Source of the DNA: Isoetes taiwanensis
Taxonomy: Eukaryota > Streptophyta > Lycopodiopsida > Isoetales > Isoetaceae
DNA: 64,000 bases
Direction of reading: 5' to 3'
Assembly: GCA_021234155.1 (NCBI GenBank)
Contig: JAJEKV010000013.1
Coordinates: 8,629,193 to 8,693,192, forward strand
Part shown: one piece after another, positions 1 to 64,000 of the stretch
Layout: each line of letters opens with the position of its first letter
Numbering within the stretch: the first letter of the stretch is position 1
Notes under the pieces: model-generated
What the model saw: the letters and a program-made list of their open reading frames with translations, nothing else
What the model was told of the DNA's origin: nothing
Databases searched by the model: none
Position numbers and translations under genes: made by a program

Positions 1-1080
1 CCATTGTGGGCTTGCTCTATTTGTTTGCAATTTGTAACTAAAGCAAGGAATGTGGACATGCAACATTTACCTTCTCTTATTCGTGAAGCTAAACGATTAT
101 ATTGTGAAAAGAACTTTCTTGAAGCATTTGGACAAGTATCAAGGGTCTAGGATCATTTGAATGGGTATTATGATCAAGTTCGATGGGTTAATTCACCTTC
201 ATGAATTAATCTAATGACACATTCCACAAGTATCATTTCTCATGTATTAAAATACACCAGCAGTCTTAGTCCCTTAGTCAAACAAGTTCTAGATAATGCA
301 AAGACTTAAATAACATCTGAAAATGCATATTCCTCATCGTGGAATGCATTTGATATCAGGAGCCTCTCCTTGAAGCTTAGAAGAAAGGCTCATTTGTTTT
401 TTAGTATAGTGCACAATCAAAACTTAGCCCCTAGCACACCATTGCTTAATCTGGAAGTTTACCATGTGGTTGAACTTCTATTCTCAAGATCATTTCCTGC
501 AAAATCAGCATCTATCCATGCAGAAATATATTATATTATGTCTTCTTGTTTATGATGAACACACCTGAAAGTTTTCTTATGCTTCAAACTGTCTAAAAGT
601 TTATTCTGCATATAAACTTAATTTTGCATAAAAACTTATGTGTGTAGCCTTTCGTGAAATATTTATGGAAAAGCTGAAATGTTAAATTGATAAGCCTTGT
701 AAAAAGTTCTTCAGTTTGGTACATTTCCTACCTTGTGTAAGAGTGCATCGTAGAATATGTATTTGTTTTATATCTTCTACCTTTAGTTTGACATGCTATA
801 CAAGAAATAAAATGGACCTATGCTAATTTCATGACCTTTAGAGTACATATTTTCTTTAAAGCTAAAAGCATGTTGTCAAAGGATTAGTTTGATCATCCAA
901 AAGCCTTGGCTCCTATTTGCTCTATCTAGGTAGGTCCATGGTTAAGAATTACTTAAGCATTGTTGTTTTCAAATATTTGGCTCCATCATATATTGAGCTT
1001 GGCGCAAATAGTCAAGCATCTAAAATACAATTATGGTTTAGTGAGATACAAGGTTCCTCTTTATGGATTTAAAGTTAACT
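1..1080. other. No confident gene; possible decayed coding fragment near 30-150
   Basis: No intact reading frame and no recognised repeat. A short stretch at about 30-150 translates on the plus strand into a plausible but unrecognised peptide (containing REAKRLYCEKNFLEAFGQ) that ends at a stop. It may be an exon remnant. The rest is AT-rich and featureless to my reading. Confidence 0.3.
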
Positions 1081-1413
1081 TGATATAGGCTGGGATTATG
1101 GAATAAAGCCTTGGAAAGGTTGTGGCCCATTGGGTAACTATTTCCATGAAAGTTTCGCCTTTTCGTGCACTGGTTACCACTAGAGGGTCTAGTGCATAAC
1201 ATTTGGTATATAAGAGCTAAGGTTCAATTCCTCGTGGCAACATTTGGTGTGTTCTATATGCTTGAGGGCAAGCATCCCGAGGAGGGGGAGGAATTGATAT
1301 GGTCTGGGGTTATAGGATAAAGCCTTGGAAAAGTTGGGACCCATTGGATAACGATTTCCATGAAGGATCCACCATTTTGGTGCAGTTACAAGTAGAGGGT
1401 CTAGTGCGTAATA
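1081..1413 (+). mobile_element. TRIM (miniature LTR retrotransposon) with 5-bp target duplication
   Basis: Two direct repeats of about 120 bp (1081-1201 and 1295-1413) begin TGATAT. The first ends in CA and the second in TA, probably a C-to-T change. Two bases after the first repeat comes TGGTATATAAGAGC, close to the initiator-Met primer-binding site TGGTATCAGAGC. A purine tract (GAGGAGGGGGAGGAAT, 1279-1294) directly precedes the second repeat. The element is flanked by TAACT at 1076-1080 and 1414-1418. LTRs, primer site, polypurine tract and target duplication in 333 bp with no coding capacity define a TRIM. It sits just upstream of the L1 fragment that begins around 1416. Confidence 0.8.
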
Positions 1414-1713
1414 TAACTCGACTTTCTGGAATTTTCTGGAATCTAAATTTGGCTACTCGAGATCAAAGGCCTCTAGCTTTGAAGCATCCAGAATTTATAG
1501 AAAATGGTTGCATAAATGTATTTCTTGCTTAGGGGATATATGGCAGGATAATAAATGGATCTCCTGGACTAGATTTAACGCTATAATTGGTGGCACTTCC
1601 TCTGACAGAATCCTTTATGATCATATTATGAGATCTGTGAGAAATATCAATCTTGTTAATTTGGGATTTTCCAGTGTGGAGGAAAACTTTTTGGAATTTT
1701 TTTTTTATTTATT
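1414..1713 (+). pseudogene. L1-type LINE ORF2 fragment, upstream part
   Basis: Plus-strand frames encode segments such as CISCLGDIWQDNKWISW and SSDRILYDHIMRSV. These resemble the linker between the reverse transcriptase and the C-terminal zinc-binding domain of plant L1 ORF2. The frame changes around 1510 and then stops, so it is dead. The matching C-terminal domain is at 7119-7843, which implies that the two pieces were one element before about 5.4 kb was inserted. The assignment rests on motif resemblance only. Confidence 0.5.
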
Positions 1714-1984
1714 TCTCTAAGGTTTTAGAGCTTCTGGCTGCCGGAATAAAAACCCGATTTCCAAAAATCAGGAAAATTTTTTTGGTATGATTTCTATTTT
1801 TTCGTACGAAATTTTACTCACCTTAAAATTTCGGCCTTTTTTGACACGTTTTTACATAACGAAAAACAGAGTTGAACTCTGTGGGCGTTTTTAGCGGTAG
1901 CCTCCCACTGTTTACGCCAAATTTTACTTTACCGCTTCTACCCCGTTTACGCCAAACTTCTTCCGACCGTCTTTCCCGTTCCCG

Positions 1985-2108
1985 CTATGGCATTTGCATC
2001 CCTAGCCGGCCTTGATGTTCCGGCTATGGCGTTTGCATCCCTAGTTTCTGTTCCCGCTATGGCTTCTATCCTTGGCTATGGCGTTTGCATCCCTAGCCGG
2101 CCTTGATG
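1985..2108 (+). repeat. Short imperfect tandem repeat, GCTATGGCRTTTGCATCCCTAG unit
   Basis: A unit reading GCTATGGCRTTTGCATCCC followed by TAG recurs at about 1984, 2026 and 2078, separated by variants of CCGGCCTTGATG and TTTCTGTTCCC. This is a small local tandem array with a period of about 42-52 bp. No function is evident. Confidence 0.7.
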
Positions 2109-2282
2109 GCATGAGCAACCATTTTTCTTCTCAAAGGCTTCTTCCGCTGTCATCACAGAGGCATGAGTTCCAAAATGACCTAAATAAGGTTTCTGTTGCA
2201 TCAAAATTGAAGAACGTTCCTCACAAGTTCAAGAAACACGAGTTCCCACCGCATCCAGTTCAAGAACGGCCTAAATTTTAAA

Positions 2283-2480
2283 GGCTGAGTAAAATTTCGT
2301 TGGAGAATTTCACTTTCGGCATTGAAATTTCGAGAAGGAAATTCGGCGGACACGGCGGCGCCACTTCGGCGGCTCCGCCGCTCGTGGCCCGCCAGTCACA
2401 TTCGAAATTTCCTTCTCGAATTCAAGCCGAAAGGGAAATTTCTCCTTCCAAATTTTAACCACCTTCAAATTACGCCCTTA
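2283..2480. repeat. Foldback palindrome, copy 1
   Basis: The left arm at about 2306-2343 is the reverse complement, with a few mismatches, of the right arm at about 2402-2445. The spacer is GC-rich and contains GGCGCCACT..CGGC..CTCCGCC..CTCGTG.CCCGCCAG. The unit is preceded by AAAATTTCGTTGGAGAATTT. The same flank and spacer occur in the palindrome at 2925-3085, although the arms differ. Confidence 0.8.
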
Positions 2481-2924
2481 TTCAACAAGTTTTTAAGAAG
2501 TGAAAAACTTTGGTGACCTTTGTGTCGGCGTTCTTGGCGGCCTTGCGACCTCAAACTACGTTTAACGCCCGACCATCGGAAGCTCTTTGGTTTTGCCATC
2601 GAACACGCCTGTTTCTTGGCGGGATCTAGCCATATCCAGTTTACGAGCATTCAACCGACATAGACCGAGCAAGTTTGTGTGTAGAAACGAAGACATCCTA
2701 TTTTTTTGCTTTTTTTTCCTTCGGTCTGCGGTGAATCTTGCTTTGTGCTTTTTTGCGGCCGGAATCGGATCCGTGCTTGTTTTGTGCTTTTTTTTCGTCC
2801 TTAATCCGGCGGCAGAGAAAGTTAGTGAGACAAAAATCCAATGATCCACTTCGGAAAGCAAAACTGAAGGAAAAAACATGCTACAGATATGAAAATCTTC
2901 TCAAGACGGGCAAAAATTTGAAGC

Positions 2925-3085
2925 TGGATAAAATTTCGTTGGAGAATTTGAATCACCGTAAAATTTCTGCATGAAATTTTCAGCGGGACTTTAACCGGCG
3001 CCACTCGGCTCCGCCCCTCGTGACCCGCCAGGTCAGCTGAAAATTTCATGCAGAAATTTTAAGGTGATTCAAATTACTCCTTCCG
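2925..3085. repeat. Foldback palindrome, copy 2
   Basis: Arms of about 40 bp at 2945-2985 and 3035-3076 are near-perfect reverse complements. They enclose a GC-rich spacer that shares CGGCGCCACTCGGCTCCGCC and CTCGTG.CCCGCCAG with copy 1. The upstream flank AAAATTTCGTTGGAGAATTT is also shared. The arm sequences differ from copy 1, yet each copy pairs with itself. Confidence 0.85.
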
Positions 3086-3164
3086 TAATACTAGGCATAT
3101 CAATTTGCCCTTTTTGAATTCCGATTGCATATACAAGATTTGCCTCTTTCAATTTTGGAGAAGA

Positions 3165-3560
3165 GGATCGATGCAAACTATGAAGGGGATGCAAACCACG
3201 GAGCAGCGCCAGCTATGGATCCAGGTAAATCCCTTTGATTTGGTCATTTATTCTCCCTTCCATTTTCGTGATCGAGTTTGTGTCCCTCTAATGTTTGCCT
3301 TCTCAGCTGTTTTAGAAGCTTTTGCAGCAGAAAGATATCCTCCAGGTATTTTTTTAAGCTACAAGGTTCGGTTGGCTCATTTGAGATCTACAAAATGGGT
3401 TTCATATCATGAGAAGTTTAAATTTCCAAACCAAGGGGATTTACCTGGTTCTTAGCTTCTTTTCTTCTACTGATTAGGGCAAAATACGGCATGGATTGAC
3501 ATCTGATGGATGAATCGTGCCCTCAGATGCGTCCCCTGCAGTAAGAATTCAGGAAAAGGT
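3165..3560 (+). other. Exon-like segments with splice-site signals
   Basis: One frame reads through a segment ending GCTATGGATCCAG at 3224, followed by GTAAAT. A TTCTCAG acceptor lies at 3306 and a short open segment (VLEAFAAERYPP) ends with CAG before GTATTT at 3346. Joining the two keeps an open frame (..GAAPAMDPAVLEAFAAERYPP). Another CAG/GTATGC-like donor follows near 3558. This could be a captured gene fragment or the 5' part of a small gene. I do not recognise the product. Confidence 0.25.
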
Positions 3561-3590
3561 ATGCAATTTTTTCTTTTTTTGTCATCAGAG

Positions 3591-3684
3591 ATGTGCTGCG
3601 CAGGTTCAAATCCGGGGTTCTTTTTTCAAGCGTGGCAACAAAGGATAAGATGTGCTACGCAGGTCCAAATCCGGGGTTCTCTTG
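3591..3684 (+). repeat. Short direct duplication with a tRNA-like B-box
   Basis: GATGTGCTRCGCAGGTYCAAATCCGGGGTTCT occurs twice, at about 3591 and 3649, with a spacing of 58 bp. It contains GGTTCAAATCC, which matches the internal Pol III B-box consensus GWTCRANNC. The copies are too short to call a SINE. Confidence 0.6.
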
Positions 3685-3784
3685 CCTTGCCAGTTTTGGC
3701 TTGATAAGATCCTTTTTTCTTCTTCATGCTCTTCATACTTCATCTATGGAGGCTTTGCTTTCTAGAAGCAGGTAACATTATCCC

Positions 3785-4754
3785 TGGTATTCCAAATGTA
3801 TAACTGTTCCTAAGATGCATGCGGATGCTCATGGAGAAGATAATAAATTCCAAGATTTAATGGAGCGGTTGATATTGTTGTAAGGGTTACAAAGCATAAT
3901 CAATTTTTGTGGCCATTTGTTTTACTGTTAGGTGGATGCTAGACTAAGTGGCACATCTGATAAATATAGTGCTCTACCTCAAGAGCTAGAGTACCACCTG
4001 ATTAGGCTTAGAAAGCCTACTAATTCTTAGTTCAAAACTGTACCATATTCAGGCAAGCCTCAGATTAATTCTATTTGTTCCCATATGGATGCAAGCCTCA
4101 GACCAATTCTATTTGTTTCTTCCAATATTCTGCCATGATTTACATACTTCGTTCTAAATTTGACACAGATTCTTCCATATGAAGCTTTGTAGTTTGGTAA
4201 TACAAATTACACCATCCTCCCTTTCATCTTTGTCTCCTAATTGTCTAGTAAAGGTTTTCCAGTCTACTATGCTTTGGATTGAGAATCTAATGGCAGAGAA
4301 CTTTTGAAATTTCGTAATTTTTATTCTGCATTTGATTGGGCTGCCACTGCATAGGTATCTCCCGAGTAAAATGCCTGCATCTTAGGAGCGGCCATCTGGA
4401 GGTTTCACTTTCTAGAAGCAGGTATGTACTATATTTATTCTAAGATGCAGGTGGCTTCTAATCTTTAGTATTCAGTGAATTTTTTTTATATACAAAGGAA
4501 AGAAAGAAAACACATGTATACAAACGCAGAAGCTCACCCACAATATGTGAGTGATTATGCAGCATTATCATAATAGAATGCTCATGATTATAAGGGAAAT
4601 TGTTATTCCACACTATAATTCCCCATCTTCTCATTCACTCACTGAACATTATGAGACCACTCTGTACATATGATCCTGGTTTTCCTGGTTCTAGCCGAAA
4701 CTTGGTTATAAGGCGGCTATATTCAGGTCCATATATGGCCTATTTTCTCTGAGT
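3785..4754. other. No gene recognised
   Basis: AT-rich sequence with many stops in all frames. A segment around 4030-4110 repeats GCAAGCCTCAGAYYAATTCTATTTGTT twice about 36 bp apart. Nothing else is recognisable. Confidence 0.4.
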
Positions 4755-4840
4755 CTCATTATATTTTCTATGCCTATAAATCATGAACCTAACATTTCTC
4801 ATTATATTTTCTATGCCTATAAATCATGAACCTAACATTT
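4754..4840 (+). repeat. Perfect tandem duplication of about 43 bp
   Basis: The 43-bp segment beginning CTCATTATATTTTCTATG and ending AACCTAACATTT is present twice back to back with no visible differences, so it is a recent local duplication. Confidence 0.85.
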
Positions 4841-5939
4841 ATGCACGGGACTGCTAATAAGCTATGGTGGCAAGCGGAATCTTTTGAAATCCCAAGTATG
4901 TTTTCCTGATGGAGTTTTTTTTCTGGTAGGAGATTGTAAAGTCTTACATGGTGGTTTTTAAGGATCTTGCTTATATTTTTTTCATATGCTATATACATGG
5001 TAGGTTATCTAGAATTCTCTTCATATATTTTCCGTTTGAGCATTGCTAAGCTTACGCCAAGTTCAGCAAACAAAGTTATTTGCAGTTCTAGCTTATTATG
5101 TCCCAAGCGTTTCATAAGGACTAGCAAACGATGTGGCACAAAAGTGTGGTCCAAATCCAAAGTGATTGTCGATTCAGTGCGACAAGGTGTATTTGAATAG
5201 TGATTGCATGATTTGAGGTACTTTTTTCTAGCAAAACAATTTGCTTCATACTATTGTTCTACTAGCAGATGGCAAAACAGAAGCATCCATCATAGGCATC
5301 CAGCTAGAACAAGAAGAAGAGCCAAATCATGGTATCAAAGCATTCCTTGAAGCATCTAGCATGGCATCTGGATCATCTGTCTACATATCTTTCATTGAAT
5401 TTTGATTAGATATTTTAGAATTCTAGACTTTTCTAATGCCTTGAAGGTCTTACAGATCCTACCTTTCCAGATAAGAGCTTTCCAGATAAGAGGAAAGTAT
5501 AACAGCACTAGCAATCCCTTTACAATGGGTTGCTTGGTATATACGATGATGCGCAACTTTACATCACATGCACCTATATTTACATCTATCTCCAACTCTG
5601 TAGATTCTACTGGCGATCTTATTATCATTACATTATTAACTTCTTGAGGTAAGTTCCATTCTACATTGGTATTCTTTACTCTACAGCTCTTAGGTACTTA
5701 TTTTCTTGCCATGCCTTATCAGAAAAAATTGGTCTCAGCTTACACAAATTGGTTGTTGCCTTTTCAAGTTTATATTCACAGAGCATGTCGACCTAAGGGC
5801 TCCAATGTCTCCTCAGCTGAAAAGTTTCGAGCACTGAACTCAAGAACATCCATAGGTCTTTTTCAATTTTCCAAATTTCAACTAGAACATAATGATATTT
5901 GTAATCCTAGAGCTGGTGCACTTTTGTTTAAGAAAAGCT

Positions 5940-6100
5940 TATATACAAACTCAATATGTAGATGAAGGGCTACAATCAACCTTTTAATGATATATATAGA
6001 CTTTAAAAACCTTATATTCGAACTCAATATGTAGATGTAAGGGCTACAATCAACCCTTTAACTGATATATAGAAAGCAGCTTTTAACTGATATATGGACT
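5940..6100 (+). repeat. Degenerate tandem repeat
   Basis: AACTCAATATGTAGATG followed by AAGGGCTACAATCAACC is present at 5946 and 6018, and TTTAACTGATATATRGA is repeated at about 6056 and 6080. This is an imperfect tandem array with a period of about 72 bp. No coding capacity is seen. Confidence 0.7.
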
Positions 6101-6711
6101 TTACAAACGTTGAACTAGAGAGCAGTGTTAAGTTTTCTTCATAATGACGTCAACACTGAATACTCAATGCCTTTGTAGCAGTTGTAACCATAGGCCTGAC
6201 ACTTACATGCAATTGGTAATGCAGTTGTACCTTTTTATGCAACAATGAACCTAATATTGTATGCCATAGTAAACCTAATATTTCACGGCAACAAATAAAT
6301 ATAATAATAGACCTCATATAATGCATGTCACATAAAGTGTCGAAATGGCTCCCATTTATTGCCATTTGGTGGCATTTAATAAGAAATTATCCTATTGAAA
6401 TAAAATGCACATGTTATTAAGAAAAATGGGTTGGTATTGGGATACTATACTTCAAAATTTTATAGGTTTTGTTCCATCCTATTTGGCATTGTTGGACAGT
6501 GCCTATGTTCGACAACCCTACACCTCAACATAAACAAATTTGTGCTATGTTACATATTCTCTAACATAGAATATCCACAATTATCCCCGTTGCACGTAGA
6601 AGCAACATACAAAGTAAACACACTTCTTTCAGTGTTTAATTTGCGTTGCCAATCTATGTTAATGCTAGCAATTATTATATACTTAAACCCATAGATAATA
6701 AACGCGTGTTG

Positions 6712-6986
6712 AGGAGCACAAACGGGTCTCTATAGTGCATTGACGTTCAATGTTAGGTTGTGAGTATTTGTCTGTGATCCAACATAACATAATCAAGTTT
6801 AAGTCCAAATACCACATACACAAAATCTATATATTGAATTCTATGTATAACACAAAAGGGTTTCTATGGTATATTCAGGTTCCATGTTAGGTGTACGAGT
6901 ATTTATGCGTGATCCAACATAACATAATCAAGTTTAAATCCCACTATCACATACACAAAATCTATATTTTGAATTCTATGTCAATG
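6712..6986 (+). repeat. Tandem duplication of about 140 bp
   Basis: Two adjacent copies (about 6712-6848 and 6850-6986) share GTGATCCAACATAACATAAT, CAAGTTTAA and CACATACACAAAATCTATAT followed by TGAATTCTATGT, with roughly 85-90% identity by eye. The array lies just inside the Helitron-like 3' end. Confidence 0.75.
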
Positions 6987-7090
6987 AATCTTGCAAAGTT
7001 CCTTCCTTCCTATATTACCTTTGCCCCCTCCAAGCTACATTGTCTATTCTAGCCAACAATGAAGCAACCACCTCTTCAAATTGTTACTGC

Positions 7091-7118
7091 GCCCGGCAAC
7101 GCCGGGCCCCATAACTAG
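7091..7118 (+). other. Helitron 3' terminus (hairpin plus CTAG)
   Basis: A 7-bp GC stem (GCCCGGC / GCCGGGC) with an AAC loop is followed after seven bases by CTAG and a host T. Plant Helitrons end in a hairpin about 10-12 bp before CTRR and insert between A and T. The adjoining L1 frame begins immediately after the T. Confidence 0.75.
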
Positions 7119-7843
7119 TTAAGATTGATCCTAATTCTGCATGTAATATCCATTGGTCCTGTGGTGGTAAGAAGATCTACAAAGTTTCCAACATTTATGC
7201 CTATCTAACTCGAGACTTTCCTAAATCTAAAGCTGCAAAGTATTGGAATATTAACCCTGAAATTGAGTCTGGGCTATTTAAAAATATTTGGAGAAACTAC
7301 TGCCAGCCAAAGATTGCCTATTTCACTTGGCTTTTAGCTAATAAAAGTATTCCTTGTTTGGAACTTGTCCACAGAATTTATTCGAGTTCAGATCATTTTA
7401 TTTCTCAACTTTGTCCTCTTGGTTGTAATTCAATTGAAAATACCCAGCATATTTTTACATGTCAAAAATTGGATACTCTATGGATTTGGATTTTAAACAT
7501 TTTTGGCATTTCTAAGCCTAGGAGTATTATTGATTTTATCTCCAATAATGAGCCATTTAAAAATTCAATCTGTTACATCATTTTATGGAATATTTGGAAA
7601 CACAGAAACAGGTGTCTTCATAGTGGTCATCAAATTTCTATTGCTTGGATAAAATTTCAAATTATTTATGACATTGAAATGATGGCTATTGCTCACAAAA
7701 ACAAATATGCTGAAAAATATGACAACAAATGGAATTTGCTTGGAAACTTTGCTGGTGCTTATAATAGTTTTAAACTTCATTGTCATGATCCTAGTTCTAA
7801 TTCTGATGTTTCTATTGCTAGATTACCTTTGGAATTGTAAATT
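7119..7843 (+). pseudogene. L1-type LINE ORF2 C-terminal fragment (zf-RVT-like)
   Basis: The open frame from 7119 to the TAA at 7838-7840 shows FKNIWRNYCQPKIAYFTWLL, then CPLGC...ENTQHIFTCQ and IILWNIWKHRNRCL. This is the order seen in the zinc-binding domain at the C-terminus of plant L1 ORF2 proteins. The reverse transcriptase core is absent from this piece. The upstream linker lies at 1414-1713, so the element was split by the 1714-7118 insert. It cannot be functional but is open for about 240 codons, so decay is modest. Confidence 0.7.
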
Positions 7844-8080
7844 CAAGCTTGATCTTCAATATGATAGGGCAGAGGAGGACATAATGACAAATTTGGAAAG
7901 AAACAGGACTGATACATTTCAGTTTAATCATGACCACAGCTTTTGGACTGGCACAGTAAAAGGGCAGCTAATGGATAGGATAAGTGAAGTTCCAGCAAGG
8001 GAAATACTTTGGGCAGAAGAATTCTGTAAAGGCACTCACTTAATGACACCATTATTTTGGTTCATCCATAGAATATATAT
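7844..8080 (+). other. Unrecognised open segment
   Basis: A frame running through 7860-8070 is open (for example NLERNRTDTFQFNHDHSFW and GTVKGQLMDRISEVPAREIL) and looks protein-like, but I do not recognise it. It has no clear start and ends where the dispersed repeat begins. It may be a fragment of a retroelement or host gene. Confidence 0.3.
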
Positions 8081-9050
8081 CATAATAACAGGGGGTTTTC
8101 TTTGTGTTTTTGTACGCTTTTCACTAAGGTTTTCCTATGATTTCGTGATGTATTCAAATGGATGTACTAATGCGTACATCTAGAGTGCACCATTTCTGAG
8201 CCATTGATTTTAGCCTTTTTTTTTTTCAATGGTCAACAACCAATGGCTCACAACAAAAGCCCTTTTTTTGTGCGTGTGGTGCATAATGGGCACATGAAGG
8301 GCCATTGATTTTAGCCTTTTTTTCCAATGGTCAACAACCAATGGCTCGCAACAAAAGCCCTCTTTTTGTGTGTGTGGTGCATAATGGGCACATGAAGGGC
8401 TTGAAGGGCGCATGTAGTGCAATTTCCCCGCCGACAACACATTTCTTATCATAACTTTTGATCCAGAGCTCTGTTTGAGATGATTTTTATTGCGTTGGAA
8501 AGCTCTCTCCGAGATATTTTTGACAGTCTATGATATGGATATGTTTGGTTAAGTTATCTATGCTAAAACAGCAATTTTTCGGCCGGGTTTGGTAGGCTTT
8601 CACATCCTACCAGCTGATTAATACAGGATTGCGCTATTGGATATTGTTTTATGGCTCATTCCGAATGAAGCTTGCAAAAAATTACCATGCATTTTTAGAT
8701 TTTGAGGCAGTTATTAAGTAAATTCCAAGGCTTCTAGATCCTTGTGCTAACAAGCAAAAAAGTTTCCCACTTTGGTTTCTCACCACAAGAATCCATGGAG
8801 GCCAAAGGCTGCTGTTAAATTCCAGTTGAAAAATGTTTGTGTATGGGTGTTGCAAACTTTATGACTTTCAGAATAATGGGATCAATCTGCTCTATCTTTA
8901 TGGTAACTTTTACTTGTGTTCTATTTGTTTTATTGTGATCAAATTCAAAAGCTACAGGTGATGAAAGCCTCAAATGAATTCTAGTTTTTTAAATGAATTC
9001 TAGTTTTTTCTCGGTTTTGAATTCGGGGGTGGGGGGGGGGTGGCGTCCCT
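8080..9050 (-). repeat. Dispersed repeat copy A (LTR-element leader-like)
   Basis: This segment is the reverse complement of 20480-21417. Shared blocks include the CCCCCTGTTATTATG end, an array of AAAGCCCTYTTTTTGTG / CCAATGGCTCRCAACAAAAG units (8215-8400), and ATAACTTTTGATCCAGAG followed by GCGTTGGAAAGCTCT. The last block also occurs at 53820-53900. That wording is typical of untranslated leaders of plant LTR elements, although no PBS or gag is visible here. It joins a foldback at 9166. Confidence 0.75.
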
Positions 9051-9165
9051 AAGGCCCGAAGGGCAAAAATTTTTTTTTTTGCAACACAAACCATTAACAT
9101 TCAACATATAAAAACTAAATCCCCCAACACATAACAACTAACACATAACAACCATTGACATTAAC

Positions 9166-9611
9166 AACCAACACATAACTACCATTGACATTAATTAACA
9201 CAACCATTGGGTCCAACACATTTAAATTAAAATCCCCCTTAAACCCCCTTTGGTTTGGGTGCATATTCACACGGGGGTGACTCCGGGCAACGAGAGCTGT
9301 TGGATAGGCATATTCACCCCTTATTCCTTAATCTACACCGTACGTAAAGTTCCTCATTTGTGGGGTATGCAAGTACAAAATTTGCTATACTGTATAACAA
9401 GATTCGCAAAATACTATAAGATTTCAAGCAGAATACTATATGGTGTTGATTTCGTACGTGCAAAATACAATTATGAGGGCTCTCGCTGCCCTACATCACC
9501 CCCCGTGTGAATATGCACCCAAACCAAAGGGGGTTTAAGGGGGATTTTAATTTAAATGTGTTGGACCCAATGGTTGTGTTAATTAATGTCAATGGTAGTT
9601 ATGTGTTGGTT
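9166..9611. repeat. Large foldback element (115-bp inverted arms, ~215-bp loop)
   Basis: The left arm (9166-9280) and right arm (9496-9611) are almost exact reverse complements, with landmarks GTGTGAATATGCACCC and AAACCAAAGGGGGTTTAAGG. The loop starts TGTTGGATAGGCATATT. The loop plus one arm recur at 20075-20470, and the arm alone recurs at 21418-21530. This is the architecture of a foldback or MITE-like element. I could not identify a target duplication. Confidence 0.8.
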
Positions 9612-10620
9612 GATATGGCAGAGAGATGACAGATGCCCAATTTAAACTCTACAGAGAGAGTTATTATTATCATAGGGGACGAGCAGACTGCTTTGGGACC
9701 TTGATCCATCTAATGGCTACTTGCAACTCTGTTAGACTCATTGAGTTGGTTGACTGGGGGAGCAACCAAATCCCCATTTATCAGCCTTTGATCCGAGACC
9801 ACTTCCACTTCTTGAATACTTATAATTTCTGACTTTACTTGCTTTTACCAGGTATAAGGGATCCTATCTGCTGACTTTGCACAGAGACTCAACTGCTAGG
9901 GACTTCTGGATTTCTTTTTGGACAATTCTGATCGGATCAAAATATACTGATCCTTTCTATTTTGCTTAGATTCTGCTATTTTAAGCTTCTCTTAATACTA
10001 TTAGCTTAAATATTATGGCTTATCACTTTGGATTTGCCTATGACTCTATGTAATTGTTTTCTATAATTAATGACTAAAAAGCTATATAACTCGACTTGCA
10101 ACAAATAACTAAAATGAAAAATGACCTTAGAAATAAAGCCACAATAAAAGAAAGCAACTTCACCAACACTATTTTACATAACAAACAAAACATGAAAATG
10201 GTGTTGCCAAAGGATCACGGTGAACAAGCAAGACTATAACACAATGATTCATAAGATTTTGATGGTGCCACCAAAGAATTGTAATGAGCAAGCAAGAATA
10301 TAACACAATGAGTCATAACAAAGAACTTGTTTGTAGCTGCTATCATGCCCTTAACTAAAAGACATGTCCTATTTTCAATTAAAAGTGAGCATCTGCCACA
10401 ACAACAATCGGTGGAAGAAGAAAAAAGTAGGAGCGACAACTTAGCCAATCCCTCTAAATTATGGACAAGTACAAGAGACTTTTCCATATTATAGGTTGGG
10501 TTTCAAATTGCAAGCAATACAATAAAAAGTGTCTTGTAATTTTACCAAATTGCACCTTGCCAACTCAGTAAATACCTAACAAATGCAACCCTGCCAAAGA
10601 CTTCTGTTGCGCATTCTCGC
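9612..10620. other. No gene recognised
   Basis: A 68-codon frame at 9626-9832 (MTDAQFKLYRESYYYHRGRA...) starts at ATG but has no recognisable family and no neighbours to support it. The remainder is AT-rich with stops in all frames. Confidence 0.3.
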
Positions 10621-10624
10621 TAAG

Positions 10625-10690
10625 TTTTTGTTTTTGTTTTTGTTTTTGTTTTTGTTTTTGTTTTTGTTTTGGAATTGAATTGAATTGAAT
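10625..10690. repeat. Microsatellites (TTTTTG)n and (GAATT)n
   Basis: Eight units of a TTTTTG-type hexamer are followed directly by about four units of GAATT. Read on the minus strand, the (AATTC)n is the 3' tail of the LINE that occupies 10690-13370. Confidence 0.9.
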
Positions 10691-13366
10691 TGTCCATTGA
10701 GACCAAAGTGGCATGTGGGACCCAAGCAACAAAGAGCAGCTGCCCTATTACCATATATGATTAAAATTCCTTACGCTGGAGGGTTTTTGAAGGAATTACC
10801 TTAGCAGCAATAAGTCTATTGATGATCTGTACAATTTAAACATGTCAACGTTATGGTCGAGGGGCACTATTGAGCCTTCATTTCCATTATATCCTAGATG
10901 TAAGATGCTAGTGTACTTATTGAAGGTGTGCTTATAAGTACATGTAATGTTGGTTAGATGTAACCAACCTGCTTGTGCCCATATAAGTGAAATTGTCGGG
11001 CAATGCTAAAGAGTGTGGTTCTCATCTTCAATAAGTCCCAACTAGCAATATTGGCAGACCCTGTTTTCTTGTTCTTCCTAGATCTCGATTCTGAGGTGGT
11101 GTGCTCCTGTGTGAGTGGTAATTCCCTACTCTTTTTCATGGGCAAACATGTTAACAAGCACCACTACAGGCTCGTGGCAAGCATAGGATTGACCTGATTT
11201 TTTATGTCGTAACGTCTTTACTAACTTTAAAGTGCTATCCCAAAGCTTACTTTAGAAACATGCATTCAATTACTATTTGAGGCAATTGTGGTCCTCATTG
11301 TTATGCACATGTATGCACCCCTCTTTTCGCACATTCCATCTGGAAAAACAAGTAGTTGTTTTCTACTTCTAATATATTTTAAGAGCATCGTGGACTGTTG
11401 CATAGTATAGGCGAGGTTTGAAAGGTGGAAGTCTCCTACGCTGACCACTTTTTGACAGTATATGATGTGACACTCCAAAGAAGCTCTTTAGAAAGCCACT
11501 CTCTTGTAGAAGAATTTGATATGGGACCGTGGACTTGGCTCCAAGTGCTTGAGTTAGAAAGGCCTTTTGGACCTGTTTCAAGTCTTCCCAAATGGTAAAT
11601 AATATTACACGCCCCCATACTTCCACTCTATATAGAAGTACCGACTCCACCAACACCCTGAACAAATGTGATTGATGTGACCAGTCGTAAAGCTCTATTT
11701 GATGACTGTTGTTCTACATTGCATAGAAAACCTTTGCTTGTTGAGGAAGCAAGCATCTACCACAAGCTATAGTCGTCTGCCTCTATTTGCATCTATATGC
11801 ACCTGTGCTCCTGCACATTCCATCTGGCGAGCCACTAAGCTCGCTTTTCCTTCCAACAGGCCTTGTGGCATTGTGGCCCCATTGCCACGGTATAAGCCAT
11901 GCTAGAGAAACGAGCATCATCCATACTGACCATCTTCTGAAAATAGACAATGTGGCGATCAAGAACCGCCCTTTGAAGGGGCAATGAACCCTGTCTCCTG
12001 CAACAGGATTTGGTATGGGACCGTGGATTTCACCCCTAGTGCCCAAGTTAAGAACTTGGCTTTCTGCACCTGCTCCAAGTCATTCCAGGTAGATAGGGAG
12101 ACCAAGTGGCCCCAGACCTCGACCCCATACAAAAGGATAAGCTCACCAACATCTTGAATAGGTGTGATTGATGGCCTGAACTATAGAGTTCTGCTCTATG
12201 GTTGTTGTTCTGCATTGCATAAAGCATTTCCAGCCTACTATCTATTGCAAACAGATGGAAACATTCCAATATATATCAAAGGCAAATAGAGGGGAATTTC
12301 ATTCCCAAATACTTGTAGGCGGATGCCACTTCCACATTTTGCTCCTGACAACGGAAGGAGGGAGCCCTTGGTTGGTGCAAGAATGATGTGAGGACCACCT
12401 TATATTAGTCTTGGCCAGTTGAAGCACATGTCAGTCGCCTGATAGAACGTGTAGACCTACGATGTTGAGATGGTGCTACATGTCCGCTGGGGACCCAACA
12501 TTGCTATCGAATGTTGGCCTGTCTGTTGCAACCAGCATGAGCATGTCTCTTATAGCCTGTATACCGCATTTTGTAGATCTACAGAAACCCCAACTATTGC
12601 AATCTTGCCCACAGCTTTCTCAAGGCACAGTGACAAAAGCCTTTGCAAAGTCCACAACGCAGTAATAGAGGCCTTGCCGACGATTCCTGTTGTCCTCAAC
12701 CAAGATCTATAGTGCGAAGATATGGTCAATGGTTGAGTGTCGTGGACCCTGCCTTTGTGAGGGCCTGCACATCTCCTGCCTCTCTCTAGGTTGTCAACAG
12801 TTGTTGGAGAATCTTGGCTAGCAGTTTTACAAATATGGAACTTACTATGGTTGTTCGGTATGGTCCAATGCAGAGGGAAATCCTCATGTAATGCCCTGTT
12901 GAGCATGGTGGTTAGTACCATATGATGGATGGACCTGCTCACTTGAGTAGCTGTACCTGCATATCATCCAGGTCTGACGCTTTTCCACTAGCTAGACATT
13001 GTAAGCCCTGGTCTACATCTGCCCCTGTGATTTTCAGCATCGGGCCTGGCTGTTGGGTAGCGCTGCTTGTGCACCATGAGGATCGTAGAGCTGCTATAAG
13101 TGTTGTGTCTACTATTCTTAAGTGATATTCCCTGTAGGCTGTACTGGCTTTCTAAGCACCCTTCGACAGAAGGTCCTGAGATGATGGTCCAGGAGGAAGA
13201 ACATTTCCTGTTGATGGGCCGCTATGTACTTGGCTTTCCTAGCCTTAAGGAAAAGGCGGTATTATCTGACTGCATGCAGGTGTAGAGCAAGGTATGTGAC
13301 CTGGCGCAGCCAACATTTGCATTCTTGCACTCAGCATCAAACCACTAGTTGCATGGAAAGTTTGTG

Positions 13367-13370
<4 letters not shown>
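10672..13370 (-). mobile_element. Decayed LINE F on the minus strand
   Basis: Minus-strand frames give, from right to left, STIDHIFAL, VVDFAKAF and LWARLQ (RT palm), then YKYLG, LYGVEVWG, QVQKAKFLTWALGVKSTVPY, and finally a C-terminal EDENHTL.HCP zinc motif near 11030. These align in order with the plus-strand LINE A at 13454. Frames are broken many times. The C-terminal RT segment is present twice (about 11290-11730 and 11775-12230), showing a ~490-bp internal tandem duplication. The 3' end reads GGGTCCCA....GGTCTCAATGG and ends in (AATTC)n. It meets LINE A head to head across a TC tract. Confidence 0.75.

Positions 13371-13453
<83 letters not shown>
13371..13453. repeat. (TC)n microsatellite, 83 bp
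   Basis: An uninterrupted TC run between minus-strand LINE F and the 5'-truncated start of plus-strand LINE A. Confidence 0.98.
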
Positions 13454-13454
<1 letters not shown>

Positions 13455-13610
13455 ATCAGCCAAGTTAAAAAAATATACAATGTACCAGGCATAAAAGACA
13501 CTGGTCTGGCAGATTTCAATGTAGAATGGGAATTCACAATGGACGATATCTGAGGGGGTTAGAAACAACGGCAAATGGGAAAGTCGCAGATAACTTGGGG
13601 CTTTTGAGAG

Positions 13611-15248
13611 ATGTTTAAGTGGGCAGGAGAGGAGATACACAAAACATTGCTGAAATTAATGAATATGGTATTGAAAGAGGGCTTCCCACGGGAATGGCAA
13701 ATAAATAGGGTTGTCCCCTTGCATAAAGCGGGTGATAAATCAGATCCCAGCAACTATAGGATGATTATGATCAGTAGCCTATATGCTAAGCTTTTTGCTA
13801 CTATGGTTAATAGTAAACTAAGCGGATGGGCAGAAGAAATGGGTGTACGGGCTATAGGGCAAGCGGGTTTTAGACCCAAACGGTCCACTACAGATCACTT
13901 GGTTACTTTGAGAGCAATGATGGATACAGTTACAGGAACAAGGAAACCACTTTATATGTTATTTGTAGATTTTACAAAAGCTTTCGACATGGTGGACAGC
14001 GACAATTTATGGGAACGTATGGAAAAACTGGGGGTGCCAAACGAACTAAAGCAAGCAGTCAAAATACTATACGAGAAGGTACTTGTGCAGCTATCTTTTC
14101 CTTATTTTAGAGAAGGCCAGGAACCAGTACTAAGCAACATAGGTGTAAAGCAAGGGTGTCCCATGTCTCCCACTCTTTTTGGATTGTTCATAGACCAACT
14201 AGAAGACTGGATGATGCAGAACGGAGGGGACGGTATGGCTCTAGAGAGGTTTGTGGTGTTCTTACTTTTATATGCGGATGATGTAGTGCTTCTGTCAAGG
14301 TCAATTGCTGGAATACAGAAACATTTAGATGGATTGGCTGAATTTTGTGACCATAAGAACATGAAAGTTAATATGGGAAAGACTAAAATAATCGTGTTTG
14401 GGGCAAACAAAGTGGATCACATACACCTTGTGTACAAAGGGGAACCGGTAGAACTGGTGGATTCATATAAATACCTAGGGATACAGGTTGATAAGAGTCC
14501 GAGTTGGAACTATGCTGTAGAGCAGAGGATAAATGGTGGGCTGAAAGCATTATATAGTATGCAGCGCAGCAGTAGAAAAAATGAGATATGGAACTTCCAA
14601 TTGAAAAAACAGTTATATGGGGTTCTAGTGCAAACAATATTGTTGTATGGCTGTGAGGTATGGGCTCCTGGTTTGGCTGAGGAGACTTGGAGGAAAATAG
14701 AAAAGGTACAGAAGAAGTTTCTCCGAACAGAGCTCGGTGTTAAGGCACAGACACCATATGACATGCTACTGGCCGAGTGTGGGATGACATCATTGCAATC
14801 AGAAGCCTTGTGCCGAACACTTAAGTATGTATGCAAGGTACAGGAAATGCCAGTATCAAGTTTACCACGATTGGCCTTAGAGGCAACGAAATGCAAAGGG
14901 TGGTATGCCGATATACAAAATTGGATGAGAAAGTGGGATTTAGACGTATCTGGATTGGCCGAACATCATGCGGATATTAGGGAGTGGGTAATGGAACATG
15001 TTATGGAGAAATCATGGAGAGTGCCAGAAGTCAAGAAGGAATATTACAGGCAGAATATCAGCCCACAGCTTCAGGTCCCAAGATATTTGAGAGAAGGCGT
15101 ATCATTAAAGCTAATTGGCAGAATGAGACTTAGCTCACATCATCTTGGCGTTGAAGTTGGGCGTTGGAGCAATATCCCCCATGAGCTGAGACTCTGTAAG
15201 CTATGCAAGATGGGAGTGGTTGAGGATGAAACGCATGTGCTTCTCTGA
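13611..15248 (+). CDS. LINE reverse transcriptase (ORF2 fragment)
   Basis: A 545-residue frame encodes the RT of a non-LTR retrotransposon, the enzyme that copies element RNA at the nicked target. Motifs in order: GFRPKRSTTDHLVTL (about residue 84), FVDFTKAFD (palm, first catalytic Asp), GVKQGCPMSP, LLLYADDVVLLS with the catalytic YADD at 14271-14282, KYLGI, then LYGCEVWAPG in the thumb and a C-terminal CKLCKMG...EDETHVLL zinc motif. The stop at 15246 is premature: relatives read ..HCPAY.. at this point and the downstream frame remains readable. The first Met is internal, because stops at 13551 and nearby cut off the upstream part. It is the best-preserved RT in the window and is probably inactive. 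Confidence 0.9.
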   Translation: MFKWAGEEIHKTLLKLMNMVLKEGFPREWQINRVVPLHKAGDKSDPSNYRMIMISSLYAKLFATMVNSKLSGWAEEMGVRAIGQAGFRPKRSTTDHLVTLRAMMDTVTGTRKPLYMLFVDFTKAFDMVDSDNLWERMEKLGVPNELKQAVKILYEKVLVQLSFPYFREGQEPVLSNIGVKQGCPMSPTLFGLFIDQLEDWMMQNGGDGMALERFVVFLLLYADDVVLLSRSIAGIQKHLDGLAEFCDHKNMKVNMGKTKIIVFGANKVDHIHLVYKGEPVELVDSYKYLGIQVDKSPSWNYAVEQRINGGLKALYSMQRSSRKNEIWNFQLKKQLYGVLVQTILLYGCEVWAPGLAEETWRKIEKVQKKFLRTELGVKAQTPYDMLLAECGMTSLQSEALCRTLKYVCKVQEMPVSSLPRLALEATKCKGWYADIQNWMRKWDLDVSGLAEHHADIREWVMEHVMEKSWRVPEVKKEYYRQNISPQLQVPRYLREGVSLKLIGRMRLSSHHLGVEVGRWSNIPHELRLCKLCKMGVVEDETHVLL

Positions 15249-15504
15249 TTAAGGCCCGCAATACAAAAGTCTCAGAGATACATATAATATTGTTTGTGGT
15301 AACTTGATAGATTTCTTTGATATGCCAGGTAGCACGATCGGTGACTATATTGTTAAAATTTTGGATCATAGGGAAATAATGTTGAAGAAACTTAGCATCC
15401 AAGAGATACAAGAGGATGAGTTAGAGGGGTCTAGTGCATTTCTTTCAGAAGATGCACTAGAGGATATATTTTACAATCTGTAAGTTTATGGTTGAGCGTC
15501 ACAT

Positions 15505-15518
15505 AGACCTGGTGGTCT
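15505..15518 (+). promoter_or_regulatory. Conserved LINE 3'-UTR hairpin (LINE A)
   Basis: AGACC-TGGT-GGTCT can form a 5-bp stem with a 4-base loop. The same element lies shortly before the microsatellite end in all other plus-strand copies, so it is a candidate RT-recognition element. Confidence 0.7.
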
Positions 15519-15555
15519 GCAGACGCATATATCTATAAACATTTCATTTCATTTC

Positions 15556-20074
<4,519 letters not shown>

Positions 20075-21417
20075 ATGTTGGATAGGCATATTTACCCCTT
20101 ATTCCTTAATCTACACCGTACATAAAGTTCCTCGTTTGTGGGGTATGCAAGTACAAAATTTGCTATACTGTTCGCAAAATACTATAAGTTTTCAAGCGGA
20201 ATACTATATGGTGTTGATTTTGCACGTGCAAAATACAATTATGAGGGCTCTCGCTGCCCTACGTCACCCCCCGTGTGAATATGCACCCAAACCAAAGGGG
20301 GTTTAAGGGGGATTTTAATTTAAATGTGTTGGACCCAATGGTTGTGTTAATTAATGTCAATGGTAGTTATGTGTTGGTTGTTAATGTCAATGGTTGTTAT
20401 GTGTTGGTTGTTATGTGTTGGGGGATTTAATTTTTATATGTTGGATGTTAATGGTTTGTGTGACAAAAATTTTAGAATTCAAACCAGAAAAAAACTAGAA
20501 TTCATTTGAGGCTTTCATCACCTGTAGCTTTTGAATTTCATCACGATAAAACAAATAGAACATAAGTAAAAGTTACCATAAAGATAGAGCGGATTGATCC
20601 CATTATTCTGAAAGTCATAAAGTTTGCAACACCCATACACAAACATTTTTCAACTGGAATTTAACAACAGCCTTTGGCCTCCATGGATTCTTGTGGTGAG
20701 AAACCAAAGTGGGAAACTTTTTTGCTTGTTAGCACAAGGATCTAGAAGCCGTGGAATTTGCTTCATAACTGCCTCAAAATCTAAAAATGCATGGTAATTT
20801 TTTGCAACCTTCATTCGAAATGAGCCATAAAACAATATCCAATAGCGCAATCCTGTATTAATCAGCTGGTAGGATGTGAAAGCCTACCAAACCCGGCCGA
20901 AAAATTGCTGTTTTTGCATAGATAACTTAACCAAACATATCCATATCATACACTATGAAAAAGATCTTGGAGAGAGCTTTCCAACGCAATAAAGATCATC
21001 TCAAACAGAGCTCTGGATCAAAAGTTATAATAAGAAATGTGTTGCCAGCGGGGAAACTGCACTACATGCGCCCTTCAAGCCCTTCATGTACCCATTATGC
21101 ATCACACGCACAAAAAGAGGGCTTTTGTTGTGAGCCATTGGTTGTTGACCATTATGCACCACACGCACAAAAAGAGGGCTTTTGTTGTGAGCCATTGGTT
21201 ATTGACCTTTATGCACTACATACACAAAAAAAAGGGCTTTTGTTGTGAGCCATTGGTTGTTGACCATTGGAAAAAAAAAAGACTAAAATCAATGGCTCAG
21301 AAATGGTGCACTCTAGATGTACGCATTAGTACATCCACTTGAATACATCACGAAGTCATAGGAAAACCTTAGTGAAAAGCGTACAAAAACACAAAGAAAA
21401 CCCCCTGTTATTATGCT
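20075..21417 (+). repeat. Dispersed repeat copy B, inverted relative to copy A
   Basis: 20075-20260 matches the loop of the foldback at 9282-9495 in the same orientation. From 20262 to 21417 the sequence is the reverse complement of 9280 back to 8080, including the TTTTGATCC / GCGTTGGAAAGCTCT leader-like block and the AAAAGAGGGCTTTTGTTGTG units (three to four copies here, two in A). It truncates LINE C, so it arrived after that LINE or replaced its end by rearrangement. Confidence 0.8.
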
Positions 21418-21560
21418 ACGTCACCCCCCGTGTGAATATGCACCCAAACCACAGGGGGTTTAAGGGGGAATTTTATTTTTAAGTGTGGAATGCAATGGTT
21501 TGCGTTAATTAATGTTAATGGTATTATGTGTTGGTAGTTATACTAAAAATTTTTTTTGGC
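21418..21560 (+). repeat. Third copy of the foldback arm
   Basis: GTGTGAATATGCACCCAAACC and AGGGGGTTTAAGGGGGA repeat the arm seen at 9496 and 20263. It ends in AAAAATTTTTTTTGGCCCTCC. The sequence at 9050-9080, read inverted, has a similar T-rich GGCCCGAAGGGC end. Confidence 0.7.
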
Positions 21561-23500
21561 CCTCCGGGCCCTAACAAACGCAAACAAAACCAAACAAACA
21601 AACAAGCAATTTATAACAATACAATATACACACAGTCGATATATACACACAGTCCAAGCTCCCTTGAGTGAATATCCACACACCCCAAGAATTGCGAGCA
21701 CACCTAAAAATAAAAAATATCTTAAAACATGCATGTTGAAATTGAGTTATCTGACAACCTATAGTGTGATGCTAAAAATTCCCCGTTATTCATAGTCATC
21801 CCACCCTATTGTGATTCCACCATAACTCGAAAGTTGGCATATGTTCCCGTGTCTCTTGGTCGCTCAATGAAAGATTCCATTCCAAGCCAACGGCTATACA
21901 TCTTTTAACATATTCTTCTAATTTAAATAGCGAATGCAAAGCAAATGGTGGAATATAGCATAGCATCCAAATAAAACTATCATACTCAGAAAAACTCGTC
22001 TTTTCATAAAAGAATATGCCAAACGGCTATCCCAACCTTACATCGTGGGAAAAAATTAGCATTAAGCAGAAATTGCAATGCCACAACACTACAAAATTGG
22101 TGTAGGCCCCCTTTGGCTGGACATTTCCACTTGCCTTGATTACGGAGCCCGCCTCGAGAAAATACCAACTTCTGCTCACACCGGAATAATTGTACAAATA
22201 TACGGGCTATATCACAACCTAAACTAGCACATAATGATGTTGAAGCCGATGCATTACATCCAACCGTTATCTGCATCTGTTAGACTACGCACACCACAAT
22301 GCCAATGTTGAGGTATAGCTATGAATCATAATTCTGCAGACTTCAAGAACCATATTCCACGTAATCATATCTGGTTGCTCAAAGCTTCCTCATACTAATT
22401 TCAAATAGCCTAGAAATCAATGTGTCATCAATGTGTGACCAATATGCTTTGTTTTGGAACATTGTCGCCTCGCCAATTTCTATCAAGCTAATGTTCATGT
22501 TTTATAAGCACTTGCACGGATATGAATTGTGGGCGCGGGGAGCTCTTGAGGCTTCTGGGGGGCTACAAATTGGACCAGGTGAAGGCGCTGCATTGGAGAG
22601 CCATGATGGCGTGGTTTACTAAGAGAAACTGGCAGATTCGAGCCAAAGCCCAATTAAAGCTGGATTGTAAATCTGGATATTGAGCTCAAATGCTTTGGCA
22701 CAATCAGATACATGAGCTGGTGTCCATGATGCCATTGTCAACTTCCAACTTGTGAATGAAACATATGGTTGAGAATGTGAGCAAGATACCACCTTACGGC
22801 AATAGAAACAAAGATCATCTTATTTAAGACCGTGGCGTTGCATAGACAACATCAAAGCGAGAATGCATTTCTTGAATGTGCAAATTACACCGTTTAAACT
22901 ATAAAAGTGTGTGAGACCCGACATTGTTCTTAAGACAAAACCAAGACTTGGACTCCTACAACCTAAATATATCAAAAGTACCATAGATACTCCTGTCAAA
23001 TCTTTCGATTTGGTCTTTGGCGATTACACCGGTTCGGTGGCCCTCGCGATCGACCATTGTGTAGGCATCTCTTCATATTTATACCCTAAAGCCTCTGTTA
23101 TCAACGCATCCCCGATATAAACCCGCACCCGGATCGCCAAATTCATCAAAAAAAAAGCGAAGCATCCAAATTAATCAGTATCATGAGGATCCGACACGCC
23201 TAGACTTTTTATATCACCCAAAGCTCATCAATGTTGCCGTGATGACAAAAAAACTTGGATCTCTTCTTTGCAGAGTCTGAGCCCCCATGTCTTCGTTATT
23301 ATACATGACAGAATTACCTGCCCCGCACCAAACATGAACATAACCCTAAACGCATAAACCCTAAAATGGGTTATCTCGAGCCTTGCATGTCGAGCAAGAA
23401 AATACAGTTTAAAAAAAAGGAAGTGATAAGAAAATACAGTTTAAAAAAAAAGGAAATATATGATATGTGGGTCTAAACCATTGGATATAGGCATCAAAAT
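21561..23500. other. No gene recognised
   Basis: All long frames are interrupted, and none shows a motif I recognise. A run from 22910 to 23120 is open for 69 codons (..PKYIKSTIDTPVKSFDLVFGDYTG..) and could be an exon, but there is no support around it. Two near-identical AAGAAAATACAGTTTAAAAA motifs lie at about 23395 and 23430. Confidence 0.35.
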
Positions 23501-23516
23501 TAGTTCAAGCGTATGC

Positions 23517-23632
23517 GCACTCTAGATATACTAATTAGTATGCCTCATCAAATACATCCATGAAATCATATAAAAACCTTAGGAAAAAAAGTACAAAAAT
23601 ACAAAAGAAACCCCCTGTTATTATGCTACATA
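23517..23632 (+). repeat. Terminal fragment of the 8.1/21.4-kb dispersed repeat
   Basis: CTCTAGATATACTAATTAGTA through GAAACCCCCTGTTATTATGC matches, with substitutions, the block at 21309-21416 (and 8080-8190 inverted). It stops exactly where a LINE tail begins. Confidence 0.7.
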
Positions 23633-25720
<2,088 letters not shown>

Positions 25721-25912
25721 TTCTTCTTCTTCTTCTTCTTCCTCCTTCTTCTTCTTCTTCTTCTTCTTCTTCTTCTTCTTCTTCTTCTTCTTCTTCTTCT
25801 TCTTCTTCTTCTTCTTCTTCTTCTTCTTCTTCTCTCTTCTCTTCTTCTTCTTCTTCTTCTTCTTCTTCTTCTTCTTCTTCTTCTTCTTCTTCTTCTTCTT
25901 CTTCTCTCTCTC
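25721..25912. repeat. (TTC)n microsatellite, ~190 bp
   Basis: A trinucleotide TTC run with a few interruptions (a CTTCCTCC near 25740 and CTCTCTTCTC near 25830). It forms the 3' tail of LINE D. Confidence 0.97.
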
Positions 25913-26109
<197 letters not shown>

Positions 26110-27592
26110 ACCACCTGATTTATGTTCAATTATCATTCCCCCTATCAGAAGAATGTAGGGATATGATTGTGAGCAACATTGGTGTGAAACAAGGCTGCCC
26201 GCTATCTCCTATGATATTTGAGCTTTTTATAGATGAGCTAGAAAAATGGATTATGTCAAGTGGGGGAGATGGCTCTAAAATTGCAGGATACACAATTCTC
26301 CTCTTGCTTTATGCTGATGACATTGTTCTATTATCTCAGAGCATTGCAGGTATGAAACACATCTGAACACTTTGGCTGATTTTTATGACGCTAAAGGGAT
26401 GAAGGTGAATCTTGCAAAAACAAAAATGGTTATCTTTGGAACAACCAAAACAGAAAGATACATGTTCAGTTACAAGGATGAGCCATTGAAAATTCCAAAT
26501 ATGTACAAATATCTAGGTCTAATAATAGACCAGGGGTACAAATGGAATAAGGCAGTGGATGAGAGGATAGATGACAGCTAGAGAGCTTTGTTTTCATTGC
26601 AGAAAAAATGTCAAAAAACCAGGATCATAGATTTTAGCATCAAGTGTTATATAAAATCTTAGTTCAAACAGTAGTTTTGTATGGTGTGGAGGTTTAGGAG
26701 CCTAGTTTATCACTAGACATGTGGAGAAGAGTAGAGAGAATCCAGAAGTAATTCCTGCTGATAGAACTTGGAGTCAAAATGCAAACATCCTATGAAATGA
26801 TGTTGGCTGAGTCAGGTATGCTCCCTCTGGAAGGTAAGGCTTTGTATCAAACACTATTCTATCTTTGTAAAGTGTAAAAATTGGAAGAGACAAGTATGCC
26901 ACACCTAGCCATAGAAGATAGTAGATCCAAGGGTTGGTTGGCAGATATACAGAACTGGTTGACAAAATGGGGGATGAGATTAGATGACTTACCTTTCGAT
27001 AGGGGTGTTATAAGAGACTGGGTGAAGGGCAGCATGCAAAGGAAAATGATGTATGATGCAAAGACATAAATGGCCAATTATAGAGAATTCATGAATCCTG
27101 AGTTACAACAATTAAGGGTCACTTTCATTGAAAATGAGACATTTGGTATGCAGAATCCGATTAAGCTCTCACCACTTGGGAGTCAAAATCGGTTGTCGGG
27201 AAAATATACCAAGAGAAAGGAGGACGTGTAGAGTTTGTGGAATGAACGAGATTGAAGACAAAGGACATGTCATTCTGAAATATTTTGCTTATGCATCTTT
27301 GCGAGACAGATTTAAGGTGCATGCAGATAGTTTGGTTCAATTTTTTTAGTATCCATCCAAGAATGTGTGTAATTTTCTAGTTGAAATGTATCAAATTAGA
27401 GAGACACATATAAGAAACTATAAGTTTCTCTTAGAAGAGGTTGAGAAAGATGAGATTGTAGAGGGCTCTAGTGAAACTCCGATTGAGAGTTCATTAGAAT
27501 TTATTCCGTACTGTGACAATCTCTATGAAACGTCATATAGACCTGATGGTCTCACCAACATAAATAAACATTTCATTTCATTTCATTTCTCT
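26110..27592 (+). mobile_element. LINE E, 5'-truncated
   Basis: It starts within the RT (VQLSFPLSEEC, NIGVKQGCPLSP) with YADDIVLLS at 26310-26333. Later pieces give KYLGLIIDQ, PSYEMMLAESG-like thumb sequence, and the C-terminal CRVCGMNEIEDKGHVILK zinc motif (27226-27280). Stops at about 26578, 26695 and 26876 and small shifts make it dead. The 3' hairpin AGACC-TGAT-GGTCT is at 27539-27552, followed by TTCATTTCATTTCATTTC and only a vestigial TC stretch. It is the last copy in the cluster. Confidence 0.85.
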
Positions 27593-27870
27593 TTCGCTGT
27601 GGGCGCTGCTGTGAGAGATTATGGCAAAATCTAGAAAGGACTATGAGAAAAGAGTGGAAGTTTGCCATTTGGCGGGACTTCTTGGGTGTTGTAGATGGTG
27701 ATGGTCGGTTTGTACAGCAGTAGAGTTGCAGTTTTTCTGTGAGTTTGTTGTGGAGTGTCGAGGTATCGCTGTCTCTTTGGGGCAGTTCTCCTTCCTCCTC
27801 ACTTGCTTTGTAACATTACCATTCTTTTAATATATTGATGACACAGTTCTTCAAAAAAAAAAAAAAAAAA
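27593..27870 (+). mobile_element. Poly(A)-tailed LINE 3' end
   Basis: Non-coding, T/G-rich sequence ends with TTTGTAACATTACCATTC, then TTTTAATATATTGATGACAC, and an 18-base poly(A) at 27853-27870. This style of end is typical of plant L1 3' UTRs and differs from the TC-tailed LINEs upstream. It is probably a truncated L1. Confidence 0.5.
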
Positions 27871-28632
27871 TTGTTGGTACTAGAAGCGGCTCTGCAGAGA
27901 CATCTAAATCAGACACGACAAAGGACAAAAAGGCAGAGCACTATGCTTCTAAAGATAATATTAAAAAAAGCAATAAGTCTGCATCGGGGGCAGAATCAGA
28001 AATATCTGATGTTGATTATGTGGATTCAGGGGACGCCGTATTTTTGTTGGAGCAAAAGTCACCTCTGATCAGACGTATCCAGCAGAGCAGTTGGAGCGGA
28101 AACCATCACTGGGGCAGATGATTTTAGTAGGCCCGTTGGAGCAGGGGTAGTTGGAGCAGACGAATCCAGCAGCTATGCAGCATTTAAATCCAGCAGTAGA
28201 TATTTAGGGAAAAGAGGGCTCTGTTTTCGATGCTTTGGATTCTGCTGCAACCATGGCCTCATACCAAGCCATAGCAATGAGAAATCTCAAACAAGAGTTG
28301 TTGGAGACTATGCAGTGCACGATGCAAGCTGCCTTAATATTTGCTGTGGATTCGCTTATTCAAAATCTAAAATAATCATTCCTGGAGCAAATGAAAATGG
28401 AATTAGAGAGCTTCAAACAACAAATGCAGGCTGATGAATTTGCTGAGTTTAAAGAACAGATGCGGGCTGAACTAGCTCAAGGTAAAGGTGAGGATGCATC
28501 CGATAATGGTGGGGAAGATGATGGCAGCACAAACCAGACCATGGATTTGGTGCAGCAACAATTGGCATATTTTATGACGATTCAAGAAGAACGTAATAAG
28601 GCACTTGCAGCTTTTATGGAGGAACAGGATAA
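27871..28632 (+). pseudogene. LINE G ORF1, N-terminal coiled-coil part
   Basis: A frame from ATG 28253 (MASYQAIAMRNLKQELLE..) runs through one TAA at 28373 and continues in the same frame to 28632 with heptad-like, charged sequence (FLEQMKMELESFKQQMQADE, EEFKEQ-type repeats). Deleting the MITE that begins at 28633, with one copy of its ATAA duplication, joins this frame to 39954 onward, which carries the RNA-binding part of ORF1. It is therefore the 5' part of a LINE ORF1, the nucleic-acid-binding chaperone. It is broken by a stop and an insertion. Confidence 0.65.
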
Positions 28633-28725
28633 GGGTAAAAGCATGCTTTGGTGTACCACTTTTGGAACCCTCAAAAGTACCTACACTGGGTACTTTTAAA
28701 ACGGGTACTTTCTGGTTTCTCTTTC
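28633..28725 (+). mobile_element. MITE 1, left part
   Basis: It begins with the terminal inverted repeat GGGTAAAAGCATGCTTTGGT after the target duplication ATAA (28629-28632). It is interrupted at 28725 by the Ty3/gypsy element. The rest of the MITE is 39728-39953. Without the gypsy element it would be about 319 bp, matching MITE 2 at 322 bp. Confidence 0.85.
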
Positions 28726-29319
28726 TGTTAGTCCTGTGCCTCCTGGTACAGGACTATTCATACATACGACGAACCAGGTCAAGAACAAGGATCCACAGTC
28801 AGCCACGGGTCAGTCGTCAAAGGCCCAGCAGAAGACCCAGCAGAAGACCACGCAGTCAAAGGGCGCGCCTGCCGTCAAAAGAAGGCGCTCAGACAAGTGA
28901 CGGCCCGTCACCGCCCGCGTCAGCGTCAGCGTGATTCTAGGCACTTCAAGAGGCACCGCCAGCATTCCTGCAAATCAGGCCTCCTTCCAGGAGTCGGCAC
29001 CGAGATCAGTCAGAGTGTCTATATTGGGCCAAAGGCCATTGTACTATATATATGAGTAGAGCTAGCACATGAGTTTTTAGATGAGTTTTGAGTCTTGTCT
29101 CATTTCAGTCTTCTCTCGATTGCGAGAGCTCATGTATGTTCATCATTGATATCAAGGAAGCTTATCATTTTTCTCTCATTGTTCTCTTTTGTTCTGTTTT
29201 CTTCTTCCTGTTCTCTTCTTGCAAATCCCCGTGACATAGTCCCCCGGATTCTCCTGTTAGATCCACGGGTCCTCACAGAGGGCTGTCTTGCAGGAGTTCC
29301 CGAACCCAGACCCCAAACA
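28726..29319 (+). repeat. 5' LTR of the Ty3/gypsy element
   Basis: 594 bp. From 28897 onward it is virtually identical to the 3' LTR (one visible CC/CGC difference), but the first ~170 bp differ at many positions. It contains TACTATATATATGAGTAG at about 29040 as a likely TATA box. Confidence 0.95.
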
Positions 29320-29349
29320 CTGTCGCCGCTGCCGGGTTCTTCTGTCGCC

Positions 29350-31560
29350 ATGTCTGTTCGAAACTTCACGCCAGAAGAACTCCTTTCCCAGACGGCGTCT
29401 CGCTTGGAGCGCCATCATCGAAGGGAAGCTGTTCGAGACATGTATGGATCTGCTTATGACATTGAGGGAGGCCACATTCGGTCTAGGGCTCAGTCGGTGC
29501 CACCCACCCCTCGTGCCCTGTCTCGTCCCAGTTCCCCGCCTCAAGCGTGCAAACATTGCTCACAGCCTCAGTCCCCTCATCACTATCAGGAGCCCTATCA
29601 GGCTCAACCTTCTCAACCTTACTTTCATACCCCCGAACATGCCTACATCCATCACTCTTCTGGCCATACGCCTTTGCCTTCACAACCATCATCTCCCCCG
29701 GGTGGGCAGGGATATCCACATGTCTCTTTTGCTCCTCCCCAGGAATTTCCCTTCCCTACATTTCCCACCGCTCTTCCTGTTTACAACCTTACAGACCTCA
29801 AAACCAATACTCAGGCACCTCCAGTACCTCCTCCTCAGTCACCTCTTCATCAGGGTCCTTCAGACACCATGCCACCTTCAACTCCACCTCAATATAACCA
29901 CTATACTGTTCCTGTCCAGCCAAGCACTTTCACCTCTACCTTTCAGACCCTTAAGCTGACTTATCCCACCTTTGGCAACACGAAAGGCAAACCTTTAGAC
30001 CAAAGTGCTCAGGCCCACATGGAAGTGTCCTAAATGGTCATGCACAACCTCAACTGAAATTCCATATCTTTTCCACTACACTGCGTGGCTCTCCTCATCA
30101 ATGGCTCATGTCCAACAAAAGCTACTGGAAACAAGATTGGTCAGAAATGAGAACTGCTTTTCTTTCTCACTATAGGACCACGGATGATGATCAACTTCAT
30201 CTCAAGCAACTCAATGACCTTCAACAAGAGCCCACGGAGTCCGCCCGGGATTTTGCAGATCGTCTTCACATTCTGCTCAGCAAACTCAAGGAGTACCCCA
30301 CACAGAGCCAGATTTTGGTCTGGCTTCTCCAAGGCCTTCCTCCAGCTATCCGACTCATGACTGAATACCTGCGCCCGAAGACTTTGGAGCAGGCTATCGA
30401 CCTTGTCAATCACTCAGTTAATGTTTCCTCCCGTGGCGTGGCTCTTCAGGAGCTCCCTTTCATTCCTCCCGTCATGGTTCCACAGACTGCTGTCCAACCT
30501 CAACACGCCAATCTGCAGCGCAGTCAGATCTGGTGCCATATCTGCAAATATCAAGGCCACTTGGCGAATGAGTGCAACTCCACCAATGGCCCGCCTCATT
30601 GTAAAAGATGCAACATGTGCAATCATGCCACGGAAGAGTGCACTCGCACTCATCCTACATCTTTCCGCAACAAACTGGTTTATCAAGTGCAAACAACACC
30701 TCAGCCACAATCGCAATATCAGCAGCCACCAATGCAAGCGCAACCCAATCAACTCTACCAGCAACAGGAGCAACAACGGGGACCCAACACACGTCCTCCT
30801 TTTGATCCTTCTAAAGCTCAGTGTTATCACTGTCAAGAATGGGGTCATACCACCACGGCGTGTCCTCAACTTCCACAAGTTCAGGTGCAGCTTCCTGGCA
30901 CCAATCAGACCACATCGGTCCGCCTCACGGCTTACCAACTCTGGATTGCCAATGGCAAACAAGGCCCGCGTCCTGTTCTTCGGAAGCCACCTCGTGCGCC
31001 TCAGCAATCACGCTATCAACCAGCTCCTGCCAATCAACCTCAGATGGATCAACAAGCACAGGAAGAAATTTTTCAGGCTCTTAATCCTCCAGTCCAGCCG
31101 TCCAATTGGGTTGGTTTGGTTTCACGCCAGACCAGGGCGTCATGTCCCTTAACCATTATTCCTAATGGCACCCAACCTGCCTTTGCAGTCGACACAATTC
31201 CTCATGAAGAGGAAAAAAAGGTTCACTTTGCACCTGACTTGAAGAAACTCATGCCGCATGTCATGCCTAAAGTTCGCCAAAGCATTCTGAACCTCATGCA
31301 AGCTGCTGAAGGCCGCACGTTGGCTAATGTTCATGCCACCACTAGAGCTCAACAAAGACAAGAAGCACCTTCCACGTCTCAACCTCCACGCTCTCAGACA
31401 TATCCGAATATTGCTGCCGAGGTTGACCTACTCAAAGAAGTTGCTGCTTCATTACCACGCACTCCAGCACCTGTAGATCCAGCTGATCCTTTTTCTCATG
31501 TGCCTCTGGAACTCCAAGAGGAGCTGGCAAAAATCAAAATTCCTTTAAGTCTGGCAACAA
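29350..31560 (+). CDS. gag polyprotein of the gypsy element, with one frameshift
   Basis: The start ATG at 29350 (MSVRNFTPEELLSQ) lies just after the primer site. This first frame, with a long Pro/Ser/Gln-rich region, stops at 30031-30033. The gag core continues in another frame from about 30036: TLRGSPHQWL, WSEMRTAFLSHY, LKQLNDLQQEPTESARDFADR. Three zinc knuckles of CX2CX4HX4C type follow: CHICKYQGHLANEC (30535-30576), CKRCNMCNHATEEC (30600-30641) and CYHCQEWGHTTTAC (30822-30863). Gag forms the particle and binds element RNA. The second frame is open for 645 codons into the protease, far better kept than pol. The break at 30033 could be decay or a recoding site. Confidence 0.88.
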
Positions 31561-31599
31561 TTTTGAAACTCTGTCCTGCTCTCAAGGACCAGTTACCAC

Positions 31600-32045
31600 T
31601 CCCGACCGTTTTGGTTGGGGCTGTTGCTACCTCTACACCCACGGTCCATGCCACGGTGGGCAATCAACAAGTCAACCATGTTCAAATTGACGGAGGTAGC
31701 GCAGTTAATCTCATCACGGATAAACTCTGCAAACAAATGGGCATCAAACAACTCTATCGTGCCCCATATGACATCAAATTGGCTAATGGCCATATCACGC
31801 GACCTCAAGGCGTCACGCCTCTTCTTCACATCAACATTGGTGATCTCCGATTCCCCTTGGAATTTGGTGTTTGGAAGGCTGGAGAAGATCCAGGTGATTA
31901 TGAAATGTTGGTCGGCAGACCTTTTCTCCGCCGAGCCAAGAGTATCCATTCTTGGGCCACGGATGGGTTAGTCATCACCGATGGTCACCTCAATGCCACC
32001 ATGGACTTGGAAACAGGCAAGATCATTTCCGTTGACCATCTTTGA
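31600..32045 (+). CDS. Retropepsin-like aspartic protease domain
   Basis: It is the C-terminal part of the frame that carries the gag knuckles, ending TGA at 32043. The catalytic motif is IDGGSAVNLI at 31686-31715, where plant gypsy proteases usually have DSGSxxN. A later MLVGRPFLRRA matches the conserved GRPWL-like strand. It would process Gag-Pol. Fusion to gag in one frame is normal for this group. Gly replacing Ser or Thr in DSG/DTG may weaken activity. Confidence 0.8.
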
Positions 32046-33060
32046 ACCCTCTCTCTCCGACCACCGGTTAGGGGCGCCCGAATATCTATCATATTCAGGC
32101 TCCACACGTGAGTCCGCCTCTGTCATCCTACCCGAATATCTTTGATCCTTGGGGAGAAATGACTCTTGATCCGGACCAGGTATTGGCTGCTTTGCTTGAC
32201 CCTTACGACTCCTTGCAATCGAATCCAACGTGTTGATCACTTTTCAGATCTTTGAACCTCCTGCGGCTCCAGTAGATGTACACGCCGTCATGAAGCAACC
32301 TACGCTTGATGAAACTCGGCAACCTCTCTTTTTCACCACGCAGAATTACCCACGCATCTGTTATGCTTCAACCTCCTGCTCATATTGTCGGGACATGGAA
32401 GTTATCCCCTATATTCAGACTCACGGAAGTCGAGATTGTGGGCGTGGGCAACAATCGTTTGTCGCATTGCCGCAAATCTTCCGACACCTTATCGTAACAG
32501 GGCCGTCACACTCTTCAAAAAGTTCAAACACATTTTTAGCTGGAGCTACTGAGAGATCTTCGGGGGATCAACAAAGCCTTGGGGGAACTCACCATTCCTA
32601 CCAAATCGATGCGTCGCCCCGTTTAGCAACGACAGTACCAATTACCGTGATCGCGTCAAGGCGGAAATTGACAAACTCCTTGCTGCAGGTTTGATCTATG
32701 AGGTCAAACATTCTGAATGGGTGAGCCCCATCGTCATTGGCACTCAAACACAATGGAAAGATCCGCGTTTGCGTGGACTACCGAAAACTCAATCAGGCCC
32801 CGAGGGCGTGATCATTTTCCACTTCCCTTCCACGGACCGTGTTTACGGAAGAGGTTCTTTGGACATGAGATGTACTCCTTCATGGATGGTTTTTCCGGCT
32901 ACAATCGGATCTCAATCAAAGAATCTGATCAACTCAAGACTACTTTCACCACCCGTAGGTCACTTTTTGCCTACAAGGTGGTTCCTTTTGGATTATCAAA
33001 CTCTCCATCAACGTTTCAGCGCATCATGCTCTCGTTTTTCATGATTTTATGAAGGAAAAT
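32046..33060 (+). pseudogene. Ty3/gypsy reverse transcriptase, frameshifted
   Basis: The segment begins with low-similarity sequence, then RVKAEIDKLLAAGLIYEVKH (about 32652-32710) and SEWVSPIV, typical of the RT start. Further on, IKESDQLKTTFTTRR and AYKVVPFGLSNSPSTFQRIM (about 32920-33030) are canonical RT palm sequences. They sit in different frames, and the YxDD region near 33080 reads only FQDDFSAS after another shift. Several indels separate the blocks, so no active enzyme can be made. Confidence 0.8.
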
Positions 33061-33860
33061 CCTTCTTACAAATTTTTCAAGATGACTTCTCTGCCTCTGA
33101 GTTCCATGCGACCACCATTTGGATAAATTGGAACTTCGTCTTTCGAAATGTGATGAGTCCCAGGCATTAGTCTCAATCCAGAAAATGCACCTTTTCGCGT
33201 CACCGGTGTTACGTTAGGACACGTGAGTCGACAAAGCGGTATCACCGGATCTGCCAAAATCAGTTTGTGTGCTCAAGGCTCAAGCACCAGCCAATATCAA
33301 GGAGACACGTTCTTTCCTGGGTAAGGTCAATTATTACTCCACCTTCATTCCTGGACTTGCAGCCATTGCAGATCCCATTCATAAACTCACGGGTGATGAA
33401 TCCACATGGGCTTGGAATTCCCGGCGGATCTTTGCTTTCCAACAGTTGAAGCTCTTGCTTACTCGGGCCCGGTTCTTGTTCCTCCTCAATGGGACAAGCC
33501 CTTTCATGTTCATGTCGATGTCTCGGCGTTTGCTATTGGAGCTGTTCTTTCTCAAGAATATGATGCGCACACTGACAAACCAAACCGCTATGCCAGCCGG
33601 AAACTCAATTCTGCTGAGCGCAACTACTCTGCCCGCAGGCGTGAGGCCTTGGGTTTAATTTTTTCGTGTCCAACGCTTCGTCACTATCTTTTGGGCGGTC
33701 GGATCAAATTCTTTGTTGACCACCAAGCACTCCTTTATTTGATCAACAAATCCACGCCCGGGCTCGTTGGGTCCTCCTACGCAAGAATTTGCACCTTTGC
33801 AATTGTTCACAAAGGCGGGCAAATCTCATGTTGTCCCGGATTATCTTTCACGCATCCACC
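33061..33860 (+). pseudogene. RT thumb and RNase H, frameshifted
   Basis: TRSFLGKVNYYSTFIPGLAA (33308-33367) is the conserved thumb/connection motif. After a frame change come PFHVHVDVSAFAIGAVLSQE (first RNase H Asp), YASRKLNSAERNYSARRREA and HYLLGGRIKFFVDHQALLYL (33500-33740), the classical gypsy RNase H. The order is normal and the frame is interrupted. Confidence 0.85.
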
Positions 33861-35280
33861 GCGGATGATCCCTCCACTTTGGAGTCTCGGGCGCCTTTCA
33901 CGACGCTCAACTCTTTTCGGTCACGACAACACCACATTGGTTCCACGACTTTCAGCGGTATCTCCTCCGCAGCGCTCTTCCACCCGGAGGATGCCACGCT
34001 CTCTCAAACCAGCGACAATCCCGTCGACACCAATTTCTCCGTGGAGGTCCGTGACTACACCATGGTTGCAGGCCATCTTTACAAAAAGGGTAAGGATCTT
34101 GTCCTTCGGCCCGGTGTTCTCCCTCATGAGGTCCCGGATATTGTCCGAGAAGCCCATGAAGGGCTAGGTGGTGGTCATTTTCATGGAGACACCACGGCAC
34201 GCCAAAATCCTTCTTCTTTGGTTATTTTTGGCCCACGCTCTTCAAAGGCGCTCACGCCCGCGCCGCCGTGTGATGCTTGCTAAGCGTGTGGGGCGGCCCA
34301 CGGCCCGTGGCGGCTCTTCCCTTGGCCCGGTCGCCACGCCACTTCCCTTCAAAGCAAATGGGGAATGGATTTTGTGGGACCCATCGATCCTCTGCCGCGC
34401 ACACACGTGCCGCTACGATCCCAGTTCTCACCGACTACGCTACCAAATGGGCGGAAGCTTGCGCACTTCCGGACAACAACTGCGGCAAGCCGCGGCCAAG
34501 GTCATCTATCAACAAATCATCACGCGATTTGGCTGCCCCGCGAGCTGGTCGGTGATCGTGGTGTCCATTTTATCAATCATACCATCAAGGAGCTGGCGGA
34601 TTATCTCTTGATACATCATCACAAGATCACACCTTACTATCCTCAATGGAATGGTTTGGCGAAAGCACCAACAAAACTACGGTCACAATTCTCAAGAAAA
34701 TTTGTGGCGCTTCTACCACCGGCCGGCAAACCAAGCTTCCCTCTTCCCCTTTGGGCTTACAATACTTGTTTCAAAATAGCTACAGTCACACTCTTTCAAA
34801 TTGGTTTATGGTCAAGAAGCTCTCATGCCATTTGAATACATCCTTCCAACTCTCCGTTTTCAATGGCTCACCGCCCATAATTACTTTCTTTGCACTCAAA
34901 GAAAGGGTTTATCAATTGGAACAGTTGGATGAACTTAGACGGGATGCTTATATTAGTGTTCTTCATGGACAACAGGTTGCAAAAATCTTTACATGATAAG
35001 CGTCTCGAGACAAAAAAACATTCAAAGAAGGAGATTTGGTTCTTCTTTATGATTCTCGGTACAAAAATTTTCGGGTAAGCTAATGTTTTGATGGCTTGGC
35101 CCTTATCAAATTGTTCAAGTGGTGCAACCCGGCGTTTTCCAAATTGGTGAGTTAGATGGAACTCCATTACCTACACAACGGTTAATGGCTTTAAGCCTCA
35201 AAACATTTCATACCACGAAAGTGAAGCTCAAGCGGATCTTTGTTCGGACACAAACACAAATGAGATAGTGACTAAACCAA
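33861..35280 (+). pseudogene. Integrase, frameshifted
   Basis: Blocks in alternating frames show the zinc-binding region (HEVPDIVREAHEGLGGGHFH, 34127-34186), the core start (GMDFVGPIDPLP-like, 34360-34395), DYATKWAEACALP (34434-34472), ELVGDRGVHFINHTIKELAD (34543-34600) and NG.GESTNK (about 34650). These supply the three DDE positions. Many small indels separate them. The gene is dead but full length, ending near 35200. Confidence 0.8.
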
Positions 35281-35354
35281 ATGCATATTTATATTATAGG
35301 TGGAATTTTTTACAAAATGTGGGCCGCGACCAACTATTTCCGCTATGGGCGCGC

Positions 35355-35385
35355 CCTATATATAAAAAGCGGGCTCGAGCCCTAT
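35355..35385 (+). promoter_or_regulatory. Possible internal TATA box upstream of the third ORF
   Basis: CCCTATATATAAAAAGCGGG at 35363-35382 is a strong plant-type TATA sequence in a GC-rich context. It lies between integrase and the accessory ORF region, so a subgenomic promoter is possible. Confidence 0.35.
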
Positions 35386-35412
35386 CTACTAAGTCCTAAG
35401 AAGAAAAACCCT

Positions 35413-35847
35413 CTACTCCGGGTTAGGAGCGCAGGTGATACGCAGGATGTGGTAGAGATTATGCTCCGGGTCCCAAGGTGCGAGAATCACCTCCATCCGT
35501 TGGTCTTCGGATCGGGATGCTTTCAGCCATCCCGGCACACCACCCGTCCATCGCCATGCCACGGTTGTGGCAACGCCCGAGGTCCGACAATCCATCTTGC
35601 GGGTAATCCACTCCAAAGCGGTTTGAAGGCATAGTGCGGTGATCATGCAAACCGGTAGCGGAACATCTTGAGTGCCATCGGATGTCTTCGCTTCACTCCC
35701 GTTAGTCTTATTATATAGCCAACCGAGGAACTCCTTGTCGACATGGACCAATAAAAAAAAATCGCCAACGTGTTTGCAATGCAAGGCTGTTTCTAAAATG
35801 AGAATCTTTTCTCCCGCCGCATATCTAGCCATGGTACCTTCTGACAC
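35413..35847 (-). CDS. Antisense ORF of 144 codons in the gypsy element
   Basis: An open minus-strand frame begins MSEGTMARYAAGEKILILET and contains GDFFLLVHVDKEFLGWLYNK and WRWTGGVPGWLKASRSED. It opposes gag-pol and lies between integrase and the coiled-coil ORF. Some Tat-lineage elements carry antisense accessory ORFs at this place; no function is known for this one. I do not recognise a domain. It may be chance, but its length and amino-acid make-up look coding. Confidence 0.45.
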   Translation of the reverse strand: MSEGTMARYAAGEKILILETALHCKHVGDFFLLVHVDKEFLGWLYNKTNGSEAKTSDGTQDVPLPVCMITALCLQTALEWITRKMDCRTSGVATTVAWRWTGGVPGWLKASRSEDQRMEVILAPWDPEHNLYHILRITCAPNPE

Positions 35848-36214
35848 ATTCGTTTTAATGATATCCCACTTCGAGTTGCCAGCATTAAATACCCTGTCTT
35901 CTTTTCACGCCCGTCAACCATTAATGTGCGTCCTTTTGCCACCTGTCACATCTGATCATTCTCTTACGTCTCATCGCCACCGTTCATTGATTCTCCCTTT
36001 ACCATTTGGGGACTTAGCCAAAATTTTGCCTTTCAATGACCTCCTTCGCATCTGTCGCCACCTGGCATCATCAACGGTTGCTGGTTCGCCCTCATCATGC
36101 CCCTTCGCCTACACTTGTGCGCCCTAAAACCTTTTCGTCTATCTGCGTCTTCGTCTTCTGTTCTCTGCTCTCCGCCTTCGACACCCAGTTCTTTCTATTC
36201 CGACGCTCTTCGCC

Positions 36215-37981
36215 ATGGCTGCACCCAAATTACCTACCCTTCACACTTTTGCTCCAAGGGAACCGGCCCTTTTCGAGTCAGTATCTTTCTTGACGCCCAC
36301 TTTCCGTGAAGCCCTTGTTGGCCCAAATCGTGAAGTCGCGGAACGCCAGAAGCTTTATGAATTCTCACAAATGGAACTTCCGGCTCCAAATCCAGACCAA
36401 TTGAAGCAGTTCCTCGCTCACATCGTCAACAGCCCGCATGGATACACTACTATGGTCGATGGCACCACCATTTCGCTGACCCAGCACCTGATTTCTGAGG
36501 TATTCCATATTCCTTTGTAAACCCCTTGTTTATCTTGGGCTGCCTTACAGGATCCCAATGTCACTGAGTTTGGTGCTCCTGCTTATCAAGCGAACATGCA
36601 TCGCCTGACAAATATTGACAAGACCCATGAAACTTTTGTTAAGTTTCTGTGGCGAAAGTTCCTTGGGTATTCTATCAAGAACACCCATATCAATAAGCCT
36701 TTCTATAATTTGGTGATCACTGCTATCCGCTCCAACCACCACATTGATTGGCCCCAATTGTTGTTCTACCGCCTTCTTCAAGAGGTCGACCGTCTTAGGG
36801 CTGCCCCCTCTTCTATATCTGAAGTTTCAGTGGGTGGCCATCTTCAAGCCATCATCCGTCATTACTTTCCTCCAACACCTCCTCATTCTCATGATTCCAC
36901 TCAGCAGTCCCTTCCTCAGACTCACCAAGTTGGTACTTCACGCCCTTCTTCTTCTGGTCATGTCAACCTTCAGCACACGCATGTCACTGTCTCCTCCTCT
37001 TCTACAGAAACCAAGCACTCCAATCCTCAACATGTCTCCCAAACGTCACAAACAAGGCAACAGCTGGCTCCACCGCCTCAGCACCCTCGCCAGCTTTTGT
37101 ATCAATATCAGCAGGATGTTCAAACTGCTGCTCTCAAGTTACAAGAATCCCAGGAAGCTCTATTGAATGGGGTTCAAACGGCCCTGGAGGCCTCCGACGC
37201 GGTTCACCGCGACCTTCAAGCTGCTACCACGCAAGTTCATACTCTGGAGACCCAGCTTCAAGACAAGCACGAGGCTCTTTTACAGGCCCGCGAGGATCTC
37301 AAGGCTGCCCAACATCAGAATAATCTGCTTGCCGATCAGCAGGCTCAATTGCAGACCACCATTCAAGAATTATTGGAGCAGGTCAAGGCAAGAGAGACTC
37401 TCTTGGTTGACAAGGATAAAGACATTGCCAAACTGGACACGCTGTATACAGAACTCTCTCGCAATTACAACACTCAAGCCCAAGACCTTACAGCGCGTGA
37501 CGCTCAAATTGCCTCTTTGACAGCTCAGCTTTCCACGCAGACCTCTCAGCTCACATCTCTCCAAGATCAGCTTACGGAGGTTCAGAAACAGAAAATTCTT
37601 GATGACGCTGAGATTGCCGTGCTTCGACTCAATGTTCCTGGGCAATCCTCCTCACATGCCACGACTTCTCAGAAACGGGTCCGTGACCAGTCACGCCTTC
37701 TGTTCAAAAAGGAGAACCGGATCCGTGACCTCGAACAACAGCTACAGCAAGCCATTCAGTCTGCTGATGAGGCTCAGACCAAACTTGACGGCTATGTGAC
37801 CATTGCTCTCAACCTGCCTGTGGACTTCCCTATTCCTTCCAGTTATCTGGATTATGTGGTTGCCCGACGCCACCTCTTTCTTCTGAAGTGGCATGGGGCT
37901 GATGGTCCCGTTGATGTTCCCCTGTGCACTGCAGATTTTCTTCTTCAGAGTTGTTCAGCCAATGGCGTACATTTTTCATGA
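36215..37981 (+). CDS. Accessory coiled-coil protein ORF, N-terminal and middle part
   Basis: The ATG at 36215 is in a good plant context (GCCATGGC). The frame runs 589 codons to 37981 with a single internal TAA at 36518-36520. The segment after it is in the same frame (MHRLTNIDKTHETFVKFLWR..). The first ~260 residues look globular (FVKFLWRKFLGYSIKN, LVITAIRSNHHIDWPQLLFY) and recall a plant mobile-element domain seen in transposon-associated proteins, though I cannot name it with confidence. A Ser/Gln/His-rich linker follows, then about 200 residues of heptad coiled coil (VHTLETQLQDKHEALLQARE, IASLTAQLSTQTSQLTSLQD). It occupies the env position. No signal peptide or membrane span is seen. Confidence 0.65.
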
Positions 37982-39110
37982 TTTCTATCTGGCTGATACA
38001 CAGGACAAATTTAGAGATGGGCCACATCAGAACTTTCCGGGTGATCCCACACTTCAATGGTTGCTTTTGGATAACAACCCCTATCTGTCTGATCATGATC
38101 AGACACATGCTCTTCATCAAGAGTACATGCCTGAGCTTGCTCATCAATTGCCTCTCGGCGTAGGCTGAAGCCCAGCAACAGATAAGGAAGTATCACGGGA
38201 CATCCCGGGATCTTCCCTTTGCACAAGTTTATATCAAAGCACACGGCAGGTTACAATCAATCTGCGTGCTCTTACGGATAGCAAGGCGGTCCCCACGGGT
38301 TGGGATAGCCCTCCTGTAAACTCTCAGCTCCCTGCTTCTGTTTGGGACCATTGGTGCAAAGCTCTTGATCCGGACCTTGTCCGTGAATTCAGGGAGCAGG
38401 CTCAGCAGCCCACGCCCATGGGCATGGTCCCCTCTCCCTATGCTTCCCCGGGTGTCCCTCCGCCCCGGGTTCCTCTCCTCGATTGGCGTCTCCCCTTTTG
38501 GACCAAGGTCATGGATGGCCATCTTTGGATGGACTCACCTCGGATCTCGACGGATCTCCGGTGGGATCCCCGTTTTGTTCGCCGCTCCAATTGGGAGGAT
38601 GGTGCCACACTTGATAACACTACCAATTGGATCTATATTCCCAATGAGCGTGGTTGGCAACGCCCTGCTGATGCTCTTCATGGTCTTGACACCTTCTTGC
38701 AGCATGCCGCCACCTCACCGGATCCTTGATCCACCCACCGCCGTCAAAATTGGTTTTTACGTTTGCTCTCAAATGCATCTGGTCACTCTTTAAATCGGCA
38801 GCGTCCCATCTTTCACTGCAATCCGAATGCCAGCGTCAGTGCCTTCGGTCTCCAGACCTGCCTACTCATGGAGTGCCAGTTTGTTTCTTCTGAAGCCCAT
38901 GCTGCCCTTGAAGACATGGTGCGCTCTCATTTTCTCATTGACGCCGATCCTGCCCTTGGGCTCAACACTCCTCCTGCTCTTCAAATACGCCAGGATCTCA
39001 TTGGCACTTACCATAATGGTGCCCGTCCTCACTCCCGTGAGGATCACTTTCAGACTGATGGCTTCCCGCCCTCAGAGACACTTCCTCCTTTTCTTCACCC
39101 TGAGTGTCGT
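37982..39110 (+). pseudogene. C-terminal part of the accessory ORF, frameshifted
   Basis: After a shift near 37960 the reading continues as AYIFHDFYLADTQDKFRDGP, then TINLRALTDSKAVPTGWDSP, WDHWCKALDPDLVREFREQA, LLDWRLPFWTKVMDGHLWMD, WEDGATLDNTTNWIYIPNER, and further pieces up to the polypurine tract (..FLHPECRLVGG). Together with the previous part, the ancestral protein would be about 960 residues: N-terminal globular, coiled coil, C-terminal globular. The C-terminal part resembles nothing I can name. Confidence 0.55.
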
Positions 39111-39124
39111 TTGGTGGGGGGGAG

Positions 39125-39722
39125 TGTTAGTCACAATGCCTCCCCGTGCAGGGACTATTCATGCATCTGACGGACCAGGTCAAGAACAAGGATCCACGAT
39201 CAGCCGGGTCGGTCGTCAAAGGCCCAGCCGAAGACCCAATGCCAGAAGACCACCGCGATCAAAGGCGCGCTGCTGCCAAAAGGAGGCGCCGGACACAAGT
39301 GACGGCCCGTCACCGCCCGCGTCAGCGTCAGCGTGATTCTAGGCACTTCAAGAGGCACCGCCAGCATTCCTGCAAATCAGGCCTCCTTCCAGGAGTCGGC
39401 ACCGAGATCAGTCAGAGTGTCTATATTGGGCCAAAGGCCATTGTACTATATATATGAGTAGAGCTAGCACATGAGTTTTTAGATGAGTTTTGAGTCTTGT
39501 CTCATTTCAGTCTTCTCTCGATTGCGAGAGCTCATGTATGTTCATCATTGATATCAAGGAAGCTTATCATTTTTCTCTCATTGTTCTCTTTTGTTCTGTT
39601 TTCTTCTTCCTGTTCTCTTCTTGCAAATCCCGCGTGACATAGTCCCCCGGATTCTCCTGTTAGATCCACGGGTCCTCACAGAGGGCTGTCTTGCAGGAGT
39701 TCCCGAACCCAGACCCCAAACA
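39125..39722 (+). repeat. 3' LTR of the Ty3/gypsy element
   Basis: 598 bp, TGTTAG...AAACA, preceded by the polypurine tract at 39111-39124 and followed by the target duplication CTTTC. Confidence 0.95.
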
Positions 39723-39727
39723 CTTTC

Positions 39728-39953
39728 CATTAAAATCAATAGAAATTTTTTGAATTGAAGGTCAATAATATGTCAATCTATAGTACTAGAGGATAACAAT
39801 GCTACTGGAGACTAAAATAAATGAATTAACTCTCAAACATTGTTTATTGTGGCAATTATACAAGTTCCCAATACCAGTGCTGGGTACTTTTTTGGGTAGT
39901 TTCGCACTCCCTAAAAAGTAATTTAGATGGTACACCCTAGCACACTTTCACCC
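39728..39953 (+). mobile_element. MITE 1, right part
   Basis: It ends with the inverted terminal repeat (ACCCTAGCACACTTTCACCC), followed by the second copy of ATAA (39954-39957). Subterminal sequence around 39875-39910 is complementary to the matching part of MITE 2. Confidence 0.85.
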
Positions 39954-40365
39954 ATAAGAGGAACTGAGCTCTAAATATTCGCCTGGTGAATCTTCCTGAA
40001 GAGCCAAAAGAAAATACTATGTCGAAGGTCTGTGCATTTTTTTCTAATAAAATGCAATTAGACTGTAGCTCTTTTGAAGCATTCAGGGTTGGAAAATCTA
40101 CTAGAAAGACAAGGCATATTGTGGTCAAGTTTGCATACAGAGAATCAAAGATGGAAGTTCTAAAAAAAGGAGTATTGCTAAAGGGCGAGAAAGTTGGGTG
40201 AATGAAGATTTGACAAAAGAACAATACGAGGAGCATAAAAGAGAAGTTTTAAAGCTGAAGGCGGCTAGGAAGAATGGGCAAAAGGCTGTTTGGGGATTTG
40301 CCATCGCCAGGGTAATGTATTGGAACATCAATACTCTAACATAAGAAAACACAGTCACCATCAAT
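39954..40365 (+). pseudogene. LINE G ORF1, RNA-binding part
   Basis: Reading resumes ALNIRLVNLPEEPKENTMSK, then EAFRVGKSTRKTRHIVVKFA, KMEVLKKGVLLKGEKV, and in a shifted frame VNEDLTKEQYEEHKREVLKL and NGQKAVWGF. This order (NIRxxxLPE, RxG, VKF, NEDLT, K.AR..G..AV) is that of L1 ORF1 proteins: RRM-like plus C-terminal domain. It follows the MITE directly and completes the coiled coil at 28253. A one-base shift near 40197 breaks it. Confidence 0.7.
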
Positions 40366-41112
40366 TTGTTGAACAATGTTGATATTGCATTCTTTCTTGA
40401 AGCAGGAGAACATGAGGAATCGAGATTGCCTAATATTGTTGGCTTTAAGATGGTGCATTCGGTGTGGCCCCCAAGGGGTGGAGATTTAAGGGATATGGTA
40501 GCATTGCTTGTTTTGGTAAGAAATGAATTTGTATCTTTAGTCAATGTTCTTTATGAAAAGGCATCGCTTCAGACCATTTGGATTGTTGTACCAGGGCAGT
40601 TTGGAAATATTTATATTGTTGGGTATTATTATCCACCTCGTGGATCTCATGTATATAATTCAGATGAGCTGGACAGAGATGACCCCTTTGCACAGTTGGA
40701 GCATAGAGTGTTCTCCTTTAGTGATCTGGGTGATGTTTTGTTAATGGGTGATTTTAATGGAAAGACGTCTCACAGGCAAGCTGCTAGAGTTAGTGCTGAT
40801 GGGAACCCGAAATGGGTTGAAATGTTAGATCATATTGAGTTCACGGAAACTGGTTGGAATAGATATTCAAAAGACAAAATACATTGGCCCTCTCCACAGG
40901 GTAATCATGTTCTGGCTTTTTGCAGTGACTTAAATCTGGTCATCTACAATGGGACGACCAAATTTCCAGGAACAGGAGCACTTACGTGTAGAGAAGTGAG
41001 TGTGGTGGACTATGTTTTGGTCAAACCCTCTTTTGCACGACAAGTGGTTAGTTTTTCTATTGGAAAGGACAACATTGAGTCTGACCATGAACCTCTACTG
41101 TGCAGGCATGCC
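40312..41112 (+). pseudogene. LINE G APE-type endonuclease (start of ORF2)
   Basis: The frame begins MYWNINTLT, then after a TAA at 40339 it is open: VDIAFFLEAGEHEE, MVALLVLVRNEFVSL, YIVGYYYPPRGSH, LLMGDFNGK (catalytic DxN at 40747-40758) and DNIESDHEPLLCR (SDH at about 41080). These are the N, E, Y, DFN and SDH motifs of LINE endonucleases that nick target DNA. The RT that should follow is missing after 41112. LINE C begins with the same SDH segment, so this may be the 5' half of a related family. Confidence 0.75.
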
Positions 41113-41454
41113 TGTCCATGCACACTGCCCCAAATTTTCGTCCACGGTAAAACTCTACTTTCCTTAGGTCCAGATGTACTTTATTTAGAGATCACAAAAA
41201 AATTTATATGTAGATCTGTGGAGGTGTGGTTTTATTAAGTGACGGTGTTGTTTTTTAAGTGGACAAGGAACGTCCACTGTTGCTTTTTTTAAGGATCCGT
41301 GGTTTTTGTTTTTTAGGAGGTGTTGTTTTTTAAGGAGGTATATTTTTTGTTAAAAGAACTGTGGTTCTTGTTTTTTTTAGTGTTGTTTTTCAGGTGGTGT
41401 AGTTTTTGGAGGTACAGTTTTTTTTTAAGGATATATGGTTCTCTAATGGGGTGT
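41113..41454. other. T/G-rich stretch with no gene
   Basis: Repeated GTTGTTTTTTAAG / GTGGTTTTTGTTTTTTAG motifs on the plus strand look like a degenerate simple repeat. They replace the reverse transcriptase expected after the endonuclease. Confidence 0.5.
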
Positions 41455-41458
41455 GATA

Positions 41459-41780
41459 GGGTGAAAGCATGTTAGGGTGTCCCTTAAAAAGTATTATTTA
41501 GTGACTAAAAAAGTACCTAAAAAAGGTACCCAGGACTGGGTACTGGGTACCTGTGTAATATGTCAATAAAAGGTACATTTTAGAACTTTTATATAAATTT
41601 TGGGCTTAGATAGCATTATATTTATCTTACCTTTAAATATTAACACGTCCTTGACTTTTATTTTGGACTTTTGTACTAGTTTTAATGAAAAGAAAAATGA
41701 GAAAGTACCCAGTTCTGAAGTACCTAGTGTATGTACTTTTGCAGGTTCCAAAAGTGGTACACCCTAACATGCTTTTACCC
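41459..41780. mobile_element. MITE 2, 322 bp, with 4-bp target duplication GATA
   Basis: Terminal inverted repeats begin GGGTGAAAGCATGTTAGGGT (left) and GGGTAAAAGCATGTTAGGGT (right, complement). Flanks are GATA at 41455-41458 and 41781-41784. The interior has inverted GGTACCCAGGACTGGGTAC-type sequence and no ORF. It is the same family as MITE 1. A 4-bp duplication of variable sequence is unusual among plant MITEs; Sola-type elements are one group known for it. Confidence 0.85.
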
Positions 41781-41784
41781 GATA

Positions 41785-42240
<456 letters not shown>

Positions 42241-42557
42241 TTTTGCCATTTTGCCTCAAATCCATTTTTTGAGCATATGCACATGATCTCAGATCCCATT
42301 CAAACTTGCAGGAATTGAAAGAACACAACAAAAACCTTATAGACACAAAATTTTATCCAATTTGAACACGTATCCCTCTATCACCTTAGTTCCAAATCAA
42401 GCCAAATTTCTTTCCACGAGTTCCTATAAGTTTTCCCTAATAGTCATTTTAAATATCAGCTAGAAATGTTAAAAAACACTCAAGATATCATCATTTGAGT
42501 GTGCATACCTTTTTTGCCATAGGAATGTGCAATGGCCAAATTTTTTGTCCACTTGTC

Positions 42558-43205
42558 TCAAACATGCCAAGGTGGCTCAAACATGACAAGGTGGCTCAAA
42601 CATGCCACCAAAGTGGATCCAACATGCCATGGTGGCCCCAACATGCCATGCTGGCTCTAACATGCCACACATGCTCCAACATGCCAAGGTGGTGCAAACA
42701 TGCCATGTGGGCTCCACCATGCCACCTAGGCTCCAACATGCCAAGGTGGCTCAAACATGCCACGTGGGTCCAACATGCCACCTAGGCTCAAACATGTCAA
42801 GGTGGCTAAAACATGCCACGCGGGCTCCAACATGCCACCTAGGCTCCAACATGCCAAGGTGGCTCAAACATGCCACGTGAACTCCAACATGTGACATAGG
42901 CTCCAACATGCCAAGGTCGCTCAAACATTAAGGTGGCTCAAATATGCCACGTGGGCTCCAACATGCCACCTAGGCTCCAACATGCGAAGGTGGCTCAAAC
43001 ATGCCATGTTGGCTCCAATATGCCAGGGTGGCTCAAACGTGCCACCTAGCTAGGCTCAAACATGCCATGCGGGCTCCAACATGCCGCCTAGGCCCCAACA
43101 TGCCATGCTGGCTCAAACATGCCACGTGGGCTCCAACATGCCACCTAGGCTCCAACATGCCAAGGTGGCTCAAACATGCCACGCGGGCTCCTACATCCCA
43201 CCTAG
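42558..43205 (+). repeat. Minisatellite with ~20-bp period (AACATGCCA unit)
   Basis: About 32 units of the type GGCTCMAACATGCCAMGGTG or CTAGGCTCCAACATGCCACC are arranged in tandem. Variants alternate AAGGTGGCTCAAACATGCC, ACGTGGGCTCCAACATGCC and ACCTAGGCTCCAACATGCC, suggesting a higher-order unit of about 58-60 bp. Because 60 is a multiple of 3, one frame stays open (MPRWLKHAT-like peptides), but this is a by-product of the repeat. Confidence 0.92.
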
Positions 43206-44060
43206 GCTACTATGAATGGGGATAAGAGCTCTTCGAAGATATTATGGAACTTCAAGATATTGCAAGACAGAACTAAAAATGGACTGCCAGATTCTTCTCC
43301 AAGTTCCTTGCTCCATGACGTTCTACTGAAGGAACTTGCAGATTCATTACCATCATCAAAAATGATAATCTGCTCAAAAGAGAAAACCAGTATCCTAAAA
43401 ATATCAAGCAGAACCCATCACTAAAAACAAACTGCATATATTTATAGCCACCAGGTTACAGTAATGTGCATATCTTGTTTATACTGAATATTGCGGCAGC
43501 CCTTGCTATCTGACCTGCAAGCTGAAAATGGAAACGGTAGAAAACATATCTTTCTAGTACAGATATAAATCAAACTGAATTTATATGTTTGAAAAGCCAG
43601 ATGTTTCGGTGTATACTTGCAAGAATAGAAGGAACAAACAACACACAAAATATATGTTGTAGTAGGGGTGATGATAATATATACCTTCTTGAATATATCG
43701 CATTTGACCGTATCTGCAAGTCAAGTCATCACTTTAATAACTAACTGCATGCGCAACCTATGGTGATAAAATGGGCAAGGCGCATCTCTTCCAATTCTGG
43801 TAATGTAACCTCCACAACGTTTCAAGCATAGTGCACATCGTTTCCCCTATTGCATGTCAGGCATTAGAATGACATCCTATGGCAACCAAAAATGAGAATA
43901 ACTGACCAATAGCTTCTTGTATCCACATGAAAGAGGAACCGTGCATAATATATTCAATTAGTGTCCAAATGAAGATGGGGATAAGAGCTCCTCGAACATG
44001 GGCATATAACACGATCTCTTGCAGTATACATGTGATGTATGTCTTATTATCTAAGGTGGC
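43206..44060. other. No gene recognised
   Basis: GGGGATAAGAGCTCYTCGAA occurs at about 43218 and 43977, marking a short dispersed repeat. No coding signal is convincing before 44090. Confidence 0.4.
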
Positions 44061-45119
44061 CTGAAGACGAAATGGATGAGGGTGCCGAGTGTTTTCATGC
44101 CCTGAAGAGGAAATGGATGAGGATGTCGTGTGGTTCATTGACCTCGCCAAGCTCGACTTAACACTCTTCTGCAGGAAAAAGGAAGCAGACAAGCTGACCA
44201 AACAAGAAATCGTAATCTCTTATAAGGAAGAGGACAACACCAACTGCAAATTGCTGTTGGAGATGACACATAAAAGCAGAAGAAAGATCTACTCAGACAT
44301 ACTCAGTATAGAGCTACTGCATACAAAGATACTTTCATGAAGACAGATGTGAATGGTGAGACATGTTTTAAGTATGATTGGCCCACTAATGTAGCAGTTA
44401 CACCAATATCTACCACAGGGTTACAGCTATATATGCATAGGGACACGTTCAATAAATTGACACTAAGTCACTATCTGCAGCAAGCTAGAGAATTAGCTGG
44501 CTCGAAAGCTTCTAGGAGGGTCCTGAGTCTAGGAAAGGATGTTGAACCTGCAGTTGTCGAGGGCATAGAAGCTTCAGGATTTGAGAATGAATAGGACAGG
44601 GTGGCGCAGCTGGAGGCCATGAACAAGCTGAATAAGTACTCTGACCATTATCCATGTGGTCTTAAGACAACTTTTTAGCTCCACGTGGAAGCGCCTCATC
44701 CGTTCACCAAGCTCCATTTACGTTAGCAGACGATATGATCCAGCACATGTTATGGAGATTGTTCAGTGCATGATTAGTAATCCACATCAAATGTGTATGC
44801 CAGCAGATGTGTTACCTTGGAATTCGATCACGAATAAGCCTGCTGTATGGGTGAATGCCGAGGAGCTATTAGGAAATGATGAGATTAAATTCGTCATCAT
44901 CGATGGGCAGCATTCAGTTGAGGCACAAAAGGCACGCATCAGGTAGGCAAAACAAACATGCCAAACAATGTTCTACAATCACTATGCATATAGGAGGTGC
45001 CGACTCTTGGATGCCAATACTCCACCTGTAGATATGATTGAGATTAATGCTACTTTAAACGAAATGGGGAAGATGTTTCTATACAAAAGGTAATTTACTA
45101 CAGTAAAATGTTATCCTTT

Positions 45120-45345
45120 TAATATCTTTAAATCAATTCAATTCACGCCAGGCGTGCTAATTGCATTGATTTAAAAGCACGCCTGTCGTGAATTGCGTTA
45201 CAAGCGTGCTTTAAATCAATTCAATTCGTTCCAGGCATGCTTTCTACACAGCGTAAAGCATGCTTGGCGCGAATTGTGTTGATTTGAAAGCACGCTTGGC
45301 GTAAATTGCGTTAACAGAGTGCTTTTAAATCAATTCAATTTCCAT
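45120..45345. repeat. Intronic cluster of CACGCC-A-GGCGTG palindromes
   Basis: Inside the intron 45092-45389, variants of AAATCAATTCAATTCACGCC / AGGCGTGCTTTAAA recur at least five times in alternating orientation. They include the perfect 13-base palindrome CACGCCAGGCGTG near 45146. The array can fold into several hairpins. Confidence 0.8.
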
Positions 45346-47424
45346 CAGATGTGTTTCTACTTAAGATACTGATGCCATTTCTGTTGTAGTCCATACTTGG
45401 AGCAACTGCGCAATGCTCGTCAACAATGTATGGAATATGGCTGCCCATTACCCACCAGATAGGACAAGTGAAAGTCTGAGGCATTCAAGCTGCTAGAGCG
45501 GACTCTACTGCAGACAATTATATAGGAGAAGAAGAAGAGTGCAAGAAAATTGAAGAAAAAAGGTGGTGATGACAATGCAGATCCTTCTGATAGCACATCC
45601 AGCAGGTCAGGTCCAATAAATTCGTATAAGATTGTATTTTGTAAGGAGGCAATATGGCTCAAGTGGAATGAATTCTGGGATGCTTATGTATAAAAGAAGC
45701 TGACAGATACCATGGGTAGGATGCCTCCTGTTGATGTAAGCAACAGCTTTGACTTGAATGTGACAGAGATGAGAAAGGCTCAGGGGCTAGACGACACTGA
45801 GACCATTTGGGTGTTAGACTAGTGCCTAAAGAAGGAGGTCTTATATAAGAAGAGTGCTTTCAATAAGGATAGAATGTCCTTCATTGAGTGCTCCAGCTAT
45901 GTGAAGGATGTACGTACAATGAAGTCAGTTGTAGGAGCTGAGTTACAAAGGCTATTGGGGGATGTTGCATTATCTAAAATTCGATTGCTTGACAAGTAAA
46001 AAGTCAGTAATGATGACATAAAGAAGTATGTTGGTCAAAGGACTTCCTAAAGAATTGGAAGGCTAAGAATGCAAAGCATAAAGAGACTTTGCCCCCTAAG
46101 ATATTGGCCGAGTTGAGAAGAAAAGTGGCCCTTGTGAAGAAGGTTACTGGAGAAGAAGATACTGTCCAGTATTCAGTAAAGGTCTCTTGCCAGAATTAAC
46201 TATTTGCCTTAAAAACATATCACTCTTTGTATTGGACAGTAAAGGTGGGAGAGGAGACTTGGGGATGAACCAGAAGGACCATAGCATCTTCTTTACCAGC
46301 TGTATAGAATTGACAACTGAGAGGTGCTTCGCCATTGTCATTGAATGTCCTTCAGATGACTCACATCTGCATGCACTATCAGATGCTCATGATCTGGAGT
46401 GCCTGAAAGGTTTTAGGGAGGGATGCCTAATGTATGATATTAAGGATAATGAGCTGGGAACAGCACGCAAGATGACACATGTGATCTTCATTATGTGTCT
46501 ATGCTGTCAGACGAGGAATATAATAGTGTTAAGGCCAAGGGTGACAATAGCAGTGCATGAGAATGTTTTCTTCTAGATGATCCAGACCTAACAACTATAT
46601 TCTTTCATATGGATCAGGATCTGGATCATGAAGATGAGTCAGAAGAGGATGCGATTGGGACCCTCTCCTAAGTGGTGAGATCAAGTACGAGCTACTTACT
46701 AAGGAGAAGGTTCTCTTAAATAAAAATGGTTTCCCCCCCGTCAATGGCTGCTTACCTTGTCGAGGTTTTTGCTCCAAGTGACACAACATGCTTGGAGCTC
46801 CATGTTAGAGGTTATATTGCCCGAGAGGCTCTGATGGGTGTTAGAAGATGTCACTATTTTGTGAGTAATGAGCAGGCAAAAGACTTTCTTGAACCATTCC
46901 TCATGCATGTACTTGCCAAATCTCCTAAAGATCCTTATGGCAACCTGAAATTTTCAGCAATCACAAGCTTCATGGACTTGTCCAACTAAAAAATGGACAA
47001 TGGTTCCGGGGAGAGAACTAGTAATGCGCAGCCTGATAAGGAAAGTAATGAGCAATTGGTTACTAAACTGGCTGCTCAAAGTAATGTGATAATGTAGAAT
47101 ATGGGGGATATCCTTGCCTCCCTTGCGAGTGATGCAACCATTTTTATACAATAGATTCACAGGTTTCACAGGGATTTAACTGATAAGGAAACCGAGGGAG
47201 AAAGGACCATTGATAACCCAAGCGACTCTAATGATTCCCAGGTTTGCCAAATCAACACTAAAATAATGTCAGTTGTGAAGGACGTAAAGGGACTAATAGA
47301 AAATAACAATTCTAACAGTCAGAAAAACACGAAGATTAAGGGTGGCGAAGGGGAGAATGATGCCGATGACGATAGCAAAACTGAAGAAAGGTATGACAAC
47401 ATGCTCATTGTATTTACTTAGTAT

Positions 47425-47565
47425 TGCTCGCCTTGCAGACAAAATCGCGCCAGGCATGATTTAGTTTATCTTCATCGAATTAAATCATGCCAAGCGTGCT
47501 TTAATTATATTTCATTGTCAGACTAAATCACGTCGAGCGCGATTTGGATAAGCCTAACGCAACAC
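47425..47565. repeat. Second intronic cluster of the same palindromic motif
   Basis: TCGCGCCAGGCATGATTTA, AAATCATGCCAAGCGTGCTT, ATCACGTCGAGCGCGATTT and ACACCTGGCGCA lie within the 47392-47653 intron. The CGCCAGGCG-like core is the same as in the 45.1-45.3 kb intron, over 2 kb away. Confidence 0.75.
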
Positions 47566-48082
47566 CTGGCGCATTTGTCTTGTTTCCATGTCTAATATAA
47601 GGGTGTACATGCTTATCATATCTTTTTGACTGGATACATGTTTGATGTTTCAGCTTCCCTTGCTTTTCTAAGAAGGTTGTGGTGTTTGACCTTAACGGAG
47701 TTCTTTGTAAGATTTTTTCGAAAAATAAGGTGGCTCTAGATCAGTTTCACTAGATACCAGTCCAAGTGGATCTATCCACTGCCGCACTTGAAGGAGATGC
47801 TAAATGAGGCATTTAGGTTATTTTGAGTTTGGTATTTGGTCGTCTATGGAACTCCGGAACATCAAGGATACTGTGGAGGCATTGGAGCAAATGGGTAGAC
47901 ATTGGTTGACCTTTTGGGATTAACACAAATATGTGAACTAATCCTAAAGATCCAACAGGCAAGCCTATCTTCATCAAACACTTGAGTAACATGATGAACG
48001 AACTTGGTATCGAGAATAAAGATGATATAATCATATTGGATGATGATGCTCTCAAATACTTCTACAATCAAACAAGGCCGTG

Positions 48083-49005
48083 AATCCACAATCTTATTAT
48101 CCAATTATGAATAATTAGGCCGTGAAGCTTATGCCTATTATGAATAACTGGCTATGGGGATGACAGTCCTTGAAGTGTTAGATTCACACCCAGAACTAGA
48201 TAGAACAGCTGACATGGAACCACATGTTGTTAAATTCGTGAAAAAAATATGGATTGACCCCTTAATGTTTTATTGGAATATATGATTTTTTTTTAATGAT
48301 ATTCATGTCATGTATCCATAATTTTGAGGTTCCACTTGCCTCGAAAATAATGCAATCTGTTATCATCTAACATATTATTTTCATCTCAATGCTCGTCAAT
48401 TTTGATGTCATCTATCTTAGCAACTTGCCCTTCATTTTTACATATTTCAATTCGCATCTAAAATGACAAATGGGAATTGCAATCTTATGTGATTTATCAA
48501 GTTAAAAAAAAGGCTTAAAAACAACAAAAGACCCCTAGAAAACAACCGCAGGTTGGCATGATTTTGGAGTTGACATAATCCCAATTTAATTGAATGATGG
48601 TTACCCGAAGGATGATGCTATTTCTTCTTCCATCACTTGGTGACGCTATTTCCATATAGACATTCCTAGTTGCTATTAACCTCTCACGTGTGTTTTTTAT
48701 CTGTTTGTTTTCTTGATATTTAGGTGGTCGCTTGCCTGCCGTGCACGTTCATCCGGCGTGAAGGTGTTTGTCAGTACCTGTAGTATTGCTCGAGCATACT
48801 CTATTATTTTGTTTCTTGTGAGGCAGCTCGACGTTGTTCCTATGGTCAGCTCCCTACACATTCCTTGAAACATTGTATACCACTGCTATAATGAATGACA
48901 AGACTATCTATCACCGATTTTTGTGTTCTTTGCGAGTCCCCTACCAGGTTGTGATCTTAGTTAATAAAAAAGGATAATTTGAGTTGTGCACTTAAATAAA
49001 TTGAA
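48083..49005. other. No gene recognised
   Basis: AT-rich sequence following the phosphatase-like stop. No repeat with another place in the window was found. Confidence 0.4.
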
Positions 49006-49165
49006 TTGAATTGATTTTTATCATCCACAGAGGCCAATTAGCCTATGGGACCCAAAGAAGGAATACACCAGACATATTACTGCTAGGATTAAAAAAACCC
49101 ACCCTGAAGATTTTTCGAGGGAAAAACGTTGGTAGTAATAGATATGCTGAGAGACTGTACAATGA
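49006..49165 (-). mobile_element. LINE 3'-tail fragment, minus strand
   Basis: Read on the minus strand it contains TTTTTCCCTCGAAAAATCTT, GGGTCCCATAGGCTAATTGG and CCTCTGTGGATGATAAAA, ending in (TCAAT/TTCAA)n. The tail of LINE F at 10672-10800 and the segment at 56960-57120 share this wording. It is a truncated member of that LINE family. Confidence 0.6.
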
Positions 49166-49530
49166 TATATGGGCATACTAAAATTTGCCATGCATAATTG
49201 AGAGCTAATCAAAATCCGCTCTTATAAGTTGATCACTGCCCTTAAAACACAAAAAAGAGTAACTACGACACTTTATGGTACAATATAACCTTGAAGGTAC
49301 ATAAACATAAATTCAAGGATAAATATACAAATATTACAATATTGCCAATATTCTATAAAAGCAAAACTACTAGTTCCCTTTGCAGTCATTGACCACTAAG
49401 AAGAAAATCTGCCAAAATTTGATATAAGAGCTTTTCCACCAAAAAATCTGATCTTCCACTTCAAGTCCCAGAGTTTTGGATAGTTTATCCCCCAGATGGA
49501 TCAAGAAAAAAAGGAAGTTGAAAAATAGAT
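49166..49530. other. No gene recognised
   Basis: AT-rich, no open frame of note. Confidence 0.4.
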
Positions 49531-49582
49531 AGATAGATAGATAGTATTTTGACGTCACGCCACTAGGCAGATAGATAGATAG
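49531..49582 (-). mobile_element. SINE tail fragment flanked by (GATA)n
   Basis: On the minus strand it reads CTGCCTAGTGGCGTGACGTC followed by AAAATACTATC and (TATC)n, the same 3' end as the SINE-like unit at 17245-17436. GATA repeats flank it on both sides. Confidence 0.7.
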
Positions 49583-51600
49583 AGAAAAGATTATGGAGAC
49601 TTGAGGCAAAAAGTTGAAGAGGAAAGTGAATGTGGAGAAGGATGAAAGAAAATAATGTAGATATTCGAGAGAGAAGGTTATCTCACGTGATTCATTAAAA
49701 CTCCTAATATGTAGGATTTTCCTTCATCTAACAGATTTTTCCAATGGTGCCTGCATGGTGCTAAAAAAATAAAGGGAGTATTCAATTATATTAACCTAGA
49801 CTCCAAAATAGTTAGAAACAGTATATGTAGGCGGCTTACTCGGCGAGGATTTATCACTAGAATACTTAAAGTACCATTTCTCTTTTAGATTTCGACGAAA
49901 ATCCTAGTAGAACCCCTCATCAAGGGCTTCAAGAAACATAAGGTTGACTTAAAAAAGAAATCACGATAAAGAAGTCGAATCCTCATAAAATACAACAATT
50001 TAGATGAATATAGCAATTAAGGGAGGATGGATGGAATGAAAGAAATTTTGATAATAGTACTAGGGGGGTGAAGAAAAGTTGATGGAATGTGAAAACTTGG
50101 AATAAATAGTAAATCTTGAGAATATAATGATTTCAAATTGTATGCAACCCATGAATGTGATGCATGCACGCCATCAATGTTTCCCTTGCTCTAGAACGGT
50201 GATTTGGTTATGCTGACATCACACTGCATTCTTGTATGCATGCAAAACTCAAAAAAAGAGGACCACTTCCATTTACACTAGCTATGGAAAGAAACATCCC
50301 ACACATAGTGAATACATTGAGAAATAAACAGGACTTATGAGATGGGGAACAAAAAGGGTTGTACATTAATGATTGAATTGAAAAAAGTTGTTGTTTCAAG
50401 TATTTTTCTTGTACTTTTGCAATTGATATTCAATTATTTGTTAAAACTATGTAAAAGCAAAATTCATTGGATCATAATGCAAACAGTTAATCTGTGCAAT
50501 GAATTCACATCAATGAGCTATCACCTATTCACCATTACTTTCAAATACTCAACAGAAGTGAAGCTGCAATGAATTCACATCAATGAGCTATCACCTATTC
50601 ACCATTAATTTCAAATTCTCAACCATCATAAGCACAAAATTGATGGAGGTAGAAGGGAAATGGTAAGTACGTGACATAATAGTAGGTGTACAAAACAATA
50701 TAAAGTAAATGGTCTCAACTTGTTGTTTGTGATGAATCAAGGTATTTATAACTTTACATAAGTTCGAACATTCTGATATCAATTATCAAAATGGTTATAA
50801 CGAGAATCTTTGTCATAGTTATATGAACACCTATACCTAATTTATAGTCAATTATTGGTGTTCCCTGCAAGATTTAGCACAACTAGAATTTTTGTTCTAG
50901 TCTTTAGGATTTAGCACAACGAGAATTTTTGTTCTAGACTTTAGGTTTAATCTACTGTATGCTTGATGCAACACATGCTACATTTGTCTACCTTGACCCC
51001 AGCAAAGATATGGAAAATCAGATCGCAATCCCAATTATAATGAATTATGATGCTGTTTGATGATGACACATATGAATCACGGAGCAAGTTGGGTGATAAG
51101 ATGGTCAGGAAACAGAGAATCAATGACTTTTAGCCTAGACGAATCGCGTGCGAGATCATTGACCATGAGGAGAACTTTGGACATCATTGCGACATCTGCA
51201 AGCAACAAAGGTGAAGGAACTGAACCCGAGTTAGCCGAGGCTGGCTAATAGAAAATGAAAAGAGGCAATTAGGGTGCCTGAAGGGGACGTGCACGACAGA
51301 AATGGGAGTCACCTTTAAAGGATTGGATAGAGGCCACACAACATGAGGGCAAAGGGAAGGGAGAGGCATAGACATGAACGTTAGGAAGAACAGTTCGAAG
51401 TGGGCTGATATAGGGATGCGTTATCACCCAACGGGTTTAGAGATGGTGCCTTCCTGATGTGAAGGCTGATACCGTGCTCTGGCGATGGCTCTGCCGGATT
51501 GAAGGCATGTGCCTGTGAAAATACTACCGTGCATCAGATAAGCCTGGGCCTGCTTCTTTTTTCGCATTATTTTTTAGAAGCCAGGATTAAGTGGCGCTGC
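49583..51600. other. Upstream region of the TCP gene; only small duplications seen
   Basis: Two local tandem duplications are visible: about 58 bp at 50497-50556 and 50568-50625 (AATGAATTCACATCAATGAG..), and about 38 bp at 50868-50945 (GATTTAGCACAAC..TTTTTGTTCTAG). No gene is recognised. The last 300 bp become GC-richer toward the TCP gene. Confidence 0.5.
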
Positions 51601-51933
51601 CGCTGCAGCACAGGGGTCTATTCAAGCTGGAGGGCGACATGGCGATGATGCATCTGGATCATGTGTAAGTATGAGTGGGCTGCACCAATTTTGATGCGCC
51701 ATCGTACCAACGATTCCTTCCTCTTTGTTTCTGCGAGTAGTAGATTCGTTCGTTCGTGTAGCAAAAAAAAAACAGTTTTATGATTCTGGGAAGAAAACCC
51801 AGAAAACAGTTGTTTGATTCGTAGCTTATCGGTGGCAGATCTGTGAAAACGGGTGGGTTTTTGTGATGGGTTTTGTGCAGGGTACAGCGATGGATCAAGA
51901 GGTATTCGATGAGCGGTTAGATCGGGCGAGACG

Positions 51934-52923
51934 ATGCAAGGATCAGACGCAGCAAATGAGCAAAAAAATCGATCCATGTGGGTCAGAAACGAGGCCATTC
52001 TGCAGAGGAATGGCGAGGAAGGAGCGCTCCAACAAATGGAAGAAATTCTGCAGCAGAAAAGCGGGGCGATGTGGGAGCACATTCTGCAGCCAAATGGCGA
52101 GGAAAAGAGACAGCTCCAGCAGCAAAGGCTGATACAGGAGGAGGAGGAAGCACGCAGGCGGGTTAGAGCCAGACCAGTGGAGATGGAGGAGAGGTTGAGG
52201 ATCGCGGCCCGAACTCTCCGGCCAACCGGGGGCAAGGACCGCCATAGCAAGGTCAACACTGCCCGCGGGCCTCGGGATCGAAGAGTTCGCCTCTCCGTCC
52301 CGACCGCGGTCATGTTCTATGAGGTCCAAGACAGACTTGGCTTTGATCAGCCCAGCAAAGCTGTTGAATGGCTCATGACCAAGGCCAAGTCTGCCATTGA
52401 TGAACTTGCTGACCTTCCTTTCCCAGTCACAACTACATGTTCTTCTTCTTCTGCTGCTGGTGCTGCTGCTGCTGCTTCTTCTTCCTCTTCTCCTCGTCCT
52501 CGTCCTTTTTGTCCCCAACAACACGAGGATCCCTCAGTCAAACCTCCTTGGCAAATCCATCCCCATAGGGTAGACCAACCTCGCATGGATATGAACTCCT
52601 TGTTGCCCCACATTCCCAGTGCTAGCACTAGCGCTAGCAACCCCTTAACCTTACCCCCCTCACATTTTTCATTTCCATCTCCAGACCACCACTCCTCCTT
52701 CAATCCCCTCTCTCACCCTTGCTCCACTTCCTCGTCGCAACCCCGTCTTTTCTCCTCTGGTTCCACCGCAGTTTCTCATTCTCACCTCAGACTTGCACCA
52801 CAACATTTTGGTGATCCTTGCCTAGATTTTGCTTTTCAACCTCAGTTTTCTTCTTCCACTCATATTCCCGCAAGAATTCAAGGTCTTTATGAGGAGTATC
52901 CCTTACATAAAGGGTCTTCTTGA
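51934..52923 (+). CDS. CIN-type (class II) TCP transcription factor
   Basis: A 329-residue plant DNA-binding factor controlling cell proliferation and leaf-type development. Residues ~1-95 are Gln/Glu-rich ([34 protein letters not shown]). The TCP basic-helix-loop-helix is at ~100-160: [20 protein letters not shown], then [20 protein letters not shown] and [12 protein letters not shown]. The basic region has the class II spacing and helix I is CIN-like. Poly-Ser/Ala and Pro/His/Ser-rich sequence follows, then a conserved-looking tail ([20 protein letters not shown]). The start is the first ATG of this frame (51934), but 51973 is possible, and an overlapping frame begins at ATG 51890. No frame break is seen. 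A degenerate miR319-like site is at 52523-52543. Confidence 0.88.
52523..52543 (+). promoter_or_regulatory. Degenerate miR319-like target site in the TCP mRNA
   Basis: ACGAGGATCCCTCAGTCAAAC lies downstream of the TCP domain, where CIN-type TCP genes carry their miR319 site. Against the perfect miR319 complement (AGGGAGCTCCCTTCAGTCCAA) about 14 positions agree, with one missing T and several mismatches in the 5' half. It could be a weak or lost site, or chance. Confidence 0.35.
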
Positions 52924-53099
52924 CTAACGTTTGTCAACTTGCTTTTCTTCACAACTTGCAAAGGCTTCATTGGTAATTATATTGTGTACAAACAGATTAA
53001 CTCCTAGTTAAAAGTTCAGGTGAGCGCTTTGTTACTCCATACCAAATGAAGAAGTGTTCTTTTACAATTTCCCTTTTTTTTTAACAATAGAATTGTGTA

Positions 53100-53420
53100 A
53101 CGTCATTTTGCCATGATCATTTGACAACATTGAGAACATCCTCAAACCACCACTCTTCCTTTGACCCCCTCTCTCACCCTTTCTCCACTTCCTCACTACG
53201 GCCCTGTCCTTTCTCCTCTTGTTCTATCGTAGCTTCTCATTCTCGCCTCAGACTAGCACCACAATATATTGGTGATCCTTGCCTAGATTTTGCTTTTCAG
53301 CCTTAGTTTTCTTCTTCCACTTATAATCCAGTAAGTATTTTAAGGTCCTTATGAGGACTCTAGTAAGTATCCCCTACATAAAAGGGTCTACTTGGCTGCC
53401 ATTTCTCAACTTGTTTTTCT
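53100..53420 (+). pseudogene. Partial tandem duplicate of the TCP 3' exon
   Basis: From about 53140 the sequence repeats 52680-52920 with roughly 85-90% identity by eye, including CTCAGACTAGCACCACAATA and TTGGTGATCCTTGCCTAGAT. The frame ends at a TAG within QP|* near 53304, then continues to a copy of the CCCYTACATAAARGGTCT end. There is no TCP domain. The following UTR-like sequence (53020-53100 and 53480-53580) is also duplicated, so a ~460-bp unit was copied in tandem. Confidence 0.8.
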
Positions 53421-53809
53421 TCTCAACTTGCAAATGGTTCTTTAGTTGCCATATCGTATACGAACAAATATGAGTCCTTTGTACTTGTTAAAATTTCTTG
53501 CACGTGAGTGCCTTGTTAGTCCATATACCAAAATAAAAAGTGAGTATTCACATTTTGCATTACGTTTGTATAATATAATTTTGCATGATCATTGACAGCA
53601 TTGAAAACAATCCTGAAACGTGTACACAAAAGCCCCATATTAGAATTCACTATTGAATGTGTAATTCTTTATTCTCTCCAATATCACTTCTTCCATCTTT
53701 GCAAATTCTAGACATGCTATGACATTTTAAACTTGGAGAACAAATTGGTGTGGAGTGATCTCACATATGATCTAATCTTAAGATATGTAAAAAGAAGTCT
53801 TACTTCTTC
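53421..53809. other. No gene recognised; downstream of the TCP duplicate
   Basis: AT-rich, partly resembling the sequence just 3' of the TCP stop codon. No other motif is seen. Confidence 0.4.
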
Positions 53810-54020
53810 TTTCGCCGACAACACAGTTTCTAGCATAACTTTTGATCCAGGACTCCGTTTCAGGTGAGGCTTATTGCGTTGGAAAGCTCTTTCCAGGATC
53901 TTTCCGATGGTGTATGGTATGCCCATCTTTGGTTACGTTTTCTGTGTCAAAACAGTCCTGTTCCGGCCGGCTTTGGTAGGGTTGCAGTATTGGATATTGT
54001 GTTTCAGATCTTTTAGATTC
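53810..54020 (+). repeat. Third copy of the leader-like dispersed repeat
   Basis: CGCCGACAACACA, ATAACTTTTGATCCAGGACT, GCGTTGGAAAGCTCTTTCC and CGGCCGGCTTTGGTAGG match 8430-8650 and, inverted, 20850-21050, with more divergence. Confidence 0.75.
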
Positions 54021-54027
54021 AGGCTTC

Positions 54028-54438
54028 TTGGCCAGGGAAAAGAAAAAGCCTTCTACTCAGGAATCATTGTTTGCACAGGAGGTCCCTCGTCCCACAAGTG
54101 CTCGGTCTAGCATACAGCTCCATGGTCAGGGGCAAGCTAATTCCAGTGTAATAATGGATTTGCCATCTTCTCTTTTTGGTCCCCAGCAGCCTCTTCATAT
54201 CGGCACAAGCAGGCCTGGTACATTTACCTTCCAAGATCGGGAGAATCTCCAAAGTGCTCTAGACCTGCAAGTTCAGTGTTTGCCGCCTACACTTCGCGGA
54301 CCAAAAAGACTTATTCATTCCGAGGGAGGAATGACGGCCACATCTATGATCGTGTCTATTGAGAGATGGACACACTTATTACAGCTTAATACATGCCTTC
54401 CTTCCGCACCTAAAGCCCAAAGATGTGGGCACAAGTGA
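54028..54438 (+). other. Open frame of 136 codons following the leader-like repeat
   Basis: Begins MAREKKKPSTQESLFAQEVP and contains QGQANSSVIMDLPSSLFG and RENLQSALDLQVQCLPPTLR. It could be the start of a retroelement polyprotein, because it follows leader-like sequence, but I recognise no Gag motif. It ends at TGA 54436. Confidence 0.35.
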
Positions 54439-54439
54439 T

Positions 54440-55245
54440 GCCTTAGTACGCATTAACTAGATGCAAATTACATTACCCACGTAAGAAACATTATGTTGAA
54501 GCGGAAGTGCATACATTGGAAAGGGAACATGTTGAGGTGGGCGCATGCACATCTCCCCAATCCCAAGGGGACCAGAGTCGCAGCTGCCGCTAGCTTAGCA
54601 GACAGAGCAAAGCTACCTCGATCTTCTCGCTACTAGGAGCCCGAACTTGCGTGATTATAGGGGTTGCGCGAGGTAGAAGATGATGCCCTTTCGATATGGA
54701 TGCCGCTTTGCATTTTTTCACCGATGTCATGCATGTGAAGGCTAGTGGAGTTGTCTCCGCTACTAGGGTGGGAGCGGCAAGACCCGATCGTCCCTCGCCA
54801 TCTTTTGGTTCGGGTTTCAAGACACTCTTAGCCGCTTACATGTTCTTCAAAGATGGAAACCATCTCGAAGGGACTAGTTTCTCAGTACAGGAGGATCTCA
54901 CCCCTCTTCAATTGTGTAACCGTAAGGAGGAGCTCTGCAAGGTGAGGGCAGCCCTTTAAAAAAGAAATGGGCAAAGTAGGCTGTGGGAGGCGCAGCAATT
55001 ATTCTAGATCAATGGCCTTCCAATCCTTGGACTGGCTATGTCTAGATAATTTTAGAAGCATAAATTTACTACTAGCATTAGCATTACCTTATCTTATTCT
55101 TGGTAGCCTTTTAATATTTGGTTATTGTGTTTGGTGATGAGGCCTAGTCCCCAGGTTTTAGATGGGCTGTTGCCCTTGCATGTGCCGTCCCATAACCCGT
55201 TGGGTTCCCGTGGACGTAAAAATTTATCTTATCTTATCTTATCTT
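54440..55245 (+). mobile_element. LINE fragment with ORF1-like segment and (TTATC)n tail
   Basis: The frame 54696-54959 gives AARPDRPSPSFGSGFKTLLA and SFSVQEDLTPLQLCNRKEEL, which recalls the NEDLT..K..R.E end of LINE ORF1 proteins. The 3' part (55140-55240) includes GTCCCATAACCCGTTGGGTT and CCCGTGGACG, then four TTATC units, a LINE-style short tandem tail. The RT part is missing, so it is internally deleted or a chimera of two LINEs. Confidence 0.5.
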
Positions 55246-56950
55246 TATTTTGTCCATTTGAAGACCACAAATGGTTTTACAATAATACGATTAGAAGGTG
55301 GTCATATAAGCTAGATGTTAATGCTACAACATGACTCAAAAGATTGTAATCATGTCTAAATAAAGTAAAATTCAACTCCACCATGTGAGAGTCTTTGAAT
55401 TAGCCACATTACTGATTTATATTTTTATTATTATTATTAACATAATTCAAGGGTCAATATATTTTCAACTCAATTAACAATTTGTCTTCCCTGCATAGAT
55501 AAGAAAAGCACTAGACTTTCGACTTAAACAAATTTATCTTTATTGAGTGTAGATAAGAAAAGCACCGGATAAAATCGGATATGACAAAATATATAGTTAA
55601 AGCGGATCTATAATTCACATGTTTATCACATAGCATCACCACTATATCATGGCATTCAAACTTGGAAAGCAATATGGTTCTTATCTATTGTGAACAATAA
55701 TAGAATCGACTCTTTAGAAGGCCAACCGACCTGGTTTCATTTTATTTAACAATGTTTGGAATCTCTTGTTGATATAACTTGAAGTAACAAAATAGTTTTA
55801 CAAAGTTCACTTGCATCAAGTCGTCCACGGGGCACAAAGCTATTGTGGAATTTGTGAGATAACTTTTGAAATTCTTTGAAGAATAACTTTCATTGTTGAT
55901 ATTCTTATGATTGAAAACACGAAAAAGATGTTTTATATGAAATAGACTAATCTTTTAGTGCCACCAATTACGATGCCAAAAAGTTGGATTGTGGTTGTTG
56001 GTTCCTCCTAAAGACATGAGGACATACAATATAAGATTGAATAAACGTTCAGTATTGTCTATGCTTCTCATAGAATAGTAGGTAGTTGGTTTAGGATAGA
56101 CATTAAAAATGTATCTCCTCCTTCCCCCCCTCACCCCTTCCCCTCTCTCCCCCCAACTCCCCTGCATGAGGCCTGCTTTTGCCACCATATGTTGCTAAAT
56201 ATGCTCAACAAGTGAACCAAATAACTTAATCATCGCAACACGATCTTATGGAAAACTTTCCTAACATAAGTAGAAGTAAAAACAAAAAGTATAGACATTG
56301 GAGCAATTGATCTTCGTGCATTGGCACCGAGTTATATAAAACAAAAAGGGGCCAAGACACTACGGATTCACCAAATGCCATGGGCAATAGTATATCTTTA
56401 AGTAGCCATTGGAATTGCGGTAAAGAAAATTGCGGATCACGCCCCCCTCTTGATCCGAAGCTGCCTTTTGGAGGGTCACCATGTTGGTAGGTGCCCTTAT
56501 CAAAATGAAGAAGAGGCGACATGATCTGTACATGTCAGAGGGTTGGAAGAAACAGAAAGTCAAAGAAGTCGAATTCAAGGAGAACGAATTAAGGAGGGAC
56601 ACTTGCAAGGGTTTTTGTTGAAGCAAAGGAAGCTCTGATCTCAAGTAAGCCACAGGATAGCCCTTAAGGACGAAAGTTCGCAAAAAGGCTATTTTTTAAG
56701 GGTATTGAAAAATTTCGACACTATGATTTAGTAGGGCACGTTATAGATGAAAAAAATAAAATTAGCCAACTTTTCTACAAACAAATTCATTCCACTTGAA
56801 AATTCGCCACATCCACTATGCACCACAATTGTGGATTCGCCTTATCTTCTACCCTCTTTCTGGAAGATTTCTCAAGGAATCGCCTAATATTCTAGGTTTT
56901 CTTCATAACCTGATCTATTCACCATATCCTTGCTTCTACATACATATAAT
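55246..56950. other. No gene recognised
   Basis: AT-rich DNA. A minus-strand frame at 56360-56683 and another at 56226-56522 are open for about 100 codons but show no motif. A C-rich run lies at 56115-56165. Confidence 0.4.
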
Positions 56951-57120
56951 TTTAATAATAGAATAGAATGTTTTATCATCCATGGAGACCAATTGGCCTA
57001 TGGGACCCAAACAAAAAGAGCAACAAGCGTATTACTATTAGGAATTAAAAGCCCTGAAGGGTTTTCGGGGGGAAAACCTTGGCAATAATAAGTATCTTTG
57101 GCAGATCAGATAATGATATG
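56951..57120 (-). mobile_element. LINE 3'-tail fragment, minus strand
   Basis: On the minus strand: AACCCTTCAGGGCTTTTAAT, GGGTCCCATAGGCCAATTGG and TCTCCATGGATGATAAAACA, ending in (TTCTA)n. Same family as 10672-10800 and 49006-49165. Confidence 0.65.
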
Positions 57121-58770
57121 GTATAACATCAATCAGTACCATACCCGAGGACACGTCTGAGTCTGCGTATCCATGACTTTGAAGATATGAACATAAGAGC
57201 TACTTTTGTGGCTATTATAGTGCAAATCAAAGTTCTAAGGATGCATTGGAGAGGATTTTTATAGACCCCCTCCCCCTTTTAATATATTTGCTTTATCTAC
57301 AAGGATAAAGCCACATTCTCATTTGCAAAGGTTAAATTGTGGTATTTCATCATGCAACTATAGTTATAATGTGTTTGTGCCTTTGATTGGATATGGGTGA
57401 ATTATCTTGTTCCTGGCCACCAACCACTATATTAGATTGATTAGCACAGGGTTCCCAGTTCTCGGTTCCCATGAGGTGAGGGAAGGCTCCCCCTATATGT
57501 CGAAGGCTTGAACACCACAAAAAAGGACATCACATCTCTCTCCCTCGCCCCTCTATCAGGATACACTTAACTTATACTACATAAGACCTTATGTTTGATG
57601 TATAGTCTAAAATGAATGATGTCAATAACTACTGGGAGTAAGCAAGACCCTATTTTCTCACCGAAATTGTGGAAAAAGAAAAGGCACTTGAATCTTAGCG
57701 AAATAATATTTGACCCATGATTCATCCATCTAGATTTCTATAAAAACCTTCATGTCTAGAAAACATTCGCCATCATAACTAATCTTGCAACTCTATTATT
57801 CGCCCGACCTTCTGAATTATGCTTAGACAAATTTGGCCTTAAGGGCAACCCTGGAAAGCCATGCAATTGGTTGTGTCATATGATGGCGAAGCTATAACGA
57901 TGGTCTGCTATATAAGAGCACGCCTTAAATTAGTCACCTATTTATATCATGGAAGGTTCAGTATAATCCTTGTGGAAAGGTCCTCCGAATAAAAGAGGAC
58001 TTGCCTCAAACTAATGTTTCTCACAGGGCACTCCTTATAGAGCCTTATAAAATTAGTTGGGGCTAATTCATAAGCTATAGTAGACTCATTTAAAAGCGCA
58101 TGGATTAACCAAGATTAGTGTTACTACCTTGGCAGGGAAGCCAGGCTGCTGCAAGTCTCCTTCCATGAGGGTGACGTAATGCTTGTTCTAGGGGATGCTT
58201 GTGAGTGTTGGTGAGGTAGACATATGGTATTGGTATGAAACAATATCATGCGTTTCCATAGTCTAGTGAAAGCAAGATATCCGTCATAGAGCTATATTCT
58301 ATGTATGTATCTTTGTGATACAAGATTAGTGCAGTGAGTGCTCATTGCAGGAAGTTTTATGGAAGCACTAGGGGATGAACATGTTGGCTTATCTAGTCAA
58401 TTCCCTAGAGATTGATGAGGTTGCATTTGCTACTGGTATGGAATGGTGGCATCTGTTAAGCAATAGTCTAGATGCTCAGAGTATTCCTGATGCTTGTACC
58501 GTCTCCCTTCTAACACTAGACCGATAGGTGCAGGAGTTCTAAAAGACATACTGCCTAGATATGGAGGGGAGCATCTACGCATGGTAGATGCTATGGTGCA
58601 TCTTGGCCCGAATTCCATATCGGTGTTCTTGCAAATCAATCATCATCGCTTTATGATTACTCTCTTGGATAATGTGTTTGCCCATTACTAACACATGAAT
58701 CACCGCAGCTATTTGGTAGCCGCAACAATAGTAATCTAGTAGATGTTGCCATTATCTTGTTATCTGTGTA
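57121..58770. other. No gene recognised
   Basis: A short plus-strand frame at 58494-58691 (TRPIGAGVLKDILPRYGGEH..) is open but unassigned. The rest is AT-rich with stops in every frame. Confidence 0.4.
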
Positions 58771-59187
58771 TGTTGGGGTGGTCACCACTCACCACACTTG
58801 TCACCACTCACCACACTTGTCACCACTCACCACTCACCACACTTGTCACCACTCACCACACTCGTCACCACTCACCACTCACCACACTCATCACTATTGA
58901 GGTGGTATAGAAGATAGTATCCTGTATATAGAGTGATATACGCACATGCACGCGTGCAGGATATTTGCACGTATGCATTGTGGTGTGCAGGAGCCATTAT
59001 GACCACTGTATTATCTGAGCAGAGGGAGGAGAACAGAGAAACGGTGTATTGAGAGACAGTATTTCTGCTTGATCTAGCTATGGAGATGATGAATCTTTGT
59101 GTTGTGCATTGCCATTGATCTGATAGATTCAGCTTGGATTGTTGGGTTTTTCATCCTTCTTGCAAGGTTAGAGTTCAGGCTCTAACA
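58771..59187 (+). repeat. LTR of a truncated retrotransposon
   Basis: 417 bp from TGTTGGGGTG to GGCTCTAACA. It contains a minisatellite of CACCACTCACCACACTTGT-type units (58785-58890) and a TATATAGAGTG box near 58926. ATTTGGCGACCACGGTGCTC follows directly, a plausible primer-binding region. No second LTR is in the window, and the internal part stops at about 60192. Confidence 0.7.
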
Positions 59188-59491
59188 ATTTGGCGACCAC
59201 GGTGCTCGACAGACCATTGATCGGCAAGAATTTCCATTGGAAAAGGAGTTGTTACCATTGGTATTGGTGATCGTCGGTAAAGAACGACACCATTGAGAAA
59301 GGAGCAATTTCTTGTGTGAAGGGGATTTTGCCGTAATTGATTTGTGGGGTACAATTTGATAAAGGGAGCATAGTTTTATGCCCAAGGGAAGTAAGAAGGA
59401 TATTCCACCAAGCTCCATCGTAACAAGAAGGGGACCGGTGAGTCAATCTTTGGGCTCAAAATTGCATCAAGATTCAATTTCGTTTTGAGAT

Positions 59492-60192
59492 TTGGGAGCA
59501 GATCTGAGGTCTAATTCTCAGATCCAGGAGGTTTTGATTCCATTTACCGATCTAGAAGGTAATCCAATTTCGTTTTTCAAATTGAAGGGGGATTCCATTT
59601 CGTTTTTTCAATTTCAAGAACCTCAAGAAGAGGCAGAGATGGCTGTATTACCACCGATGGTGTGGGGTTTTCAGACAATGGGGATTCCAAAGTTTGATAA
59701 TCTGGTAGATCGGGATCCTTTGAAGCAAATTATGAAATTTGAGAGGTATTGCCAGCAATGTAAGTTACCGGCTGGTGATTATTTGCTTTGGTTTCATAGT
59801 TCTTTGCAAGATTTAGTGGAGGAATGGGCACAAACCCAGCCAGATACCATGACATATCAGGAATTAAAGGAAGCATTCATTGCTAATTATCAAGAAGTCC
59901 ATGGTAAGGAACCAATTGTACACAAAAGGAAGATGAATCAATCAGAGAGTATAATCAGAGATATAGTGTGGTTCTCAAAGCCGTGCTTCATTGGAAGATT
60001 GCAAGGAGTGAAGAAATGGATATCCAATGGTATGTGAAGGGGCTGAAACGAGCTATTGCTCATAAGGTGAAGGCTAAACAGCCTACAACATTGCTAGAGG
60101 CACAATTGTTTTCTAGGTATTTATCTTTGAAGTGCTATCTTGAGGGCCATGCTTGGTGCAAAATATCCTACGCAAGGTGGGAGCTCTACTAG
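59492..60192 (+). pseudogene. gag fragment of an LTR retrotransposon
   Basis: It follows the LTR and its primer region. The first frame (from 59492) gives IPKFDNLVDRDPLKQIMKFE, LPAGDYLLWFHSSLQDLVEE and WAQTQPDTMTYQELKEAFIA, the capsid-like wording of plant LTR-element Gag. After a one-base shift near 59965 the reading continues MDIQWYVKGLKRAIAHKVKA to a stop at 60190. Protease and pol are absent; the sequence abuts the 3' part of a minus-strand unit. It is a truncated, dead element. Confidence 0.7.
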
Positions 60193-60366
60193 AGAAGGTC
60201 CTATCTTAGCATGGAACTCAGATATGATGTCTTGGTAGAAGGGGGTGGCATTGATGGTGGCCTCCACCTTAACCTCCTTCTGGAAGACGGCAAAGACGTA
60301 GTTGATGTCGGCCTCGGCCACATGAGCTGTGGCGCTGTACCATCGCCTGAATGCAGTGGTTGCCAT
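60121..60366 (-). CDS. Short unrecognised protein (81 codons), probably 3'-truncated
   Basis: ATG at 60366: MATTAFRRWYSATAHVAEAD, then INYVFAVFQKEVKVEATINA and TPFYQDIISEFHAKIG. I do not recognise it. It is preceded by a good promoter context (TATA at 60477-60484 on the minus strand, telo-box-like AAACCCTAAA further up), much like the H3-like gene 2 kb away. The last ~25 codons overlap the end of the gag fragment on the other strand, so the gene is probably cut by that element. It could be a non-coding transcript start. Confidence 0.4.
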   Translation of the reverse strand: MATTAFRRWYSATAHVAEADINYVFAVFQKEVKVEATINATPFYQDIISEFHAKIGPSLVELPPCVGYFAPSMALKIALQR

Positions 60367-60474
60367 GGTCTATGAGCAGCTGGGGATATCAAACAGATGG
60401 GGAAGCACCTAAGGGGTCTGGAAAATCGGCTTGGAGTGAGGAGCAAAGGTGTAGGATGCAAATGAGGGCTGTAG

Positions 60475-60530
60475 TCTACTTATAGGCAAAAACCCTAATT
60501 TTGGGAAATTTTAGGGTTTGGGGAAAACCT
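60475..60530 (-). promoter_or_regulatory. Telo-box and TATA promoter of the 60.4-kb unit
   Basis: On the minus strand: CCAAACCCTAAAATTTCCC, then AATTAGGGTTTTTGCCTATA and AGTAGAC. A telo-box (AAACCCTAA-like), its inverted partner and a TATA box sit about 110 bp upstream of the ATG. The H3-like promoter has the same order. Confidence 0.55.
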
Positions 60531-60656
60531 ATGATTCTAAGGTATTGCTATGCAAAAGACAGGTTAATCATGCTAAGGAGTGCATTCTAAGGGTCCTATT
60601 GTAATAATTCCATCTAATTTGGTGAAAGTTAGGCCAAGTTAGGACGATTCAAGTGT

Positions 60657-60733
60657 GACCACTCACACATTGCGCGGGGAACACTTTGGAGCATGGTCTA
60701 AAGTGGTCTGGGCGCACTTTGTGAGGGGTGGGG
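60657..60733. repeat. 77-bp hairpin repeat, copy 1
   Basis: Outer arms ACCACTCACACATTGCGC and GCGCACTTTGTGAGGGGTGG pair, and inner arms CACTTTGGA and TCTAAAGTG pair. Confidence 0.9.
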
Positions 60734-60860
60734 CCTTGTTTGGGTCAAAGATGATGCCAAACATGCAAACTAAGGATATAATCATGCATACTCGTCGAGA
60801 TAGGTGGAATTGTGTCCTTACTTGCGTCATTTGGACAAGTTTTGGCCTAGATCAGTGCTC

Positions 60861-60937
60861 GACCACTCACACAGTGCGCGGGGAACACTTTGGAACATGG
60901 TCTAATGTGGTCTGGGCACACTCTGTGAGGGGTGGGG
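60861..60937. repeat. 77-bp hairpin repeat, copy 2
   Basis: Starts 204 bp after copy 1. Its ~30-bp upstream flank (TTGGACAAGTTTTGGCC..ATCAGTGCTC) is shared with copy 3. Confidence 0.9.
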
Positions 60938-61064
60938 CTCCATTTGAGTTTGGGTTGGCCAATTTCTACAATTTAAGGGTCAAATCCTACTAAACAAAGT
61001 GAGCTGAGTTGAATGGTGTCATTACTTTCTGCATTTGGACAAGTTTTGGCATAGATCAGTGCTC

Positions 61065-61141
61065 GACCACTCACACAGTGCGCAGGGAGCACTTTGGAAC
61101 ATGGTCTAAAGTGGTCTGGGCGCACTCTGTGAGGGGTGGGG
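61065..61141. repeat. 77-bp hairpin repeat, copy 3
   Basis: Starts 204 bp after copy 2. It lies about 120 bp beyond the stop codon of the H3-like gene. Confidence 0.9.
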
Positions 61142-61259
61142 GGCTAAAAACACTGAGTTTTGCTCCAAATTTGTTAATTTCAAATGCAGAACTTAGTAAT
61201 ACACCCTACTTAAACATGATTAAGCACATTAATTCAACAAAATTGTAAACTTGTATTAA

Positions 61260-62418
61260 CTAGAACTCCTTCTTAATGTATTTAGCTAGCCTTATATCCT
61301 TTGGCATGCATGTCACTCTTTTGGCATGCATTGCACATGCTACCGCGTCTTCAAAGTGCTGGACTATGTACTGCTCGGCCGCCTCCTGTAACGCGAGCAA
61401 CATGTCGTCTGTAACCCGCTTCGAGTTGTCGAACTCTTGCAAAACTTCCCATGTCAGCCTCACGAAAGCAGCTCTTGGGATGAGAAGGCCATAACTCCTC
61501 TGGAAATGCTTGGTCTCTCGAGCAGCTCTGGAAAAACGTGAGTCAGCCTTTCTCTTCATGGGCTTCTTCGGGGGAGCTGGTTTCTTAGGTGGCGGCTTCA
61601 GAGTGTTCTTCTTGGTCGGCCGGCCTCCTTCGACAAAAGTAACCTTGTGCTCCTCATAGTATTTAGAGTATTCTTCGTGCATTTTCATGTACGAAGTATA
61701 CTCTTTCAACTTCTTTCTGTACTCAAGATCCTGCTTGAGTACATATGACTCCCGCTGTGGCCTCGGCTTCTTGTTGCTGTCGCTCGGTGCTTTGGGGACG
61801 GCCATCTGGGGTACGGGAGTGCTCCTGCTACTGCATCTTCTTCCTCGCGTCTTGTATTCGAGGGTCCTGAGCCCTCACCACCCTTCTTTCCTCATCGACT
61901 CGATTCGGATGAGGGCCGGAAGGTTTCTCGAGGGGGTCGGGCTCCTGAATGGCGACTCCTTTGGCGGGAGTCGTCTTCAACTTCCTCTTTGTGTCCTTGG
62001 GCAGTGCAGGGCCTTTGCCCTTTTCTGCCCTCAGCTTCTCCCGCTCCTCCCGTCACCTTCTCTTCTCCTCCTTCTTTTGCTTCTTTTCTTCCCTCCTCTT
62101 GCGTCGCTCTTCCTTCTCCCTGCGGCGCTCTTCTTTTGTCTTCTTTTCCTCCGTCTGCTCGCCATCCCTCTTCCTCTTCTTGCTCTTCTTTTCCGTCTTC
62201 TCTAAATCCTTGAAGAGCTCTCTCTCGAGCTCTCTAGCCAACATTTCTGCAGCTTCCTCCTCGTCGAGGTCGAGCTCTGGTGGGCTGCTCGGCTCCTCCT
62301 TCTGTTCCCGCCTGGCTCGGTCTTGAGCCCGACGGGCCTTCTGCTGCGCTGCCCGCTCTTGGGCGCTGGTATAACCAGGGGGCACTGTGATTCGGGCGGT
62401 TTGTTTGGTGCAGGCCAT
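61260..62418 (-). CDS. Histone H3-like protein with a long charged insert
   Basis: Exon 1 from ATG 62418 begins MACTKQTAR, matching the H3 tail (ARTKQTARKS) with R2C, K9I and S10T, followed by Glu/Lys/Arg-rich sequence. The frame stops at TGA 62055-62053. Splicing GT at 62056 to AG at 61831 (226 bp, phase 2) joins it in frame to exon 2 (61830-61260), giving a predicted 310 residues. Exon 2 carries a Lys/Pro-rich region and then a full H3 fold: AARETKHFQRSYGLLIPRAA, FVRLTWEVLQEF, MLLALQEAAEQYIVQHFEDA, CAMHAKRVTCMPKDIRLAKY. It aligns without gaps to canonical H3 from alpha-N to alpha-3. The loop 1 length equals normal H3, so it is not clearly CENH3. The intron is purine-rich and mostly open, so the break may instead be decay (CGA to TGA plus a frameshift). 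Confidence 0.75.
61831..62056 (-). other. Predicted intron of the H3-like gene (or decayed coding)
   Basis: Minus-strand ends are AG|GTGACG and ATGCAG|T. The sequence is GC- and purine-rich, and one frame is open for 74 codons after the TGA (..KGPALPKDTKRKLKTTPAKG.. to KKMQ then TAG). That is unusual for a plant intron. Confidence 0.4.
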
Positions 62419-62504
62419 GTCTTGATTTGAGGCAATCTGAGCTCGGGCGCCTAAAAATCATTTTCGGGGGCGAGCTGTTCTCCAAAGGCGCTGAGGACAA
62501 ATGA

Positions 62505-62550
62505 GGAACCCTAATTTTCTATTTATAGGTAGAGGAAATTTAGGGTTCGG
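62505..62550 (-). promoter_or_regulatory. Telo-box and TATA promoter of the H3-like gene
   Basis: On the minus strand: CGAACCCTAAATTTCC, then CTCTACCTATAAATAGAA (TATAAATA at 62527-62520) and AATTAGGGTT. This lies about 100 bp upstream of the ATG. Telo-boxes are common in plant promoters active in dividing cells, including histone genes. Confidence 0.65.
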
Positions 62551-62633
62551 ACCTGCAATTCCATATTTGGCCAATCTAGAGGGCATTAGTGTAGATATGA
62601 GGAGTACATTAGGTTTATTTAGCCAAAAAGCAT

Positions 62634-62711
62634 CCACCACTCACACAGTGTGCAAGGAGCACTTTGGAGCATGGTCAAAAGTGGTCTGGGTGCACTCTGT
62701 GAGGGGTCACC
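62634..62711. repeat. 77-bp hairpin repeat, copy 4
   Basis: CCACCACTCACACAGTGTGC.. to ..GTGCACTCTGTGAGGGGTC. It lies about 105 bp upstream of the TATA box of the H3-like gene. Confidence 0.9.
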
Positions 62712-62845
62712 TCTTTTTGGGTCCAATTTTCAATTTACAAGGGCTTCTTTGTGTTTTAACATGCAAAACTAGCTAGAATCTAAGCAATAAGCTGAACTGC
62801 ACTGTTAGATTAGCTAAATTATACATCTAACTAGGTCAACATGAG

Positions 62846-62924
62846 TCCACCACTCACACAATGCGCGGGGAGCACTTTGGAGCATGGTCCAAAGTGGTTT
62901 GGGCGCACTCTGTGAGGGGTCACC
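62846..62924. repeat. 77-bp hairpin repeat, copy 5
   Basis: Starts 212 bp after copy 4. Copies 4 and 5 also share the ACCTCTTTTTGG flank that follows. Confidence 0.9.
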
Positions 62925-63118
62925 TCTTTTTGGATGATTTAGGTTGGTTCTTGCTAAAACTTATTACTAACTTAGCATTAACCTATTTATTACACTAGAA
63001 ATTGGAAAAAAAAAATTCCAATTTTCGAGGTTCCTACTTGGGTGCCCAAGGCTTGAGTCTACTGTTAGTCCTATGGGAAAAATGGTCAGTGCTCGATCTT
63101 GGTCTACCAAGATCATGA

Positions 63119-64000
63119 TCTGATACCACTGTGACGTCCCCTGCTTCCTCTACGGTGTACACACTGTATCAGAAGACGGAGCATTCCCCCTGTCAGCCAA
63201 ACTGGCAGGGGCCATCCACCTGACTCCACTCCCAGTGGAATGAGCCAGCAAGGGAAGAGTGGATGTGTCATTCACCCGTCTCCCTTCGAGTCGATCTATC
63301 TGCGGAAGCGTGAGCAAAGATGAGCATATGATACAATATAACAATACAATCACCTTGAAGGGTGAACACATCATAACATCATCAATACAACAGCATCAAC
63401 ATGAACAATAACAGTAAGGGAAAAACCTATCCCAGGGCTCTGACTCAAGGGGGTATGACTGACGTCTAGGGCCTCCAGAAGTCATTGCAGACAGAATTCA
63501 TGGCAAATGGATGTGGCTGGCATAAGAACATAGCTTAGGGTAGTCCACTCCATCCGCCCCTCCCGTGCACACTTTGCAGAGTAGGCTGAAAAGCATTGGG
63601 GCCTGACCGTAGCCTGCCAGGTGAATAGCCAGAGGGGCTACTACTACTGGGTTGCATCTCCCCAGCCCTGATGAGGCAGGAGGGGAGTCACCTCCCCTCC
63701 AGAGGCATCAATGCCCATCGTAGGCGGCTAGAGGGCCACTGTCCGTATTCGACTTGAACTCAATGGAAGGTGACGCATCACCCCACGAGTGTCGAGCTCA
63801 TGCCTTGCCCACACTCAGTGACAAGCCATTAAGCCTAGCCCACATAGACCCCCGATAGGCCTTACTACCAGAGGGGTCAGTCTGTGATGAGACAAGTTCC
63901 TCCTTATCACCCGGCCTAGCCCCGCCACCCACAACCAGGCAGGCTCCTGTGCACAGGCCGCATATAGTTGGGAACTAGTAGGCTATCTAAGATCATCTGC
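63119..64000 (-). mobile_element. Minus-strand LTR with initiator-Met primer site (runs off window)
   Basis: On the minus strand the sequence ending GGGGACGTCACA at 63130 is followed by GTGGTATCAGATCATG. TGGTATCAGA is the usual initiator-Met primer-binding site directly next to a 5' LTR that ends in CA. So 63130-64000+ would be the LTR (left end not in the window), with the internal region pointing toward lower coordinates, that is toward the H3-like gene. I see no gag or pol between 60.2 and 63.1 kb on this strand. Confidence 0.6.

Follow-up and report, generated by a model that had tools for sequence, protein, structure and literature searches.

The H3 locus and its surroundings

The window, that is, the whole 64,000-nucleotide stretch of Isoetes taiwanensis DNA analysed here, carries on its minus strand an H3-like gene that is almost certainly the first open reading frame (ORF1), encoding an H3 variant, of a Ty3/gypsy LTR retrotransposon, in a copy that is decayed and truncated at its 3' end (Table 1). 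The ORF that starts at 62418 opens with MACTKQTARITVPPGYTSAQERAAQQ and continues into a Glu/Lys/Arg-rich stretch; two in-frame stops and at least one frame change upstream of the H3 fold divide ORF1 into three pieces, which are parts of one protein disrupted in this copy. The fold in the last piece matches the Pfam Histone family (PF00125, E 4e-23, 82 bits, cut-off 26), solved H3 chains in the PDB (phmmer, E 8e-22) and, at 48-53% identity, three ORF1 proteins of the type B elements described below (tblastn, E 1e-18 to 1e-20). It aligns with host H3 without gaps from alpha-N onward (51% identity) and has a Loop 1 of canonical length. A structure model of the last piece predicts helices at 89-103, 111-124, 133-163 and 168-180 with middling confidence (mean pLDDT 74.5, pTM 0.36), and its top fold matches are nucleosomal H3 chains (E 4e-6 and weaker, with high rmsd).

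Table 1. Features of the H3-carrying element in the window
Feature	Positions	Strand	Remarks
5' LTR, inner part	63130..64000	-	extends beyond the window into neighbouring DNA (L029)
Primer-binding site TGGTATCAGATC	63117..63128	-	1 base past the LTR
Two units of the repeat found at 60593..61141	62624..62933	.	between primer-binding site and ORF1
TATA-box-like TATAAATA	62520..62527	-	candidate from sequence reading; upstream of ORF1
ORF1, first piece	62056..62418	-	MACTKQTARI and Glu/Lys/Arg-rich stretch; ends at TGA 62053-62055
ORF1, middle piece	61828..62052	-	frame of the first piece; ends at TAG 61828-61830
ORF1, last piece	61260..61805	-	linker and H3 fold, own stop, different frame; 181 codons
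H3 histone-fold core	61263..61526	-	alpha-N to C-terminus; tblastn, phmmer against solved H3
Three repeat units	60593..61141	.	set 204 nt apart, after ORF1 and ahead of ORF2; shared with L030 and L031
ORF2 remnant, start only	60121..60366	-	DNA identity to L030 and L032

A first-pass annotation, made from the letters alone, had described an H3-type fold, gaplessly alignable and with no extended Loop 1, behind an H3 tail start (MACTKQTAR) and a long charged insert, and all of this is real and lies on one strand. It had also predicted a single protein. The window copy with its stops and frame change is not a working gene and does not provide such a protein, whereas three related copies (L037, L039 and L048) encode ORF1 in one open frame and need no splicing.

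Of the 20 loci L009-L028, 16 match the LTR of the window copy in DNA next to ORF1 (11 loci over 117-150 nt at 74-81%, five over 61-68 nt at 82-87%). The alignment of this LTR with the relative L030 carries on into L029 7-577, and the LTR ends in ...GTCACA, as that of L010 does. We take TGGTATCAGATC to be a primer-binding site (PBS) of the initiator Met tRNA type; TGGTATCAGAGC stands at the equivalent place in 12 of the 20 loci (L010, L011, L013, L014, L017-L019, L021, L024-L026 and L028). The ORF2 remnant, for which no Pfam match was found, shares 88% DNA identity with L030 4300-4527 and 86% with L032 1383-1700, and an ORF2 homologue lies in the continuation of both stretches. Similarity to the relatives ends at about 60106, and the 5' LTR is the only LTR of this copy in the window. 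Searching the window by tblastn with the gag-pol of L013 and the pol of L010 revealed no gag-pol of the H3 element, the weaker matches at 32650-34766 belonging to a different element. An observation on type A elements, the family of the window copy, is that imperfectly palindromic repeat units flank ORF1 (window, L030 and L031), where they might serve regulation or packaging. Adjoining the break point, a plus-strand gag-like ORF at 59492-60037 has a weak Retrotrans_gag match (E 0.057), and the element to which it belongs has perhaps interrupted the H3 element.

The window holds further repetitive features. A second LTR element at 28893-39727 is bounded by direct repeats (28893-29324 and 39295-39727, 98-100% alike), between which there is Ty3/gypsy-type pol similarity and, after pol, an extra sense ORF (36596-37981, 461 aa) that looks coiled-coil by eye. 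LINE-like reverse transcriptase ORFs were recognized by eye from the ORF list on the plus strand at 13611-15248, 18093-20125 and 24441-25247, and a 665-nt long inverted repeat (8326-8990 and 20489-21153) is 96% complementary, its arms about 11.5 kb apart.

Two types of H3-carrying elements

A DNA search of the I. taiwanensis assembly (1,658,258,908 bases, 1110 contigs) with the 1159 bases of the window gene gave 1027 first-look candidates, 40 of which, the window included, were scored; the others have 73-88% identity over their main match. Besides the window, 19 of these type A copies (L030-L048) were read, mostly in the surroundings of ORF1 only. ORF1 is open from end to end in three of the 20 copies, namely L037, L039 and L048 (406-414 aa, beginning with MARTKQ, or MACTKQ in L037, and extending through the whole fold), and broken or incomplete in the rest. 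LTR, PBS or ORF2/gag context was found at the window, L030, L032 and L033, and none at L031, the fourth with long flanks. In L030 together with L050, the H3 ORF1 is accompanied by the PBS, gag, pol and an ORF2 homologue that is distant (two queries gave E 2e-8 and 8e-6); no type A 3' LTR was found when L030 was compared with L050, and the scanned ORF of L050 has no chromodomain match. Two type A ORF1s that both carry R2C, L037 and L046, lie 8 kb apart on the same strand (G000:C1080, 2.008 and 2.016 Mb) and are possibly a tandem duplicate.

A Histone profile search of the genome returned 8704 first-look candidates. Among the 150 that received a score, fifteen match from profile position 2, as host H3 does, and 135 begin later; 130 of the latter have no internal stop, as counted from the scored list, which is ordered by score and therefore biased to whole copies. 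Twenty loci (L009-L028) were fetched, chosen mostly for long open frames. Nineteen are not host H3 and all of these are retrotransposon-like, their fetched DNA containing ORF1 in 19, ORF2 in 18, gag-pol in 18 and an LTR in 17 cases, and the host H3 locus L022 showed no ORF2, gag-pol or LTR in the 2 kb fetched. In these type B elements ORF1 encodes 411-459 aa (13 copies aligned) in the order conserved, unrelated N-terminal domain, Gln-rich or charged linker and H3 core; the N-terminal domain had no Pfam match in the three proteins scanned, and the core shares 83-89% of its residues with host H3.

The type B element L010/L049 is the one element in which both LTRs were demonstrated (about 1.68 kb, 93% alike, TG...CA ends), flanked on both sides by the 5-bp target-site duplication CAATC. 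It encodes a Ty3 capsid, protease, RT, RNase H, integrase and a chromodomain (E 6.6e-8) and has no ORF2; the same gag-PR-RT-RH-INT order with chromodomain holds for L013 as far as fetched. By eye, part of the aromatic cage is missing from the chromodomain at the C-terminus of the L010 integrase, which resembles those labelled type II in the excerpts of PMC6317226. A conserved ORF2 of about 465 aa lies between the H3 ORF and gag in L019, L026 and L023, and two scanned type B ORF2s had no Pfam match. Across the relatives, the layout reads LTR - PBS - ORF1 (H3) - ORF2 - gag-pol (chromodomain) - LTR.

Types A and B form one lineage by pol, since 10 of the 12 type B loci compared have a pol 71-80% identical to the pol of L030 (L016 58%, L017 47%), as against 29-34% for other gypsy RTs (L029 and the window). 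Their H3 cores share 41-56% identity, and the remainder of ORF1 is not visibly alike.

Conserved core, altered tail

Ten core positions, R49, R69, R72, R83, H113, K115, R116, T118, D123 and L126, which we take to serve DNA contact and H4/H3' pairing, are kept in 13/13 type B cores, and each of them is kept in 13-15 of 15 type A cores. Type A cores also carry the changes K56R, R63P, K79D, F84V and R129Y, the last four of which could weaken nucleosomes.

The tail is a different matter, and the canonical tail with K4, K9, K27 and K36 is found in neither type. Among 19 alignable type A starts (L034 was excluded as unalignable), T3, K4, Q5 and R8 are invariant, R8 by way of five different codons. 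Position 2 is Arg in 14, Cys in three and His in two; position 9 is Ile in 17 (ATC in 10, ATT in seven), Thr in one and Lys in one (L040). The earlier claim that K4 is kept thus extends to all 19 starts, and of the reported changes the one at K9 is family-wide and the one at R2 is not. ARTKQTAR is kept in type A, K4 is retained in this type only, and residues beyond position 9 are unlike H3. In type B, the H3-like free N-terminal tail is absent. Replacement of the K27/K36 region, also noted in the first reading, holds by eye as replacement or shortening in types A and B, the region being shortened and altered in type B. A remnant of STGGK has weak support in type B1 (24/5000 shuffles) and little in type B2 (279/5000). 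The idea that type A has an insertion at K9 in a tail otherwise kept from G12 to the fold found no support, as 872 and 1180 of 5000 shuffles scored as well.

Selection on ORF1

In type B, the H3 core had a median dN/dS of 0.043, the N-domain one of 0.115 and the linker one of 0.204, computed from the 26, 17 and 19 of 78 pairs, respectively, whose dS did not exceed 1. The type A core gave 0.101 (56 of 105 pairs); most pairs were dropped with dS > 1. The other parts of the three open type A copies gave medians of 0.28 at the start and of 0.50 and 0.14 before the core, and their charged insert yielded zero usable pairs. The type B loci came from among the best histone scores, which makes their values a biased number, and the test was therefore repeated, by codon positions only, on 16 copies selected through ORF2. 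Core DNA was present in 14 of the 16 (401 bases fetched), and 12 of these 14 cores, two of them only partly covered, were free of gaps and stops in the aligned part; differences from L026 at codon positions 1/2/3 numbered 49/12/216. The corresponding counts for 19 type A copies that had been chosen on DNA similarity, compared with the window, were 182/103/465, and five of these copies had indels. The H3 core of the element lineage is under purifying selection, ORF2-selected copies included. Together with the open copies, this runs counter to the outcome that would have spoken against the first reading, namely paralogues that are degenerate pseudogenes only. Such selection reflects use of the fold and says nothing of use in chromatin.

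Origin of the H3 core and relatives elsewhere

A maximum-likelihood tree of 44 cores, with few CENH3 rows, one of them typed from recall, placed type A in one group (100/100) and type B in one group (96/91), the latter with host H3 (89/77) and the former on a long unplaced branch. A joint clade of A and B was rejected (p 0.015), a rejection that is unsafe because of the long branches; neither a grouping of type A and plant CENH3 (p 0.23) nor one of A and B with host H3 (p 0.15) was rejected. H3 may thus have entered the lineage once or twice.

Among the best 120 of 5186 protein hits to type B ORF1 (BLASTP query coverage 22-47%), none shared the rest of ORF1, a set behind which a weaker-scoring relative could hide, and the top hits opened (P0015, P0016 and P0018) are strings of histone domains. 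The search with type A ORF1 gave 12 hits with coverage of 19-44%, none of them sharing the remainder of ORF1. Transposon ORFs are frequently masked prior to annotation, and the lack of such hits is for this reason weak evidence that relatives outside this genome are absent.

Extra ORFs in other selfish elements

Extra ORFs (eORF/aORF) beside gag-pol are known from plant LTR elements (excerpts of PMC7264820, PMC6317226 and PMC11963269), and the Isoetes H3 ORF, being sense and upstream of gag, occupies the eORF-5'F position. A close parallel is found in Ty3/Gypsy elements of the orchid Phalaenopsis, whose captured AlkB m6A demethylase ORF is likewise of host type and kept through diversification; AlkB is an RNA demethylase, while the Isoetes element has a core histone in ORF1, and extra ORFs of plant LTR elements most often have no known conserved domain, unlike the H3 ORF1 (PMC9289625, in excerpt). 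In the text available from the three surveys, the word 'histone' occurs not at all in PMC7264820 and PMC11963269 and once in PMC6317226, for what chromodomains bind, and it is absent from the available main text of the I. taiwanensis genome paper (PMC8566536). Viruses offer another comparison: bracoviruses encode H4, and phycodna- and mimivirus-related genomes a single H3, so that selfish elements with host-type core histones are known there, and one virus-encoded histone has 68 extra N-terminal residues. These are viruses, however, and 'retrotransposon' does not occur in the main text, as available, of the review (PMC9145170). We found no retrotransposon-encoded histone in the literature searched, beyond which lay preprints and most subscription papers, and novelty is unproven.

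Possible roles of the element-encoded H3

Plant transposon silencing is written largely on histone H3, the protein wrapped by DNA, through which the host normally silences elements of this kind. The best explanation overall, which we favour tentatively, is an H3-carrying Ty3/gypsy element whose H3 variant works in element chromatin. A little more guardedly still, we infer that the element H3 takes the place of host H3 in the element's chromatin and is unable to bear silencing marks. The ORF1 protein would enter the nucleus, pair with host H4 via its conserved H3 core and be incorporated into nucleosomes, with the greatest benefit on newly made element cDNA or on proviruses, and the N-terminal domain or charged insert may provide targeting to element DNA or protein. 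Its tail would be unable to carry the plant transposon-silencing marks, type A keeping the K4 side with mostly Ile at K9 and no K27 region and type B having no H3-like free tail, so that element chromatin would resist heterochromatin. A role in chromatin fits because the nucleosome face is constrained while the tail that receives K9/K27 methylation has been rebuilt. Several points count against it: the proposed mechanism derives from sequence comparison; in type B some 300-370 residues precede the core in the fused protein and could impede its normal deposition; two type A copies have residues other than Ile at position 9, one Thr and one Lys (L040); type A has R63P, K79D, F84V and R129Y; and the model of the window piece is of middling confidence and fits H3 chains with high rmsd. 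A transposon protein acting against epigenetic silencing, as proposed here for the Isoetes element, is known for VANDAL/VANC in Arabidopsis, where VANC is a sequence-specific anti-silencing protein and not a histone (PMC5735166 and PMC10398659, in excerpt).

By analogy, type A ORF1 might even be a natural 'oncohistone', whose ARTKQTAR-Ile tail would bind host H3K9 methyltransferases and block them while the remainder sits in nucleosomes, and we regard this as improbable. H3K9M, H3K27M and H3K27I similarly place an aliphatic residue at a methylated lysine, in a tail otherwise kept (excerpts of PMC5030085 and PMC6562757); H3K9M traps the methyltransferase Clr4 in fission yeast (PMC5030085), and H3K27I lowers K27 methylation less than K27M according to the review as available (PMC6562757). 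The oncohistone proposal is bold because our literature search found no source for K9I and because the residues after position 9 differ from H3. If true, a retrotransposon would be disarming its own silencing pathway.

In one rival explanation, the element H3 would mark chromatin, at the element's own copies or at chosen sites, to be read by the integrase chromodomain or another element protein that steers insertions. We think this unlikely. In its favour, the L010 integrase has a chromodomain, with an aromatic cage that is partly missing by eye, and the binding partner of such type II chromodomains is reported, in the part of PMC6317226 available, as not yet identified; against it, there is no sign of the chromodomain binding the ORF1 tail. 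Slightly less likely again, the ORF1 protein could act as a nucleocapsid does and condense the element's RNA or cDNA inside the particle or the pre-integration complex, possibly with H4. The retained DNA-contact arginines, the very basic linkers and the histones that some DNA viruses encode for themselves (PMC9145170, in excerpt) agree with such packaging, for which, however, Gag already brings a zinc knuckle (weakly matched in Pfam), and the core kept on both the H4 and the H3-H3' faces exceeds what RNA packaging needs. It is quite improbable that type A is a captured CENH3 whose action at centromeres promotes insertion or transmission at these sites. Syzygium CENH3 is the best database match and shares H53, F54, P63, A65, T85 and V108 with type A, several alpha-N/alpha-1 residues of plant CENH3 are like those of type A, and the tree test leaves a common clade standing. 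Yet the free tree does not join the two, the type A core is 46-54% identical to CENH3 against 48-54% to host H3, and, unlike plant CENH3, type A has no longer Loop 1 and no Trp84, is multicopy and lies inside a retrotransposon.

A host H3 transcript captured once and carried along as a neutral passenger has precedent in the capture of hundreds of cereal genes by transposons, LTR elements included (PMC7264820, in excerpt), and is very improbable in view of the median core dN/dS of 0.02-0.10 and the third-position excess. Less probable than any other is a gene of the host, or a histone variant that was domesticated, simply lying beside repeats: the ORF is open in some copies, against which stand the 40 candidates scored for the window family, the stops in the window copy and the element context at all examined long-flanked loci named above except L031. 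An intact ORF, a single or few copies and surroundings free of transposon sequence, as expected of a working host gene, are not what the window copy presents. Copy number, the LTR/PBS/ORF2/gag-pol context, Loop 1 and selection thus reject or lower a host H3 variant, CENH3 and a simple histone pseudogene. The first-pass annotation had listed centromeric, germline and selfish-element H3 variants side by side; the LTR, the primer-binding site, ORF2 and gag-pol in relatives and the many copies genome-wide, facts beyond its reach, decide for the selfish element, nothing supports a host germline variant, and a centromeric origin of type A is unsupported.

Implications

If the favoured reading, an element H3 at work in element chromatin, is true, a retrotransposon lineage with its own H3, its core conserved and its tail rebuilt, would represent a direct attack on silencing or a bypass of it. 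Whether a mobile element can determine the chromatin at its own copies through a histone that it provides becomes a testable question. A core histone would join the list of host genes that retrotransposons have retained, and what plant annotations give as H3-like gene models may belong to transposons.
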